This document shows, in pieces, positions 1-64,000 of a stretch of 64,000 bases of DNA. The stretch spans positions 6,762,001-6,826,000 of the forward strand of contig NZ_FNSO01000004.1 in the NCBI RefSeq assembly GCF_900105945.1, written 5' to 3'. A program made the position numbers and the translations under genes. Numbering within the stretch: position 1 is the stretch's first letter; each line of letters starts with the position of its first letter. The notes beneath the pieces were generated by a model. The model did no database searches, had not been told where the DNA came from, and was given only the letters and a program-made list of their open reading frames with translations. The DNA comes from Amycolatopsis tolypomycina (GTDB lineage Bacteria > Actinomycetota > Actinomycetes > Mycobacteriales > Pseudonocardiaceae).

Positions 1-757
1 AGGCGGGCTTGCGCTTCTCCAGAAACGCCGCCATGCCTTCGCGGGCGCCGGGCAGCTGGGACGCCGCGGCCATGACCTCCAGCGCGATCGCGTAGGCGTC
101 GGCCTCGGGCCGGTCGAGCTGGGCGTAGAGCGTCACCTTGCCCATCGACTTGCTGGCGCGGCTGCCGCGCGTCGCCCGGGCCAGCAGTTCGGCGACGGCG
201 TCGTCGAGCTGCTCGTCGGGCACGACCCGGTTGACCAGGCCCCAGTCGAGCGCCGTCGCCGCGTCGATGACGTCGCCGGTCAGCGCCAGCTCCATCAGCC
301 GCTTGCGGCCGATCGACCGGGCCACCGGCACCGCCGGCGTGTGGCAGAACCAGCCCCCCTTGCCGCCCGGCAGCGCGAAGCCCGCCGACTCGGCGGCCAC
401 GGCCAGGTCGCACGACGCCACCAGCTGGCAGCCCGCCGCGGTGGCCAGGCCGTGCACCCGCGCGACGACGACCTGCGGGATCGACTCCATCGTCTTCATG
501 ACGTCGGTGCACAGCGTCAGCAGCTCGCGCACGCCCGTCAGGTCCCGCGCGGCGACGTCGGCGAAGTCGTGCCCGGCGGAGAACACCGGGCCGGCCCCGG
601 CCAGCACGACGCCGGTCGCGTCGGACGTCCCCGCCTCGCGGAACGCGGCGAGCAGCTCGGCGAGGTGGTCCGCGGACAGCGAATTGCGCCGCGCCGCCCG
701 GTTCATGGTGATCGTGACGGTGTCGCCGTCCCGCTTCACGAGGAGATGCTGGTACAT
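1..757 (-). CDS. Enoyl-CoA hydratase/isomerase family protein (3' end outside window)
   Basis: The crotonase fold is readable over 252 codons; the C-terminus runs off the left edge. The oxyanion-hole segment SAGHDFADV (about residue 68) and the second segment GLATAAGCQLVASCDLA are present. The usual catalytic glutamates of true hydratases are not seen: the region normally reading like PExxxG is LPGGKGGWFCHTPA, which resembles the ECHDC3-like subgroup. Dehydration activity is therefore uncertain and the substrate unknown. The ATG start at 757 lies inside the last codons of the upstream regulator (22-nt overlap), so the two are probably co-transcribed and coupled. Fold assignment is secure; function is inferred. 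Confidence 0.85.
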   Translation of the reverse strand, partial: MYQHLLVKRDGDTVTITMNRAARRNSLSADHLAELLAAFREAGTSDATGVVLAGAGPVFSAGHDFADVAARDLTGVRELLTLCTDVMKTMESIPQVVVARVHGLATAAGCQLVASCDLAVAAESAGFALPGGKGGWFCHTPAVPVARSIGRKRLMELALTGDVIDAATALDWGLVNRVVPDEQLDDAVAELLARATRGSRASKSMGKVTLYAQLDRPEADAYAIALEVMAAASQLPGAREGMAAFLEKRKPA

Positions 758-1716
758 GCTTCGACGGTAGACCTTCGGAATGTGCGCCGGTAGCTGTCCG
801 GGCCGACACCGGCTTCGGCGCGCATCCGCCGCCGGAGGTTCGCCGCCGTGCCCAGCCCGGAGCGCTCGGCGACCCGCTCGACCGGCAGCGACGTCGTCTC
901 CAGCAGCCGCTGCGCGTACCGGACGCGCTGGACGCGCAGCCAGCGGCCCGGCGTCACGCCGGTGGCCGCGGCGAACTCGCGGTGGAACGTCCGTTCGCTC
1001 ATCCGCGCGTGCCCGACGAGGTCCTCGACGCCGATGCCGTCCCCGAGGCGGGCGAGCGCCCAGTCCATTGTGGACGCCAGACCGGGCCGGCCTGCCGACG
1101 GCGGCAGCGGGGTGTCGACGTACTGGCGCTGCCCGCCCTCGCGCGCCGGCGGCATCACCAGCCGGCGTGCCAGCGTGGCGGCGACGTCGGCGCCGTGGTC
1201 GCGCCGGACCAGGTACAGGCAGAGGTCGAGGCCGCCGACGACGCCCGCCGACGTCAGGACGCCGCCGTCGTCGGTGTAGAGCACGTCGCGCTGCAGGTCC
1301 GCGCGCGGCGCGACGACGGCGAGCGCGTCGAGGTCACGCCAGTGCGTGGTCGCCGGCCGGCCGTCGAGCAGGCCGGCGGCGGCGAGGGTGAACGCGCCGG
1401 AGCACAGCCCGGCGACGGTCGCCCCGGCCCGGTGCGCCCGGCGCAGCGCCGCGACGGCCGCCGGGGGCACGGGCGCGCGGGGGTCGTCGCGGCCCGGCGC
1501 CAGCACGAGGTCGCAGCCGTCGAGCCCGGCGAGCCCGTGCGTGGCCGCGACGTCGCCGAAGGGTGACACGGGCGTTCGCGCCCGGCCGGAGCTGCACAGC
1601 CGGACCGTGAACGGGCCGATCCCGCTGTCGGTCCGGTCCTGGGCCCAGACCTCGCCGATCACCGCGAGGTCGAACATCCGGGTGCCGGGCAGCAGCAGAA
1701 CGCCGACGGTGCGCAT
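736..1716 (-). CDS. GlxA-type AraC family transcriptional regulator
   Basis: 326 residues. The N-terminal half is a DJ-1/PfpI-like (class I glutamine amidotransferase fold) domain starting VGVLLLPGTRMFDLAV, with the nucleophile-elbow-like AGLCSGAF near residue 107. The C-terminal third is an AraC double helix-turn-helix (GVEDLVGHARMSERTFHREF, then RVRYAQRLLETT). This architecture belongs to the GlxA/FtrA regulators. The ATG at 1716 is chosen because the PfpI domain starts immediately; an in-frame ATG six codons upstream is possible. It is divergent from the isochorismatase-like gene (71-bp gap) and overlaps the enoyl-CoA hydratase start, so both neighbours are candidate targets. The ligand is unknown. 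Confidence 0.88.
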   Translation of the reverse strand: MRTVGVLLLPGTRMFDLAVIGEVWAQDRTDSGIGPFTVRLCSSGRARTPVSPFGDVAATHGLAGLDGCDLVLAPGRDDPRAPVPPAAVAALRRAHRAGATVAGLCSGAFTLAAAGLLDGRPATTHWRDLDALAVVAPRADLQRDVLYTDDGGVLTSAGVVGGLDLCLYLVRRDHGADVAATLARRLVMPPAREGGQRQYVDTPLPPSAGRPGLASTMDWALARLGDGIGVEDLVGHARMSERTFHREFAAATGVTPGRWLRVQRVRYAQRLLETTSLPVERVAERSGLGTAANLRRRMRAEAGVGPDSYRRTFRRSTVEACTSISS

Positions 1717-1787
1717 GGCAGAAAAGTATCGCATCGCGCGTCTTCTGCCACTCCCCACGCGCCGGTCACGCGGCGAAACTCGGCGGT
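1717..1787. promoter_or_regulatory. Divergent promoter region between regulator and isochorismatase-like gene
   Basis: This 71-bp spacer separates the starts of two divergent genes and must hold both promoters. It is less GC-rich near 1718-1745 than its surroundings. I see no clear inverted repeat, so no operator is claimed. Confidence 0.4.
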
Positions 1788-2357
1788 ATGACCGAACCGG
1801 CACTCATCCTCATCGACGTCCAGCGCGGGTTCGACGACCCGGAGTTCTGGGGCCCGCGCAACAACCCGGGCGCCGAGGCGAACATGAAGGCCCTGCTCGA
1901 CGCCTGGCAGGAGCGGCGGCTGCCCGTCGTGCTCGTGCACCACGACTCGCCGAAACCGGGCTCGCCGCTGCGGCCGGGGCAGCCCGGCAACGACTTCAAG
2001 CCCGAACTCGACGGCGCGCGCCCGGACCTGGTGTTCGGCAAGCAGGTCAACTCGGCGTTCCTCGGCGACGTCGACCTCGACGCGTGGCTGCGCAGGCGCG
2101 GCATCACGAGCATCGTCGTGGCCGGCATCCAGACCAACTTCTGTTGCGAAACCACCGCGCGGATGGGCGGGAACCTCGGCTACGACGTCACTTTCGCCCT
2201 CGACGCCACGTTCACCTTCGACCTCCCGGGCGTGACCGCCGACGAGCTCTACCGGGTCACGGCGGCGAACCTGGCGAACCAGTTCGCCACCGTGAAGTCC
2301 ACAAAGGACGTCCTGGCGGAGCTCAGCCGAGACCGTTCCGCTCCCGGATCAGGCTGA
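1788..2357 (+). CDS. Isochorismatase-family cysteine hydrolase
   Basis: 189 residues, usual for the family. The Asp-Lys-Cys triad is visible: D10 in LILIDVQRGF, K85 in LVFGKQV, and C119 in the signature GIQTNFCCETTAR. The family includes isochorismatases, nicotinamidases and N-carbamoyl or ureido hydrolases; substrate cannot be told from sequence. The last 35 bp overlap the 3' end of the convergent mutase gene, so both C-termini are encoded on opposite strands of the same DNA. Its position divergent from a GlxA-type regulator suggests control by that protein. Confidence 0.9.
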   Translation: MTEPALILIDVQRGFDDPEFWGPRNNPGAEANMKALLDAWQERRLPVVLVHHDSPKPGSPLRPGQPGNDFKPELDGARPDLVFGKQVNSAFLGDVDLDAWLRRRGITSIVVAGIQTNFCCETTARMGGNLGYDVTFALDATFTFDLPGVTADELYRVTAANLANQFATVKSTKDVLAELSRDRSAPGSG

Positions 2358-4341
2358 CGATGCCGTCCATGATCCCGGTCAGCTCGTAGTCCTTGGGCGT
2401 GAACACCCGGGCGATGCCGCGTTCGGTGAGCAGCGCGGCGTCGTCCGGCGGGATGATGCCGCCGACGATCACCGGCACGTCGCCCGCGCCTGCGGCGCGC
2501 AGGCCGTCGACGACGTGCGGGACGACCTCGAGGTGCGAGCCGGACAGCACCGACAGCCCGACGACGTGCACGCCTTCCTGCACCGCCGCCGCGACGATCT
2601 GCTCGGGCGTCAGCCGGATGCCCTGGTAGACGACCTCGAAGCCGACGTCGCGCGCCCGGACGGCGACCTGCTCGGCGCCGTTGGAGTGCCCGTCCAGGCC
2701 CGGCTTGCCGACCAGGATCCGCAGCCGTTCGCCCAGCTCCGCTTCCGTTTCCCGGACGCGCGCGCGGACCCGCTCCAGCTCGGGGTCGCCCGCGCCGGCG
2801 ACGGCGGAGGCGGAAACGCCGGTGGGGGCCCGGTATTCGCCGAACACCTCGCGCAGCGCGCCGGCCCACTCGCCGGTGGTCACGCCGGCCCGTGCACAGT
2901 CCACAGTGGCCTCGAAGAGGTTCTCCGTGGTCCGCGCCCGCTCCTTCAGCGCGGCCAGCGACCGCTCGACGGCCTCGTGGTCACGCTGGGAACGCCACTC
3001 CTCGATGGCACTGACGGCGTCCTTCTCGACGGCGGGGTCGATCGTCTCGATCGCCTTCGCGCCTTCGGCCTGCAGCGGAGACGGCTCGGTCGTCGCGAAC
3101 TTGTTGACCCCGACCAGGATCCGTTCGCCGTTCTCCATCTCCCGGCGGTACTCGGCCAGCGACGCCACCAGCTGCGACTTCATGTAGCCGCTCTCGACCG
3201 CGGCGACCGCGCCGCCGAGGTCCTGCACGCGGGCGATCTCCTCGCGGGCACCGGCCATGATCTCGTCGACCTTGGCCTGGATGACGTGCGAGCCGTCGAA
3301 GATGTCCTCGTACTCCAGCAGGTCCGTCTCGAAGGCGAGCACCTGCTGCATCCGCAGCGCCCACTGCTGGTCCCACGGCCGCGGCAGGCCGAGGGCCTCG
3401 TTCCACGCCGGCAGCTGGATCGCGCGGGCGCGGGCGCCGCGCGAGAGCGACACCGCGAGCATCTCCAGCACGATCCGCTGGACGTTGTTCTCCGGCTGGG
3501 CCTCCGTCAGCCCGAGCGAGTTGACCTGGACGCCGTAGCGCAGCCGGCGGGCCTTCGGATCCGTGACGCCGTACCGGTCGCGCGTGAGCTCGTCCCAGAG
3601 CGCGGTGAACGCGCGCATCTTGGACATCTCCTCGACGAACCGGACGCCGGCGTTGACGAAGAAGGAGATCCGCGCGACGACCTTCGCCATGTCGGCCGCG
3701 TCGACCTGCCCCGAGTCGCGGACGGCGTCGAGCACGGCGATCGCGGTGCACAGCGCGTAGGCGACCTCCTGCGTCGGCGTCACCCCGGCTTCCTGCAGGT
3801 GGTAGCTGCAGATGTTGATCGGGTTCCACTTCGGCACGTGGTGCACGGTCCAGGCGATCACGTCGGTGATCAGCCGCAGGCTCGGCCCCGGCGGGAAGAT
3901 GTAGGTCCCGCGGGACAGGTACTCCTTGATGATGTCGTTCTGCGTGGTGCCGGCGAGCTTCGCGAGGACCTCGTCGACGTCGCGCCCCTCGGCCTCGGCC
4001 TGCTCGCGCGCCACGGAGACGTACAGCGCGAGCAGCCACATGGCCGGCGCGTTGATGGTCATCGACGTGTTGGCCTCGGCGAGCGGGATGCCGTCGAAGA
4101 GCTGCCGCATGTCGCCGATGTGCGACACCGGCACGCCGACCTTGCCGACCTCGCCGCGGGAGAGCTGGTGGTCCGGGTCGTAGCCGGTCTGGGTGGGCAG
4201 GTCGAACGCCACCGAGAGGCCGGTTTGCCCCTTCGCCAGGTTGCGCCGGTAGAGCTCGTTCGACGCGGCCGCGGAGGAGTGCCCCGCGTAGGTCCGCATC
4301 ACCCACGGTCGGTCTCGCTCGCGGTCCGTTGGATACGGCAC
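2323..4341 (-). CDS. ecm: Ethylmalonyl-CoA mutase (MeaA/Ecm type), adenosylcobalamin dependent
   Basis: 672 residues. The protein has the large substrate-binding barrel (starting near RPWVMRTYAGHS, then GLSVAFDLPTQTGYDPDH) and a C-terminal B12-binding domain with the DxHxxG motif GLDGHSNGAEQ around residue 570. Single-chain length and the sequence after the N-terminus match Streptomyces MeaA rather than the two-subunit methylmalonyl-CoA mutase. It would interconvert ethylmalonyl-CoA and methylsuccinyl-CoA in the ethylmalonyl-CoA pathway, using adenosylcobalamin. The GTG at 4341 is chosen because GGAGGTG lies just upstream; an in-frame extension further up is not family-like. No crotonyl-CoA carboxylase/reductase is in this window. 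The 3' end overlaps the convergent isochorismatase gene by 35 bp. Confidence 0.92.
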   Translation of the reverse strand: MPYPTDRERDRPWVMRTYAGHSSAAASNELYRRNLAKGQTGLSVAFDLPTQTGYDPDHQLSRGEVGKVGVPVSHIGDMRQLFDGIPLAEANTSMTINAPAMWLLALYVSVAREQAEAEGRDVDEVLAKLAGTTQNDIIKEYLSRGTYIFPPGPSLRLITDVIAWTVHHVPKWNPINICSYHLQEAGVTPTQEVAYALCTAIAVLDAVRDSGQVDAADMAKVVARISFFVNAGVRFVEEMSKMRAFTALWDELTRDRYGVTDPKARRLRYGVQVNSLGLTEAQPENNVQRIVLEMLAVSLSRGARARAIQLPAWNEALGLPRPWDQQWALRMQQVLAFETDLLEYEDIFDGSHVIQAKVDEIMAGAREEIARVQDLGGAVAAVESGYMKSQLVASLAEYRREMENGERILVGVNKFATTEPSPLQAEGAKAIETIDPAVEKDAVSAIEEWRSQRDHEAVERSLAALKERARTTENLFEATVDCARAGVTTGEWAGALREVFGEYRAPTGVSASAVAGAGDPELERVRARVRETEAELGERLRILVGKPGLDGHSNGAEQVAVRARDVGFEVVYQGIRLTPEQIVAAAVQEGVHVVGLSVLSGSHLEVVPHVVDGLRAAGAGDVPVIVGGIIPPDDAALLTERGIARVFTPKDYELTGIMDGIVSLIRERNGLG

Positions 4342-4426
4342 TGGACACCTCCGGCGGTGGACGTTTCGTCGAGTGTACCGACCGGTAACATAGGTGGGCA
4401 GTGGAATCGGCCACGTCCGGGTGACG

Positions 4427-4777
4427 TCAGTCCGCGGCCTGGGCCACCTCGACCAGCTCGCGGATCCGTTCGGGCTCCGCCACGGCGACGAACTTGATCG
4501 GGCTCCGGCTGCCGGCGAACCGCAGGGGCACGGAGTAGCCGAGGACCTCGACGACCAGGTCGGGTTCGGTGAAGGTGAGCGTGCCGAGGCTGCGAAGGTC
4601 AGGGCCGCCACGATCACGTTGACGAACGGGAATCCCTGGTCCGGAACGGGCCGCAGCCACCGCCACCGTGCCGGCGGCCGGGAGGAACCACTCGATCCCC
4701 GTCGGCACCACCCGCTGCGGCCGTCCCGACCACAGCTGCCTTTCCCCCGGCAGCAAAGCGATGAACGGTTCGTACAC
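4427..4777 (-). pseudogene. Degenerate copy of the tandem PH-like membrane protein
   Basis: An open frame of 116 codons. Its first 30 residues (FIALLPGERQLWSGRPQRV) and last 50 match the next two genes, but the middle is missing: the paralogues have about 60 more residues with two membrane helices and the start of the PH-like fold. At 4610-4680 a hydrophobic stretch (FVNVIVAALTFA) appears in another frame, suggesting an internal deletion plus frameshift. The open frame may still be translated, but it lacks the membrane part. It is the downstream member of a three-gene leftward array. Confidence 0.6.
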
Positions 4778-4792
4778 AGTGGCCTCCCGGGC

Positions 4793-5323
4793 TCAGCCGC
4801 TCGCCTGCGCCCGCGCGATCAGGTCACGGACCCGCTCGGCCTCCGGCACCGCCACCAGCACGATCGGGACCGGCATCGACCTCGTCTTGGTCTGCGCGCC
4901 GGCGAGAACGCCGAGAAGCCCGGCCGGCCCCCCGAAGGTCACCGTGCCGGCCCCGTCCCGGCCCGGGCGGGCGACCGGCGGCGGCAACGCGCCCAGGTAC
5001 GCCGACACGCGGGTGCGGCCCGAGACGCCGTCGGCCACGACGACCCGCCGGTCGGTCACCGCGTACACCGCACGGCGCATCGCCCACAGCCGCCCGGCCA
5101 CCGGCGCCCAGGCCGCCGCGAGCCCGCAGAACGCGAACACCGCGCCGATGTAGTGGGTCTGGCTCGACCGCCCGAACACCAGCGCGGAGGTGGCGACCAC
5201 GGACACCCAGACCACACCGGAGGCGAGCTGGTACCAGTCGAGCCCCTGCAGGGTGATCCGCCGCGGCCGTCCCGACCACAGCAACCGCTCCCCCGGCAGC
5301 AGCACGTTCCCCGGCACATCCAC
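4793..5323 (-). CDS. PH-like domain membrane protein, second of tandem array
   Basis: 176 residues. It starts with the shared motif LLPGERLLWSGRPRR, followed by two hydrophobic helices (about 30-50 and 58-80), then a bacterial PH-like domain recognised by YAVTDRRVVV near residue 90, and ends ERVRDLIARAQ. Members of this group are small membrane-anchored proteins of unknown function. It is paralogous to the genes on either side. The gap to the upstream copy is 60 bp, so the array is probably one transcript. Confidence 0.75.
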   Translation of the reverse strand: MDVPGNVLLPGERLLWSGRPRRITLQGLDWYQLASGVVWVSVVATSALVFGRSSQTHYIGAVFAFCGLAAAWAPVAGRLWAMRRAVYAVTDRRVVVADGVSGRTRVSAYLGALPPPVARPGRDGAGTVTFGGPAGLLGVLAGAQTKTRSMPVPIVLVAVPEAERVRDLIARAQASG

Positions 5324-5383
5324 GGCAGCCTCCCCGGTCCTCTTTGCCCGGTGACGCTCGGGAAGGCCGGAATGGTTGCCCGC

Positions 5384-5905
5384 TCAGGCGGCCGAACTGT
5401 CCGCTTCCGGCGGCGCCTGGCGCGCCTTGGCCTCGTCGATGGCCTTGGTGAGCAGGTCGCGGACCCGCTTGGGCTCGCCGACGCCGATCAGCGTCACCGC
5501 ACCCGAGCCGCCGAAGGTGATGGTCCCGGTGCGGGACGGGCCCGGCTTGAGCACCGGCGCCGACAGGGTGGCCAGCTCGCTGGCGCGTTCCTTCTGCCGG
5601 AACAGGCCCGACCGCGCGATGATCCGGCTGTCCGTCACGGCGTAGGTCGTGCGCCCGAGCGCGAGGTACCGGACGATCGACCGGCCGACCGCGCCGTAGA
5701 CACCGAGCACCAGCACGACGACGGCCACGGCCATCGTGGCGCCGCTCGGCTCGCGCGTGAGCAGGAACCAGAGCGCGGCGGCGGCGAGGACGAGACCGGC
5801 CGGGGCGATCACCCCGTCCGCGGCGACGTAGAGCGGGCGCTGGACCGGCTCTCCCGCCCAGAGCACGCGTTCACCGGGCAGAAGATCGATTTCGCCTGCT
5901 GACAT
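5384..5905 (-). CDS. PH-like domain membrane protein, first of tandem array
   Basis: 173 residues, the most intact and probably ancestral copy. Motif order: LLPGERVLWAGEPVQRP, two membrane helices (about 30-48 and 58-78), PH-like segment TYAVTDSRIIARSGLFRQKE, a glycine-rich strand RTGTITFGGSGAVTLIGV, then KRVRDLLTKAIDEAKAR. The segment ITDSRIIxRxGxxxxxxxxxxL is typical of bacterial PH folds. No enzymatic residues are visible. Function is unknown; a membrane or lipid-sensing role is only a guess from the fold. Confidence 0.78.
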   Translation of the reverse strand: MSAGEIDLLPGERVLWAGEPVQRPLYVAADGVIAPAGLVLAAAALWFLLTREPSGATMAVAVVVLVLGVYGAVGRSIVRYLALGRTTYAVTDSRIIARSGLFRQKERASELATLSAPVLKPGPSRTGTITFGGSGAVTLIGVGEPKRVRDLLTKAIDEAKARQAPPEADSSAA

Positions 5906-6058
5906 GGCCGAACACTACTCTGTGGCGGCGCCTCCCGCCGAATCCCACGTGTGCTCGTGCACGATCTGTGCCCGGCCGATCCCGCGGAACCGGGTGACCA
6001 ACTGTGTGACCGAAATCCGCGAGACCCGGCCGGGCGGCGTCGGTTAGCGTCAGTAGCC

Positions 6059-6685
6059 GTGACGTGGAGTTCGTACGGCAGTTACCTGGTCATCGTGGTC
6101 CTGATCGTCCTCGCGCCGGGGCCCGACACGATGGTGATGCTCAAGAACGCGCTGTCCGGCGGGTTCCGGGGCGGGCTGCTCGCGTCGCTCGGCATCTTCG
6201 CCGGCAACGCCGTGCAGGGCAGTGCCGCGGCGCTGGGGCTCGGCGTCCTCGTCGCCCGGTCGCAGCCGGTGTTCACCGCGCTCAAGTGGGCCGGCGCGGC
6301 CTACCTCGTCTTCCTCGGCGTCCAGGCGCTGCGCGGCGCGTTCCGCGGTGACTACCAGGCCGTCGAGGCGGTCCAGCGCCGCCGCGGCGGCGGCTTCCGG
6401 CGGTTCCGCGAGGGCTTCCTCTCCAACATCACCAACCCGAAGGTGCTGGTGCTGTACCTGTCGGTGCTGCCGCAGTTCCTCGACCCGGTGCGCACGACGA
6501 CGTGGGACGCCCTCGCGCTCGCCTACACTGTCGCCGTGCTCGGCGTGGTGTGGCTGCTGGTGCTGCTGGTGTTCGTGCACCGCGTGCGCGCGTGGCTGGA
6601 GCGCCGCCGGGTCCGGCGCGCCCTCGACGGCGTCACCGGAACCGCCCTGCTCGGCTTCGGTGCGGCACTGGCCTTGGAGTCCTGA
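6059..6685 (+). CDS. LysE/RhtB family amino-acid exporter, copy 1
   Basis: 208 residues with about six predicted membrane helices and the family signature APGPDTMVMLKNALSGG near residue 20, then FREGFLSNITNPKVLVLYLSVLPQF. The GTG at 6059 is preferred because family members begin just before the first helix; an upstream in-frame ATG at 5951 would add 36 non-hydrophobic residues. The stop and the start of the next gene share one base (TGATG), so they are coupled. Members export amino acids or derivatives such as lysine, threonine or homoserine; the substrate here is unknown. Confidence 0.85.
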   Translation: MTWSSYGSYLVIVVLIVLAPGPDTMVMLKNALSGGFRGGLLASLGIFAGNAVQGSAAALGLGVLVARSQPVFTALKWAGAAYLVFLGVQALRGAFRGDYQAVEAVQRRRGGGFRRFREGFLSNITNPKVLVLYLSVLPQFLDPVRTTTWDALALAYTVAVLGVVWLLVLLVFVHRVRAWLERRRVRRALDGVTGTALLGFGAALALES

Positions 6686-7308
6686 TGACCTGGAGCACGT
6701 ACGCGGCTTTCGCCGGGATGATGGCGTTCCTGGCGATGATGCCGGGCCCGGACACGATGGTGGTGCTGAAGAACGCCCTCACCGGCGGCGCCCGCGGCGG
6801 CGGCTGGGCGTGCGCGGGCATCACTGTCGCGAACTTCCTCCAGGGCACGGCGGCGGCGCTCGGCCTGGGCGCGGTGATCACCCGGTACCGCCCGGTGTTC
6901 GAGACGGTGAAGTGGCTCGGCGCGGCGTACCTGGTCTTCCTGGGCATCCAGGCGCTGCGCGGGGCGTGGCGCGGGAACTACGAAGCCCTCGACGACGTCC
7001 GCAAGGCGCGCGCGTCCCGGGTGCGGCGGTTCCGCGAAGGGTTCCTCTCCAACATCACCAACCCGAAGGTGATCGTACTGTACCTGTCGGTGCTGCCGCA
7101 GTTCCTCACGCCTTCGTCGACGCTCGGGGACTCGCTGCTGCTGGCGTACACGGTCGCGGCGCTGGGCGTGGTGTGGCAGGTGGTGCTGCTGTTCTTCGTG
7201 CACCGGGTCCGGGGCTGGCTGCGGCAGCGGAAGGTGCGCCGGGCGCTGGACGGCGCGACGGGCACCGCGCTCGTGGGCTTCGGCGCGGTGCTCGCCTTCG
7301 AAGGCTGA
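6685..7308 (+). CDS. LysE/RhtB family amino-acid exporter, copy 2
   Basis: 207 residues. It is clearly homologous to the preceding gene along its whole length (MPGPDTMVVLKNALTGG and FREGFLSNITNPKVIVLYL are almost the same), so the pair arose by tandem duplication. Topology is the same six-helix pattern. Its start overlaps the previous stop by one nucleotide. The two may work as a heterodimer or have split substrates; the sequence does not say. It is convergent with the downstream hydrolase gene, with a 12-bp gap. Confidence 0.85.
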   Translation: MTWSTYAAFAGMMAFLAMMPGPDTMVVLKNALTGGARGGGWACAGITVANFLQGTAAALGLGAVITRYRPVFETVKWLGAAYLVFLGIQALRGAWRGNYEALDDVRKARASRVRRFREGFLSNITNPKVIVLYLSVLPQFLTPSSTLGDSLLLAYTVAALGVVWQVVLLFFVHRVRGWLRQRKVRRALDGATGTALVGFGAVLAFEG

Positions 7309-7320
7309 CGCTTCGAAAGG

Positions 7321-8511
7321 CTAGAGCGTCCGGTCCAGCCAGTCGTAGATCCGGCCCGCCGCCAGGCGCTGGGCGCCGACGTGGCAGTGCGCGTCCGCGC
7401 CCTCCTCCGCCGTGAACGTCAGCAACGTCTTCGGTGCCGTCAGGTGCGCGTACAGCCGCCGCGGCTCGGTCTCCCGGTCGCCGCCGAAGAACAGGTCGTC
7501 CGCGGCTTCGCAGACCAGGACCGGGCAGGCGATCCGCTCCGCCACGCCGTCTTCCAGCGTGTACTCCAGGTACTTCGCGATGAACTCCCGGTCGGTCGCC
7601 GCGCCCAGCACGTACCGGCCGTGGTCGCACGCCCAGCGCAGCGTCGGGCTCGCCTCGCGCCCCGCCGCGAGCAGCGCGTCGAACTCCTCGTCGTGGTCGG
7701 CCCGGGCGCGGCGCACGATCTCCGCGCGCGGCCACGGCAGCAGCCCGGTCACCGCCGCACCCGCGTCGTACACGCCGTCCACCGCGACCACCGCCGCCAG
7801 GCGCGGCTCGAACGCCGCCGCCCGCGGGGCCAGCATGCCGCCCAAGCTCACGCCGAGCAGCGCGAGGCGCGCCGGGTCGACACCGTCGAGCGTCAGCGCG
7901 AAGTCCACCACGGGTGTCACCACGTGCTCCCAGTCCGGCCGGAACACGAGCTTCTCGCGCCGGACCGCGCTCGGCTGGCCAGGACCGTCGAACGTCAGGA
8001 CGTGGTAGCCGTGCGCGGCGCCCGCCGCCGCGCCCATGAAGTGGCACTCCTCCGCGCTGCCGTCGAACCCGTTGTGCATGATCAGCAACGGCTTCGGCCC
8101 GGCACCCGGCGCGCGGTAGAAGTACCCGCGCAGAACCGTGCCCTCGTAAGGGATTTCGACCGGCTCGGCCACCTCCGCGCGGCGGAAGCACTCGACGCTG
8201 CGGTCGTACGCCGCCGCGATGCGCGGGTCCGCCGGGTCGCCGTGCAGGAAGAACTCCGACGAAAAGTAATACGTCGACGCGCGCAGCAGCAGGTCGCGCG
8301 CGGTGACGGGCCCCGCGTCGGCCGCTTCGGTGTAGAGCCGGTCGGCCAGCGCGCGGTAGGCGTCGTGCCAGCTGTCGTAGTCGCCCGGCGTCACCGTCGA
8401 CGCCGCCGCGAGGACCTCGCCGAAGTCCGAGCCGCCGTAGGCCGCGTGGCCGAACAGGCGCAGGGTCTCGAACCAGAACTGCTGGTCGTCTTCGAACATC
8501 AGCTGCTTCAT
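7321..8511 (-). CDS. Alpha/beta hydrolase of the FrsA/dipeptidyl-peptidase-like type
   Basis: 396 residues. An N-terminal helical region of about 140 residues precedes a catalytic alpha/beta hydrolase domain with the nucleophile elbow LLGVSLGGML, an acid in EAADDLFFGGD and a histidine in DAHCHVGAQ. This two-part layout fits the FrsA-like or 2,6-dihydropseudooxynicotine-hydrolase-like group. The ATG at 8511 follows GGAGGA and overlaps the preceding stop (ATGA). It is the last gene of a three-gene leftward operon with an NmrA-like reductase and a SnoaL-like protein, probably controlled by the divergent TetR. The substrate is unknown. Confidence 0.82.
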   Translation of the reverse strand: MKQLMFEDDQQFWFETLRLFGHAAYGGSDFGEVLAAASTVTPGDYDSWHDAYRALADRLYTEAADAGPVTARDLLLRASTYYFSSEFFLHGDPADPRIAAAYDRSVECFRRAEVAEPVEIPYEGTVLRGYFYRAPGAGPKPLLIMHNGFDGSAEECHFMGAAAGAAHGYHVLTFDGPGQPSAVRREKLVFRPDWEHVVTPVVDFALTLDGVDPARLALLGVSLGGMLAPRAAAFEPRLAAVVAVDGVYDAGAAVTGLLPWPRAEIVRRARADHDEEFDALLAAGREASPTLRWACDHGRYVLGAATDREFIAKYLEYTLEDGVAERIACPVLVCEAADDLFFGGDRETEPRRLYAHLTAPKTLLTFTAEEGADAHCHVGAQRLAAGRIYDWLDRTL

Positions 8512-9326
8512 CGGATCTCCTCCTGGACAACGGTTGCGAACGACCGGGCCGGCCGCCCGGTGACCTGCTCGACGACCGGGGTGACGCGGTCTTCGGCACC
8601 GCGCCGGATGCCCTCGTCGAGGGCGGCGAGCACGGCCGCGAACGGCTCGGGAAGCCCGGACGACGTCAGCAAAGCCGCGAAGGCCTCGGTGCTCACCGCG
8701 CGGTGCCGCACCGGGCGGCCGAGGTGCGCGGAAACGAGCGCGGCCGCTTCGGCGTAGCTCAGGGCGGCCGGCCCGGTCAGGACGTGTTCGGTGTTGTGCG
8801 GTTCGCGATCGGTCAGCGCGCGGACGGCGACCGCCGCGATGTCGCCGGCGTCGACGAACGCCACCCGGCCGTCGCCGGTGGCCGTGACGATCTCGCCGTC
8901 CCGCACGCCCTGGGCGACCAGGTGCTCGCCGGTGAAGTTCTGCATGAACCAGGACGGCCTCAGCACGGCCCACTCCGGCGCCGCGCGCACCAGCCGCTGC
9001 AGGTCGCCCAGGCCGGGGGTGTCGTCGGTGACCGCCGACGAGCTGAGCAGCACGACCCGCCGGACACCCGCGTCCAGCGCGTCGTCCAGGAAGGGGGCGA
9101 CGACCCCGGCGGGCGCAGCCTCGCCGATCGGGGCCAGCAGGTACACGGCGGAGGCGCCGCGCAAGGCCTCGGCGTGGGTCGACCGGTCCGCCCAGTCGAA
9201 CCGGACCTGACCGGCCTCGCCCGGCTTGCGCGTGGCCGCCCGGGCCGGGAATCCCGCCGCCCGCAGGCCCGCGACGACCCGGCGGCCGGTCGTGCCGGTG
9301 CCGCCGAGGACCAGGACGTCAGCCAC
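8508..9326 (-). CDS. NmrA-like NAD(P)-binding oxidoreductase/sensor
   Basis: 272 residues. The Rossmann signature VLGGTGTTGRRV opens the protein; later RVVLLSSSAVTDD and VLRPSWFMQNF fit the atypical SDR/NmrA group, where the Tyr-Lys pair of classical SDRs is absent. It is probably an NAD(P)H-dependent reductase or redox sensor. The start lies 8 bp inside the end of the SnoaL-like gene and the stop overlaps the hydrolase start, so the three genes form a tight operon. Confidence 0.85.
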   Translation of the reverse strand: MADVLVLGGTGTTGRRVVAGLRAAGFPARAATRKPGEAGQVRFDWADRSTHAEALRGASAVYLLAPIGEAAPAGVVAPFLDDALDAGVRRVVLLSSSAVTDDTPGLGDLQRLVRAAPEWAVLRPSWFMQNFTGEHLVAQGVRDGEIVTATGDGRVAFVDAGDIAAVAVRALTDREPHNTEHVLTGPAALSYAEAAALVSAHLGRPVRHRAVSTEAFAALLTSSGLPEPFAAVLAALDEGIRRGAEDRVTPVVEQVTGRPARSFATVVQEEIR

Positions 9327-9738
9327 CGAACGCCGCCGTCAGCTCGGCCGCGCCACCGAGGATCTCCGCCGCGGCCAGCGGGCTCCAGTAGTCGCGGTAG
9401 TGGCTGATGAACCCGTCCGAAACGGTGATGACGGCGATGTATGACAGCTCGTACGGCTTCCGCGTCGCCACCACGACCCCGGCGACGGTGAACTCGACGA
9501 CGACCACGGCCGGGTCGGTCGTCTCGTGCACGGTCTTCGCGGTGACCTCCCGGATGTCCAGCAGGTTCGGGTAGTCGCGCAGGTACTCGCGGATCGCGTC
9601 GCGCCCTTCGACGCGCTTCGGGTAGCCCGGGCCGGCGAACGGGAACTCGAGGACGCCGTCCTCGGCCCAGAGCCCGGCGAACCCGGCCATGTCGTGCTTG
9701 CGCAGCAGATCGAGCGCGTGCTCGACGAAGTCGTGCAT
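9319..9738 (-). CDS. SnoaL-like / NTF2-fold protein
   Basis: 139 residues with the NTF2-like pattern: MHDFVEHALDLLRKHDMAGFAGLWAEDGVLEFPF at the start in outline, then ISHYRDYWSP near the C-terminus. Such proteins are small-molecule isomerases, cyclases or binding proteins. It is the first gene of the leftward operon whose promoter region carries two copies of a palindrome. No catalytic residues can be assigned. The start ATG at 9738 has AAGGAGG a few bases upstream. Confidence 0.8.
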   Translation of the reverse strand: MHDFVEHALDLLRKHDMAGFAGLWAEDGVLEFPFAGPGYPKRVEGRDAIREYLRDYPNLLDIREVTAKTVHETTDPAVVVVEFTVAGVVVATRKPYELSYIAVITVSDGFISHYRDYWSPLAAAEILGGAAELTAAFGG

Positions 9739-9761
9739 CGCAGCCTCCTTCGACGTTCGGA

Positions 9762-9815
9762 CGAGACGGTACCGTCCCGACGTAAGTCACCATAGACGGG
9801 ACGGTACCGTTCCGT
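9762..9815. promoter_or_regulatory. Paired palindromic operator between TetR and the hydrolase operon
   Basis: The 10-bp palindrome ACGGTACCGT occurs twice, at 9766-9775 and 9801-9810, with centres 35 bp apart. The flanks match when the first copy is inverted, giving ACGGTACCGTCCCG in both. The sites sit between divergent starts at 9738 and 9837. This is what a TetR dimer operator pair looks like; that the adjacent TetR binds it is inference. Confidence 0.7.
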
Positions 9816-9836
9816 CCACCCGCTAGACTGCGAGCC

Positions 9837-10430
9837 ATGGCACGCACCCCGACCGGCGCCGCGGTCCTCCAGCCCGAGGTCACGCAGGCGATCACCGACG
9901 CCGTCCTGCACGAACTCGCCGAGCAGGGCTACGGGCGGCTGTCCATGGAAGCGGTGGCCAAGCGGGCCGGGGTCGGCAAGAGCGCGCTCTACCGGCGCTG
10001 GCGGTCGAAGGACGAGATGATCGCCGCGGTCGTCACGGAGTTCAGCGTGACGCGGGCGGCGGAGGCGGACACCGGCTCACTGCGCGGCGACCTGCGGGAG
10101 GCGATGCAGGCACTGATCGACTGGCTGACGCACCCGCTGTTCTCGCGGATCCTGCCGGACCTGGTCGCCGAGGACGCGCGGAACCCGGAGCGCGGCCGCA
10201 GCACCCGCGAAAACATCGGCGGGCCCCGGCGCGAGGTCGGCGAGGCGATGCTGCGCCGGGCCATCACGCGCGGCGAGCTGCCCGAGGACCTCGACATGGA
10301 GATGGCGCTGGACGTCCTGGCGGCGCCGATCTACTGGCGCCTGGTGGTCCGGCAGGCCGAAGCCGAGCCGGACTACGTGGACCGGCTGGTGGCGTACGCC
10401 CTGCGCGCACTGGGCGCGCAGGGCGCGTGA
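9837..10430 (+). CDS. TetR family transcriptional regulator
   Basis: 197 residues. The N-terminal helix-turn-helix reads SMEAVAKRAGVGKSALYRRWRSK in outline (residues about 38-60), and the C-terminal ligand domain contains the YxxxxxRA-like end of TetR_C proteins. It is divergent from the SnoaL/NmrA/hydrolase operon, with two copies of a palindrome between them, so it most likely represses that operon and itself. Its stop is one base from the convergent murA stop. Confidence 0.9.
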   Translation: MARTPTGAAVLQPEVTQAITDAVLHELAEQGYGRLSMEAVAKRAGVGKSALYRRWRSKDEMIAAVVTEFSVTRAAEADTGSLRGDLREAMQALIDWLTHPLFSRILPDLVAEDARNPERGRSTRENIGGPRREVGEAMLRRAITRGELPEDLDMEMALDVLAAPIYWRLVVRQAEAEPDYVDRLVAYALRALGAQGA

Positions 10431-10431
10431 A

Positions 10432-11706
10432 TCAGCTCCGGTCGGGCTCGCCCGCAACGCGCTTGATGTTCGCGCCCAGCCGGTTCAGGTTCTCGACGAA
10501 GTGCGGGTAGCCGCGGTCGATGTGGAAGACGTCCCAGACCTCGGTGACGCCGTCCGCGCACAGGCCCGCGAGCACCAGCCCGGCGCCCGCGCGGATGTCC
10601 GACGCCCAGACCGGCGCGCTCGAGAGCTTCTCGACCCCGCGGACCACCGCGTGGTGGCCGTCCGTGCGGGCGTCACCGGACAGGCGCACCATCTCCTCGA
10701 TGAACCGGAACCGCGCCTCGTAGACGTTCTCCGTGATCATCGACGTGCCTTCCGACACCGCCGACAGCGCCACCGCGAACGGCTGCAGGTCGGTCGCGAA
10801 GCCGGGGTACGGCAGCGTCACCCAGTCGACCGCCTTCGGGCGCTCCGGCTGGACCACGCGGAAACCCTTGTCGTCGTAGGTCTCGACGTCCGCGCCGGCC
10901 AGCTGCAGCTTGTTCAGCACCAGGTCGAGGTGGTGCGGGTTGACCCCGCGCACGGTGATGTCGCCGCGGGTCATCGAGGCGGCGAACGCCCAGGTCGCGC
11001 CCACGATCCGGTCGCCGATCACGCTGTGCGTGGTCGGGTGCAGCTGCTCCACGCCGTGCACGGTCAGGGTCGAGGTGCCGGCGCCTTCGATCTTCGCGCC
11101 CATCTCGGTGAGCATCGTGCAGATGTCGACGATCTCCGGCTCGCGCGCGCAGTTGTCAATCACCGTGGTGCCCTCGGCCAGCACGGCCGCCATCAGGATG
11201 TTCTCGGTCGCGCCGACGCTCGGGAAGTCCAGCCAGATCTGCGCGCCGACCAGCGTCTCGGCCTTCGCGACGACGCAGCCGTGCTCGATCGTGCTCGTCG
11301 CGCCCAGCTTGCGCAGGCCGTTCTGGTGCATGTCCAGCGGCCGCGAACCGATCGCGTCGCCGCCCGGCAGCGCCACGACGGCCTGCTTCAGCCGCCCGAC
11401 CAGCGGCCCCAGCACGCAGACGGACGCGCGCAGCTTGCCCATCGCCGCCGAGTCCGCGCGGTGCGACAGCTCGGCCGGCGTCGTGATGGTGGCCGTGTCG
11501 CCGTCGATGACGACCTCGCAGCCGACGCTCCGCAGCACGTCGCCCATCAGCGGGACGTCGAGGATCTGCGGGCAGTTCGTGATGGTCGTGGTGCCCTCGG
11601 CCAGCAGGGCCGCGGCCATCAGCTTCAGCACGCTGTTCTTGGCGCCGACCACGTCGACCTCGCCGACCAGCCGCGCTCCGCCATGCACGTCGAAGTGCTC
11701 GCTCAT
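10432..11706 (-). CDS. murA: UDP-N-acetylglucosamine 1-carboxyvinyltransferase
   Basis: 424 residues, first committed step of peptidoglycan synthesis (enolpyruvyl transfer from PEP to UDP-GlcNAc, cytoplasm). The K23-N24 pair in [10 protein letters not shown] and the loop [11 protein letters not shown] are clear. In most bacteria that loop has a cysteine (C115 in E. coli); here it is D117, the same residue and number as in M. tuberculosis MurA, which is known to make the enzyme insensitive to fosfomycin. The ATG at 11706 is used; a TTG three codons upstream is possible. Its place next to a PduO-type adenosyltransferase near the atp operon is conserved in actinobacteria. Confidence 0.96.
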
Positions 11707-11768
11707 GGCCGCCAATCATGCCCTCTCGCCCGGATTCGGCCCGGGCGGGGGCCGCTATGGTGGGTGCC

Positions 11769-12341
11769 ATGGTCGTTCGCATCAACCGCGTCTACACGAA
11801 GGTCGGCGACAACGGCACGACCGCGCTCGGCGACGGGTCCCGCGTGCCCAAGACGTCCCCGCGGCTGGGCGCGTACGCGGACACCGACGAGACGAACTCG
11901 GTGCTCGGCCTGGCGATCGCGATGGGCTCGCTGCCCGCCGAGGTGACGGACGTCCTGCGCACGGTCCAGAACGATCTCTTCGACGTCGGCGCGGACCTCT
12001 GCCTGCCGATTTCCGACGACCCGCCGTACCCGCCGCTGCGGATCACCGAGAAGTACGTCGAGCGCTTGGAAGGCTGGTGCGACGAGTTCAACGAGCGCCT
12101 GCCGAAGCTGACGTCGTTCATCCTGCCGGGCGGCACGCCGGGAGCGGCGTTCCTGCACCAGGCCAGGACGGTGGCGCGCCGGGCCGAGCGCTCGGCCTGG
12201 GCCCTGCACGAGGCGGAGCCCGAGGCGACGAACCCGATCGCGGTGAAGTACCTGAACCGCCTGTCGGACCTGCTGTTCATCCTCGCCCGGCTGGCGAATC
12301 CCGAGGGTGACGTGCTGTGGCAGCCGGGCGGGCAGCCCTAG
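11769..12341 (+). CDS. PduO-type cob(I)alamin adenosyltransferase
   Basis: 190 residues. The family motif near the N-terminus is RVYTKVGDNGTTALGDGSRV, followed by YADTDETNSVLG; the C-terminal ARRAERSAW and YLNRLSDLLF complete the trimeric helical-bundle signature. It transfers the adenosyl group of ATP to cob(I)alamin to make coenzyme B12, needed by mutases such as the ethylmalonyl-CoA mutase encoded at 2.3-4.3 kb. The start ATG is at 11769. The 3' end overlaps the convergent aroA by 4 bp; it diverges from murA over 62 bp. Confidence 0.93.
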   Translation: MVVRINRVYTKVGDNGTTALGDGSRVPKTSPRLGAYADTDETNSVLGLAIAMGSLPAEVTDVLRTVQNDLFDVGADLCLPISDDPPYPPLRITEKYVERLEGWCDEFNERLPKLTSFILPGGTPGAAFLHQARTVARRAERSAWALHEAEPEATNPIAVKYLNRLSDLLFILARLANPEGDVLWQPGGQP

Positions 12342-13576
12342 ATCCCCCAGCTCGCCCGGAGGGCCCCCAGCGCCTGGTGGAAGCCGGGGAAGGTCTTCTT
12401 CACGCACTCCGGGTCATCCAGGGTGATGCCGTCGACGAGCAAGCCCGTGATGCTGAACGCCATCGCGATCCGGTGGTCGCGGCGGCAGGCCACCAGGGTG
12501 CCCGTCGGCTCGCCCGGCTGGATCTCGATCCAGTCGCGGCCCGTCTCGACCTGGATCCCGAGAGCGCGCAGGTTCTCCTCGCACGCGTCGAGCCGGTCGC
12601 ACTCCTTGATGCGCGTGTTGTAGACGTCCTCGATGCGCACCGGGCCGGACGCGAACGGCGCGATCGCCGCCAGGGTCGGGACCGTGTCCGAGATGTCGCG
12701 CATGTTCACCGTGATGCCGCGCAGGCCGTCCGACGGTCCCGCGACCGTCACCGAGTCCGGCGCCAGCTCCACGTGCGCGCCCATCTCGCGCAGGACGTCG
12801 GCGAACTTCACGTCGCCCTGCAGGGCGTCCGAACCCAGCCCCGGGATGGTCACCGTGCGGCCGGTGACCGCCGCCGCGGCCAGGAAGTAGCTCGCCGTCG
12901 ACGCGTCCGGCTCCACCGGGTACGCGCACGCCTGGTACGGCTGCGCCGGCACCACGAACGTCTGCCCCTCGCGGCGGACGTCGACGCCGAAGCGGCGCAT
13001 CATCTCCAGCGTGATCTCGACGTACGGCACCGACACGAGGTCCGTGACCGTGATCCGCAAGCCCTCCGCGGTCAGCGGCCCGACCAGCAGCAACGCCGTC
13101 AGGAACTGCGACGACAGACCGGCATCGAGGGTCAACGAGCCGCCCTTGATGCCGTTCGCGCGGACGGTCAGCGGGTGGTGGCCCGGCTCGCCGCCGAACT
13201 CGAGGTCGACGCCCAGCTCCTGCAGGGCGTCGGTGAGCGGCCCGAGCGGGCGGCGGCGCATCTGGCCGGAGGCGTCGAAGCGGAACGTCCCGGTGCCGGC
13301 CGCGGCCAGCGCGGGCAGGAACCGGGCCGTCGTGGCGCCGTCCCGGCAGAAGACGTCGGCTTCGGCGACGCCCGGGCCCGACGGGCGGCCCTCGATGGTC
13401 CACGCGTCCGCCTGCCGGTCGACGCGGTAGCCGAGCTTGACCAGGCCCTCGGCAAAGCCCTCGGTGTCGTCCGAGTGCAGCGGACGGCCGAGGGTGGTGG
13501 TGCCGTGCGCGGCGGCGGCCAGGAACAGGCCGCGGGCGGTGACGGACTTGGAGCCGGGGATCTCGACGAGGGTCAC
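12338..13576 (-). CDS. aroA: 3-phosphoshikimate 1-carboxyvinyltransferase (EPSP synthase), unusual PEP-site loop
   Basis: 412 residues. Core motifs are present: PGSKSVTARGL at the extreme N-terminus, SSQFLTALLL, PVEPDASTASYFLAAA, NTRIKECDRL and RRDHRIAMAFS. The PEP-binding loop that reads GNAGTAMRPL in E. coli is RDGATTARFL here (residues 78-87), so the glycine that governs glyphosate sensitivity (G96) is alanine (A81) and P101 is phenylalanine. The GTG start at 13576 leaves almost no residues before the first motif, so the N-terminus is about 12 residues shorter than in E. coli and the start is uncertain. It is absent from the corresponding M. tuberculosis block and may be a second aroA. Confidence 0.88.
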   Translation of the reverse strand: MTLVEIPGSKSVTARGLFLAAAAHGTTTLGRPLHSDDTEGFAEGLVKLGYRVDRQADAWTIEGRPSGPGVAEADVFCRDGATTARFLPALAAAGTGTFRFDASGQMRRRPLGPLTDALQELGVDLEFGGEPGHHPLTVRANGIKGGSLTLDAGLSSQFLTALLLVGPLTAEGLRITVTDLVSVPYVEITLEMMRRFGVDVRREGQTFVVPAQPYQACAYPVEPDASTASYFLAAAAVTGRTVTIPGLGSDALQGDVKFADVLREMGAHVELAPDSVTVAGPSDGLRGITVNMRDISDTVPTLAAIAPFASGPVRIEDVYNTRIKECDRLDACEENLRALGIQVETGRDWIEIQPGEPTGTLVACRRDHRIAMAFSITGLLVDGITLDDPECVKKTFPGFHQALGALRASWGI

Positions 13577-13595
13577 CCCGACGAGTCTACGGAGA

Positions 13596-13621
13596 GCGGC
13601 ACTTTCACGTGAAAGTGCCGC
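13596..13621. repeat. Perfect 26-bp palindrome
   Basis: The sequence between aroA and the DUF2550 gene is a perfect 26-bp inverted repeat with no loop, centred on CACGTG (core ACTTTCACGTGAAAGT). It begins 20 bp upstream of the aroA start and 10 bp after the DUF2550 stop. It could be a protein-binding site, a terminator-like hairpin, or a member of a dispersed palindrome family. Confidence 0.8.
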
Positions 13622-13630
13622 CTGGGAGCG

Positions 13631-14065
13631 TCAGGAGGCGCGCGGCAGGCGCCGTCCGGGCGGGGCGGACTCCAGCCAGGAGAGGAACCCGGTCAGCGCG
13701 CCCGGCCCCATGGCGATCTCGATCGCTTCCTGGGTCTCCGACTCGCAGCGCAGGACCGTCGAGCCCTCGGGCACGGCGTAGGCCTCGGTGCCGGACGGGT
13801 CGCGGCGGTCGGCGATCTGCATGCTCTCGCGCTGGAAGACGCGGTCGGCGCCGGTGCGCAGGCTCCACACCCGGTACCAGACGAACTCGTCGCCCTCGTA
13901 GCGGCCCAGCCCCAGGTGCCAGCTGGACCGCGGGTTGTCCGGACGCCACCGCAGCGCGACGCTCACGCCACCACCGCGGCGCATCCGGATCCACCGCTGG
14001 CCGTACCAGGCGGCCAGCACCGCGAGCACGATCAGGAGCCCGACTACGACCACGGTGATCTTCAC
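13631..14065 (-). CDS. DUF2550 family membrane-anchored protein
   Basis: 144 residues. One N-terminal membrane helix (about residues 3-20, VVVVGLLIVLAVLAAWY), then a basic stretch RWIRMRRGGG and a soluble domain with WHLGLGRYEGDEFVWYRVWS. This matches the actinobacterial DUF2550 proteins found just downstream of atpC (Rv1312 position in M. tuberculosis). Function is unknown. It follows atpC by 25 bp and is probably the last gene of the atp transcript. Confidence 0.85.
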   Translation of the reverse strand: MKITVVVVGLLIVLAVLAAWYGQRWIRMRRGGGVSVALRWRPDNPRSSWHLGLGRYEGDEFVWYRVWSLRTGADRVFQRESMQIADRRDPSGTEAYAVPEGSTVLRCESETQEAIEIAMGPGALTGFLSWLESAPPGRRLPRAS

Positions 14066-14090
14066 GGCCCGGCTCCTGCCCGTCTCGCGC

Positions 14091-14456
14091 TCAGGCCGTC
14101 TGGCCCGCTGCGCGGAGCTGGGCCGAGGCCCTCGCCCGCTCGGTCTCGTCGTCCCCGGTCAGGGCCGCCTTGGCCGCCTCGACGTCGATCTCGTCGGAGA
14201 GCTCGGCGCTCTCGGCGAGGATGCTCACCCCGGTGCCGGTGACGGAGAGGAACCCGCCGTGGACGGCCGCGCAGACCGTCTCGCCGTCGGTGGTCGTCAC
14301 CTTGACCACGCCACCCTCGACCAGCTGCCCGAGCACGGGTTCGTGACCGGCCATGATGCCGATCTCACCCTCGGTGGTCTGGGCCACCACGAAAGTGGCG
14401 GTACCCGACCAGAGACGGCGCTCGACGGCCACCAGCTCCACGGACATCTCAGCCAC
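14091..14456 (-). CDS. atpC: ATP synthase F1 epsilon subunit
   Basis: 121 residues. The N-terminal beta-sandwich reads [17 protein letters not shown], then [16 protein letters not shown] and HGGFLSV; a short helical C-terminus ends the protein. It belongs to the central stalk and can inhibit ATP hydrolysis. The GTG at 14456 is chosen because AAGGAG lies 5 nt upstream; another GTG at 14462 and an ATG at 14447 are in frame. Confidence 0.95.
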
Positions 14457-14519
14457 GTGCACTCCTTAACTCGGGGTGTTGCCACCGAGTGTAATAGGTC
14501 TGACTCAAACTACGAGAAC

Positions 14520-14557
14520 GGCGGGGGTGAAAGTCCACATAGGACACCACCCCCGCC
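14520..14557 (-). terminator. Intercistronic stem-loop between atpD and atpC
   Basis: On the leftward transcript a 10-bp arm GGCGGGGGTG pairs with CACCCCCGCC, and an inner GTCC/GGAC stem extends it, 12 nt after the atpD stop. No U-tract follows. It may attenuate or process the atp mRNA between beta and epsilon rather than terminate it. Confidence 0.55.
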
Positions 14558-14569
14558 GCGCCCGGAGAA

Positions 14570-16935
<2,366 letters not shown>

Positions 16936-16946
16936 GAGCTACCAGC

Positions 16947-18584
16947 TCACTTCTTCGGCGCGGGCTTGTTGACCTTGACGGTCTCCTGCCCGACCTTGTC
17001 GGCTTCCATGGCGTCCGCGTTCTCCTCGAGCGGCTTGCCCTCGGAGGTCGTGAACTCCTTCTTGAACTCGTTGACCGCGGCGACCAGCTTGTCGGCCGTC
17101 TCGTCCTCGAACTTCCCGGAGTCGCGGATCGCGCCCAGGATGTCGTCGTGCTTGCGGCGGGCCGAGTCGAGGAACTCGTGGTTGAAGCGGCGGACGTCCT
17201 CGGTCGGGACCGAGTCGTAGTGGCCGTTCGTGCCCAGCCACACCGTGCAGACCTGCTCCTCGACCGGGATCGGCGAGTACTGCGGCTGCTTGAGCACCTC
17301 GTACAGGCGGGCACCGCGCTCGAGCTGCGCCTTGGAGGCGTCGTCGAGGTCCGAGGCGAAGGCCGCGAAGGCCTCCAGCTCGCGGTACTGCGACAGGTCG
17401 ATCCGGAGCGAGCCGGAGACCGACTTCATCGCCTTGACCTGGGCGGCACCACCCACGCGGGACACCGAGATACCCACGTCGATGGCCGGGCGCTGGCCGG
17501 CGTTGAACAGGTCCGACTGGAAGAAGCACTGGCCGTCGGTGATCGAGATGACGTTGGTCGGGATGTAGGCCGACACGTCGTTCGCCTTGGTCTCGATGAT
17601 CGGGAGACCGGTCAGCGAGCCGGCGCCCAGCTCGTCCGACAGCTTCGCGCAGCGCTCCAGCAGGCGGGAGTGCAAGTAGAAGACGTCGCCGGGGAACGCC
17701 TCGCGGCCCGGCGGGCGGCGCAGCAGCAGCGAGATCGCGCGGTAGGCGTCGGCCTGCTTGGTCAGGTCGTCGAACACGATGAGGACGTGCTTGCCCTCGT
17801 ACATCCAGTGCTGGCCGATGGCCGAGCCGGTGTACGGCGCGATCCACTTGAAGCCGGCGGAGTCCGAAGCCGGGGCGGCGACGATGGTGGTGTACTCCAT
17901 CGCGCCCGAGTCCTCGAGGGACTTCTTGACCGCGGCGATCGTGGAGCCCTTCTGGCCGACCGCGACGTAGATGCAGCGGACCTGCTTCTTCGGGTCGCCG
18001 GTCTCCCAGTTGGCCTTCTGGTTGATGATCGTGTCCACGGCGACGGCGGTCTTGCCCGTCTTGCGGTCACCGATGATCAGCTGGCGCTGGCCGCGCCCGA
18101 TCGGGGTCATCGCGTCGATGGCGGTGATACCGGTCTGCAGCGGCTCCGACACCGGCTGGCGCTCGACGACCGAGGCGGCCTTGAGCTCCAGCGCGCGGCG
18201 CTCGGTGGTCTCGATGTCGCCGAGGCCGTCGATCGGCTGGCCCAGCGGGTTGACGACGCGGCCGAGGTAGCCGTCGCCGACCGGCACCGACAGGACCTGG
18301 CCGGTGCGCTTGACCTGCTGGCCCTCTTCGATGCTTTCGAAGTCACCGAGGATCGCGGCACCGATGGAGCGCGCGTCCAGGTTCAGGGCGACGCCCAGGA
18401 CGCCGCCGGGGAACTCGAGCAGCTCGTTGGCCATGGCCGAGGGCAGGCCCTCGACGTGGGCGATGCCGTCACCGGCGTCCACCACGATGCCAACTTCTTC
18501 CCGGCTCACGTCCGGGGCGTAACTCGAGACGTAGTTCTCGATCGCGCTACGGATCTCATCCGAGGAGATCGTCAGCTCGGCCAT
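16947..18584 (-). CDS. atpA: ATP synthase F1 alpha subunit
   Basis: 545 residues, the regulatory nucleotide-binding subunit. The P-loop is [13 protein letters not shown] (about residue 170); ending segments [12 protein letters not shown] are typical. The chain is about 30 residues longer than E. coli alpha (513), with a charged C-terminal tail ending KVNKPAPKK. In mycobacteria a similar tail suppresses ATP hydrolysis; the same role here is inference. Confidence 0.98.
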
Positions 18585-18641
18585 GTCTTTCCCGCTCTCG
18601 CTTCGTTCTTGCCAGTATGCAAAGTCTTGTGTGACCTGGGG

Positions 18642-19469
18642 CTATGCCCGGGCCAGCCGCCTGCGCAACGCCGCGAGCTGCCCCGCCGCGCTCCCGTCGA
18701 TGACCTCGTCGCCGACGCGGACGACGAGACCGCCGCCGAGCCGGGGGTCGACCTCGACGTGCAGGGCGATCGGCCGCCCGTAGAGGGCGTCGAGCTTCGC
18801 GCCCAGCTGGGCGACCTGCTCGTCGGACAGGGCGTTCGCGCTGGTCACGTAGGCCACCGAGCGCTGACGCCGCTCCGCGGCCAGCTTCACCAGCTTGTCG
18901 AGCCCGATGCCGACGCCGCGGCCCTTGGCCCGGCGCACGACCTGCTCGACGAGGGTCTCGGTGACCACGTCCACCTTGTCGGCGAACAGCCCGCGCACCA
19001 GCGTGCGCTTCGCGTCGGCGGAACCGGTCAGGTCCGACAGCGCCTTCTCGAGCTCGGGGTGGTTGGCCACGACCCGCGCGACCTGGAAGAGCTGGGACTC
19101 GACGGTGTCGACGTTCCCGGTCTTCTCCGCCGAGGTGAGCAGGGCCGAGCGGCCGAGCGACTCGAGGCCGTCGGTCAGCTCGCGGGGGCTGGACCAGCGG
19201 CTGCCCGCCACGGCGTCGAGCACCTTCAGGGCCGGTTCGGACAGCTTGCCGTCGAACAGCCGGCGCACCAGCGCGGTGCGCGCCTCCGACGTCGCCGAGG
19301 CGTCGCTCACTGCCCGGCGCAGGCCGATCTCCCGGTCCAGCAGGTCGACGACCGAGAGCAGCTCGTCGCCGACCGAGGAAGACACCGTGGCGTCGGCGTC
19401 CGCCAGAACCTCGCCGAGGCGTTCCTCGGCGAGGCCGAGCGCTTCACGGCTCGCAGCATGCAGCGTCAT
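18642..19469 (-). CDS. atpH: ATP synthase F1 delta subunit
   Basis: 275 residues, the peripheral-stalk connector. It is longer than E. coli delta (177), with an N-terminal six-helix bundle followed by RLGGGLVVRVGDEVIDGS near the C-terminus, the family signature. Unlike mycobacteria, b and delta are separate genes here. Start ATG at 19469, 25 bp after atpF. Confidence 0.93.
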   Translation of the reverse strand: MTLHAASREALGLAEERLGEVLADADATVSSSVGDELLSVVDLLDREIGLRRAVSDASATSEARTALVRRLFDGKLSEPALKVLDAVAGSRWSSPRELTDGLESLGRSALLTSAEKTGNVDTVESQLFQVARVVANHPELEKALSDLTGSADAKRTLVRGLFADKVDVVTETLVEQVVRRAKGRGVGIGLDKLVKLAAERRQRSVAYVTSANALSDEQVAQLGAKLDALYGRPIALHVEVDPRLGGGLVVRVGDEVIDGSAAGQLAALRRRLARA

Positions 19470-19494
19470 CTCTGGTTACTTCCCCGCTTCCGAA

Positions 19495-20046
19495 TCAGGC
19501 ACGGTAGGCACCGGCGGTTTCGAGCTCCGCCAGGAACCGGTCGACGGTGCCGCGGCGGCGCGCCTCGTCCTCGAGCGACTCGCCGACGATCCGGCTGGCG
19601 AGCTCGACGGCGTTGCGGCCCATGTCGGCCCGCAGCTCCGCGATGATCTGCGCCTTCTGGGCCTGCAGCTGGGCCTGGCCCTGGGCGACGATGCGCTGGG
19701 ACTCGGCCTCCGCCTCGGCCCGCAGCTCCGCCTTGATCTGCTCGGCTTCGAGCCGGGCGTCGTCGCGGATCTTCGCGGCTTCGGTCCGGGCCTCGGCCAG
19801 CTGGGCCTTGTACTTGGCCAGCGCTTCTTCGGCCTCGGCCTGGGCCCGCTCGGCCTTCTCGATGCCTCCCTCGATCTTCTGCGCACGCTCTTCGTACGCG
19901 GCCTCGAAGCGAGGGACGACGTACTTCTTGAGGATGAACAGCAGGATCAGGAAGGCGACGATGCCGAGGATCAGCTCCGAGATGTCGGGGATGATCGGGT
20001 TGTGAACTTTGCCCTCTGCGGCGAGGACCAAGGCACTGTTCAGCAC
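19495..20046 (-). CDS. atpF: ATP synthase Fo b subunit
   Basis: 183 residues. One membrane helix at about residues 22-40 (ELILGIVAFLILLFILKKYV), then a long alanine/glutamate/arginine-rich coiled coil that forms the stator stalk, ending with the delta-binding region. The GTG at 20046 follows TTAAGGAGA. It is a single-helix anchor in the cytoplasmic membrane. Confidence 0.95.
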   Translation of the reverse strand: MLNSALVLAAEGKVHNPIIPDISELILGIVAFLILLFILKKYVVPRFEAAYEERAQKIEGGIEKAERAQAEAEEALAKYKAQLAEARTEAAKIRDDARLEAEQIKAELRAEAEAESQRIVAQGQAQLQAQKAQIIAELRADMGRNAVELASRIVGESLEDEARRRGTVDRFLAELETAGAYRA

Positions 20047-20076
20047 GGCGTCTCCTTAAGCGAGATGAGTGTCGAC

Positions 20077-20334
20077 TCAGCCTGCGGAGGCGATGAAGTA
20101 GATGACGATGCCGATCAGGGCGAGCACCTCGGTCAGAACGAAGGTCGAGAAGCCGATGCCCTGCAGCTTGCCCTGCGCCTCCGGCTGACGCGCGGTGCCG
20201 TTGATGACGGCGGCGAAGATCAGACCCACACCGATGCCCGGGCCGATCGCGCCCAGGCCGTAACCGATGGCGGCGAGACCGGGGTTGATGTTGACGGCCT
20301 GCTCCGCGGCCTGGGCCAGAACGATGTTGCTCAC
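20077..20334 (-). CDS. atpE: ATP synthase Fo c subunit
   Basis: 85 residues, two membrane helices joined by the polar loop TARQPEAQ. Helix 1 has the glycine-rich [15 protein letters not shown]; helix 2 carries the proton-binding carboxylate E69 in [11 protein letters not shown]. It forms the rotor ring. The GTG at 20334 gives 8 nt to AAGGG; the ATG two codons earlier (20340) is also possible but only 2 nt from that site. Confidence 0.96.
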
Positions 20335-20389
20335 GTGCATTTCCCTTCACTTCGGTCCACGCGCTCGCGTGGATCGGGGGCTTGTGTTC

Positions 20390-21175
20390 TCAGTGCTCCG
20401 ACGCCAGCGCGGCGCCGATGTACCCGGCCGACAGCAGGGCGAAGATGTAGGCCTGCAGCACCTGGATGAAGGCCTCGAGGAACGTCATCGCGATGGCGAA
20501 GAGCCACGCCACCAGGGAGACCGGCTTCAACGCCCAGCCCGAGGTCTCGGTCAGCAGGAAGGTGCCGCCGAGGGTGAACACCGCCAGGATCAGGTGACCC
20601 GCGAACATGGCGGCGAAAACACGGATGGCGAGCGTGAGCGGGTTGAGGAGGAACTTCTCCGCGAACTCGATCAGCGCGAACAGCGGCAGGACCGGCTTCG
20701 GCACGCCCGGCGGGGCCAGTTCCTTCTTGAAGTAGCCCGCGAAACCGTGCCGCTTGAACCCGACGTAGTGGTACACCGGGTAGACGACGAGGACCGCCAG
20801 CGCGAGCGGGAAACCGAACCGCGCCATGGTCGGGAACTGCAGGAGCGGGATGATCCCGTAGAGGTTGTTCACCAGGATGAAGGTGAACAAAGCGAAAACA
20901 AGCGGCACGAACGGCTTGAAATCCTTCGAGCCGATCTGCTCGCGCGCGATGTTGTTGCGGCTGAAGTCGTAGATCGACTCGGCGACGAACTGTCCCTTGC
21001 CCGGCACGACCTGCAGCTTGCGGGTCGCCAGCAGGAAGTACGCCGCGATGATGACAACCGAAAGCACGACGAGCAGCATCGGCTTGGTGACGTTGCCGAA
21101 CAGCGCCGGCAACTCGAAGCTTTCGGCGCCGGGCGGCGCGAACGTCGCACCCTCGGCCAATACCAGCGCGCCCAC
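20390..21175 (-). CDS. atpB: ATP synthase Fo a subunit
   Basis: 261 residues with five or more membrane helices. The essential arginine is in LAIRVFAAMFAGHLIL near residue 180, and the C-terminal helix contains EAFIQVLQAYIFALLS. It forms the proton half-channels against the c-ring. GTG start at 21175, preceded by GGAAGGAG. First gene of the compact atpBEFHAGDC operon. Confidence 0.96.
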   Translation of the reverse strand: MGALVLAEGATFAPPGAESFELPALFGNVTKPMLLVVLSVVIIAAYFLLATRKLQVVPGKGQFVAESIYDFSRNNIAREQIGSKDFKPFVPLVFALFTFILVNNLYGIIPLLQFPTMARFGFPLALAVLVVYPVYHYVGFKRHGFAGYFKKELAPPGVPKPVLPLFALIEFAEKFLLNPLTLAIRVFAAMFAGHLILAVFTLGGTFLLTETSGWALKPVSLVAWLFAIAMTFLEAFIQVLQAYIFALLSAGYIGAALASEH

Positions 21176-21718
21176 TGGGCTCCTTCCGGTTCTCCCGGCC
21201 GGCGTTCACTCCGCCGGGGGAATCGTCACGATCTGGACTTAACGTACCCGATACGTATCAGGTCGTCGGAGGCGGCTACCCCACCGTCCGCAGAACGCGC
21301 CTTCACGTTCTGCACACGGGGTTGTCTCGCGTGAACACTGCCCTGCGGTCTACTTCGGACCAGCGGCCGGAAGGCGGAACTACACGGTCGCCACACTGCT
21401 GATCGCGGTTCGTCTCGGGAAGCGCGCGGCCGAGGCCGCCACCCTTGACGCGGACCATACCAGCAGGTCAATCAGTGCCGGACAGGCGTACTCCTAACCA
21501 ACCGATCAGCCCAGGACTTAGGTCCCGGGTCGTCCCGGGACCCAGGTCCGGCGCGGGCCGGGACCGCTTCCGGAACGTCGCAGGCACCAGCGTCGGCGGG
21601 GTCCCGGTCACGGTGCGCAGCCGCGCACGAAAGCGCACTTTTGTGGTCCCGGTCACACTCAGGCGGCCGTAGGTGGGTTCACGAAGAGTAACGGAAGCCC
21701 GCGACAAAACGGACGACG
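21176..21718. other. 543-bp intergenic region upstream of atpB
   Basis: No convincing gene is present: open frames on both strands are short and arginine-rich. It contains a GGTCCCGGG hairpin, several GGTCCCGG-like motifs around it (21520-21650), and a more AT-rich part at 21235-21260 with the octamer ATACGTAT. It probably holds the main atp promoter and a long leader, since atpI and atpB are unusually far apart. No promoter is assigned with confidence. Confidence 0.55.
21521..21542. terminator. GC-rich hairpin between atpI and atpB
   Basis: GGTCCCGGG and CCCGGGACC form a perfect 9-bp stem around a 4-nt TCGT loop. There is no T-run on either side. On the leftward transcript it lies about 175 nt after the atpI-like stop and could terminate or attenuate transcription before atpB. 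Confidence 0.45.
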
Positions 21719-22162
21719 TCAGGACGGGATGATCGTCGGGATCTTGGTCTTGCGGAAGGCGGCGAACTCGGCCGCGGCGGCGAGCATGATGGCCACGATC
21801 ATCGTGATGCCGAGCGACATCGGGTGCAGCGCGGTGACGCCCTTCAGCAGCGTCAGCGCGCCGAAGAGCAAAACGACCTTCACGACGTACCCGCCGAGCG
21901 CGATGACCATGACGAACATCGGGTCCTGGCCCGCGCTGAACTTCATCATGCCCAGCGTGGACAGCGACGTCAGCATCGCGAGCACACCGCCGACGAGCGA
22001 GCCCAGGAACCCGGGCAGGCCGTTGAGGATGCTGAACAACGCGATGCACACCAGCACCGCGGGCGGGGTGACCAGCAGCGAGGCCTTGGTCATCGCGCGG
22101 GCGGCCTGCAGCACCACCTTGGCGTGCGGGTTCTCCTGCTCGTGCGTTTCGGCTTCGCTCAC
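21719..22162 (-). CDS. AtpI-like small membrane protein
   Basis: 147 residues with four predicted membrane helices (about 28-48, 50-70, 82-103, 113-135) after a hydrophilic N-terminus. Position and topology match the actinobacterial Rv1303-type protein between wecA and atpB, the equivalent of UncI/AtpI, thought to help c-ring assembly or ion uptake. Sequence similarity to AtpI itself is weak, so the name rests largely on context. GTG start at 22162. Confidence 0.75.
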   Translation of the reverse strand: MSEAETHEQENPHAKVVLQAARAMTKASLLVTPPAVLVCIALFSILNGLPGFLGSLVGGVLAMLTSLSTLGMMKFSAGQDPMFVMVIALGGYVVKVVLLFGALTLLKGVTALHPMSLGITMIVAIMLAAAAEFAAFRKTKIPTIIPS

Positions 22163-22210
22163 ACCTGGCTCCCTGCTCGGTTACCACCCGAGTGTAGAGA
22201 CCCCGGCGGG

Positions 22211-23368
22211 TCAGGTGCCCGGCTGGTTGCGCGAGCGCAGCCGCGGGACGATCGAGACCACCGCCGCGAAGACCAGGCCGATCCCGATGATCCAGAGCGC
22301 CGCGACGTCGTCGAACAGCGTCACCGACACCGCGCCGAACGCGAGGATCCCGGCCCACAGGTAGATCAGCATGACCGCGCGCCGCTGGGAGTGGCCGATC
22401 TCGAGCAGGCGGTGGTGGAGGTGCATCTTGTCCGCCGCGAACGGGCTTTCGCCGCGGCGGGTGCGGCGGATCACCGCCATGATCAGATCGAGCATCGGCA
22501 CGAACAGCACCGCCGCGACGACCACGAGCGGCGAGAGCAGCGCGATCGCGTCCTTGGCGCTGAACTGCGTGTACGGCACGCGCCCGGACGCCGACGTCGT
22601 CGCGCCGGCGAGCATCAGGCCGATCATCATCGAGCCGGAGTCGCCCATGAAGATCTTCGCGGGCTGGAAGTTGTACGGCAGGAAACCCAGACAGGCGCCG
22701 GCGAGCGTGGCCGCGATCAGCGCGGGCGGGTAGGTGCCGACGTCGCCGCCGGAGCTGTCGAGCAGGCCGAGGGAGAACGAGCAGGTGGCGGCGGCCGCGA
22801 TGAAGCCGAGGCCGCCGGCGAGCCCGTCGAGGCCGTCGACGAAGTTCATCGCGTTGACCATGACCACGACCATGACGACGGTGAGCAGCGCGCCCTGGTT
22901 CTTGTCGAGCACGAGCACCGAGCCGAACGAGCCGCCGGTGCCGCCCCACGGCACCCAGAACGACACCCACTGCACGCCGAAGATGACGAGGATGCCGGCG
23001 CACATGACCTGGCCGGCCAGCTTCGTCCAGGCGTCCAGCTCGAACCGGTCGTCGAGCGCGCCGATCAGGGAGATGACACCGGCCGCCAGCAGCACGCCGA
23101 CCGAGTCGAAGGAGGCGTCGAAGCCGTGCGACAGCGCGGGCAGCTGGTGGGCGAGGCCCATCGCGCCGGCGACGCCGAGGTAGATGCCGACCCCGCCCAT
23201 CCGCGGGATCGGGGCCACGTGGACGTCGCGCGCCCGGGGGTTGGCGATCGCGCCGACGCGGATCGCGACCCGCCGGACGACGCCGGTGAGCAGGTAGGTC
23301 ACGGCCGTCGCGGTCAGCGCGACGAGGATGTATTCCCGGATGGGGAGGAGACCGGATGTGGGCGGCAC
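22211..23368 (-). CDS. wecA: Undecaprenyl/decaprenyl-phosphate GlcNAc-1-phosphate transferase
   Basis: 385 residues, about ten or eleven membrane helices. Motifs of the MraY/WecA family are clear: GALDDRFELDAWTKLAGQ, VNAMNFVDGLDGLAGG, YNFQPAKIFMGDSGSM and the histidine motif ADKMHLHHRLLEIGHSQ. It starts lipid-linked glycan synthesis, in mycobacteria the arabinogalactan linker (Rv1302). It lies between sua5 and the atpI-like gene, the conserved position. GTG start at 23368. Confidence 0.92.
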   Translation of the reverse strand: MPPTSGLLPIREYILVALTATAVTYLLTGVVRRVAIRVGAIANPRARDVHVAPIPRMGGVGIYLGVAGAMGLAHQLPALSHGFDASFDSVGVLLAAGVISLIGALDDRFELDAWTKLAGQVMCAGILVIFGVQWVSFWVPWGGTGGSFGSVLVLDKNQGALLTVVMVVVMVNAMNFVDGLDGLAGGLGFIAAAATCSFSLGLLDSSGGDVGTYPPALIAATLAGACLGFLPYNFQPAKIFMGDSGSMMIGLMLAGATTSASGRVPYTQFSAKDAIALLSPLVVVAAVLFVPMLDLIMAVIRRTRRGESPFAADKMHLHHRLLEIGHSQRRAVMLIYLWAGILAFGAVSVTLFDDVAALWIIGIGLVFAAVVSIVPRLRSRNQPGT

Positions 23369-23442
23369 GGGGACGTCACGCTCGCGGGGTCGGGGTCACC
23401 CGCGACACGCTATCGTGCCGCGGTTTTTGTCGTGATCCGGCT

Positions 23443-24093
23443 TCACGCCAACGATTCCGCGGGCACACCCAGCACCTCCGCGATGGCTTCCTTGCCCACC
23501 GCGCCCTCGCGCAGCACGACGGGTTCGGTGCCGGTGAGGTCCACGATGCTCGACGCGACGGGCGCACCGCTCGACCCGCCGTCGAGGTAGACGGCGACCG
23601 AGTCGCCGAGCTGTTCCTGCGCCTCCTGCGCGGTGCTGGCTGGCGGGCGGCCGGAGACGTTCGCGCTCGAGACGGCCATCGGGCCGACGTCCCGCAGCAG
23701 TTCCAGCGCGACGGGGTGCAGCGGCATCCGGAGCATGACGGTGCCGCGGGCGTCGCCGAGGTTCCACTGCAGGCTCGGCGCGTGCGGCAGCACGATGGAG
23801 AGGTCGCCGGGCCAGAAGGCTTCGATGAGCGCCCGCGCCTGCGGCGGCACGCCGAGCACCAGCCCGTCCACAGTGGACCAGGACCCGACGAGCACCCCGA
23901 CGGGCATGTCCGGCCCGCGGTTCTTGGCGCGCAGCAGCGCCTGGACGGCACCGGCGTCGAAGGCATCGGCACCGATCCCGTAGACGGTGTCGGTCGGCAG
24001 GACGACCAGCCGGCTCGACCGGACGGCCCCAGCCGCGGCGGCGAGCCCGTCGGCCCGGGTCTCCCGCTTGCTGCAGTCGTAGACCACGCTCAT
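23443..24093 (-). CDS. L-threonylcarbamoyladenylate synthase (Sua5/YrdC)
   Basis: 216 residues. The YrdC fold shows VVLPTDTVYGIGADAF, LLRAKNRGPDMPVGVLV, TVMLRMPLHP and PMAVSSANVSG. It makes threonylcarbamoyl-AMP for the t6A modification of tRNAs reading ANN codons. It has the short YrdC-like form without the extra Sua5 domain. The ATG at 24093 starts the usual family N-terminus; no strong Shine-Dalgarno is seen. Rv1301 position. Confidence 0.93.
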   Translation of the reverse strand: MSVVYDCSKRETRADGLAAAAGAVRSSRLVVLPTDTVYGIGADAFDAGAVQALLRAKNRGPDMPVGVLVGSWSTVDGLVLGVPPQARALIEAFWPGDLSIVLPHAPSLQWNLGDARGTVMLRMPLHPVALELLRDVGPMAVSSANVSGRPPASTAQEAQEQLGDSVAVYLDGGSSGAPVASSIVDLTGTEPVVLREGAVGKEAIAEVLGVPAESLA

Positions 24094-24280
24094 GGGGGCC
24101 AAGGGTAGTCCGGCCGGTCGGGCGGGCGTTCGCCGCGTCACACCGCCCCGCCCCTTCGCCCGGCCCACCCCACTCCGGCTCGGCCCGCCCCGGCTCGGCC
24201 GCCCCACCGCTTCGCTCCGGCTCACCGGTCGGGGTGCCGGCCTCCGGCCGAAGTCCGCCGGCGCCGGACACTGCGGCGAG

Positions 24281-24406
24281 CATCTCGCGTGTCGTCCCGC
24301 CAATCACGTGTGATGCCCCTCCAATCACACGCGATGCCCCTCCAATCACGCGCGATGCCCGCTTGATCACGGCTGATGCCCGCTCGATCACGGGTGATGC
24401 CCCCAC
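24281..24406. repeat. 21-bp tandem repeats, six units
   Basis: Six consecutive 21-nt units with consensus close to RATCACGCGTGATGCCC plus four variable bases; units start at 24281, 24302, 24323, 24344, 24365 and 24386. Most contain an ATCAC/GTGAT inverted repeat. The first is degenerate. The same 7-codon-long unit recurs inverted at 32819-32902. Confidence 0.85.
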
Positions 24407-24576
24407 CAGGCCGGGTTCGGACTGCCGATCGCGGCGCACACCTGCGTTCCGCGGCGGCGGGAGACTCATGTTCACCCAGGTCAACCGGGGCTGCACGCCG
24501 GCCACCCGCGCCACGGACCCAGGGCCTCGGGCGGCCGATCCGGAGACGCAGCCGGCCCGAAAGACGGAGGCCGCCG

Positions 24577-24627
24577 CGGGGGCGCCCCCCGTCTTCCACG
24601 CTACCGGCGACCACCGACAGTTTCCGG
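24577..24627 (-). promoter_or_regulatory. Dispersed repeat with RecA-NDp/PafBC-type promoter motif, copy 1
   Basis: Read on the minus strand it gives TGTCGGTG, 8 nt, then TAGCGT, matching the mycobacterial DNA-damage promoter consensus tTGTCRGTG-N8-TAnnnT. The GC palindrome GGGGGGCGCCCCC follows. The first position of the consensus is C here. It points leftward to sua5, about 490 bp away, with no nearer gene. Confidence 0.6.
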
Positions 24628-24810
24628 CGGCCGCCGGATGCACGGCCCGAACTTGTCCACAACGCCCGCCGGCGACTGACAACCGGCCAGACTTTCGTCG
24701 TGCGGCAAGCGGGTAAACCTCCCGTCGGGACAGAACTCCGGCAGTGCGGCTCAATACGGTCGATCTCCGGGAACCACCACCCCCGTGGGTTCCCAGTGAA
24801 GGAGCCGCAC

Positions 24811-26784
24811 ATGCGCCCCAGAACCCCGAAAGCGCTCGCCCTGCTCGCCGCCGTCACCGTGCTCACCGGGGTCGGGACCGGGACCGCCGCGGCGGAGCCG
24901 CTCACCCGTGGCTGGCCCGCCCCGATCGACGCCGCCCGGTGGGAGAACCAGGACCACATGACCTGGTCCGACTACCGCAAGGTCCCCGGCACGAACTGGG
25001 CCGACCCGAACCTCAAGCCGACCCAGCGCACCTTCAAGGGCGCCGTCGTCCTCGCCGACTACCCGGACCAGGACTTCGTCGTCACGCAGCCCGCGCGTTC
25101 GACCGTCTTCGGCAACCCCGCGCCCACCGCCGCGAACATCCCGCGGGACGACGTCGCGCAGTACTACGAGGACTTCCTCAACAAGCCCGTGGCCCTCAAC
25201 AACGGCCACACGATCAACGAGTACTGGATGGAGGACTCCGGCGGCCGGTTCGGCGTGCAGCTGACCGCGTTCGGGCCGTACCGGATGCCCGGGAAGTCCT
25301 TCGAATACGGCATGGAGTTCCAGCCGAACGCCTGCCCGCCCGGCGCGAACTGCACCCGTGACATCCGCAAGGACGCCGGCGACGCCTGGCGCGCCGAAGT
25401 CGGCGACACCGCGAACCAGTTCGACTTCGTCTTCTACCTCTCCGCCGGCCAGGACGAGAGCTCGACGTGGCAGGAGTTCGGCGAGATGAAGTTCGGGACG
25501 AAGGAGAACGTCCCCGACAGCTTCGGCCCGCCGAACCACGACCTGCCCAACTACGCGGCGACCCGGTACGTGCCGTGGACGTCGTGGGCGTCGGCCGCCA
25601 GCATCTGGCCGAACGCCCAGAACGGCAGCTCGGTGCAGGCCGAGAGCTCCGGGCAGTCGACCTACGCCCACGAGTTCAGCCATATCCTTGGCATCGGCGA
25701 CAACTACAACAACCCGTTCGGGAACCCGCCGTCGCGCGCCTACAGCGGGCCGTGGGACATGCTGTCGCGCGGCACGTTCAACGGGCCGGGCGGCCCGCAC
25801 ACGCGCTGGCAGATCCCGGCGACGCAGGGCAGCTCGATGGGTGCCCAGCACCAGCTGCGCAACAAGCTGAAGCTCGGCATCGTCGATCCGGCGGACGTGC
25901 TGCAGCTCGACCGCAACGAGCTGGCGAAGACCGGCCCGGTGTCGGTCCGGCTCACCGCGCGCGAAACCGAAGCGCAGCCGGGCGCGTTCACCGGCCTGAA
26001 CATCAAGCTCGCCGGCGGCGACAAGGCGCCGAAGTGCGACCGGGCGACGGACCCGTTCTGCGACGGCGGCGGCTACGACAACTACACGGTCGAGGTCGTC
26101 GACCGGATGGGCGCGGACTCGTTCACGCCCGATTCGGGCGTGCTGATCACGAAGACGAAGAACAAGGACAACGCCCCGTTCGACTGGGTGATCGACGCGA
26201 ACCCGCAGGACATCGGCATCACCGACTACACGAAGCCGGACGGGACGCCGGTGAAGATCACCATCGGTGACTACCGGCAGCTCAACGACGCCCTGTTCAA
26301 GGCGGGTACGGAGGCGGCCAGCCCGTACGAGTACACGGACGAGGCGAACCGCCTGCGCTTCCTGATCACCGACCTGGCGAGGGATCGCCGCGGCATCCTG
26401 TCGTACACGGTGACGGTGACGTCGCTCGACGGGTCGGGCAGCCAGTCCCGCGGGGCGGCGCTGACCCCGGCCCTCCCGGCGATCGCCCGCGGCGGCCTGG
26501 CAACGTGCGACTTCGGCCTGCTCAACACGGGCTCGGCGCACGGCGCGAAGGCCCCGTACGACACGGACACGTACCGGCTGAGCGTGTCCACGGACGCCCG
26601 CGGCTGGGAGGTCCGCCTGCCGAACGAGCTGGCAACGGCGAAGTTCGGCGGCCACGCGAAGGTCGCGGCGTACGCGAAGCGCGGCCAGGGCGGCGACCTG
26701 GCGGCCCGGGTGAAGCTGACGGCGACATCGGTGAGCGACCCGTCGAAGACCGCGACGGCGAGCTGCACGGTGTTCGGCTTCTAG
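24811..26784 (+). CDS. Secreted M6-family metalloprotease (immune inhibitor A-like)
   Basis: 657 residues. An N-terminal signal peptide (LALLAAVTVLTGVGTGTAAAE, cut near residue 28) directs export. The zinc-binding HExxH is in YAHEFSHILGIGDNY (about residue 290), followed by a glycine-rich turn and MLSRGTF, the M6 layout. The C-terminal third is beta-rich and ends ASCTVFGF. AAGGAG sits 6 nt before the ATG at 24811. It is inserted between prmC and sua5, in the opposite direction to the surrounding housekeeping genes. A hairpin follows the stop by a few bases. Confidence 0.88.
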   Translation: MRPRTPKALALLAAVTVLTGVGTGTAAAEPLTRGWPAPIDAARWENQDHMTWSDYRKVPGTNWADPNLKPTQRTFKGAVVLADYPDQDFVVTQPARSTVFGNPAPTAANIPRDDVAQYYEDFLNKPVALNNGHTINEYWMEDSGGRFGVQLTAFGPYRMPGKSFEYGMEFQPNACPPGANCTRDIRKDAGDAWRAEVGDTANQFDFVFYLSAGQDESSTWQEFGEMKFGTKENVPDSFGPPNHDLPNYAATRYVPWTSWASAASIWPNAQNGSSVQAESSGQSTYAHEFSHILGIGDNYNNPFGNPPSRAYSGPWDMLSRGTFNGPGGPHTRWQIPATQGSSMGAQHQLRNKLKLGIVDPADVLQLDRNELAKTGPVSVRLTARETEAQPGAFTGLNIKLAGGDKAPKCDRATDPFCDGGGYDNYTVEVVDRMGADSFTPDSGVLITKTKNKDNAPFDWVIDANPQDIGITDYTKPDGTPVKITIGDYRQLNDALFKAGTEAASPYEYTDEANRLRFLITDLARDRRGILSYTVTVTSLDGSGSQSRGAALTPALPAIARGGLATCDFGLLNTGSAHGAKAPYDTDTYRLSVSTDARGWEVRLPNELATAKFGGHAKVAAYAKRGQGGDLAARVKLTATSVSDPSKTATASCTVFGF

Positions 26785-26792
26785 CGCCCCAG

Positions 26793-26829
26793 GGCGGCCT
26801 TCGGTGCGGCTGACGCGCCGAAGGCCGCC
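26793..26829 (+). terminator. Hairpin after the M6 protease gene
   Basis: GGCGGCCTTCGG pairs with CCGAAGGCCGCC, and the inner GTGCG/CGCGC extends the stem around a GCTGA loop. It begins 8 nt after the stop. There is no T-run, as is common for high-GC actinobacteria. Confidence 0.65.
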
Positions 26830-26898
26830 TTGTGACGGCCACATCCGGGGGGCTTGGCCGGAGTTGTGGACAACTCCGGGCCCCGGCCGGATCGGGCC

Positions 26899-26949
26899 TG
26901 GAATTGTCGGTGCCCGCCGGTAGCGTGGAAGACGGGGGGCGCCCCCGCG
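26899..26949 (+). promoter_or_regulatory. Dispersed repeat with RecA-NDp/PafBC-type promoter motif, copy 2
   Basis: On the plus strand it reads TTGTCGGTG, CCCGCCGG, TAGCGT: an exact match to tTGTCRGTG-N8-TAnnnT, followed by the GGGGGGCGCCCCC palindrome. It is inverted relative to the copies at 24577 and 50705. It points right into the prmC 3' repeats; no plus-strand gene follows until 28386. Confidence 0.62.
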
Positions 26950-26972
26950 GGCTGGGGCTGCTGCGGCAGCTG

Positions 26973-27310
26973 CTCAGCCCAGCCGGCGCGCTCTGACGAA
27001 CCGGGCCCAGCCCGCCAGACCCGCACGATCACGGCCGCTGCTCACCCAGCCGGCACGCCGCGACGAACCAGACGCCACCCCGCCACGCCCGCACGATCAC
27101 GGCGGCGGCTGCTCAACCGGCAAGCCGCGGCGAACCAAGCCCGGCCCGCGCCGGGCCCGCATGATCACAGCGGCCGCTGCTCACCCAGCCGGCACGCCGC
27201 GACGAACCAGACCCACCCCGCCACGCCCGCGGCCACGGCGGCAGCCCACCCCAGCCACCCCGCCAGCAGCCGCTCACCCCAGCCGGCGCGCCGTGACGAA
27301 CCGGGCCCGG
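26973..27310 (-). repeat. Tandem copies of the prmC 3' end
   Basis: About 35 bp covering the last codons of prmC (the sequence for RFVTARRLG and the stop) reappear four times downstream of the gene, near 27181-27211, 27113-27141, 27042-27071 and 26973-27005, with a period of roughly 68-71 bp after a first step of about 90 bp. Between them lie related CCCGCACGATCACGGC segments. Confidence 0.75.
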
Positions 27311-28140
27311 CCGGTCAGGTCCGCGTGGTCCTCCACCCCCGTCAGCACCCGCCGGGCCCTGACCAGGGCCGGGACCGCCGAACCGTGCGTGTCGTCGTGC
27401 TCGATCGCCAGGCCGCCGCCGGGGCGCAGCAGCCGCGCTCCCGCCGCGATCGCGTGGCGGATCACCGCCAGGCCGCTCTCCTCCGCGAACACCGCGCGGG
27501 GTGGGTCGTGCTCCGCCACCTCCGGGGGCACCGGGGTGCCCTCCGGGACGTACGGCGGGTTGCACAGCACCAGGTCGACCAGGCCGTCGAGCTCGGCGAA
27601 CATCGTCGGGTCGCCGATGTCGCCCGAATACAGCCTGATCGGGGTGTTGCCCGCGTCCGCGTGGACGTCCGCGTTGTGGCGGGCCCAGGCCAGGGCCTGC
27701 GGGTCGATGTCCACCGCGTACACCACCGCGTCCGGGCGGGCGTTGGCCACCGCCAGCGCCAGCGCGCCCGAGCCCGTGCACAGGTCCACCACCACCGGGA
27801 ACTCGCGGCCCTGGAGGAACTTGACCCCCCACTCGAGCAGCAGCTCGGTCTCCGGCCGCGGGACGAACACCCCGGCCCCGACCGCGACCGTGATGTCGCC
27901 GAGGGCCGCCCAGCCCGTCAGGTACTGCAGGGGGATGCGCTTGGCGCGCTGCTGGACGAGCTGGCCGATGGCCTCGATGACCGGCGGGTCGACCAGCGGC
28001 ACCATCGGCAGCCGGCCGCGTTCGACCCCGAGCACGTGCGCGGCGATCACCTCGGCGTCGAAGCGCGGCGAGGCGACGCCCGCGCGCTCGAGGATCCGGG
28101 TGGCCTCGATGATGGCCAGGCGCAGCGGCTGCCGATTCAC
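27274..28140 (-). CDS. prmC: Peptide chain release factor N5-glutamine methyltransferase
   Basis: 288 residues. An N-terminal helical domain precedes a Rossmann methyltransferase domain with VVDLCTGSGALALAVA and the substrate motif LVLCNPPYVP around residue 190. It methylates the glutamine of the GGQ motif in release factors, and prfA lies about 5 kb upstream in the same direction. GTG start at 28140 with AAGGAC upstream. Its last codons are the source of the downstream tandem repeats. Confidence 0.92.
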   Translation of the reverse strand: MNRQPLRLAIIEATRILERAGVASPRFDAEVIAAHVLGVERGRLPMVPLVDPPVIEAIGQLVQQRAKRIPLQYLTGWAALGDITVAVGAGVFVPRPETELLLEWGVKFLQGREFPVVVDLCTGSGALALAVANARPDAVVYAVDIDPQALAWARHNADVHADAGNTPIRLYSGDIGDPTMFAELDGLVDLVLCNPPYVPEGTPVPPEVAEHDPPRAVFAEESGLAVIRHAIAAGARLLRPGGGLAIEHDDTHGSAVPALVRARRVLTGVEDHADLTGRARFVTARRLG

Positions 28141-28385
28141 TCGTCGTCCTTCACCTCGTCGAGCCTGGCACACCAGGCGGAACTCCCCCGTGAGGACACG
28201 CGCCGGTCCTACGCCGTCCAGCGTATCGAGGCACCCCGGGCCCGCGGCCGACAACTGCCCGCCCGCCCGGGTGCCGGGATCGCGGCGGGCCCGATCTTCT
28301 AGGATGCAGGTCACCGGGTCGGGTTTCGCCTGCTCTGCGGCGCCGCCCGAACCGTTCCGCACTTGATACTCCGGGGAGCCCCGCA

Positions 28386-29390
28386 GTGCCCACAGAGCCG
28401 ATCACCCGCCGGGTGGCGTTCATCTTCCCGATCTACAACGAGGAAGAGAACATCGACCTGCTGCACAAGACGGTCGACGAGGTGACAGCCCCGCTCGCCG
28501 GGAAGTACGACTTCAGCTTCCTCTACGTCGACGACGGCAGCCGGGACGGCTCGCTGGCCAAGCTCACCGAGCTCAGCGCCCGCGACGAGCGGGTCACGGT
28601 AGTCGAGCTGTCCCGCAACTTCGGCCACCAGATGGCCGTCACCGCCGGGCTCGACCTGGTCGACGCCGACGCCGTCGTCATCATGGACAGCGACATGCAG
28701 GACCCGCCGCGGGTCGCGCTCGAGCTGATCGAGAAGTGGGAAGAGGGCTACGACGTCGTCTACGCGCAGCGCCGCTCGCGCCAGGACTCGGCGTTCAAGA
28801 AGCTCACCGCCGGCGGGTTCTACTGGTTCCTGCGGAAGATGGCCGCCGTCGACATCCCGAAGAACACCGGCGACTTCCGGCTGATCGACCGCAAGGTGGT
28901 CGACGAGCTGCGCAAGTACCGCGAGCGCGACCGCTTCCTGCGCGGCCTGGTCAGCTACATCGGCTTCAAGCAGACGGCCGTGCTGTTCGACCGCGACAAG
29001 CGGCACGCCGGCGTCACCGGCTACCCGCTGCGCAAGATGCTGCGCTTCGCCGCCGACGGCATCCTCGGCTTCTCGGTGACGCCGCTGCGGATGATCACGC
29101 GCATGGGTTACCTGATCTCGTTCCTGAGCTTCGTCGGGATCCTCTACGTCGGCGGCGTCAAGCTGTTCGCGCCGGAGACGGCGGTGCCCGGCTGGGCGTT
29201 CCTCGGGATCGCGATGTTCTTCCTCGGCGGGATCCAGATCATCATGCTGGGCGTGCTCGGCAGCTACATCGGCCGCACGTACTCGCAGGTGCAGAACCGG
29301 CCGCTCTACGGCGTCGCGTCGGTGCGCACGGGCCCGGGCGCGCCGCTCGAAGCCCGCGAGGGCGCCGAAGCGGGACGAGGCTCCCGATGA
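28386..29390 (+). CDS. Family 2 glycosyltransferase, polyprenyl-phosphate type (GtrB/DPM1-like)
   Basis: 334 residues. The GT-A domain has FIFPIYNEEENID, VDDGSRDGS and the metal-binding MDSDMQDPP; two membrane helices follow (about 240-262 and 272-295, ending VLGSYIGRTYSQVQ). This layout transfers a sugar from a nucleotide donor to undecaprenyl phosphate at the inner face of the membrane. The next gene is a GtrA flippase-like protein, overlapping by ATGA, the common GtrA-GtrB pairing. GTG start at 28386. Confidence 0.9.
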   Translation: MPTEPITRRVAFIFPIYNEEENIDLLHKTVDEVTAPLAGKYDFSFLYVDDGSRDGSLAKLTELSARDERVTVVELSRNFGHQMAVTAGLDLVDADAVVIMDSDMQDPPRVALELIEKWEEGYDVVYAQRRSRQDSAFKKLTAGGFYWFLRKMAAVDIPKNTGDFRLIDRKVVDELRKYRERDRFLRGLVSYIGFKQTAVLFDRDKRHAGVTGYPLRKMLRFAADGILGFSVTPLRMITRMGYLISFLSFVGILYVGGVKLFAPETAVPGWAFLGIAMFFLGGIQIIMLGVLGSYIGRTYSQVQNRPLYGVASVRTGPGAPLEAREGAEAGRGSR

Positions 29391-29818
29391 AGCTGATCTC
29401 GGCGACCCAGCTGCGCTTCGGGGCGGTCGGCGTGGCGAACACGCTCGTCGACGCGCTCGGCTACGCGCTGCTGGTGACGCTGGGCGTCCCGCTGTTCGTG
29501 GCGAACTTCATCTCGACGACCACGGGCATGCTCCTCAGCTTCACGCTCAACCGGAACTTCACGTTCCGCGCCAAGGACGGCGACGTCCGCCGCCAGGCCC
29601 TGCTGTTCTTCGGCGTCACCGCGTTCGGGCTGTGGGTGGTGCAGGCGGCGATCATCTTCGCCGTCACCAGCGCCTTCCCCGGGGTGAACGTGCTGGTCCC
29701 GAAGGGCGCCGGCATCGTCGTCGGCCTGGTCTGGAACTACGTGCTCTACCACAAGGTCGTGTTCCGGCAGCGGCCCGCGCAGGTCGAAGCGCCGGTCGCG
29801 GAGGTCACGCATGACTAG
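29387..29818 (+). CDS. GtrA-like membrane protein
   Basis: 143 residues with four membrane helices. The motif QLRFGAVGVANTLVDALGY at the N-terminus and FTLNRNFTFRAKD in the loop after helix 2 identify the GtrA family, which is thought to flip polyprenyl-phosphate sugars across the membrane. It overlaps both the GtrB-like gene (ATGA) and the next gene (8 bp), so it is translated with them. Confidence 0.9.
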   Translation: MKLISATQLRFGAVGVANTLVDALGYALLVTLGVPLFVANFISTTTGMLLSFTLNRNFTFRAKDGDVRRQALLFFGVTAFGLWVVQAAIIFAVTSAFPGVNVLVPKGAGIVVGLVWNYVLYHKVVFRQRPAQVEAPVAEVTHD

Positions 29819-31076
29819 CACGGCCGTCCCCTCCCGGGCCGCCGACCAGGTCGAGCCGGAACACCCGGAGCCGGCCCGCGCGAGCCGCTGGGCCTGGCTG
29901 AACGGCGACTACGCCCGCGTCTTCGCCGTGGTGCTGGCCTGGCACGTGGTGCTGATCGCGGTGGCGTACCTGTTCGCGCCGTCCAGCCCGGTCGACGAGG
30001 GCATCCCGAAGACCGGCATCGGCTCGACGATGAGCCTGCTGGCGCACACCTACCGCTGGGACGCCGGCAACTACGGCGAGATCGCGATGCACGCCTACAC
30101 CGGCAGCTACGCCCCGACGCGGGCGTTCTACCCGGTGTTCCCGCTCCTGGTGTGGCTGGTGCAGACGGTCAGCTTCCACACGATCGGCCTGCTCGCCGCC
30201 GGGTTCCTGGTCAACCTGGTGGCCACCTGGCTGGCGGCGGTCGCGCTGCTGAAGATCGGGCGCCACTTCTTCCAGGGCGAGCGAGCCCCGTGGCTGGTCG
30301 TCGCGGCGTTCCTCACCGCGCCGGCCGCGTTCTTCCTGCACTCGTTCTACAGCGAGGCGGTGTTCTGCGCGCTGGGCTTCTGGGCCTACCTGTTCGCGCT
30401 GCGCCGCCAGTGGCTCTGGATGGGACTGACGCTGATCCCGCTGACGGCGTCCCGCATCACCGCGGCGGTGTTCGTCGGCCTGTGCTTCCTGGAGTTCTGG
30501 CGGTCGAAGGACTGGAAGCTGCGCGGCCTGCTGTCGTGGCACCTGCTGTGGTTCCCGGCGGCGTTCCTCGGCCTCGGCGGCGTGCTGGTCGCCATGAAGC
30601 TCCAGACCGGCGACTTCTTCGCCAGCTTCAACGCGCTCAAGGGCGTGCGGGAGTGGTCGTACCACAAGTTCAACCCGAACATCGTCGAGACGCTGTGGCG
30701 CGAAGCCAAGATCACCGGCCACGCGCTGCTCGGCGACACCAAGATGGACGCGTGGACGCTGATGAGCCACGTGCTGCCGATGATCGGGCTGGCGCTGCTG
30801 TTCGCGTCCTCGGTGTACGTCCTGGTGGCGTTGCGGTCGAAGGGCGTCCCGCTGGCGCTGTTCGGGTTCGCGTCGATCGTGATGCTGACGATGAACAACA
30901 ACGTGGTGTCGGTGCACCGCTACCTGCTGCCGTGCCTGGTGATGTATGTGGCGCTGGTGCTGTTCGGCGAGCGCCGCCCGCAGCTGCGCGGCGCGGTGCA
31001 CGTGGTCCTGTACGCGAACGCGCTGGTCTGCGGAATGATCTACCTGCGCTTCATCACGGGCTTCTGGTCCGGCTGA
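29811..31076 (+). CDS. Polytopic membrane glycosyltransferase (PIG-V/GT-C-like)
   Basis: 421 residues with about ten membrane helices. The first extracytoplasmic loop has RWDAGNYGEIA, a GT-C-like acidic motif shared with PIG-V-type mannosyltransferases, and later YPVFPLLVW and HSFYSEAVFCALGFWA. It would use a polyprenyl-phosphate sugar on the outer face, probably the one supplied by the GtrB/GtrA pair. The acceptor is unknown. Start overlaps gtrA by 8 bp. Confidence 0.78.
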   Translation: MTSTAVPSRAADQVEPEHPEPARASRWAWLNGDYARVFAVVLAWHVVLIAVAYLFAPSSPVDEGIPKTGIGSTMSLLAHTYRWDAGNYGEIAMHAYTGSYAPTRAFYPVFPLLVWLVQTVSFHTIGLLAAGFLVNLVATWLAAVALLKIGRHFFQGERAPWLVVAAFLTAPAAFFLHSFYSEAVFCALGFWAYLFALRRQWLWMGLTLIPLTASRITAAVFVGLCFLEFWRSKDWKLRGLLSWHLLWFPAAFLGLGGVLVAMKLQTGDFFASFNALKGVREWSYHKFNPNIVETLWREAKITGHALLGDTKMDAWTLMSHVLPMIGLALLFASSVYVLVALRSKGVPLALFGFASIVMLTMNNNVVSVHRYLLPCLVMYVALVLFGERRPQLRGAVHVVLYANALVCGMIYLRFITGFWSG

Positions 31077-31099
31077 GCACGGCCAAGGAGAGTCAGGAA

Positions 31100-32386
31100 A
31101 TGAGCTTGTCCGGTTCGCTGCGCCGGGAGACCGAGGACGAACCCTCGGCGACCGAACGAACCACCGAGATCGCCGCCGCAACGGGCGAGCCGCCGTCCGT
31201 GTCCCCCGAAGGCCCGTCCGAACGGACCCGCCGGTTCTACGTGATCGCCCTCGCCGCGCTGCTGGTCCTGCTGGCCTTCGGGGTCCGGCTGGCCCTGTTC
31301 CGCTACCAGACCGCGGACTACACCGCGTTCTACCGGCGCTGGTACGACTTCGTCGTCAGCCACGGCGGGATCGAGGCGCTCAAGTACGAGTTCTCCGACC
31401 TGAACGCGCCGTACCGGTACTTCATGGTCCTGCTGCCCCACCTGCCGGTGCCGTCGCCGCTCGCCGGGATCAAGGCCTTCTCGGTCTTCTTCGACATGGT
31501 GATCGCGTTCTTCGTGTTCCGCATCGTGGCGCTGAAGCACCCGTCGCGCTGGATCGCCGCCGCGGCCGCGTTCACCGCGTTCATGCTGCCGACCGTCGTG
31601 ATCAACAGCGCGATGTGGGCCCAGGGCGACGCGATCTACACGGCGTTCTCGCTCGGCGCCGTGTACTTCCTGCTGCGGAAGCGGCCGTGGTGGGCCTGCG
31701 TCTTCTTCGGGCTCGCGCTGTCGTTCAAGCTGCAGGCGATCTTCCTCTTCCCGCTGCTGCTGGTGATGGTGCTGCTCGGCCGCGTGCCGTGGCGGGCCCT
31801 GGTGGCGATCCCGGTCGTCTACCTCCTGCTCGACGTCCCGGCGCTGCTGGTCGGCGCGTCGCCGTCGAAGCTGCTGACGGTCTACTTCAGCCAGACGAGC
31901 ATCTACCCGCAGCTGACGCTCAGCGCGCCCAACATCTGGCAGTTCTTCCGCGGCGAGCACGGCATGGAGACGATGAAGACGGCCGCGGTGCTGCTGACCG
32001 CGTTGCTGGTCTTCACGCTCTGCCTGCTGGTGGTGCTCAGCCGGGTCGAGCTGACCGACACGCGGATCCTGCTGATCGGCGCGATCTCGGCGGTGCTGGT
32101 GCCGTTCGTGCTGCCGTCGATGCACGAGCGCTACTTCTACCTCGCCGACGTCCTGACGCTCGTCCTGGCCTTCTACCTGCCGCGGCAGCTGTGGTACGTC
32201 CCGATCATCGTCGAGTTCTGTTCGCTCATGTGCTACATGCCGAACATCTTCTTCGCGAAGGAGGGCGGGGAGGTGGTCGACTTCCGCATCCTCGCGGCGC
32301 TGGAGCTGTGCGCGCTGATCGTGCTGGTCCGGTACGCCGTCTGGGACTTCCGGAAGCACCGCGTCCCCGAGCCGCTCACCCGGTAG
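31100..32386 (+). CDS. Polytopic membrane glycosyltransferase, GT-C-like (second)
   Basis: 428 residues. A cytoplasmic tail of about 45 polar residues precedes some ten membrane helices. FRYQTADYTAFYRRWYDFV in the first loop carries the acidic residue expected of a GT-C enzyme; SAMWAQGDAIYTAF and LPSMHERYFYLADV resemble Gpi18-type or Pmt-like proteins. The ATG at 31100 follows AAGGAG by 9 nt. Together with the three genes before it, it forms a rightward glycan-assembly operon. Confidence 0.78.
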   Translation: MSLSGSLRRETEDEPSATERTTEIAAATGEPPSVSPEGPSERTRRFYVIALAALLVLLAFGVRLALFRYQTADYTAFYRRWYDFVVSHGGIEALKYEFSDLNAPYRYFMVLLPHLPVPSPLAGIKAFSVFFDMVIAFFVFRIVALKHPSRWIAAAAAFTAFMLPTVVINSAMWAQGDAIYTAFSLGAVYFLLRKRPWWACVFFGLALSFKLQAIFLFPLLLVMVLLGRVPWRALVAIPVVYLLLDVPALLVGASPSKLLTVYFSQTSIYPQLTLSAPNIWQFFRGEHGMETMKTAAVLLTALLVFTLCLLVVLSRVELTDTRILLIGAISAVLVPFVLPSMHERYFYLADVLTLVLAFYLPRQLWYVPIIVEFCSLMCYMPNIFFAKEGGEVVDFRILAALELCALIVLVRYAVWDFRKHRVPEPLTR

Positions 32387-32396
32387 GGGGACAGCC

Positions 32397-32771
32397 ATGC
32401 GCATCATGCACCAGGTGGTCACGTTCGACGCGGCCGACCTCGCGGCCGAGAGCCGCTTCTGGGCCGGCGTGCTCGGCGGCGAGGTCGATGACGACGGCGA
32501 CTGGCACATGGTGCTGGTCGACGGGGCGCCGCGGATCGGGGTGCAGCTCGCGCCGGACCACCGGCCACCGGAATGGCCGGACGGCCCCACGAAGCAGCAG
32601 ATCCACCTCGACCTGTGGGTCGAGGACTTCGCCGAGGCCCACGAGCACGTCACGGCCCTCGGCGCCACGGTGCTGAAGCCGGCCGCGGGCAACACGTCCG
32701 GCGACGACTTCCAGGTCTACGCCGACCCCGCCGGGCACCCCTTCTGCCTCTGCTGGCTGGTCCCCCGTTAG
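32397..32771 (+). CDS. VOC/glyoxalase-family protein
   Basis: 124 residues of one beta-alpha-beta-beta-beta repeat pair: HQVVTFDAADLAAESRFWAG at the start and QVYADPAGHPFCLCW at the end, as in glyoxalase/bleomycin-resistance fold proteins. Such proteins act as dimers on diverse substrates or bind drugs; the function here is unknown. It lies 10 bp after the glycosyltransferase cassette and may be co-transcribed. Confidence 0.85.
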   Translation: MRIMHQVVTFDAADLAAESRFWAGVLGGEVDDDGDWHMVLVDGAPRIGVQLAPDHRPPEWPDGPTKQQIHLDLWVEDFAEAHEHVTALGATVLKPAAGNTSGDDFQVYADPAGHPFCLCWLVPR

Positions 32772-32818
32772 CCCGCATGGCCTCGGCGGCGACCACGCGT
32801 GACGGGAAAAGGCCGACT

Positions 32819-32902
32819 CGCGTGATCGGGAAGCCGACACGCGTGATCAGGCGGTCGACACGCGTGATCAGGCGGTCGACTCGCGTGATCAGCGGGTCGA
32901 CA
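32819..32902. repeat. 21-bp tandem repeats, four units
   Basis: Four exact-period 21-nt units begin at 32819, 32840, 32861 and 32882 with consensus CGCGTGATCAGGCGGTCGAC plus A or T; partial units flank both sides. The reverse complement matches the unit at 24281-24406, so the two arrays are one family in opposite orientation. The array ends 6 bp after the prfA stop position. Confidence 0.88.
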
Positions 32903-32907
32903 CGGCG

Positions 32908-33987
32908 TCAGCCGGACTGAGCCGCCAGGCGCTCTTCGCGGTCCGCGGTCGCCAGGGCGTCCAAAACACCGTCCAGGTCGCCGTCCAGGACCTGGTCGAG
33001 GTTGTAGGCCTTGTAGTTCACGCGGTGGTCGGAGATGCGGTTCTCCGGGAAGTTGTACGTCCGGACCCGCTCCGAGCGGTCCACCGTGCGGACCTGGGAA
33101 CGGCGGGCGTCCGATGCCTTCGCCGCCGCCTCCTCCTCCGCGATCGCCTGCAGGCGGGCCTGCAGCACCTGCAGGGCGCGGGCGCGGTTCTGGATCTGGG
33201 ACTTCTCGTTCTGGCAGGAGACCACGATGCCGGTCGGGAGGTGGGTGATGCGGACCGCCGAGTCGGTCGTGTTGACGCTCTGGCCGCCCGGGCCCGACGA
33301 CCGGAACACGTCGATGCGCAGGTCGTTCGGGTCGATCTCGACCTCGACCTCCTCCGGCTCCGGATAGATGAGCACGCCGGACGCCGACGTGTGGATGCGG
33401 CCCTGGGACTCCGTCGCCGGGACGCGCTGGACGCGGTGGACGCCGCCCTCGAACTTCAACCTGGACCACACGCCGTCGACGTCGGCCGTCTTGCTCTTGA
33501 TCGACAGCGTGACGTCCTTGAAGCCGCCCAGGTCGGAGTCGACCGAGTCGAGGACCTCCGCCTTCCAGCCGTGGCGCTCGGCGTAGCGCAGGTACATGCG
33601 CAGCAGGTCGCCGGCGAACAGGGCCGACTCCTCGCCGCCCTCGCCGGACTTGATCTCCATCACGACGTCGGAGCCGTCGTACGGGTCGCGCGGCAGCAGG
33701 AGCTCGGTGAGCTTCGACTCCAGCTCGGGGATCTTCGCGGCCAGCTCGTCGGCCTCCGCGGCGAACTCCGCGTCCTCCGAGGCCATCTCACGAGCGGCCG
33801 CGAGGTCGTCGCGGGTGGTGTCGAGTTCGTGGACCGCGCGGACGACCGGGGTCAGCTCGGCGTAGCGGCGGCCGAGCTTGCGGGCGCGCCCCTGGTCGGC
33901 GTGGACCGCCGGATCCGCCAGCTGCTGCTCCAGCTCCGCGTGCTCGGCGAGCAGCCCCTTGAGCGAGCTCGAATCCACCTCTGCCAC
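32908..33987 (-). CDS. prfA: Peptide chain release factor 1
   Basis: 359 residues. The stop-codon recognition tripeptide PAT is in [14 protein letters not shown], identifying RF1 (UAA/UAG), and the peptidyl-hydrolase motif GGQ is in [15 protein letters not shown]. The GGQ glutamine is the target of PrmC, encoded downstream in the same direction. Coiled N-terminal domain with many Glu/Leu residues. ATG at 33987. It follows rpmE across a strong terminator, so it may have its own promoter. Confidence 0.97.
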
Positions 33988-34009
33988 CTCTCAGCCCGGG
34001 AAACAAGAC

Positions 34010-34047
34010 AAAAAACGACGCCCACTCGCGCAGGCGAGTGGGCGTCG
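34010..34047 (-). terminator. Intrinsic terminator between rpmE and prfA
   Basis: On the minus strand a perfect 14-bp stem (CGACGCCCACTCGC with its complement) around a 4-nt loop is followed by a run of six Ts (GTTTTTTG). It begins 9 nt after the rpmE stop. This is the cleanest intrinsic terminator in the window. Confidence 0.88.
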
Positions 34048-34056
34048 TCGGAAAAG

Positions 34057-34284
34057 CTACTTGGCGTCGGCCTTCTTCTGGCGCTTGCCGTAGCGAGCCT
34101 CGAAGCGCGCGACCCGGCCACCGGTGTCCATGATCTTCTGCTTGCCCGTGTAGAACGGGTGGCAGTTCGAGCAGATCTCGACGTGGATGTTGCCGCTGGT
34201 CTTGGTGCTGCGCGTGGTGAAGCTGTTGCCGCAGTCGCAGTTCACGTTCGTGACCACGTACTCGGGGTGAATACCGCTCTTCAT
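34057..34284 (-). CDS. rpmE: 50S ribosomal protein L31
   Basis: 75 residues. The zinc ribbon is intact: CDCG near residue 16 and [10 protein letters not shown] near 37, so this is the zinc-containing (C+) form. [11 protein letters not shown] is the usual N-terminus. ATG at 34284. It sits between rho and prfA, each separated by a terminator-like hairpin, as in mycobacteria. Confidence 0.97.
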
Positions 34285-34418
34285 GGTGTCCTCTCTCGTT
34301 GGCTCCGGGTCCCCAGTCGTTCCACGGGGTGAACCGGCGCCGGACTTCAGCGGGTAATTCTGCCAGACGGGCAGACGTGTACTGGAACGCACCCCGCTGA
34401 CCAGCTATTCCCGACGCG

Positions 34419-34454
34419 GAAGGGGCCTCCCCGGTCACCCGGGAAGGCCCCTTC
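34419..34454 (-). terminator. Terminator-like hairpin after rho
   Basis: GAAGGGGCCT pairs with AGGCCCCTTC, and CCCGG/CCGGG extends the stem inside. It lies 15 nt after the rho stop on the leftward transcript and has no clear T-run. Confidence 0.65.
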
Positions 34455-34468
34455 TCCAGAGCCAGGAC

Positions 34469-36457
<1,989 letters not shown>

Positions 36458-36867
36458 ACATGTCCTTCCTGACCGATCCACGCCTCCAGGTGGATCAGCG
36501 GACTGCCGCTCGCTTCTGATCGCGAACCGGCGTAGTTGCCCCCCGATACGCGAGATGAGCTCTTCGGCCGTGCGAAACACAGCTGGAGCGCCTCCACCAC
36601 AGGGGTTTGCGTCCTCCAAACGGAGGACACGGAATTCGGCACCGCCGAGACCGGAAACCCGCCTGCGTCCCTCCGCGTTACCCCGCGTGCCAGGCGGTGC
36701 GGATTCGGCGGATCGACGAAGGATGCGATCCCCAGGATTTCCCGGGACCGGCATCGGGTGCGGAAACGCACGGTGATCGAACGCCCCCGAGGGTAGACCG
36801 CAGCGGTGCCGGGTGCAACAACCACCCCCCGCGTGGCGGCCACCACGACGGCCATGTGACCCAGCCT
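36458..36867. other. Long leader region upstream of rho
   Basis: 410 bp between thrB and rho with no supported gene. It carries a probable sigma-70-type promoter near 36790-36818 and then about 325 nt of untranslated leader. Rho genes are often autoregulated through their leaders; whether this one is cannot be told from the sequence. Confidence 0.55.
36790..36818 (-). promoter_or_regulatory. Predicted rho promoter
   Basis: On the minus strand TTGCAC and TACCCT are separated by exactly 17 bp, close to the consensus TTGACA-N17-TATAAT used by housekeeping sigma factors. It lies 50 bp after the thrB stop and would start transcription near 36783. Confidence 0.6.
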
Positions 36868-37752
36868 TTACTGAGCCGCGACCTGCACGCCCGTGAGATC
36901 CACGGGCAGCTCGAGGACGTCGAAACCGGTAACGCCCACCTCAGGCGGAAGTATTCCCCCGGTGGTCAGCGCGAGCACCGTCGGACCGGCGCCGGAGACG
37001 GCGGCGGCCACTCCGTGTGCACGGAGCGTCGCCACCAGCTCCGTGCTCGCCGGGTACGCCGGGGCGCGGTAGTCCTGGTGCAGCCGGTCCTCGGTGGCCG
37101 CGAGCAGCAGCTCCGGCTTCGCCGTCAGCGCGTGGACGGCGAGCGCGGCGCGCCCGGCGTTGTGCGCGGCGTCGGCGTGCGGCACGGTCGCGGGCAGCAG
37201 GCCGCGCGTGGTCGCGGTGGCCGAGCGCCCCGACGGCACGGCCACGACCGGCCGGACGGCCGCGTGCGGTGTGAGCCGTTCGGCGTGGAACTTTCCGCCG
37301 TCGCACCAGGCCAGGACCAGCCCGCCGAGCAGGCTCGCGGCGGCGTTGTCGGCGTGGCCTTCGAACCCGGCGGCCAGCTGCAGCGCGTCGAACGCGTCGA
37401 GCTTCCGCCCCGCCAGCGCGTAGCCCGCGGCGACGCCGGACACCACGGCGGCCGCGGACGAGCCGAGGCCGCGCGCGTGCGGGATCGCGTTGAGGCAGCG
37501 CAGGTGCAGGCCGGGCGGCTCGACGCCGAGGTGCGCGCAGGTCTTGCGGATCGCGCGCACCACCAGGTGGCTCTCGTCGGTCGGGACGTCCGCCACGTCA
37601 CCGGCGCCGGCGTCTTCCACCTCGACCTTGAGCCCGGTGTCGGTGACCTGCACCTCGACGACGTCGTAGAGGCTCAGCGCCATCCCGAAGGCGTCGAAGC
37701 CCGGCCCGAGGTTCGCCGTGGACGCCGGGACTGTCACTTTGAAGGTGGTCAC
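36868..37752 (-). CDS. thrB: Homoserine kinase
   Basis: 294 residues, GHMP kinase family. [18 protein letters not shown] opens the protein, [15 protein letters not shown] is the phosphate-binding motif and [12 protein letters not shown] the third motif. It phosphorylates homoserine for ThrC. GTG at 37752. A 47-bp perfect hairpin lies between thrC and this gene, which could change the ratio of the two proteins. Confidence 0.95.
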
Positions 37753-37790
37753 CGGAGCGCCCCAATGTGGCGTTGGTTGCGTCCAGCGCA

Positions 37791-37837
37791 CCCAATGTGG
37801 CGTTCGGTGCGTTGGACGCACCGAACGCCACATTGGG
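37791..37837. repeat. Perfect 22-bp inverted repeat with 3-nt loop, between thrC and thrB
   Basis: Arms CCCAATGTGGCGTTCGGTGC plus GT and its exact complement flank a TGG loop. A diverged copy of the left arm stands at 37761-37782. The element is 18 bp after the thrC stop and 38 bp before the thrB start, inside the presumed operon. Confidence 0.85.
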
Positions 37838-37855
37838 GCGCTGGCGAGCCGGGGG

Positions 37856-38917
37856 TCACCGGAGGTCCAGCGCCGCCGCGACGGCCGAGGGGTCGACGGC
37901 GAGGGGTTCGACCTCGACGTTGCCCGCCAGCGCCGTCTGCGGGTCCTTCAGGCCGTGCCCGGTCACCGTGCAGACCACGCGGGACCCGCGGGGGAGCCTG
38001 CCGTCGGCGGCAGTGGCCAGCAGGCCCGCCACGCTGGTGGCCGACGCCGGCTCGACGAACACGCCTTCGCGGCCGGCCAGCAGCCGGTAGGCCTCGAGGA
38101 TCTTCTCGTCGGTGACGGCTTCGAAGAGCCCGTCCGACTCGTCCTTGGCCTTCACCGCGGCGGTCCACGACGCCGGGCTGCCGATCCGGATCGCGGTCGC
38201 GATGGTGTCCGGGTCGCGCACCGGCTCGCCGTGCACGAGCGGCGCCGCGCCGGCCGCCTGGAAGCCGAACATCCGCGGCGTGTTCTTCACCACACCGTCG
38301 GCCGCGTACTCCGAATACCCCGCCCAGTAGGCGGTGATGTTGCCGGCGTTGCCGACCGGCAGGCAGTGGATGTCCGGCGCGGTGCCCAACACGTCGCAGA
38401 CCTCGAAGGCCGCGGTCTTCTGGCCCGCGATGCGCACCGGGTTCACCGAGTTGACGAGCGTGACCGGGTAGTCGGCCGCGGTCTTGCGGGCCAGTTCGAG
38501 GCAGTCGTCGAAGTTGCCGTCGACCTGCAGGATCCGCGCGCCGTGCAGCACGGCCTGGGCGAGCTTGCCCATGGCGATCTTGCCCTGCGGCACGAGCACC
38601 GCGCAGGTGAGCCCGGCGCGGGCGGCGTAGGCGGCGGCCGAGGCAGACGTGTTGCCGGTCGACGCGCAGATCACCGCCTTGAGGCCGCTGGCCAGCGCGT
38701 GCGTGATGGCCACGGTCATCCCGCGGTCCTTGAACGAGCCGGTGGGGTTCGCGCCCTCGACCTTGAGGTACACCTCGCAGCCGGTCAGCTCGGACAGGTG
38801 GTGGGCGGGCAGCAGCGGCGTGTTGCCCTCCCCGAGCGTGACGACCCGCGCGCCCTCCGGGACCGGGACGCGGTCCCGGTACGCCTCGATGATTCCCGGC
38901 CAGGCCTGGCTGCTCAT
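37856..38917 (-). CDS. thrC: Threonine synthase
   Basis: 353 residues, PLP-dependent fold type II. The PLP lysine is in [11 protein letters not shown]; the phosphate-binding loop is [28 protein letters not shown] is also typical. It converts O-phosphohomoserine to threonine. ATG at 38917. Downstream of hom (76-bp gap) and upstream of thrB. Confidence 0.96.
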
Positions 38918-38993
38918 GCGATCGCCTCGCTTCGCGAGACAGTGTTTGATTCCTTTTGGCGCATGATGTCTATGGTTCGCTCGCAAGCGTCGC

Positions 38994-40307
38994 TCACTGG
39001 TCTTCGCCTTCCACCCGCATCACGCTGACAACTTCGTGGACGACGTCGAGCCGCCCGATCTCGTCCACAGTGGACTGCAGGGCCGCGTCGGGCGCCTGGT
39101 GCGTCACCACGACCAGGCTCGCGCGGTCGCCGACGTCGCTCTGCCGGACCGCCGCGATGCTGACGCCGTGGTCGGCGAAGGCCTGCGCCACCTGGGCGAG
39201 CACCCCGGCGCGGTCGGCCACCGACAGGCTGACGTGGTAGCGAGTCGGCGTCTGGCCCATCGGCCGCACCGGCAGGGCCGCGTGCGCGGATTCGCGCGGG
39301 CCGCGGCCGGCGACGACCCGGTTGCGGGCCACCGCGACGAGGTCGCCGAGCACCGCGCTGGCCGTGGGCGCGCCGCCCGCGCCCTGGCCGTAGAACATCA
39401 GCTCGCCCGCGGCGTCGGCCTCGACGTAGACGGCGTTGAACGCGCCGCCGACGCCGGCCAGCTGGTGGCTGCGCGGGATCATCACCGGGTGCACGCGGGC
39501 GGACACCGACTCGACGCCGTCGTCGTCGGTGACCCGCTCGCAGATGGCCAGCAGCTTCACCGTGCGGCCGAGCATGCGGGCCGCGGCGAGGTCGGCGGCG
39601 GTGACGTCGGCGATGCCCTCGCGGTGCACGTCCGACGCCGTCACGCGGGTGTGGAAGGCGAGCGAGGCGAGGATCGCGGCCTTCGACGCGGCGTCGTAGC
39701 CGTCGACGTCGGCGGTCGGGTCGGCCTCGGCGTACCCGAGCCGGCTGGCCTCGTCGAGCGTCTCGGCGTAACCGGCGCCGGTGGAGTCCATCGCCGACAG
39801 GATGTAGTTCGTGGTGCCGTTGACGATGCCCATCACGCGGGTGATCCGGTCACCGGCGAGGGACTCGCGCAGCGGGCGCAGCAGCGGGATGGCCCCGGCC
39901 ACCGCGGCCTCGAAGTACAGGTCGGCGCCCGCGGCGTCGGCGGCCTCGAACAGGTCGGCGGAGTGCTCGGCGAGCAGCGCCTTGTTCGCCGTGACGACGG
40001 ACTTCCCGGCCTTCAGCGCGGCGAGCAGCCAGCCGCGCACCGGCTCGATCCCGCCGACCAGCTCGACCACGACGTCGACGTCGTCGCTGGTCACGAGCTG
40101 CTCGACGTCGGCGGTCAACAGCTCCGGCGGCAGCTCGGGGTGCTTGTCGGGGCGGCGGACGGCGATGCCGGCCAGCTCGACCGGCGCACCCGCCCGCGCG
40201 GCCAGCTCCTCGGCCTGCTCGGTGAGCAGCCGGGCGACCTGGCCGCCGACGGTCCCGCAGCCGAGCAGCGCGACGCGGATGGCCGGGCGTTCCTCAGGGG
40301 CAGCCAC
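38994..40307 (-). CDS. hom: Homoserine dehydrogenase
   Basis: 437 residues. N-terminal NAD(P)-binding motif [14 protein letters not shown], catalytic core with [12 protein letters not shown] and [21 protein letters not shown], then a C-terminal ACT domain ([18 protein letters not shown]) for threonine feedback. It reduces aspartate semialdehyde to homoserine. It follows lysA by 5 bp, so they are co-translated. Confidence 0.96.
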
Positions 40308-40312
40308 TGTGT

Positions 40313-41743
40313 TCAGACCTCCAGGCGGAGCATGTCGTCGGTCGTCTCCCGCCGCAGCAGCAGCCGCGAGCTGCCGTTGCGCACGGCGACCACGGCCGGG
40401 CGGGGCATCCGGTTGTACGTGCTCGCCATCGAATAGCAGTACGCGCCGGTCGCCGCGACCGCCAGCAGGTCGCCGGGAGCCAGCGTGTCGGGCAGCCAGC
40501 AGTCTCGTACGACGATGTCGCCGGACTCACAGTGTTTTCCCACGACCCGGGACAACACGGCCTGCACCGGCTGCTCGGCGTCGCCCGCGGAGCGGGAAAC
40601 CACCCGGACGTCGTACACGGCGTCGTAGAGCGCGGTGCGGATGTTGTCGCTCATCCCGCCGTCGACGCTGACGTACCGCCGCGCCGACTCGTCGCCGAGC
40701 GAGACGTCCTTGATGGTGCCGACCTCGTAGAGCGTGATCGTGCCCGGACCGGCGATCGCGCGGCCCGGCTCGCCCGCGATCCGCGGCACCGGCAGGCCCG
40801 CGTACGCGCACTCCTTGCGGACGATCTCGCGGATCTGCGTGATCATCTGCGCGGGCGGCGGCGGGTTGTCCTTCTCGGTGTAGGCGATGCCGAACCCGCC
40901 GCCGAGGTCGACCAGGCTCAGCTGGTCGAGCAGCTCGGGGCCGTGTTCCTTGGCCAGGTCGGCGAGCAGCCCGACGACGCGGCGGGCGGCGACCTCGAAG
41001 CCGTCGGCGTCGAAGATCTGCGAACCGATGTGGCTGTGCAGGCCGACGAGCTTGAGCGAGCGCGCGTTGAGCACCCGGCGGACCGCCTCGGCGGCGTCAC
41101 CGCCGGCCAGGGAGAAGCCGAACTTCTGGTCCTCGTGGGCGGTCGCGATGAACTCGTGGGTGTGCGCCTCGACGCCGACGGTGACCCGGATCAGCACCGG
41201 CTGCACGACGTCGTGGCGCGCGGCGATGTCGGCCAGCCGGGCGATCTCGAAGTAGGAGTCGAGCACGACCGTGCCGACCCCGGCGACGACCGCGGCTTCG
41301 AGCTCCGCGGGCGACTTGTTGTTGCCGTGGAAGGTGATCCGCTCCGCCGGGAAGTCCGCGCGCTGCGCCACGGCGAGCTCGCCGCCGCTGCAGACGTCGA
41401 GGCTCAGCCCCTGCTCGGCCACCCAGCGGGCGATCTCGATGGAGAGGAACGCCTTGGACGCGTAGTGCACGAGCGACGGGTCGTCGAAGGCCTCGGCGTA
41501 GTCCGCGCACCGGGACTTGAAGTCGGCTTCGTCGACGACGAACAGTGGCGTGCCGTGCTGCTCGGCGAGCTCGCGGACGTCGACGCCGGCGATCCGGACG
41601 ACGCCGTCCGCGGCGCGGAAGGTGTTGCGCGGCCACACTTTCGCCGGCAGCTTGTCGAGTTCCTCGACCCCGGACGGCTGCAGCCCGGAGGTGTCGGCGT
41701 GGGGGTAGACGTCGGCGTGCCTGGGGCCCGCGGGGTGCGCCAT
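40313..41743 (-). CDS. lysA: Diaminopimelate decarboxylase
   Basis: 476 residues, fold type III PLP enzyme. The PLP lysine is in [19 protein letters not shown] and [10 protein letters not shown] bind the phosphate side, and [11 protein letters not shown] carries the active-site cysteine. It makes lysine from meso-diaminopimelate. ATG at 41743, three bases after the argS stop. Confidence 0.96.
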
Positions 41744-41746
41744 TTC

Positions 41747-43411
41747 TTACATCCGTTCCGGAGCGGAGACACCGAGGAGGGCGAGGCCGTTCGCCAGGAC
41801 CTGGCGGGCGGCTTCGCACAGCGCGAGCCGGGCGTGCGTCAGAGGGGTCACCTCTTCGTCGCCCATGGGCAGCACGCGGCCCACGGTGTAGAACTTGTGG
41901 TAGGCGCCCGCGAGTTCTTCGAGGTAGCGCGCGATCCGGTGCGGCTCCCGCATTTCGGCGGCGCGGCGCACGGTTTCCGGGAACTCGCCGATGGTGCGGA
42001 TCAGGTCGCCCTCGGCGGGCAGCGTCAGCAGTCCGAAATCGACGTCCGAAGTGGACTCGGTGGACTTGATACCCAGATCGGCCGCGTTGCGCTGCAGGGA
42101 CGCCAGCCGCGCGTGCGCGTACTGGACGTAGTAGACGGGGTTGTCGTTGGAGTGCTTGCGCAGCAGGTCAAGGTCGACGTCCAAAGTGGAGTCCACCGAG
42201 TAGCGGATCAGCTCGTAGCGGGCCGGGTCGACGCCGACGGCCTCGACGAGGTCCTCCATGGTGATCACGGTGCCGGCGCGCTTGGACATCCGGACCGGCT
42301 TGCCCTCGCTGACCAGGTTGACCATCTGGCCGATCAGCACCTCGACGGTGCCCGGGTCGTCGCCGAACGCGGCCGCCGCGGCCTTGAGGCGCGCGATGTA
42401 GCCGTGGTGGTCGGCGCCGAGCATGTAGATGCACAGGTCGAAGCCGCGGTTGCGCTTGTCCTTGAAGTAGGCGAGGTCACCGGCGATGTAGGCCGGGTTG
42501 CCGTCCTGCTTGATGACGACGCGGTCCTTGTCGTCGCCGTACTCCTTCGACTTCAGCCACCAGGCGCCGTCTTCGAAGTAGAGGTTCCCCGAGTCCTTGA
42601 GCTCCTGGACGGCGGCGTCGACCGCGCCGGACTCGTGCAGCGAGTTCTCGTGGAAGTAGACGTCGAAGTCGGTGCCGAACTTGTGCAGGCTCTGCTTGAT
42701 CTCGCCGAACATCAGGTTGATGCCGATCCGGCGGAAGGTCTCGTGGCGCTCGGCCTCGGGCAGCGACAGCGCGCTCGGCTCGGCCTTGATGACCTCGGCG
42801 GCGATGTCGTTGATGTAGCCGCCCGCGTAGCCGTCCTCCGGCGCGGGCTCGCCCTTCGCGGCGGCGATCAGCGACCGGACGAACCGGTCGATCTGGGCGC
42901 CGGCGTCGTTGAAGTAGTACTCGCGGGTGACGTCGCCGCCCTGCGCGGCCAGCACGCGGCCCAGCGCGTCGCCGACCGCGGCCCAGCGGGTGCCGCCGAG
43001 GTGGATCGGGCCGGTCGGGTTCGCCGAGACGAACTCGAGGTTGATCTTCGTGCCGGCCAGCGCGTCGCCGCGGCCGTACGCGGCGCCGGCGTCGAGCACC
43101 TGGCGCACGATGTCGCCCTGGGCGGCCGCGGCGAGCCGGAAGTTGAGGAAGCCGGGGCCGGCGACCTCGGCGGAGGCGACGCCGTCGTCGGCCGAGACCG
43201 CCTCGGCCAGCGCCTCGGCGAAGTCACGGGGCTTGAGGCCGGCCTTCTTGGCCACCTGGAGGGCGAGGTTCGTCGCGTAATCGCCGTGTTCGGGGTTGCG
43301 CGGGCGTTCGATGGTCACCTGCTCCGGCAGCACGGCGTCGTCGATGCCGCGTGCGGCGAGCACCTGCACGGCGGAGCTGCGGACCAGGTCGGCGAGAGCG
43401 GCGGGAGTCAC
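41747..43411 (-). CDS. argS: Arginyl-tRNA synthetase
   Basis: 554 residues, class I. The HIGH-like signature is [17 protein letters not shown] and the KMSKS-like loop [10 protein letters not shown]; the C-terminal helical anticodon domain begins near [15 protein letters not shown] at 43411. First gene of the leftward argS-lysA-hom-thrC-thrB transcription unit, with only a few bases between the first three genes. tRNA-Arg(CCG) lies 4.5 kb to the right. Confidence 0.97.
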
Positions 43412-43571
43412 CTGCCGAATTCTAGGTGTGCCCTGGTGGGGCGCTTGCATCGGTCTCGAACATGTCACGGCGGGCAGTCATGTGAGGTGTTAACGGTGAT
43501 CAGACGGCTGGTCTCTACACTGGCCCGGGCGGGAATCCGTCCGCAGCCACCAGAGGGAGAACGCGGGAGCC

Positions 43572-44405
43572 ATGGCGAACGGGACAACTCGGAAAAAGGG
43601 GTCGGCGGTGAAGGCGGCCCGCGGTTCCGTGGTCAGCAAGAAGGGCACGCCCTGGGGCACGATCATCGCCGTGGTCGCCATCGTGGCGCTGGCCGCCTCG
43701 GTGATCATCTACTACATGGTCCAGTCGGCGCCGAAGCGGGAGCAGGCCGACCGTGAGGCCTCCGCCGCGTCGTTCGCGCCGACCGCGCAGGACCCGGACC
43801 CCTCGAAGCGCATCCCCGGCGTGGTGACCGCGACCTACACGGGCAGCGTCCACGTGCTCCCGACCGAGCGCGTCAACTACGACAAGACCCCGCCGTTCGG
43901 CGGCCCGCACGACCAGACGTGGGCCACCTGCACCGGCACCGTCTACCCGACCGCGGTCCGCACCGAGAACATGGTGCACTCCCTCGAGCACGGCGCCGTC
44001 TGGATCGCCTACAACCCGCAGCAGGTCACGGGCGAGGCGCTCAACCTGCTGAGCGTCCGGGCCAAGGACAAGCCGTACACGATGATGTCGCCGTACCCGG
44101 GTCTCGACAAGCCGATCTCGCTGCAGTCGTGGGGCCACCAGCTCAAGCTGGACGACGCCAACGACCCGCGGATCGACCAGTTCATCGCGGCGCTGCGCAC
44201 CAACCCGAACGGCGTCTACCCCGAGGTCGGCGCGTCCTGCGACGCGGTCCCGGGCCAGTTCGACCCGGACAACCCGCCGCCGTTCGACCCGTCGAAGCCG
44301 GGTCCGGACGCGAAGCCGATGGACTACAAGGGCAGCACGTCCGCGCAGGGTGAGAACGGCATGCCGCCGTCGACCCCAGCCTCCCCCGCCCCGACCACGA
44401 AGTGA
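43572..44405 (+). CDS. DUF3105 membrane-anchored protein
   Basis: 277 residues. A basic N-terminus and one membrane helix (TIIAVVAIVALAASVIIYYMV, about 29-49) anchor an extracytoplasmic DUF3105 domain with PPFGGPHDQTWATCTGTVY and ENMVHSLEHGAVWIAY, rich in conserved His and Cys; the tail is proline-rich. The pattern suggests metal binding, but function is unknown. Its stop overlaps the next start by ATGA-type sharing. Divergent from argS. Confidence 0.85.
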   Translation: MANGTTRKKGSAVKAARGSVVSKKGTPWGTIIAVVAIVALAASVIIYYMVQSAPKREQADREASAASFAPTAQDPDPSKRIPGVVTATYTGSVHVLPTERVNYDKTPPFGGPHDQTWATCTGTVYPTAVRTENMVHSLEHGAVWIAYNPQQVTGEALNLLSVRAKDKPYTMMSPYPGLDKPISLQSWGHQLKLDDANDPRIDQFIAALRTNPNGVYPEVGASCDAVPGQFDPDNPPPFDPSKPGPDAKPMDYKGSTSAQGENGMPPSTPASPAPTTK

Positions 44406-45097
44406 TGGCCGAAGCCGACCTCGGCACCGAGCAGCCCACCTGGTCGCGCTGGGTGATCATCGGCGGGACGCTGCTGGCGGTCCTGCTGCTCGGCGCGACG
44501 GCGGGGATGTTCCTCACCCGGGCCATCGACGACCCGGCGGCCGCGGTGCCGGCGGCCGGGTCGGTCGAGGTCGGCTTCGCCCAGGACATGTCGACGCACC
44601 ACCTCCAGGCGGTGACGATGGCGGGCATCGCCCGCGACCGCACGACCGACCCGGAGATCAAGCAGCTGTCGTTCGACATCGAGCGCACGCAGCTCGAGCA
44701 GGTCGGCCGCATGAAGGGCTGGCTCATGCTGTGGGACAAGCCCGAGCAGCCGATCGGCGCCCCGATGCAGTGGATGACGGAACCGATGCCGGGCCACGGC
44801 GGCATGGCGCCGGCCTCGGTCAACTCGGCGGCCGGCCCGCTGATGCCGGGCATGGCGACGGACACGGACCTGAAGAAGCTGCGTTCCCTGTCGGGGCGCG
44901 CGTTCGACGTGTTCTTCCTGCAGCTGATGCTCCGCCACCACGAGGGCGGCACGTCGATGGCCCAGTACGCGGCGGCGCATTCGACGTTGCCGGCGTTGAA
45001 GGCGCTGGTGAACAGCATCCTGACATCGCAGGGCGCGGAGATGGACCAGATCAAGCTGATGCTCTCGGGGCGGGGCGCCCAGCCGCTGCCCGCCTGA
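44405..45097 (+). CDS. DUF305 membrane-anchored protein
   Basis: 230 residues. One N-terminal membrane helix (about 17-38), then the DUF305 ferritin-like helical domain with paired motifs FAQDMSTHHLQAV and FLQLMLRHHEGGTSMA, whose histidines and methionines suggest copper or other metal binding. Coupled to the DUF3105 gene by TGATG. The pair is common in actinobacteria and may work together at the envelope. Confidence 0.87.
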   Translation: MAEADLGTEQPTWSRWVIIGGTLLAVLLLGATAGMFLTRAIDDPAAAVPAAGSVEVGFAQDMSTHHLQAVTMAGIARDRTTDPEIKQLSFDIERTQLEQVGRMKGWLMLWDKPEQPIGAPMQWMTEPMPGHGGMAPASVNSAAGPLMPGMATDTDLKKLRSLSGRAFDVFFLQLMLRHHEGGTSMAQYAAAHSTLPALKALVNSILTSQGAEMDQIKLMLSGRGAQPLPA

Positions 45098-45133
45098 CTC
45101 CCTGAAGGCGCCGAAGTCCGGCAAGATGCCGTC

Positions 45134-45535
45134 ATGGCATCAAGGGCGGACCCGCGCACCCTCGTCGCGGCCGGGGTGATCGCCGCGTTGACCGGCGCCG
45201 CCACCGGTGTCTTCTGGGGCGCGATGTCCGGCGCGTACGACGGGGCGTGCACTCCCGGCAACCCGTTCTGCTCGTTCGGCCGGGCGATCGTGGGCGCGGA
45301 GATCCTCCTCGCGACCGTTGCCGGGACGTCGTTGCTCACGCTGTTCGCCCTGAGCATGACGCGCCTGCGGCCGAGGCGGCCGGTCGTCCTGACGGCGCTG
45401 CTGGCTCCCCTGGCGTTGGCGGTCGTCTACCACTTCACCGACGCGCTCGGCGCCTACCGGATCGCGCTGCTGGCCGCGGTTTCCGCGGTGCTGCACGTCG
45501 GGGTGGCCTGGACCGCGCGAACCGCCGTGCGCTAG
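45134..45535 (+). CDS. Small four-helix membrane protein, unknown function
   Basis: 133 residues. Four hydrophobic segments (about 10-28, 50-72, 82-102, 108-128) and two cysteines in DGACTPGNPFCSFG between the first two. I recognise no family. It follows the DUF305 gene by 36 bp and ends 4 bp from the convergent CDF transporter stop. Confidence 0.6.
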   Translation: MASRADPRTLVAAGVIAALTGAATGVFWGAMSGAYDGACTPGNPFCSFGRAIVGAEILLATVAGTSLLTLFALSMTRLRPRRPVVLTALLAPLALAVVYHFTDALGAYRIALLAAVSAVLHVGVAWTARTAVR

Positions 45536-45539
45536 CGCG

Positions 45540-46460
45540 TCACCAGGACAGCTCCTGGCAGCGGCGCGCGCACTGCGGCGCCTCCACCTGCAGCGTCGCG
45601 TGCTCGATCGCATACCGCGACGACAGCAGGTTCTGCGCCTCCGTCAGCACGTCCGACTGCTTCGCCGGCGGCGCCAGCGTCAGGTGCGCCGAAGCGACCT
45701 CCATGCCCGACGTCAGCGTCCACACGTGCAGGTCGTGCACGTCCGCCACGCCCGGCAGGGCCGCCAGCTCCGCGTTGATCGCGCCGACGTCCACGCCCTG
45801 GGGTGCGTGCTGGAACAGGATGCGCAGCGCGCGGCGGGCCAGCGTCCACGTGCGCGGCAGCACCCACAGCCCGATCGCGACACCGATGATCGGGTCGGCG
45901 TAGCGCCAGCCCGTCAGCAGCGTCACCGCACCGCTGACCAGCACGCCGACCGAGCCGATCAGGTCGGCCAGCACCTCGAGGTACGCGCCGCGGACGTTGA
46001 GGCTCTCCTTCGCGCCCGCGCGCAGCACCGCGAACGACACCAGGTTGGCCACCAGGCCTGCCGCCGCGGCCAGGAGCACCGGGAGGCCGGGGACCGACGG
46101 CGGGTCACCGATGCGGCCGACGGCCTCGATGAGGACGTACCCCGCGACGCCGAACAGCAGGAGCGCGTTGGCGAGCGCCGCCAGCACCTCCGCGCGGTAG
46201 AGGCCGAAGGTGCGGCTGACCGTGGGCCCGCTGCGCCGCGCCAGGATGATCGCGGTCAGGGCCATGCCGACGCCGAGGACGTCGGTGAACATGTGCGCCG
46301 CGTCCGAGAGCAGGGCCAGCGAGCCGGTCGTCAGGGCCACGACGAACTCGAGCACCATGAAGCCGGCGCCGACGCCCAGGGCGATGGCCAGCCCGCGCAC
46401 GTGGCGTCCCGACGCGCTCGCCGGCGCGATCGCGTGCCCGTGGCCGTGTCCGTGACCCAT
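45540..46460 (-). CDS. Cation diffusion facilitator (zinc/cadmium/cobalt exporter)
   Basis: 306 residues. His-rich N-terminus MGHGHGHGH, six membrane helices, and the metal site motifs LLSDAAHMFTDVLG (helix 2) and YLEVLADLIGSVGVLV (helix 5, HD/ D pair partly changed to LEVLAD). The cytoplasmic C-terminal domain has VADVHDLHVWTLTSG. It exports divalent metals in exchange for protons. A short inverted repeat just upstream may bind a metal sensor. Confidence 0.9.
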   Translation of the reverse strand: MGHGHGHGHAIAPASASGRHVRGLAIALGVGAGFMVLEFVVALTTGSLALLSDAAHMFTDVLGVGMALTAIILARRSGPTVSRTFGLYRAEVLAALANALLLFGVAGYVLIEAVGRIGDPPSVPGLPVLLAAAAGLVANLVSFAVLRAGAKESLNVRGAYLEVLADLIGSVGVLVSGAVTLLTGWRYADPIIGVAIGLWVLPRTWTLARRALRILFQHAPQGVDVGAINAELAALPGVADVHDLHVWTLTSGMEVASAHLTLAPPAKQSDVLTEAQNLLSSRYAIEHATLQVEAPQCARRCQELSW

Positions 46461-46494
46461 TCCGCCTCCGTTCCCGGTTCACCGTCCGGTCAAA

Positions 46495-46516
46495 CATATA
46501 GTCGGATGCGCATATG
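46495..46516. promoter_or_regulatory. Possible metal-sensor operator upstream of the CDF exporter
   Basis: CATAT and ATATG are arranged as an inverted repeat with 12 bp between, and TGCGCATATGTGCA is a nearly perfect 14-bp palindrome. The segment is AT-rich in a GC-rich genome and lies 35-56 bp upstream of the start. ArsR/SmtB-type operators look similar; no sensor gene is nearby. Confidence 0.4.
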
Positions 46517-46578
46517 TGCAATATAGGCCAGCCTAAGTTCACCCACCCGCAAGCTACCGCGCGCGGCGGGGCCACCCA

Positions 46579-46610
46579 ATCCACCAGGCGGGGTTTCCCG
46601 CCTGGTGGAT
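46579..46610 (-). terminator. Hairpin terminator after the epoxide hydrolase gene
   Basis: ATCCACCAGGCGGG and its exact complement form a 14-bp stem around a GTTT loop, 30 nt downstream of the leftward epoxide hydrolase stop. No T-run. Confidence 0.7.
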
Positions 46611-46639
46611 CGGTCACACTGCGCCGCCGGCCGGCGTCG

Positions 46640-47740
46640 TCAGCGCACGAGCCGGAAGAAGCCGCGGACCTGCTCGACGAACAGCTCGGGCTGCTCGAGC
46701 GCCGCGAAGTGCCCGCCGGCGGGCAGCTCCTCGAACCAGCGCAGGTCGGTGTACCGCCGCTCGGCCTGCCGCCGCGACGGCCGGACGATCTCCTTGGGAA
46801 AAACCGAAACCCCGGCCGGAACATCCACTGTGGACAGATCACGGTCGTGGTTCGCCCAGTACATCCGCGCCGACGACGCGGCGGTCGCGGTGAACCAGTA
46901 GACGGAAATCGCGTCCAGGATGCGCTGCCGGTCGACGGCGTCCTCCGGGTGCCCGTTGTGGTCGGTCCAGGCCCAGAACTTCTCGGCGATCCACGCGGCC
47001 TGCCCGGCGGGCGAGTCGGTGAGGCCGTAGCCGAGCGTCTGCGGGCGGGTGCCCTGCTGGGCGGAGTAGCCGCTCCCGGTCCGCCGGAACTCCTGCAGGT
47101 CGGCGAGCGCCCGCCGCTCCGCCGGCGTCGGATCGTCGTCGTCCATCCGCACGGGCGCGAAGTTGACGTGCACCCCGGCCACCCGACCGGACCGCGCGAG
47201 CGCGTTGGTGACGGCGGCGCCCCAGTCGCCGCCCTGGGCGCCGTAGCGCTCGTAGCCGAGCGACACCATCAGCCGGTCCCACAGCTCGGCGACGCGCCCG
47301 ATCTTCAGCGCGGGCTTGTCACTCCACCCGAACCCGGGCAGCGACGGCGCGACGACGTGGAAGGCATCGGCGGGATCGCCCCCGTGCTTCGCGGGATCGG
47401 TGAGCGGCCCGAGAACATCGAGGAACTCGAGCACGGACCCCGGCCACCCGTGCGTGAGCACGAGCGGCAGCGCATCGGCCACGGGCGAGCGAACGTGCAG
47501 GAAGTGCAACCCGACACCGTCCACGCCGGCCCGGAACTGCGGAAAGGCATTGAGCCGGCGCGCGAACCCGAAGTCGTACTCCTCGCCCCAGTCACGGCAG
47601 AGCTCACGCACATAGCCGAGCGGAACACCCTGCGACCAGTCATCAACGGTCTCGGCCTCGGGCCACCGGGTCCGCCGAAGCCGTTCCCGCAGATCGGCGA
47701 CATCGCCTTCGTCGAGAGGTACCTGGAACACCTCGGCCAT
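46640..47740 (-). CDS. Epoxide hydrolase (alpha/beta fold, EHN type)
   Basis: 366 residues. An N-terminal epoxide-hydrolase lid domain (DVADLRERLRRTRWPE) precedes the catalytic core: oxyanion motif THGWPGSVLEF, nucleophile aspartate in AQGGDWGAAVTN, and the base histidine in PAGGHFAALEQPE. ATG at 47740 with GAAGGAG upstream. It opens epoxides to diols; the substrate could be a fatty-acid or terpenoid epoxide. Confidence 0.9.
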   Translation of the reverse strand: MAEVFQVPLDEGDVADLRERLRRTRWPEAETVDDWSQGVPLGYVRELCRDWGEEYDFGFARRLNAFPQFRAGVDGVGLHFLHVRSPVADALPLVLTHGWPGSVLEFLDVLGPLTDPAKHGGDPADAFHVVAPSLPGFGWSDKPALKIGRVAELWDRLMVSLGYERYGAQGGDWGAAVTNALARSGRVAGVHVNFAPVRMDDDDPTPAERRALADLQEFRRTGSGYSAQQGTRPQTLGYGLTDSPAGQAAWIAEKFWAWTDHNGHPEDAVDRQRILDAISVYWFTATAASSARMYWANHDRDLSTVDVPAGVSVFPKEIVRPSRRQAERRYTDLRWFEELPAGGHFAALEQPELFVEQVRGFFRLVR

Positions 47741-47890
47741 CGCGGCTCCTTCAGGTGGGCTTCCCACGCTAGCGAGCAAGCACCGAGTGGATCAACTTTA
47801 TGGCTCTGACCAGGGCGGTTGTCGGTTGGACCACCTGCGGGACGGGGGTGGTGGCGCATGCGCTAAGCTTTCGGAGTCGCCCAGCGATGG

Positions 47891-47963
47891 GCCCTCGTAG
47901 CTCAGGGGATAGAGCACTGCCCTCCGGAGGCAGGTGTCGCAGGTTCGAATCCTGCCGAGGGCA
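47891..47963 (+). tRNA. tRNA-Arg (anticodon CCG)
   Basis: A full cloverleaf: acceptor GCCCTCG/CGAGGGC, D-arm GCTC...GAGC, anticodon arm CTGCC-CTCCGGA-GGCAG with CCG at positions 34-36 (reads CGG, arginine), T-arm GCAGG-TTCGAAT-CCTGC, discriminator A. CCA is not encoded. 73 nt. Confidence 0.97.
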
Positions 47964-47974
47964 CCCTGTTCGAT

Positions 47975-48007
47975 CGGCCCCTGCCAGCGGGAACGCGGTG
48001 GGGGCCG
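47975..48007 (+). terminator. Terminator-like hairpin after tRNA-Arg
   Basis: CGGCCCC pairs with GGGGCCG across an 19-nt interior, followed by TTTC. It begins 12 nt after the tRNA and probably ends its precursor. Confidence 0.55.
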
Positions 48008-48150
48008 TTTCGCGTCTTGGCGGCTGCCGCACGCCCGTCGTACCCGGGCGATCGCACCGGCTCCAGAGGATTTGGGCGGCATGACAACTGGTGCCGCGGC
48101 ATGGCAAAGCAACGATTTCCGAGTGAGAATGGAAAGCGGCTTGTCCCCTG

Positions 48151-48172
48151 AACCGTGCCGGCTCGGTTTTTT
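48151..48172 (+). terminator. Short intrinsic terminator
   Basis: AACCG and CGGTT form a 5-bp stem with an 8-nt loop, and the stem runs into six Ts. It is 188 nt downstream of the tRNA, with no recognised gene in between. Confidence 0.5.
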
Positions 48173-48286
48173 GTAACAGAAGTCGCCCGTTCAGGGTATC
48201 GAATTAGTTCTTACTCCTCCCTCGCCAGGTTCTGTTGGCCGAACCGGGATGCATCCTGACGAGCACCCGACAGCGAGGAGGAGATC

Positions 48287-48814
48287 ATGAGTGTCATCGG
48301 TTACGGCGTTCTCACCAGGCTGCGCACCCAGGCGCCGGCAGACCAGAGCCAGACGGTCGAGGCGCCGAGCATGCGGGTCATAGTGGATGGCTTGGCCGCT
48401 CTGGTGCCGGGCGAGATCCTGATCCTGCACGGAGCGATCGTCGCCTGGGCGACGGTGACCACCACCACCGAAGAGCAGGGCGTCGAGAAGGTCGCGTCGA
48501 CATTCGACGCGAGTTCGGTGCACTGGTTCGCCTTCTGGATTCTCGTCGCTGTGTGCGCACTTCTCTACGTCATCGCGCGAACGCGAAGAGAGGGCGGTTC
48601 TTCGTGGTCCGGGGTGGATTTCGTGCGGATGCTGCTGCCCGCGGCCGCTTTTGCCGCTTGGGCGCTACTGGGGAAGGGGACATTGGCCGATTCGACCTTC
48701 GGGGACATGAACGGTGGCCTGCGGCTCGCGATCGGCGGCTGCCTGGGTGTCGTCGTGGCCGCGGCGGCCGTCGCCCTCGGGAAACAGGCGGATGCCGCGG
48801 ACGCCAAGCCCTGA
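48287..48814 (+). CDS. Four-helix membrane protein of unknown function
   Basis: 175 residues with predicted membrane helices at about 32-55, 78-97, 108-128 and 145-165. The first helix starts at SMRVIVDGLAALVPGEILILHG in outline; a conserved-looking proline-glycine-glutamate sits at its start. A very good Shine-Dalgarno GAGGAGGAGATC precedes the ATG. Codon use is less GC-biased than the neighbours, which suggests more recent arrival. I recognise no family with confidence. Confidence 0.65.
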   Translation: MSVIGYGVLTRLRTQAPADQSQTVEAPSMRVIVDGLAALVPGEILILHGAIVAWATVTTTTEEQGVEKVASTFDASSVHWFAFWILVAVCALLYVIARTRREGGSSWSGVDFVRMLLPAAAFAAWALLGKGTLADSTFGDMNGGLRLAIGGCLGVVVAAAAVALGKQADAADAKP

Positions 48815-48901
48815 GTGAGGACGGGCGGCGGCCCGGTGATGGCCGCCGCCCGTCCGGGGAGCGGTGATTCCTTGGGGGGAGGGGAAGGAATCGCCGCCGG
48901 G

Positions 48902-49648
48902 TCAGTGGGTCGGGCGGGTCGTCGGGGGGCCGGACGGGTGGGTGCTCGGCGCGCCCGTCGGGTGGGCCGGCGTCGGGTGGTCCTTGCCGTTGTCGGAGTT
49001 GCCCGGGTCCGCCGGTGCGCCCGTCGGGTGGGCCGGCTTCGTGGCTTCGGCCTTCAGCAGGACGTCGCAGTAGCCGTCGACCTTGGCCTTGTCGCCCGCG
49101 GCCGTGATCAGCGCCGTGAACGCCGGGCTTTCCAGTGCCTTGCCGTGCTCGGTCTTGTCGCCGGCGCTGTACGCGTGGCACAGCCCCACCAGGGAAGGCG
49201 ACGGCGACGGCTGGTCCGCCGGCCGGGTTCCGTGCGTCTTCGTCGTCTCGGGCGCGGGGGCGGCCGGCGGCTGGGCGTGGCTGGACGCCGCGGGGGCGGG
49301 CGACGGCGCATCGCCGGACCGGAAGGGCAGGGCGCCGGTGGCGGCGGCCGCGGCGACGCCGCCGACGGTGAAGACCGCCGCGGCGGCGGCCGCGACCTTC
49401 ACCGTGAGCAGCTTCGCCCACATGGACTTGATCATCGAAGGGCTCCGGGGTCGAGGGGGACGGGCGTGCTGAGCCGCCTCGAGGAACGCCGTCACGGCCG
49501 CTGGTTCCCCACCCTGCTCGCCGTCGCGCGGTGGGGCGGCCGCGGCAGCGAGCAGGCCGGCCAGCGCGTCCGGGGCGTCGGCCGGCGCACCCCGCAGCAA
49601 CTGCTCCGCGGTGTGCCGGTCGATCCGGCGTCCTTGCTGCTTGCTCAT
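48902..49648 (-). CDS. Putative anti-sigma factor, single membrane helix
   Basis: 248 residues. A cytoplasmic N-terminal part of about 70 residues (DRHTAEQLLRGAPADAPDAL, no HxxxCxxC zinc motif), one membrane helix near 80-105 (VAAAAAAVFTVGGVAAAAA), and a Pro/Ala/Ser-rich extracytoplasmic part with two cysteines and repeats of AHPTGAP at the C-terminus. It follows an ECF sigma factor gene by 34 bp, so an anti-sigma role is inferred from context. ATG at 49648. Confidence 0.65.
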   Translation of the reverse strand: MSKQQGRRIDRHTAEQLLRGAPADAPDALAGLLAAAAAPPRDGEQGGEPAAVTAFLEAAQHARPPRPRSPSMIKSMWAKLLTVKVAAAAAAVFTVGGVAAAAATGALPFRSGDAPSPAPAASSHAQPPAAPAPETTKTHGTRPADQPSPSPSLVGLCHAYSAGDKTEHGKALESPAFTALITAAGDKAKVDGYCDVLLKAEATKPAHPTGAPADPGNSDNGKDHPTPAHPTGAPSTHPSGPPTTRPTH

Positions 49649-49682
49649 CACACACCCCTCAGCGTCGGGCCGCTCGAAAGTG

Positions 49683-50279
49683 TCACACCCGGCCGCCGAG
49701 ACGGTCGGCGAGCGTGCGAAGTGCCCGGTAGGCGGCGGTGCGGACGGCGCCGGGGCGCTTCCCCAGCACGGCCGCGGCCGCCTTGGCGTCGAGCCCGACC
49801 ACGGCCCGCAGCACCACCGCCTCGGCCTGGTCACGCGGCAGCGTCGCGATCAGCGCGAGTGCCGCGTCGGTCGCCGTCGCCTCGATGGCCGCCCCGGCCG
49901 TGTCGTCGGGCGCGGGCCGCTCGGGAAACCACTCCGCCGGCGCTTCGGCGACCGGGCGGCGGCGCCGGTGCCGCAGGTGGTCCAGCGCCCGGTTCCGGCC
50001 GATCGTCGCGGTCCACGCGCGGAAGCCGTCCGCGTCGCCGCGGAACGAGGCCAGGTCGCGGGTGATCTGCAGCCACGCTTCGGAGGCGACGTCCTCGGCG
50101 TCCTGTCCGACCAGGACCCGCAGGTAGCGGCACAGGCCGGGCTGCACCGACCGGTACAGCAGGCGGAACGCGTCCTCGTCGCCGCGTTGCGCCCGCGCCA
50201 GCGTCGCCGAGAGGTCGTCGACGGGCTCCACGGGCGTACGCCGAGCACGGTTAGGGACCGACTCCAGCACCACACGCAT
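49683..50279 (-). CDS. ECF-type RNA polymerase sigma factor
   Basis: 198 residues. Region 2 reads DEDAFRLLYRSVQPGLCRYL and DVASEAWLQITRDLASF; region 4 is LPRDQAEAVVLRAVVGLDAK, then AAVLGKRPGAVRTAAYRAL. No extra domains. The downstream gene encodes a likely membrane anti-sigma. ATG at 50279 sits right after AAAGG; the GTG two codons later is better spaced. Regulon unknown. Confidence 0.88.
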   Translation of the reverse strand: MRVVLESVPNRARRTPVEPVDDLSATLARAQRGDEDAFRLLYRSVQPGLCRYLRVLVGQDAEDVASEAWLQITRDLASFRGDADGFRAWTATIGRNRALDHLRHRRRRPVAEAPAEWFPERPAPDDTAGAAIEATATDAALALIATLPRDQAEAVVLRAVVGLDAKAAAAVLGKRPGAVRTAAYRALRTLADRLGGRV

Positions 50280-50351
50280 CCTTTGCGGTCAGCCCCACCG
50301 CGTTGTTCGCGCCATCATGGTCCATCGCCGCGGCGCGCGGAAGCCCCACCC

Positions 50352-50684
50352 CTACCCGGCGCGCTCGATGTGGAAGTACCCGACCGGTTCGGGGCCTTCG
50401 GTGATGACGACGACGGTGCCCGGTTCGACCCGGAACGCGCCCGAGTTCTCGACCGTCAGCCAGCGCCCCTCCGCCGCGGACACCGAGGCGCCGGGCTCGA
50501 AGCCGCGCAGGACGAAGGACGCCAGACCGGTGACGGCCGTGTTCGGGGGCACGAAGGCGTTCGCGGCGTAGGCGTGGCCCTCGGCCGGCTGTGGTGGGCC
50601 GGTCGTGCGGCCGCCCTGGGCCGGGGTGAGCCAGACGACCCGGCCGCGGAAGGGGAACGGGGTGTCGTTCGGGAGCTTCGTCAC
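50352..50684 (-). CDS. Small protein resembling EF-Tu C-terminal domain
   Basis: 110 residues, beta-rich. RGRVVWLTPAQGGRTTGP and GTVVVITEGPEPVGYFHIE resemble strands of the EF-Tu domain III fold as found in stand-alone small actinobacterial proteins; this is a weak, visual match. The GTG at 50684 is chosen; another GTG lies at 50699. Codons further upstream come from a dispersed repeat and are unlikely to be coding. That repeat supplies a DNA-damage-type promoter just upstream. Confidence 0.55.
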   Translation of the reverse strand: MTKLPNDTPFPFRGRVVWLTPAQGGRTTGPPQPAEGHAYAANAFVPPNTAVTGLASFVLRGFEPGASVSAAEGRWLTVENSGAFRVEPGTVVVITEGPEPVGYFHIERAG

Positions 50685-50704
50685 CGGGGCATTGTGCACG
50701 GGCG

Positions 50705-50756
50705 CGGGGCGCCGCCCCCCGACTTCCACGCTACCGGTGGGCACCGACAATTTCGG
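50705..50756 (-). promoter_or_regulatory. Dispersed repeat with RecA-NDp/PafBC-type promoter motif, copy 3
   Basis: On the minus strand it reads TTGTCGGTG, CCCACCGG, TAGCGT, an exact match to tTGTCRGTG-N8-TAnnnT. The -10-like element is at 50733-50728, about 45 bp before the GTG of the small gene. This is the only one of three copies placed directly before a gene. Confidence 0.65.
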
Positions 50757-50780
50757 GTGAAGCCCACCGCCGACTCCGGC

Positions 50781-50796
50781 CTGAAAGCGTTTTCAG
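50781..50796. promoter_or_regulatory. LacI-type operator-like palindrome upstream of pectate lyase
   Basis: CTGAAAGCGTTTTCAG is a 16-bp palindrome with one mismatched pair, centred on the CG typical of LacI/GalR operators. It lies 133 bp before the pectate lyase start. A related AGAAAGCGCTTAC occurs within the first codons of that gene. Confidence 0.4.
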
Positions 50797-50928
50797 TACA
50801 GACGACCCGCTTGGCCCACTCGGGCCGCCGCTACCCGGTGCTACCGTCGCCTCACCGAAAGACTCCCGCCCCGGCTCTTCCGGGAGCGCTCTCGGATTCG
50901 GCAACTTCCTGCTCGCAAGGAGGCGCGC

Positions 50929-52089
50929 ATGGGTTCATCCGGACGCACCAAGAAAGCGCTTACAGCGGCCGTCGCGCTGGTCACGGTGGTCGCGCTCGCA
51001 CCGCCGTCCGCTGCCGCTGCCACCACCTTGTTCGTGGCTCCCAACGGCAAGGACTCCGCCGCCGGGACGCTGGCGGATCCGACGACGCTCACCGCCGCCC
51101 TCACCCGCGTCGGTGCCGGTGACACCATTTCGCTCCGGGGCGGTACCTACTCCTTCGCCCAGACCGTCACCATCGCGCCCGGCAACAGCGGCACTTCGAG
51201 CGCGCGCAAGACGCTGTCGGCCTACGCCGGCGAGAAGCCCGTGCTGAACTTCTCGGCCATGAAAGAAGATCCAGCCAACCGGGGGCTCGCCGTCAACGGT
51301 TCGTACTGGCGCGTCGCCGGCATCGTCGTCGAACGCGCCGGGGACAACGGGATCTTCGTCGGCGGGAGCAACAACGTCATCGAACGCGTGGTGACCCGCT
51401 TCAACCGCGACTCCGGGCTGCAGATCTCGCGGATCGCGTCGAGCACGCCGAAGGACCAGTGGCCGTCGAACAACCTCGTCGTCAGCTCCGAATCCCACGA
51501 CAACGCCGACTCCGACGGCGAGGACGCCGACGGGTTCGCCGCGAAGCTCACTTCCGGGCCCGGCAACGTCTTCCGCCACGACGTCTCCCACAACAACATC
51601 GACGACGGCTGGGACCTCTACACCAAGACCGACACCGGCCCGATCGGCCCGGTGACCATCGAGGACTCCCTCGCCTACGCCAACGGCACCCTCAGCAACG
51701 GCACGGTCAACAAGAACGGCGACCGCAACGGCTACAAGCTCGGCGGCGACAAGATAGCGGTCAACCACATCGTCCGGCGCGACATCGCCTACCGCAACGG
51801 CCACCACGGCTTCACCTACAACAGCAACCCCGGGTCGATGACCGTTTCGGACAACGTCGGCATCGACAACGCCGAACGCAACTTCTCCTTCGACACCGGG
51901 ACTTCGGTGTTCCGCAACGACACCTCGTGCCGCTTCGCCAGTGGCGGCTCGAACGACAAGACCGTGGGCAACGTCGACAGCTCGGACCAGTTCTGGACCG
52001 GCAAGAACGGGGCACGCTGCTCGTCCTACGCCGGCACGATGAAGTGGTCCTTCGCTTCCGACGGACGGCTCGTGGTCACCTTCGGCTGA
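50929..52089 (+). CDS. Secreted right-handed beta-helix protein, pectate lyase (PL9-like)
   Basis: 386 residues. Signal peptide of about 30 residues (LTAAVALVTVVALAPPSAAA). The body is a parallel beta-helix: TLFVAPNGKDSAAGT, then repeating DNGIFVGGSNNVIERV, NRDSGLQIS, NIDDGWDLYTK and GFTYNSNPG. Gene layout and these motifs fit polysaccharide lyase family 9, which cleaves pectate with calcium. AAGGAGG precedes the ATG. A LacI-type site upstream suggests sugar control. Confidence 0.85.
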   Translation: MGSSGRTKKALTAAVALVTVVALAPPSAAAATTLFVAPNGKDSAAGTLADPTTLTAALTRVGAGDTISLRGGTYSFAQTVTIAPGNSGTSSARKTLSAYAGEKPVLNFSAMKEDPANRGLAVNGSYWRVAGIVVERAGDNGIFVGGSNNVIERVVTRFNRDSGLQISRIASSTPKDQWPSNNLVVSSESHDNADSDGEDADGFAAKLTSGPGNVFRHDVSHNNIDDGWDLYTKTDTGPIGPVTIEDSLAYANGTLSNGTVNKNGDRNGYKLGGDKIAVNHIVRRDIAYRNGHHGFTYNSNPGSMTVSDNVGIDNAERNFSFDTGTSVFRNDTSCRFASGGSNDKTVGNVDSSDQFWTGKNGARCSSYAGTMKWSFASDGRLVVTFG

Positions 52090-52237
52090 ACCGGCGCCGC
52101 GCATGGGCCGGCCGACCCGGCCGGCCCACTACGCGCGGTGACCCTCATCACCCGATCCTGTCGAAATCCTGTGAACCGGACAGACCTGGCACTCCCGGCG
52201 CCGCCCGCGCGTTCTCCAGGTGGAGAACGGAGGGACC

Positions 52238-52513
52238 ATGGGTGCACTGGGAACACTGCTCGGCTTCCTGCTGAGCCTGTACCTGCTGGTGCTGGTCGCG
52301 CGGATGGTGCTCGACTGGGTCGCGGTGCTGGCGAACACACCGCCCTGGGCGCGGCGCGCGCGGGGGCTGGCCTACGCCGCGACCGAGCCGGTGATCGGGC
52401 CGGTGCGGCGGGTCGTGCGGCCGGTGCGGATCGGCGGGCTCTCGCTCGACCTGGCCTTCACGCTGGTCTTCATCGGCGTGATCGTCCTGCGAAGCATCGT
52501 GTACGCGCTTTAG
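52238..52513 (+). CDS. YggT family membrane protein
   Basis: 91 residues, two membrane helices (about 6-28 and 66-88) flanking ARRARGLAYAATEPVIGPVRR, the YggT signature (TEPxLxPxRR). YggT proteins lie near cell-division genes in many bacteria; here it stands alone. GGAGGGA precedes the ATG at 52238. The last 4 bp overlap the convergent tetR. Confidence 0.85.
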   Translation: MGALGTLLGFLLSLYLLVLVARMVLDWVAVLANTPPWARRARGLAYAATEPVIGPVRRVVRPVRIGGLSLDLAFTLVFIGVIVLRSIVYAL

Positions 52514-53169
52514 AGCGAGCCGCGGAAGCCCGCGGAAAGCCGGTCGACGCTGCGCTCCAGCTCGGCGCGCAGGCCGCGCAGGTCGACGCCGTCGGGGTCG
52601 ATCAGCGCCTGCATCGAGATCCCGCGCAGCTGGGCGAGCAGCGCCGAGGCGTACGAATCGGGGTCGTGGACGCCGGTGATGGAACCGTCCGCGACCCCGC
52701 TGGCCACGGTCTGCGCGATGGCGAACCGGAACCGGCGGTCGGCCTCCGTCAGCGCGCCGCGCAGGCCCGAGTACTCCGCCGCCGCGTCGCCCCAGAGCGC
52801 CAGGAAAGCCTGGTTGAGCGTCGGCATCGTGCGGATCAGCTCGAAGATGATGTCCAGCAGCGCCCGCAGCATGTCCATCGGCGTCGCGTTCGCCGACCCG
52901 GTCCGGGCCGCGACAGCCTCGCTGTAGGCGTCGGTGAACTCCTCGACGGCGTGCTCGACGAGCCGCTGCCCGAGCCCGTCCTTGTCGCCGAAGTGCTGGA
53001 AGATCACCGACCGCGCGTAGCCCGAACGGGCGCAGACGCTGCCGACCTTCAGCCTGCCGAAGCCCTCTTCGGCGATCAGGTGAGCAGCGGCATCCAGGAT
53101 GCGTGCCTCGACGATGCCCTCGCCGTCGTCCTGGATCCGGCCTTCGGCGGCGCGGTCCACCCGGGTCAT
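52510..53169 (-). CDS. TetR family transcriptional regulator
   Basis: 219 residues. The N-terminal helix-turn-helix is LKVGSVCARSGYARSVIFQHF (about 41-61); the C-terminal ligand domain is helical. It is divergent from an FAD-dependent monooxygenase over 114 bp that contain a small inverted repeat, so it probably represses that gene. Confidence 0.9.
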   Translation of the reverse strand: MTRVDRAAEGRIQDDGEGIVEARILDAAAHLIAEEGFGRLKVGSVCARSGYARSVIFQHFGDKDGLGQRLVEHAVEEFTDAYSEAVAARTGSANATPMDMLRALLDIIFELIRTMPTLNQAFLALWGDAAAEYSGLRGALTEADRRFRFAIAQTVASGVADGSITGVHDPDSYASALLAQLRGISMQALIDPDGVDLRGLRAELERSVDRLSAGFRGSL

Positions 53170-53212
53170 GTTAGCGACTGCAACCGCGCGCGGGCGGGCG
53201 AGCCGTCAGCGA

Positions 53213-53228
53213 ACCGTGCGAAAACGGT
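53213..53228. promoter_or_regulatory. Possible TetR operator before the FAD monooxygenase
   Basis: ACCGT and ACGGT form an inverted repeat with 6 bp between (GCGAAA), 56 bp before the monooxygenase start. It is short, so the call is tentative. Confidence 0.3.
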
Positions 53229-53283
53229 AAGCGGTCCCCCGCACTCTCGGCGTCGACACGAACGAACCGAGAGGAACACCCCG

Positions 53284-54519
53284 ATGACCACCAAGACCGT
53301 GCTCGTTTCCGGCGCAGGCATCGCCGGCCCGGCCGCCGCCCACTGGCTGCACCGCGGTGGCTACCGCGTCACCGTCGTCGAGTCCGCGCCCGCCCCGCGG
53401 CCCGGCGGCCAGGCCGTCGACTTCCGCGGCGAGCAGGTGAAGCTGCTGGCCGCGATGGGCGTGCTCGACGAAGTCCGCCGGCACGAGACGGCGATGGGCG
53501 ACCAGACCGTGCTCGGCCTCGACGGCCGCCCGGCGCTGACCGTGCCCGGCGCCGCCTGGAGCGGCGAGGTCGAGATCCTGCGCGGCGACCTCGCGCGAAT
53601 CCTGTACGAGCACACCGCGGACCACACCGAATACGTCTTCGGCGACCGCGTCACGAGCCTCACCGAGACGGCGGACGGCGTCGAAGTCACCTTCGCCCGC
53701 CGTGCGCCGCGGAAGTTCGACCTGGTCGTCGGGGCCGACGGCGTGCACTCCGGGGTGCGGGCCGCCGCGTTCGGTCCGGAGCGGGACTTCCGGCGCGACC
53801 TCGGCTTCGGCATCGCCGGGTTCACCGCGCCCAACCACCTCGGGCTCGACCACACCAGCATCATGTACAACGAGCCCGGCCGCGGCGTGACCGTGGGCAG
53901 CCACCGGCTGCCGGACCGGCTGCACGTCGCCCTGGTCTTCGCGGCCGACGGCGTCGAGTTCCACCGCCGTGGTCTCGCCGACCAGCAGGCCCTGATCGCG
54001 CAGCTGTTCGCGGACACCGGCTGGGAGCTGCCGAAGCTGCTCGAAGCGCTGCCCGCGGCCGACGACCTGTACGTCGACTCGATCAGCCAGATCCACCTCG
54101 ACCGCTGGTCGAAGGGCCGGGTCGTGCTGCTGGGCGACGCCGCCTGGTGCGCCGGGCCGGGCGGTTCCGGCACCGGGCTGGCGATGATGGGCGCCCAGGT
54201 GCTGGCCGGGGAGCTCGCGGCGGCGGGCGGCGACCACGTGACGGCGTTCGCGAAGTACGAGGAGCGGCTGCGGAAGCCGGCCGGGGTCGGGCAGAAGAAC
54301 GGCAAGGGGTCCGGCAACTTCCTCGCGCCGCGCACGGCCGCGAAGATCCGCGGCCGCAACCGCGCCTACCGGATGCTGAGCACGCGGGTGTTCGGCGGCT
54401 TCTTCAGCTGGATGACCGACCGGGCGGCCAACGCGCTGGAATACCGCGAGTACCCGGGGCTCGATTCCGCTCATCGGGCGACTCGGCTGGCGGCCCGACG
54501 TGAGGTGGGTCACTCTTGA
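53284..54519 (+). CDS. FAD-dependent monooxygenase (PHBH/TetX-like)
   Basis: 411 residues. FAD-binding motifs: VLVSGAGIAGPAAAHWLHRG (GxGxxG), DLVVGADGVHSGVR (DG motif) and VVLLGDAAWCAGPGGSGTGLAM (GD motif). This class A flavoprotein layout covers aromatic hydroxylases and drug-inactivating enzymes such as TetX and Rox. The divergent TetR points to induction by its substrate, which may be an antibiotic. ATG at 53284. Confidence 0.9.
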   Translation: MTTKTVLVSGAGIAGPAAAHWLHRGGYRVTVVESAPAPRPGGQAVDFRGEQVKLLAAMGVLDEVRRHETAMGDQTVLGLDGRPALTVPGAAWSGEVEILRGDLARILYEHTADHTEYVFGDRVTSLTETADGVEVTFARRAPRKFDLVVGADGVHSGVRAAAFGPERDFRRDLGFGIAGFTAPNHLGLDHTSIMYNEPGRGVTVGSHRLPDRLHVALVFAADGVEFHRRGLADQQALIAQLFADTGWELPKLLEALPAADDLYVDSISQIHLDRWSKGRVVLLGDAAWCAGPGGSGTGLAMMGAQVLAGELAAAGGDHVTAFAKYEERLRKPAGVGQKNGKGSGNFLAPRTAAKIRGRNRAYRMLSTRVFGGFFSWMTDRAANALEYREYPGLDSAHRATRLAARREVGHS

Positions 54520-54523
54520 CGCC

Positions 54524-55495
54524 ATGTCAACGCCTCGGGCTCCGGTCAGGACCGCGCTCGCCGGCTTGAGCGTGCTGGCGCTGGGGGTGGTGACGGCGCT
54601 GAACGTGCGTTCCCTGCCGCTGATCGGCGACGGGACGACGTACTCGGCCGAATTCACTGAAGCGGCCGGGCTGAACGAGGGCAACGACGTCCGCGTCGCC
54701 GGCGTCGAGGTCGGCCGGGTGTCGGCCGTGCGGCTGCGTGGCGACCACGTGCTGGTGTCGTTCAAGGCCAAGGGCGCCTGGCTGGGCGACGCGACGGGCG
54801 CGGCGATCCGGCTGAAGACGGTGCTGGGCCAGAAGTACCTCGCCCTCGACCCGCAGGGCGAGGGCACGCTCGACCCGGGACGGCCGATCCCGCGGTCCCG
54901 GACCACCGTGCCCTACGACATCCTCGCGGCGTTCGGCGAGCTTTCGTCCACAGTGGACCGGATTGACACCGCTCGGCTGGCGCAGAGCTTCGACACGCTT
55001 TCGGCGACGCTGGCGAACACGCCACAGAGCGTGCGCGCCGCGCTGACCGGGCTCTCGCGGCTGGCGGACTCGGTGGCTTCGCGCGACAGGCGGCTGGCGG
55101 CGCTGCTGGGCAACACGCGCGTGGTCTCGCAGACGCTGGTCGACCGCGACGCGGCGGTGCGCAGGCTCCTCGACGACGGCAACACCCTCCTGGCGGAGGT
55201 GATCAACCGCGAGACGACGATCAGCACCCTCCTCGACAGCTCCCGGCGGTTGTCGGCGGAGCTGTCCGGGTTGATCGGCGAGTCCCAGGTCGGTCCGTTG
55301 CTGGCCGATTTGGACCAGCTGACGTCGATGCTGCAACGCAACCAGGACGCGCTGGCGGCGGGGATCCGCGGTTTCGCGCCGTTCGTCCGGCTGGGGACGA
55401 ACATCGCGGGGACGGGCCGGTTCATCGACGGGTACCTGTGCGGGCTGGTGCTGCCGTCGTTCGGGCCATTGAACGAAGAAGGCTACCACGGCTAG
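54524..55495 (+). CDS. Orphan MCE-family protein
   Basis: 323 residues. N-terminal membrane helix (about 10-27), then the MCE/MlaD domain (YSAEFTEAAGLNEGNDVRVAGVEVGRV) and a long helical region ending VRLGTNIAGTGRFIDGYLCG. In actinobacteria MCE proteins usually come in sets of six with YrbE permeases; here only one gene is found, 4 bp after the monooxygenase. It may be a leftover of a set or act with one elsewhere. Confidence 0.85.
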   Translation: MSTPRAPVRTALAGLSVLALGVVTALNVRSLPLIGDGTTYSAEFTEAAGLNEGNDVRVAGVEVGRVSAVRLRGDHVLVSFKAKGAWLGDATGAAIRLKTVLGQKYLALDPQGEGTLDPGRPIPRSRTTVPYDILAAFGELSSTVDRIDTARLAQSFDTLSATLANTPQSVRAALTGLSRLADSVASRDRRLAALLGNTRVVSQTLVDRDAAVRRLLDDGNTLLAEVINRETTISTLLDSSRRLSAELSGLIGESQVGPLLADLDQLTSMLQRNQDALAAGIRGFAPFVRLGTNIAGTGRFIDGYLCGLVLPSFGPLNEEGYHG

Positions 55496-55665
55496 GGTTT
55501 TGCGCGCCGAGGGGCGGAGGTATTCGATCGTGAAGCCGGCCGTCAGGAGGTGGGGCCGAGTACCGTGCCCGCCGCGTACGCGAGGACGCCGCCGTGGAGG
55601 TAGCCGTTCTGTTGCTGGAGCTCGGTCAGGCGGGCTCCGAGGAGCCTGCTGAACGGCGTGGCCGC
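55496..55665 (-). pseudogene. Remnant of a hotdog-fold (PaaI-like) thioesterase
   Basis: In one frame the minus strand reads FSRLLGARLTEL then NGYLHGGVLAYAAGTVLGPTS and a stop; shifting one frame restores RPHLLTAGFTIEYLRPSARKT, the next strand of a hotdog thioesterase (usual order HGGVLAYLAD... TAGFTIEYLRPA). About 20 residues are also missing internally and the C-terminus is cut at the MCE gene end. This is a decayed gene with one frameshift. Confidence 0.6.
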
Positions 55666-55900
55666 CGACCGTCGTTGCCGGGCCGCGGCCGGGGTCACCA
55701 CCGCCCTGCTCGCCAAGCGGCCGCACCCGCGTGAACACCGGGCGGTCTCCCTGCGGCTGACGGCGGCCGGCGAAGACGCGCTGGCCCGCGTCGGTCCGGC
55801 GATCGAAGAGTTCAACGCGCAACTGCTGGCCGTCCTGGGCGAACAGGGGTTCCGGGATACCGTCGACGGCGTCGGCAAACTCGCACGCCGTGAGTGGTAG
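55640..55900 (+). pseudogene. Fragment of a MarR-type regulator
   Basis: Only the C-terminal half is visible: RPHPREHRAVSLRLTAAGED is the MarR wing followed by the dimer helix (ALARVGPAIEEFNAQLLAVLG). The N-terminal helices and recognition helix are absent. It abuts head-to-head with the thioesterase remnant, so a deletion across a divergent promoter may have taken both 5' ends. Confidence 0.6.
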
Positions 55901-55903
55901 CCG

Positions 55904-56638
55904 CTAGGCCACGATGAGCCGGAAGCCCGCGTCCCACTCCGGCAGGTCCAGCAGCTCCGCGTGGTTCTCCCGCCAGCGGCCGGACGCCAGGTCGTCCCGC
56001 AGCCGGGCCACTCCCCGGGACACCGCTTCCGGCGACGTCTGCGCCAGCGCCGAACACGAGCGTTGCACCACCGGGTCGAGGTAGGCCTCCGGGCGGCGCC
56101 AGTACGCCGGGAACACCCCGTCGGTGAAGTCCCACGGCACCGGCAGCGGCCGCACCGAAGCCGCCCCCAGGAACTCCGCGATCTCCGGGGCCGACGGCCT
56201 CGACGCCTCCAGGGCGGCGACCTCCGGCACGTACTCCCGGACGAACCAGAACTCGCTGTGCAACGCCGTGTCGTAGGCCAGCACCACCTGGCGGGACGAG
56301 ACCCGCCGCAGCTCGGCGAGACCGGCCCGCCAGTCGGGCCAGTGGTGCACCGTCAGCACCGCGAGCGCCGCGTCGAACCGGCCCGAGGGGAACGGCAGCG
56401 CCTCCGCCACCGCCCGCACCACCGGCGCTGCCCCGGCGGGCCGCTGCCGGATCATCTCCGCCGACGGCTCGACCGCGACGACGTCCCGCGCCGGCGGCTC
56501 GTAGGAGCCCGTGCCGGAGCCGACGTCCAGCACCGACACCGCGGACCCGAGCGCGGACACCACCGGCTCGAACCAGCGCGGGTCGGTCCGCCGTCCCTGC
56601 GCGTAGCCGACGCCGATCTCGTCGTAGCGAGCCGTCAC
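55904..56638 (-). CDS. SAM-dependent methyltransferase, class I
   Basis: 244 residues. Motif I is VSVLDVGSGTGSYEP, followed by VVAVEPSAEMIRQRP, FDAALAVLTVHHWPDW and YDTALH. This is the methyltransf_11 layout of small-molecule or lipid methylases. GTG at 56638 overlaps the upstream PAC2 stop (GTGA), so it is the second gene of a pair. The substrate is unknown. Confidence 0.87.
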   Translation of the reverse strand: MTARYDEIGVGYAQGRRTDPRWFEPVVSALGSAVSVLDVGSGTGSYEPPARDVVAVEPSAEMIRQRPAGAAPVVRAVAEALPFPSGRFDAALAVLTVHHWPDWRAGLAELRRVSSRQVVLAYDTALHSEFWFVREYVPEVAALEASRPSAPEIAEFLGAASVRPLPVPWDFTDGVFPAYWRRPEAYLDPVVQRSCSALAQTSPEAVSRGVARLRDDLASGRWRENHAELLDLPEWDAGFRLIVA

Positions 56639-57552
56639 CGCTCGGTGCCTTCGCCACCGTTCTGCTCGGCCAGGAACCGCTCGAACTGGGAGCCGAGCTC
56701 CTCCGCCGTCGGCATGTGCTCGACCGACTCCGCGAGCAGGCTGCCGCGGTCGGAGGCCTCGACGAACGTGTCGTACTGCCGCTCCAGGGCGCGGACGACG
56801 TCGGCGATCTCGTCGGACTCCGCGACCTGGCGGTTGATCTCGGCGTCGGCGAGGTCCGCGGCCGCGCGCAGCTCGCCCTCGGGCAGGCTCAGGCCGGTCG
56901 CCCGGCTCAGCGCGTCGAGCACGATCAGCGACGCCGCCGGGTACGTCGACTGCGCGAGGTAGTGCGGCACGTGCGCGGCGAAGCCGATGGCGTCGTGGCC
57001 CCACTCGCCGAGCCGGTACTCCAGCAGCGCGGCGACGCTGCCCGGCACCTGCAGCCGGTTCGGCAGCGGCTGGTTGCCGCCGACCAGGTCCTTGCGGGTG
57101 GCGTGCGCGGTGACGCCGAGCGGGCGGGTGTGCGGCGCGCCCATCGGGATGCCGTGGAACCCGGCGGTCAGCCGGACGCCCCAGCGCTCGACCAGGTTCC
57201 GGACCGCCGCGCTGAACCGCTCCCAGTCGTGGTCCGGCTCCGGGCCGGACAGCAGCAGGAACGGCGTGCCGTCGGCGTCGTGCAGCAGGTGCACCACCAG
57301 CTCGGGCGCGTCGTAGTCCTCCCAGTGGTCGACGGCGAAGGTCATCGTCGGCCGCCGCGAGCGGTAGTCGATGAGCCGGTCGACGTCGAAGCGGGCGATC
57401 ACCCGGTGCTCGCCGCCCAGCAGGTGCTCGGCCAGCAGACGGCCCGCCGAGCCGGCGTCCATGAACCCTTCGAAGTGGTGCAGCAGCACCGCCCCGGTCA
57501 GGTCGGGGACGTCCGAGTCCACCTCGTACAGGTCGTCGGGATCGAGTCCCAC
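56635..57552 (-). CDS. PAC2 family protein
   Basis: 305 residues. The PAC2 fold begins LTGAVLLHHFEGFMDAGSAG and continues with LLLSGPEPDHDWERF and PNRLQVPGSVAALLEYRLG. Related to proteasome-assembly chaperone 2; in actinobacteria the role is unclear. The GTG at 57552 is chosen because AGGAGGA lies 5 nt upstream; an ATG at 57618 has no such site. The stop overlaps the methyltransferase start by 4 nt. Confidence 0.87.
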   Translation of the reverse strand: MGLDPDDLYEVDSDVPDLTGAVLLHHFEGFMDAGSAGRLLAEHLLGGEHRVIARFDVDRLIDYRSRRPTMTFAVDHWEDYDAPELVVHLLHDADGTPFLLLSGPEPDHDWERFSAAVRNLVERWGVRLTAGFHGIPMGAPHTRPLGVTAHATRKDLVGGNQPLPNRLQVPGSVAALLEYRLGEWGHDAIGFAAHVPHYLAQSTYPAASLIVLDALSRATGLSLPEGELRAAADLADAEINRQVAESDEIADVVRALERQYDTFVEASDRGSLLAESVEHMPTAEELGSQFERFLAEQNGGEGTER

Positions 57553-57727
57553 CGGATCCTCCTGCTGCTCTTCACATGGCTGTCCGTCAAGCACAACACA
57601 CCCCGAGTGGGATTCCATTCCGCCGACGGTGTCGCCGATCGTAACGGCACGCGGTCGAGGCCGGGTCCGATCGGCATCGTGACAACTGTCCTGGGCACGC
57701 AAGGCCCCGATCGGGCACGCTTGAGCG

Positions 57728-58237
57728 GTGAGCGAACACACCACGAACACGGCGCTCGGGCTGCGGCCGCCGGCGCACCGGGTCAGCCGCCGGGCCATCG
57801 GCTACTGGACGGTGACCGCCTCGATCCTGTGGATCATCCTGATCGGCGTCCAGACGCTCATCGTGGTGACCAGCGACGACGCGCCGTCGTTCCTGAGCGT
57901 GACGCTCGTGCTGTCCTGCGTGCTCGGCCCGCTGCACCTGATCGTGATGCCGCAGTGGCGCTACCGCGTGCACCGCTGGGAGGTCACCGGCGAGGCCGTC
58001 TACACGCAGTCCGGCTGGCTGAAGCAGGAGTGGCGGATCGCCCCGGTGTCGCGGATCCAGACCGTCGACATCGAACGCGACCCGTTCGAGCAGCTGTTCG
58101 GGCTGGCGAAGATCACCGTGACGACGGCGTCCGCGGCCGGTCCGCTGCGCATCGCGGGCCTGGCGCACGACCGCGCGCTCGCGCTGGCCGACGAGCTCAC
58201 GAAGACGACCCAGGCCGTGCGGGGCGATGCGACATGA
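57728..58237 (+). CDS. Bacterial PH domain membrane protein (YdbS-like)
   Basis: 169 residues. Two membrane helices (about 27-48 and 57-75), then a bPH2 domain with YRVHRWEVTGEAVYTQSGWL and RIQTVDIERDPFEQLFGLAKIT. It pairs with a longer bPH2 protein by ATGA overlap, the usual YdbS-YdbT arrangement. Suggested to act at the envelope; role unproven. GTG at 57728. Confidence 0.87.
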   Translation: MSEHTTNTALGLRPPAHRVSRRAIGYWTVTASILWIILIGVQTLIVVTSDDAPSFLSVTLVLSCVLGPLHLIVMPQWRYRVHRWEVTGEAVYTQSGWLKQEWRIAPVSRIQTVDIERDPFEQLFGLAKITVTTASAAGPLRIAGLAHDRALALADELTKTTQAVRGDAT

Positions 58238-59763
58238 GCAGTACGGAAGTGGTCTCCCCGCCGGCCGAAGGCACGCAGGACGCGCCGTGGCACCACCTCG
58301 ACCGGCGCATGCTGCTCATCCGGCCCGTGCTCGACCTGGTGAAGTCGCTGCCGGTGCTGCTCGGCGCGCTGCTGTTCGGCCGCGGCGAACCGTGGCAGTG
58401 GATCGGCCTCGTGTTCACCGTCATCGCCGTGTTCACCGGCGTCTCGCACGTGCTGACCTCGCGCTACCGGATCACCGAGTCGCAGGTCGAGTGGCACACC
58501 GGGCTGCTGCTGCGCAAGCAGCGGGCCATCCCGCGCGACCGGATCCGCACGGTCGACGTGACGTCCGAGCCGAAGCACCGGCTGTTCTCGCTGGCCGCCG
58601 CGCGGATCGGCACCGGGCGGCACTCGCACGGCAAGGGGCCGGGCAAGGACGAGCTCGTCCTCGACGCCGTCACCATCGCCGAGGCCCAGCGGCTGCGGAC
58701 GCTGCTGCTGCACCGCAAGGCCGAGGCGGCGTCGGAAGAGGCTGCCGCGCCGCCGGAGCAGCTGATCGCCGCGGTCGACAAGCGGTGGCTGCGGTACGCG
58801 CCGTTCACGCTGTCCGGGCTGGCGGTGGTCGGCGCGGCCGTCGGCACCGTCTACCACTTCGCGCACGAACTGCACTTCGACCCGATCCAGTTCTCCCTCG
58901 TCCAGGTCGTCGTCGGGCACTTCGCCGACACCCCGGTGTGGCTCAGCCTGGTGCTCGCCGCCGTCGGGCTGCTGGTGCTCGTCTCGCTGCTGTCGGTCGG
59001 CGGGTACGTGTTGTCGTTCTGGAACTTCCGGCTCACCCGCGAGCCCGCCGGCACGCTGCACGTCCGGCGCGGGCTGATCACGACGCGGTCGGTGTCGATC
59101 GAGGAAGACCGCCTGCGCGGCGCCGAAATCCGCGAGCCGCTGCCGCTGCGGCTGGCCGGCGGCGCCCGGTGCGTCGCCATCGCCGCCGGCCTGCGGGAGG
59201 GCAAGAGCGCGGACAAGGGCGGCAGCCTGCTGCTCCCGCCGGCGCCCGTGCGCCGCGCGCACGAGGTCGTCGCGGAGGTGCTCGGCGAAGACCCGGCCGC
59301 GACGCCGTTGACGCGGCACCCGCGCCGGGCGCTGTACCGGCGGATCTCCCGGGCCGTCCTCGGCGTGCTGCTGCTCGCCGCCGCGCTCCACGGACTGGCG
59401 TGGCTCGGCGCGCTGCCGGACTGGCCGTGGCAGGTCGCGCTCGTGCTGGTGCCGGTCGCCGCGCTGGTCGGCTGGGACCGCTACCGCAGCCTCGGCCACG
59501 CGCTCACCGGCCGCTACCTGGTGACGCGGTCGGGCTCGCTGGACCGCGGCACGGCGGCGGTCCGCTGCGCCGGGCTGACCGGGATCGTCGTCGAGCGCTC
59601 GTACTTCCAGCGCCGGGCCGGGCTGGTCACGCTGATCGCGCCGGTCGCCGCGGGCAAGGGCAAGTACGAGGTGCTCGACGTCGGCGAGGCCGACGGGCTG
59701 GCGCTCGCCGACCGGGCCCTGCCCGGCCTGCTGACGCCGTTCCTCACCGGTGACCGGCGATAA
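58234..59763 (+). CDS. Bacterial PH domain membrane protein (YdbT-like), three bPH2 repeats
   Basis: 509 residues. Three copies of the bPH2 pattern: SRYRITESQVEWHTGLLLRK (about residue 75), FRLTREPAGTLHVRRGLITT (about 265) and HALTGRYLVTRSGSLDRG (about 420), separated by pairs of membrane helices. Begins inside the YdbS-like stop. No catalytic residues. Confidence 0.87.
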   Translation: MSSTEVVSPPAEGTQDAPWHHLDRRMLLIRPVLDLVKSLPVLLGALLFGRGEPWQWIGLVFTVIAVFTGVSHVLTSRYRITESQVEWHTGLLLRKQRAIPRDRIRTVDVTSEPKHRLFSLAAARIGTGRHSHGKGPGKDELVLDAVTIAEAQRLRTLLLHRKAEAASEEAAAPPEQLIAAVDKRWLRYAPFTLSGLAVVGAAVGTVYHFAHELHFDPIQFSLVQVVVGHFADTPVWLSLVLAAVGLLVLVSLLSVGGYVLSFWNFRLTREPAGTLHVRRGLITTRSVSIEEDRLRGAEIREPLPLRLAGGARCVAIAAGLREGKSADKGGSLLLPPAPVRRAHEVVAEVLGEDPAATPLTRHPRRALYRRISRAVLGVLLLAAALHGLAWLGALPDWPWQVALVLVPVAALVGWDRYRSLGHALTGRYLVTRSGSLDRGTAAVRCAGLTGIVVERSYFQRRAGLVTLIAPVAAGKGKYEVLDVGEADGLALADRALPGLLTPFLTGDRR

Positions 59764-59936
59764 CGGGCGTACCGCCGTCCGGAAACAGCAGTCGTACTAC
59801 AACAAACAGCAGGTCGGCACATTTCGGTGGATATTCAATGCCGTGCCGAATTACTGGCCTTCCTTTCACACTACGTGCTAATTTATTCACCCCGTGTGAT
59901 AGCGAAGGTAGTTTTTGTCTCACCGAGAGGGTCACG
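59764..59936. promoter_or_regulatory. AT-rich upstream region of the IclR gene
   Basis: This 173-bp spacer is clearly AT-richer than the rest of the window. It has TCACAC (59866-59871) and GTGTGA (59894-59899) as an inverted repeat 22 bp apart, and the -10-like TAATTT between. Autoregulation by IclR is possible but not shown. Confidence 0.4.
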
Positions 59937-60722
59937 ATGACGCCTGCCGTCAGTACCGTCGACGGTTCCGCCACCACTTCCCCGCGCCGCACCCCGGGTG
60001 CCAGCAGTTCCCGCAAGGTCCTCCAACTGCTGCTGGCTTTTTCGGAGCGCCGGTGGGAGGCGAGCGTCGCCGAACTGGCCGCGACGATCGGCACCCCGGT
60101 GGCGACGACCTACCGCTACGTCGCCCTGCTCAAGGAGCTGCAGCTGCTCGAGGAGGGCCGGGCCGGGCACTACCACCTGACGAGCCAGGTGATGCCGCTG
60201 GCGCGGGCCGCGCAGCTGGCGAACGACATGGTCCGGCTGGCGCGGCCGTCCATGGAATCAGCGGCCCGGGAGCTCGGCGAGACGGTGATGCTGTTCCAGC
60301 GGTTCGGCGACTCGGCCGTCTGCGCGGACCGCGTCGAGTGCGACCGCGCGATGCGGTTCACGTTCGAGCCGGGGCATTCGCTGCCGCTCGGCGTCGGCGC
60401 GTCCGGCAAGATGCTGCTCGCGCTGCTGCCGGAGATCGAACGCGAACGGCGGTGGGCGTCGATCGTCGAGCAGCGCGGGGCGGCGGTGCGCGACGAGCTG
60501 AAGCAGGCACTGGAAAACCGGTACGCGGTCAGTTCCGGCGAGCTCGACGAAGGCGTCTGGGCCTGTTCGGTGCCGGTGCAGACGATCGGCAGGCGGCCCA
60601 CCGTGCTCACCATGGCAGGCCCGGCCGCCCGGATCAGCGAGGAGACGCGCCACACGGCCATCACCGCGCTGCAGGAGTACGCGATCCGCATCCAGCGGGC
60701 GATCGCGGCTTATTCGCTGTGA
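59937..60722 (+). CDS. IclR family transcriptional regulator
   Basis: 261 residues. Winged helix near the N-terminus (KVLQLLLAFSERRWEASVAE, then GTPVATTYRYVALLKELQL) and the IclR ligand domain with LPLGVGASGKMLLALL and DEGVWACSVPV. GAGAGGG precedes the ATG. Usual targets are catabolic genes; none adjoins on the opposite strand, so its target is not clear. Confidence 0.9.
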   Translation: MTPAVSTVDGSATTSPRRTPGASSSRKVLQLLLAFSERRWEASVAELAATIGTPVATTYRYVALLKELQLLEEGRAGHYHLTSQVMPLARAAQLANDMVRLARPSMESAARELGETVMLFQRFGDSAVCADRVECDRAMRFTFEPGHSLPLGVGASGKMLLALLPEIERERRWASIVEQRGAAVRDELKQALENRYAVSSGELDEGVWACSVPVQTIGRRPTVLTMAGPAARISEETRHTAITALQEYAIRIQRAIAAYSL

Positions 60723-60753
60723 GAATCCCGCCCGGGCGCGTAGAACTGCCCGG

Positions 60754-61257
60754 GTGATCCGACTCGCGCGACCCGACGACCTGCCCGCCCTCATCGACGT
60801 CGAGCGCGCGGCCGGCGAGCTGTTCCGCGACGTGGGCATGGCGGCGATCGCCGACGACGACCCCGGCTCGGTGGCCGCGCTGGCGGCGTACCAGGCCGGC
60901 GGGCGCGCGTGGGTGAGCGTCGACGCCGACGGCCGGCCGGTGGCCTACCTGGTCGCGGAGGTCGTCGACGGGTGCGCGCACATCGAGCAGGTGTCGGTCC
61001 GGCCGTCGCACGCGCGCCGGGGAATCGGCAGCGCGCTGATCGACACGCTCGCCGAGTGGGCCCGCGCGCGGGGCTTGCCGGCGTTGACGCTCACGACGTT
61101 CGAAACCGTGCCGTGGAACGCGCCGTACTACGAACGGCTGCGGTTCCGGGTCGTCCCGGAGGCGGAAATCGGCGCCGGGCTGCGTTCGATCCGCCGTGCC
61201 GAAGCGGCTCGCGGCCTCGACGCCTGGCCGCGTGTCGCGATGATTCGACCGCTCTGA
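60754..61257 (+). CDS. GNAT family N-acetyltransferase
   Basis: 167 residues. Motif A is VSVRPSHARRGIGSALIDTL (acetyl-CoA binding RxxGxG), and motif B follows in TLTTFETVPWNAPYYERLRF. GTG at 60754. Acceptor unknown. 31 bp after the IclR gene and may share its transcript. Confidence 0.88.
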   Translation: MIRLARPDDLPALIDVERAAGELFRDVGMAAIADDDPGSVAALAAYQAGGRAWVSVDADGRPVAYLVAEVVDGCAHIEQVSVRPSHARRGIGSALIDTLAEWARARGLPALTLTTFETVPWNAPYYERLRFRVVPEAEIGAGLRSIRRAEAARGLDAWPRVAMIRPL

Positions 61258-61310
61258 CCTGCGGTTTCTTTCGTTCGTCCCCTAGTTGGGGGAGAGAGTG
61301 GCGCACGTGG

Positions 61311-61326
61311 TCGAACATGTGTTCTA
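61311..61326. promoter_or_regulatory. LexA (SOS) box
   Basis: TCGAACATGTGTTCTA matches the actinobacterial LexA consensus TCGAAC-N4-GTTCGA with one mismatch in the right arm. A TACTGT -10-like hexamer overlaps its end (61325-61330). It lies 64 bp before a small gene, a good distance for repression. Confidence 0.7.
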
Positions 61327-61389
61327 CTGTGCCTGCCGGTCCCGGAGGGGGAAGCTCCGCGGGCCGGCCCACAACTTCGGGAGGTACTC

Positions 61390-61587
61390 GTGGCGGTCAA
61401 GATCACCCACCTGACGAACGGCCAGCAGGTGCGGTTCGCCAACGCCGACGGAGCCCGCCGGTATGCCGAAATCATGGGCGGCGGCGTGGACAAGTGGCGC
61501 TTCACGGTCGTGCCCGAGGACCCGATGCTCCGGAAAATGTCGGACTCGGTCGTTAACGTGCCGGTATGGCGCATGACTTCCAGGTAG
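61390..61587 (+). CDS. Small protein of unknown function behind a LexA box
   Basis: 65 residues, no membrane segment or known motif; VKITHLTNGQQVRFANADGA is followed by KWRFTVVPEDP. GTG at 61390. The last 22 bp overlap the next gene, so the two are probably coupled. Expression after DNA damage is inferred from the LexA box at 61311. Confidence 0.55.
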   Translation: MAVKITHLTNGQQVRFANADGARRYAEIMGGGVDKWRFTVVPEDPMLRKMSDSVVNVPVWRMTSR

Positions 61588-62003
61588 TGGTGGATTCGGC
61601 CGACCCGCACGTGCTCGCCGACTGGTGGGCCGAGACGCTCGGCTGGTCCGTGGAACCGACGGACGAAGACTTCGTCCGCGAGATGATCGCGAAGGGGTAC
61701 GCGACGGATTCGGAAACCCGGACTTACCGGGGTTCCTTGGTGTGGAGAGCGGGGGCGGGCATCCGGCACCCGGACTCGCCACCGGAGGGCCCGCCGCGGC
61801 GGATCCTGTTCCAGGAGGTACCGGAGGCCAAGACGGTGAAGAACCGGGTTCACATGGACGTGTGGGTCGGCGCGGACAACGTCGAGGCTTCGGTCGAGAA
61901 GCTCACCGCGCGCGGGGCGAAGTTCCTGCACCGGGGGCGGCAGGGGCCGCACAGCTGGGTGACCATGGCCGATCCGGAGGGGAACGAGTTCTGCGTTTCC
62001 TGA
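61566..62003 (+). CDS. VOC-family protein (glyoxalase fold)
   Basis: 145 residues. DFQVVVDSADPHVLADWWAE at the start and HMDVWVGADNVEASVEKL then WVTMADPEGNEFCV at the end follow the VOC pattern. Resembles actinobacterial glyoxalase-like proteins with no assigned substrate. It may be co-expressed with the small LexA-box gene. A long perfect hairpin lies 37 bp after the stop. Confidence 0.85.
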   Translation: MAHDFQVVVDSADPHVLADWWAETLGWSVEPTDEDFVREMIAKGYATDSETRTYRGSLVWRAGAGIRHPDSPPEGPPRRILFQEVPEAKTVKNRVHMDVWVGADNVEASVEKLTARGAKFLHRGRQGPHSWVTMADPEGNEFCVS

Positions 62004-62040
62004 GGAGCCGGGGCGGGCCGGGGGGCCGCCGCCGGCACCA

Positions 62041-62097
62041 ACGTCATGAACGACTCTTTCCTGACGTCCGACGTCAGGAAAGAGTCGTTCATGACGT
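62041..62097. repeat. Perfect 27-bp inverted repeat with 3-nt loop
   Basis: Arms of 27 bp (beginning ACGTCATGAACGACTCTTTC) flank a CCG loop. It lies between convergent genes, and its right edge touches the aminotransferase stop, so it could terminate both. Both strands contain ATGAACGACTC, which makes false starts. Confidence 0.88.
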
Positions 62098-63365
62098 CAC
62101 ACCTGCGCCGCCAGGCGGTCCAACGCCTTCGGCAGGGCCGTCGCCAGCAGGTCCAGCTCCGGCTCCGCCGCCACCAGCGGGGGCGACACCGCCACCCCGC
62201 GTCCGAGGTTCCGCACGATCACGCCCTCGTCGCGGCACGCCCGCTGCAGCTTCACCGGCGCTCCCGGGTCCGCGTCCACCACCTCCGGTGTCAGCTCCAC
62301 CGCCGCCAGGAAGCCCAGCCCGGCTCGGACCTCGGCGACCAACGTGTGCCCGCGGACCGAAGACACCGCGTCCGCCAGGGGTTTCTCCAGCTCTCGTCCG
62401 CGCGGGATCAGGCCTTCGCGCTCGTAGATGTCCAACGTCGCCAGGCCGGCCGCGCACGCCACCGGGTGACCCGCGTACGTCGGGCCGTGGCGGAAGATCG
62501 GGGCTCCCGGCTTGCCCGTGAAGAACGGCGAGGCCACCTCGGGCGCCACCACCAGCGCGCCCAGCGGGATCGTGCCACCCGTGATGCCCTTCGCCGTCGT
62601 GATCATGTCCGGGCGCACCGGCCAGCGGTCGATGCCGAACCACGTGCCCAGCCTGCCCCACGCCGCGATCACGCAGTCCGCCACGAACAGCACCTCGTGC
62701 CGGCGGCAGATCGCCGCCACCTCCTCGAGGTAGCCGTCCGGAGGCAACAACACTCCGCCCGCGCCGATCACCGGCTCGCAGAAGAACGCCGCGACGCGGG
62801 ACGCACCGACGCGCGCGATCTCCGCCTCCAGCGCCGCCGCGTCGTCGTACGCGACGTGGGAAAACGACGGGGGCTGGGGGCCGACGCCCGCCGCGTTCGC
62901 CGGGATGCCGCCCACCGCCGTGCCGAAACCGTGCGTTCCGTGGTAGCCCTGGGCCCGGCCGATCACGTGGACCTTCTCCGGACGGCCGGTCTGCGCGAAG
63001 TACGCCCTGGCCAGCTTCACCGCCGTGTCGACGACGTCACCGCCGCCCGAACCGAAGAACACCTTCGAGCCCGGCTCCGGCGCCAGCGCCGCGACGCGGT
63101 CGGCCAGCTCGACCGCCGGGCGGTTCGCGTTGTAGCCGAACAGGTTCCACGAGTCCAGCTCCCCCAGCTGACGGGAAACCGCTTCGGTGATCTCGGGACG
63201 GCCGTGGCCGAAGTTCGCGTACCAGAGCGACGCCGTCGCGTCGAAGTACCGGCGGCCCGCGTCGTCCCAGACGTACGAGCCCTCGCCTCGGGTGATGACC
63301 ATCCGGTCGCCGTCGACCGCGCCCATGTCGGCGAACGGGTGCCACAGGGCGTGCTGTGCTGACAT
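62097..63365 (-). CDS. Class III PLP-dependent aminotransferase
   Basis: 422 residues. The PLP lysine is in MITTAKGITGGTIPLGA; KVFFGSGGGDVVDTAVKLAR and HGPTYAGHPVACAAG are family motifs. The usual DEV(I/M)xGFGRTG segment reads DCVIAAWGRLG, so a glutamate is cysteine. Family members act on omega-amino acids, amines or beta-alanine. ATG at 63365. 33 bp after a CoA-transferase gene in the same direction, possibly one operon. Confidence 0.88.
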   Translation of the reverse strand: MSAQHALWHPFADMGAVDGDRMVITRGEGSYVWDDAGRRYFDATASLWYANFGHGRPEITEAVSRQLGELDSWNLFGYNANRPAVELADRVAALAPEPGSKVFFGSGGGDVVDTAVKLARAYFAQTGRPEKVHVIGRAQGYHGTHGFGTAVGGIPANAAGVGPQPPSFSHVAYDDAAALEAEIARVGASRVAAFFCEPVIGAGGVLLPPDGYLEEVAAICRRHEVLFVADCVIAAWGRLGTWFGIDRWPVRPDMITTAKGITGGTIPLGALVVAPEVASPFFTGKPGAPIFRHGPTYAGHPVACAAGLATLDIYEREGLIPRGRELEKPLADAVSSVRGHTLVAEVRAGLGFLAAVELTPEVVDADPGAPVKLQRACRDEGVIVRNLGRGVAVSPPLVAAEPELDLLATALPKALDRLAAQV

Positions 63366-63398
63366 CGGTCCTCCTCGCTCCTGCCCCCATCCCTACCA

Positions 63399-64000
63399 TC
63401 AGTCCAGGAACTGCGCGATCTCTTCCGGCGAGTACCCCAGCTCGGCCAGCACCTCCTCGGTGTGCTGGCCCAGGGTCGGCGGGGCGGACGTCGGCCGGGC
63501 CGGGGTGTCCGACGCCTTCACCGGGAAGCCCGTGCCCACGTACGTCCCCACCGTCGGGTGCGGCAGCCGCACCACCTGCTCGCGCGCCGCCGCCCACGGG
63601 TCGGCGTAGACGTCGTCGAGCTCGTTGACCGGGGCCGCCGGGATGCCCGCCGCGTCGAACGCCGCCATCCACTCCGCCGCCGTGCACGTCAGGAGCACCG
63701 GCTCCAGGAGCTCGTTCAACGACGAGCGGTGCTCAGCGCGAAGAGCGTTCGACGAGAACCGCGGGTCGGTGGCGATGTCCAGGCCGAGCACGCCGCAGAA
63801 CGCGTGCCACAGCTTCTCGCTGCCCACCGCGATGACCAGCCAGCCGTCAGCCACGTGGTAGCCCTGGTACGGGACGATGCTCGGGTGCGCCGAGCCCATC
63901 CGCCGCGGGCGTGGCGCGTCGTGGAACACCGCGCCCGCCGCATACACGTGCCAGGCCAGCTGACTGTCCAAAAGGGACACGTCGAGGTACTGCCCGCGGC
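63399..64000 (-). CDS. Family III CoA-transferase (CaiB/BaiF), 5' end outside window
   Basis: 200 codons of the C-terminal half. RGQYLDVSLLDSQLAWHVYA and PSIVPYQGYHVADGWLVIAVG are clear family segments; FPVKASDTPARP and LGQHTEEVLAELGYS close the protein. Transfers CoA between organic acids. The N-terminal half with the catalytic aspartate is not in the window. Confidence 0.88.
   Translation of the reverse strand, partial: RGQYLDVSLLDSQLAWHVYAAGAVFHDAPRPRRMGSAHPSIVPYQGYHVADGWLVIAVGSEKLWHAFCGVLGLDIATDPRFSSNALRAEHRSSLNELLEPVLLTCTAAEWMAAFDAAGIPAAPVNELDDVYADPWAAAREQVVRLPHPTVGTYVGTGFPVKASDTPARPTSAPPTLGQHTEEVLAELGYSPEEIAQFLD

Follow-up and report, generated by a model that had tools for sequence, protein, structure and literature searches.

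Among the described systems the closest are the DNA damage promoters of mycobacteria and other actinobacteria known as RecA-NDp or PafBC promoters. In mycobacteria PafBC is activated by single-stranded DNA (ssDNA) and directs the sigmaA polymerase to promoters carrying a -26 motif, as described in PMC11804915 (further literature: PMC6789036, PMC5087735, and PMC2897130), and the 9-mer TTGTCCACA appears in Table 1 of PMC4285127 as the DnaA box of high affinity in M. tuberculosis and S. coelicolor. The dispersed repeats analysed in the present work have in common with the PafBC promoters the core TGTCGGTG-N8-TAnnnT, a PafC-type WYL protein pair encoded in the same genome, and the occurrence of the motif at repair genes; however, the described promoters precede the genes which they drive, whereas the repeats are dispersed and mostly point, in antisense, at the 3' end of an adjacent gene and, unlike these promoters, possess a CGGGGG start region, a tail module, and, in a quarter to a third of copies, a DnaA box. 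The 9-mer of this box is identical to that of the two species named above, but here, in many of the intergenic copies, one or two boxes are spaced by helical turns from a promoter of the damage type.

Several families of short repeats are also comparable. The Correia elements of Neisseria combine a promoter with a binding site for a protein in a short intergenic repeat and resemble the present repeat in all three respects; here, however, no terminal inverted repeats were noticed, the promoter is of the damage-response type, and the site is a DnaA box. The REP/BIME-type repeats are likewise short, intergenic, present in many copies, provided with a GC palindrome, and located near gene 3' ends, but the conserved core here is a directional promoter and the palindromes are variable or, in one type (type B), absent. 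Intrinsic terminators share the location at gene 3' ends and the GC-rich palindrome of types A and C, while the family has no general excess of folding, type B is palindrome-less, and the core is conserved as a promoter. For the TRIT-type terminators of mycobacteria no sequence for comparison was found in the literature searched, and spread of the repeat from HNH/DUF222 genes (13E12-type) was considered as a possible origin. Promoter class and DnaA box are familiar separately; neither a paper on the combination of PafBC with a DnaA box nor a description of such a repeat was found in the open-access literature searched, most subscription journals being outside its scope.

The window, that is, the whole analysed stretch of 64,000 nucleotides of Amycolatopsis tolypomycina DNA, contains the sequence TGTCGGTG-N8-TAGCGT with a GC palindrome in triplicate (24574-24619, 26905-26950, and 50703-50749). 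The pattern TGTCGGTGN8TANNNT with zero mismatches is found in it exactly three times, at 24598-24619 (minus strand), 26905-26926 (plus strand), and 50728-50749 (minus strand), and when up to two mismatches are permitted the window yields 16 matches against a mean of 5.66 and a maximum of 12 in shuffled sequences, with 0 of 100 shuffles reaching 16. The pairwise identity is 49/54 for copies 1 and 2, 44/54 for copies 1 and 3, and 46/54 for copies 2 and 3, which confirms the three near-identical segments reported in the initial annotation. The RecA-NDp/PafBC consensus TTGTCRGTG-N8-TAnnnT, to which that annotation had assigned all of them, is matched in full by copies 2 and 3, in which the element together with its preceding base reads TTGTCGGTG; copy 1 deviates from it by a C in place of the first T.

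In copy 1 the -26 element TGTCGGTG, PafBC-type by motif match (24612..24619, minus strand), is followed after an 8-bp spacer by the -10 hexamer TAGCGT (24598..24603, minus strand, also by motif match) and by the GC palindrome CGGGGGGCGCCCCCGCGG (24574..24591) near the predicted transcript start. Upstream of it, starting 42 bp before the -26 element, lies the DnaA-box sequence TTGTCCACA (24653..24661, plus strand), which in the promoter direction reads TGTGGACAA. Copy 2 has the same arrangement on the other strand, with motif matches for the -26 element TGTCGGTG at 26905..26912 and for the -10 hexamer TAGCGT at 26921..26926 (both plus strand), the GC palindrome at 26933..26950, and the box TTGTCCACA at 26865..26873 (minus strand), starting 40 bp before the -26 element. 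Copy 3 consists, again by motif match, of the -26 element TGTCGGTG (50742..50749, minus strand) and the -10 hexamer TAGCGT (50728..50733, minus strand) with the palindrome variant GGGGGGCGGCGCCCC (50703..50721), and no DnaA box with 0-1 mismatch is present in the 130 bp upstream of it. The boxes beside copies 1 and 2, absent from the initial annotation, are the only two exact occurrences of TTGTCCACA in the window. Copies 1 and 2 together make up an inverted repeat of 55 bp (left arm 24574..24628, partner 26896-26950, 91% complementary) that flanks a gene for a Peptidase_M6-like protein (24796..26784, plus strand). A known RNA family was considered for the region 24000-27500 and rejected, both Rfam matches obtained there being below the gathering scores.

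In the host genome as a whole (10.36 Mb, four contigs) the pattern TGTCGGTGN8TANNNT gave 92 exact matches and the reversed control pattern gave 0. Together with one TGTCAGTG copy this makes 93 sites, 43 of which possess the repeat tail and 50 of which do not. The tailed copies were divided into 27 of type A (CGGGGG and then GCGCCCCCGCGG or similar), 8 of type B (CTGCTC, devoid of a palindrome), 7 of type C (CCGGAGGCC or similar), and 1 other. A search for the repeat itself, with the -10 hexamer open except for its final T and two mismatches allowed, counted 49 own-genome matches, and further copies were found in other Pseudonocardiaceae, so that the repeat is indeed dispersed, as had been claimed from the window. 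Only 6 of the 49 copies lie in the 3.6 Mb between 1.7 and 5.3 Mb of contig C4, a density approximately four times lower than elsewhere. The copies at C2:811879 and C4:7558223 have identical sequence around the element and oppose the same protein, which is either a segmental duplication or an assembly overlap. In 5 of the 8 own-genome type B copies (C2:811879, C3:12241, C4:6543750, C4:7132639, and C4:7558223, two of these being the identical loci) the opposed gene terminates precisely 16 bp past the -10 hexamer, its TGA stop codon lying within the CTGCTCA tail.

Within the family Pseudonocardiaceae matches were obtained in 62 of 297 genomes and 16 of 46 genera, where singletons may be chance, and the control gave 0 matches. 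At the level of the order 28 of 397 genomes had a match, mostly in the same family, several singletons looking like chance, and two genomes of another family contained 7 and 5 copies. In the genus 23 of 60 genomes matched the pattern with variable spacer. Among the matches listed the hosts include Amycolatopsis, Actinophytocola, Actinokineospora, Lentzea, and Rhodococcus rhodnii, most of the named ones being Amycolatopsis, with A. rifamycinica and A. vancoresmycina among them. No match to the repeat was found in plasmids by blastn, and 3 matching stretches were present in the viral collection.

The conservation of the promoter core was estimated with its parts left open in turn. With bases 1-5 of the -10 hexamer open, TA was present in 49/49 own-genome matches with nine different middles, and the final T, which was set in the pattern with a mismatch permitted, was also found in 49/49. 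With the -26 element open except for "not A" at one base, GTC was present in 39/39 matches and GTCGGTG in 34/39, and with the spacer open over 4-12 bp in the 60 genomes of the genus it was exactly 8 in every match among the matches listed; the loss of this spacing in genome copies, named in the initial annotation as a ground for refutation, was not observed. Across genera 186 33-mers were compared, picked by hand from the family and order matches listed, with exclusion of the own-genome rows and of the order rows with one odd match each that were taken as chance (G026, G083, G305, G390, G448, G491, G499, G515, G518, G528, G556, and G562). In this set -11A was kept in 177/186 and -12T in 143/186 sequences. 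An extended -10 TG was found in 25 of the 43 sequences that had lost -12T and in 8 of the 143 others (pooled Fisher p 5e-13), and the same link permuted within genomes gave p ~0.01 with 8 informative genomes; the signal is mostly one between lineages. The presence of a predicted RecA-NDp/PafBC-type promoter core on the dispersed repeat is supported by these data.

The same motif in the tail-less form precedes, or lies at, the predicted starts of the genes for UvrA, UvrB, UvrC, LigA, RecN, RadA, DNA polymerase IV, and a DEDD exonuclease (protein models above the cut-offs), and it is also located before the genes for a DinG/YoaA-like helicase and a RarA-like ATPase (both models below the cut-offs) and for a beta-clamp paralogue, PhoH, and a PD-(D/E)XK nuclease; other tail-less matches precede genes with no evident repair role. 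Genes were predicted with a simple codon-usage finder, whose start falls inside the motif for the DEDD exonuclease, ligA, recN, uvrB, and the PD-(D/E)XK nuclease and 125 bp away for uvrA. In the host genome this motif very likely acts as the promoter of the damage response. The beta-clamp (DnaN-like) paralogue gene at C4:7976453 starts 6 bp past its damage-type promoter. An adjacent WYL/WCX pair is encoded at C4:3252086-3253269, the second protein possessing an HTH_PafC domain, with tatA as the next gene, an order which we take to be that of a PafC-type WYL pair; the pair had no NCBIfam match, and pafA was not recognised in the stretch read around it.

The commonest 9-mer in the region 16-130 bp upstream of 229 copies is TGTGGACAA, present in 47/229 against 3/229 in an equal downstream stretch; this set, taken without a filter for -11A, includes a few chance matches. 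In the set of 235 copies restricted to those with -11A the exact TTGTCCACA was present in 58/235 compared with 0.05 in mononucleotide shuffles, and with at most one mismatch in 81/235. In the main orientation the boxes start at -30/-31, -40 to -42, and -61/-62 relative to the -26 element, with singles at -70 and -93, and in the other orientation near -33, -50 to -52, and -62. When the copies were grouped into 117 flank clusters, one of which can contribute more than one box position, and a period of 10.5 bp was applied, the main orientation gave r 0.90 and p 6e-11 for 29 exact sites and r 0.85 and p 5e-15 for 45 sites with one mismatch allowed. The other orientation gave p 0.003 (exact) and 1e-5 (one mismatch) but was not specific for 10.5 bp, r being 0.63 at this period, 0.83 at 9, and 0.86 at 15. 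When each distinct box position was counted once, the p values were 0.0015 and 0.11. In the main orientation the predicted DnaA box thus keeps a constant helical phase relative to the promoter. Of the 50 tail-less matches 6 are accompanied by a box having one mismatch or none; three of these (C3:253702, C4:7006775, and C4:7884613) are diverged repeats by eye, and none belongs to the named repair genes of the host genome. Another of the six, at C2:194575, is the damage-type promoter of a gene for a YgjP-like metallopeptidase, with two phased boxes (-61 and -40) and no repeat tail.

The orientation of the copies to neighbouring genes was scored for 41 of the 43 repeats and 37 of the 50 other matches, the remainder being inside predicted genes. 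In the host genome the next gene in the promoter direction is antisense for 34 of the 41 tailed copies. In many species (202 copies in 111 clusters grouped by flank, 17 copies inside predicted genes being dropped) an antisense gene is faced at 82 of 111 independent loci (p 5e-7), and in tandem gaps 28 are directed against and 15 with the gene direction (p 0.066).

The sequence anatomy, the conservation, the orientation, the phasing, and the occurrence of the same motif before repair genes are established. The explanation which we favour with some confidence, on grounds of sequence comparison, is that of a compact regulatory repeat with a PafBC/sigmaA promoter, an optional DnaA input, and a mostly antisense non-coding output. 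In such a unit the promoter, the discriminator, and the tail would follow one another, preceded in a quarter to a third of copies by a putative DnaA box that keeps to one side of the helix, the promoter part comprising TGTCGGTG, the 8-bp spacer, and TAnnnT, after which the NGA discriminator and the CGGGGG start region are presumed to follow, with the GC palindrome or another short module as the tail part. Upon DNA damage the ssDNA-activated PafBC would recruit sigmaA-RNA polymerase to the repeat, as it does to its promoters in mycobacteria, and upstream-bound DnaA would tune the promoter according to replication state. Most copies would then give rise to a non-coding antisense transcript of the 3' end of the gene next to them, and a few, copy 3 and probably copy 1 among them, would act as promoters of a downstream gene. 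Transcription, its induction by damage, DnaA binding, and the effect on neighbours are what we infer from these features.

In relatives same-place copies were found at prmC, sua5, and purQ. Copy 2 is directed at the 3' end of prmC (27274..28140, minus strand), a gene found in 60 of 60 genus genomes, 30 loci of which were compared; among the 19 closest loci the gap contains an element aimed back at the prmC 3' end in 11 and no element in 8, and none was found in the 11 more distant loci of the 30. The tail types in this gap vary between relatives, the type B tail beginning on the prmC stop codon in two (L338 and L354), the arrangement seen in the type B copies of the host genome. The purQ loci, collected by protein and not by pattern, contain the element in 11 of the 30 loci shown, with TANNNT kept in 11/11 with four different middles (the -10 hexamer being read by eye) and a less strict -26 element (GTCGGTG in 8/11, by eye), and it is absent from 6 of the 17 closest relatives. 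Because 8/19 and 6/17 close relatives are devoid of it, the element is dispensable at prmC and purQ. Long near-perfect hairpins, for example with GAATGACTCATTC, are frequent at these sites in relatives without the element (L341, L348, L351, and L353 in the gap between prmC and the peptidase gene, and several of L324-L334 at the purQ 3' end) and are perhaps another dispersed repeat family. The copy-1 position, in the gap between the peptidase gene and sua5 and directed at sua5, is occupied in 10 of the 22 sequences compared. The peptidase gene has the opposite orientation in six compared genomes (G630, G194, G171, G223, G627, and G619), and since copies 1 and 2 are inverted relative to each other on either side of it, it may possibly have been inverted by recombination between them; of these six genomes one has the element, on the prmC side only.

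The strong rival to the regulatory reading is that the unit is a small mobile or selfish intergenic repeat, whose promoter and box are its means of spreading or a fossil of its source and whose sites are tolerated insertions, and we consider it a tentative but real possibility. It agrees with the tandem and head-to-head copies (e.g., L259, L176, L172, and L027), with the patchy presence in the genus (23/60) and the family (62/297), with the presence and absence of the element and the differing tail types in the prmC gap (11/19 close loci), and with an apparent decayed element at the purQ 3' end of L312, where by eye the upstream part is still present with a divergent -26 region, the -10 hexamer and tail being gone. 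Convergent gaps contain 26 of the 41 repeats compared with 4 of the 31 window gaps of at least 60 bp, and because a copy in a convergent gap is antisense to its neighbour in either orientation, the placement may reflect a safe haven. However, at the prmC gap neither defined ends nor a target duplication could be made out by eye, many positions are common to species (50 flank clusters with at least two members, some of which are one locus fetched twice), the matches in plasmids and viruses are limited to the 3 viral stretches, and a fossil promoter is not expected to have its -10 hexamer, spacer, and box phase preserved in different genera. The same promoter activity is compatible with selfish spread and placement in safe havens.

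It is unlikely, in our estimate, that the repeat serves the neighbouring gene as an intrinsic terminator or 3'-end hairpin and resembles a promoter on the opposite strand only incidentally. The location at gene 3' ends, the GC palindromes of type A followed by CGTTTTCC on the sense strand, the CCGGTA...TACCGG stem in type C and at purQ, the unrelated long hairpins at the same place in other relatives, and the folding of copy 1, better than that of shuffles (81 nt, z -2.84), would all suit this explanation; however, the family as a whole folds as its dinucleotide shuffles do, with a median sense-strand z of 0.05 for type A (n=27), 1.16 for type B (n=8), and -0.39 for type C (n=7), only 4 of the 43 copies have z < -2, and copy 2 has z +1.14. 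The T-run is short and variable. The palindrome is absent from type B, -11A persists in 125 of the 130 sequences that lack pairing with its potential stem partner, 29 of the 43 sequences that lost -12T are also unpaired at the stem position, and neither TGTCGGTG nor the N8 spacing nor the box phase is explained. The terminator explanation is therefore weakened by the lack of excess folding in the family, the folding of copy 1 and the location being what fits it. At purQ the box doubles as a hairpin arm, and TTGTCCACA as a mere terminator arm was considered and set aside as a general explanation because of the helical phase.

That the repeats simply drive the next co-directional gene upon damage, in line with the ready-made promoters of downstream genes suggested by the initial annotation, is quite improbable. 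It would suit copy 3, at 28-43 nt before possible start codons, and the copy-1 position, which in five relatives precedes sua5 by ~100 bp; however, only 1 of the 41 tailed copies has a co-directional start at 60 bp or less and 4 have one at 150 bp or less, against 25 of the 37 scored tail-less matches at 60 bp or less, and the next gene is antisense in most cases. Most copies thus do not precede a driven gene as the described PafBC promoters do, copy 3 and copy 1 in five relatives being those that fit, and this lowers the probability of an ordinary gene promoter, not that of the repeat working as a promoter.

The small gene after copy 3 (50352..50699, minus strand) has no Pfam match and possible GTG starts 28 and 43 nt past the -10 hexamer, and is followed by an ECF-type sigma gene (49683-50231). 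Copy 1 is directed at a gene of the sua5 type (L-threonylcarbamoyladenylate synthase; 23443..24093, minus strand), the nearest one on that side, with a wecA-like gene downstream of it (22211..23368, minus strand; best model below the curated cut-off). The distance from the copy-1 position to the aligned sua5 start is 99-121 bp in 5 relatives and 390-735 bp in the other 5 sequences, the window included. The initial annotation had suggested that copy 1 may be an orphan promoter, which the synteny at sua5 in these 5 relatives makes doubtful; possibly it drives an unseen RNA. The 21-bp tandem repeats between copy 1 and sua5 (within 24282-24403) and the diverged longer repeats between copy 2 and prmC (within 26966-27324) may explain a part of the longer distances in this genome.

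Beyond the compact regulatory repeat, a more extended and rather speculative reading is a genome-wide network gated by damage through PafBC and by replication state through DnaA, in which non-coding RNAs initiated at the G-run would be directed into gene 3' ends, and these RNAs or the R-loops that they form would play a role in replication stress, for example in clearing or priming at convergent gene ends. The repeats represent a natural set of predicted promoters with the DnaA site shifted by approximately whole helical turns. If the copies of the regulatory repeat fire, the damage response would gain dozens of non-coding, mostly antisense units that are absent from gene lists, and the phased DnaA boxes would link this response to the replication initiator.
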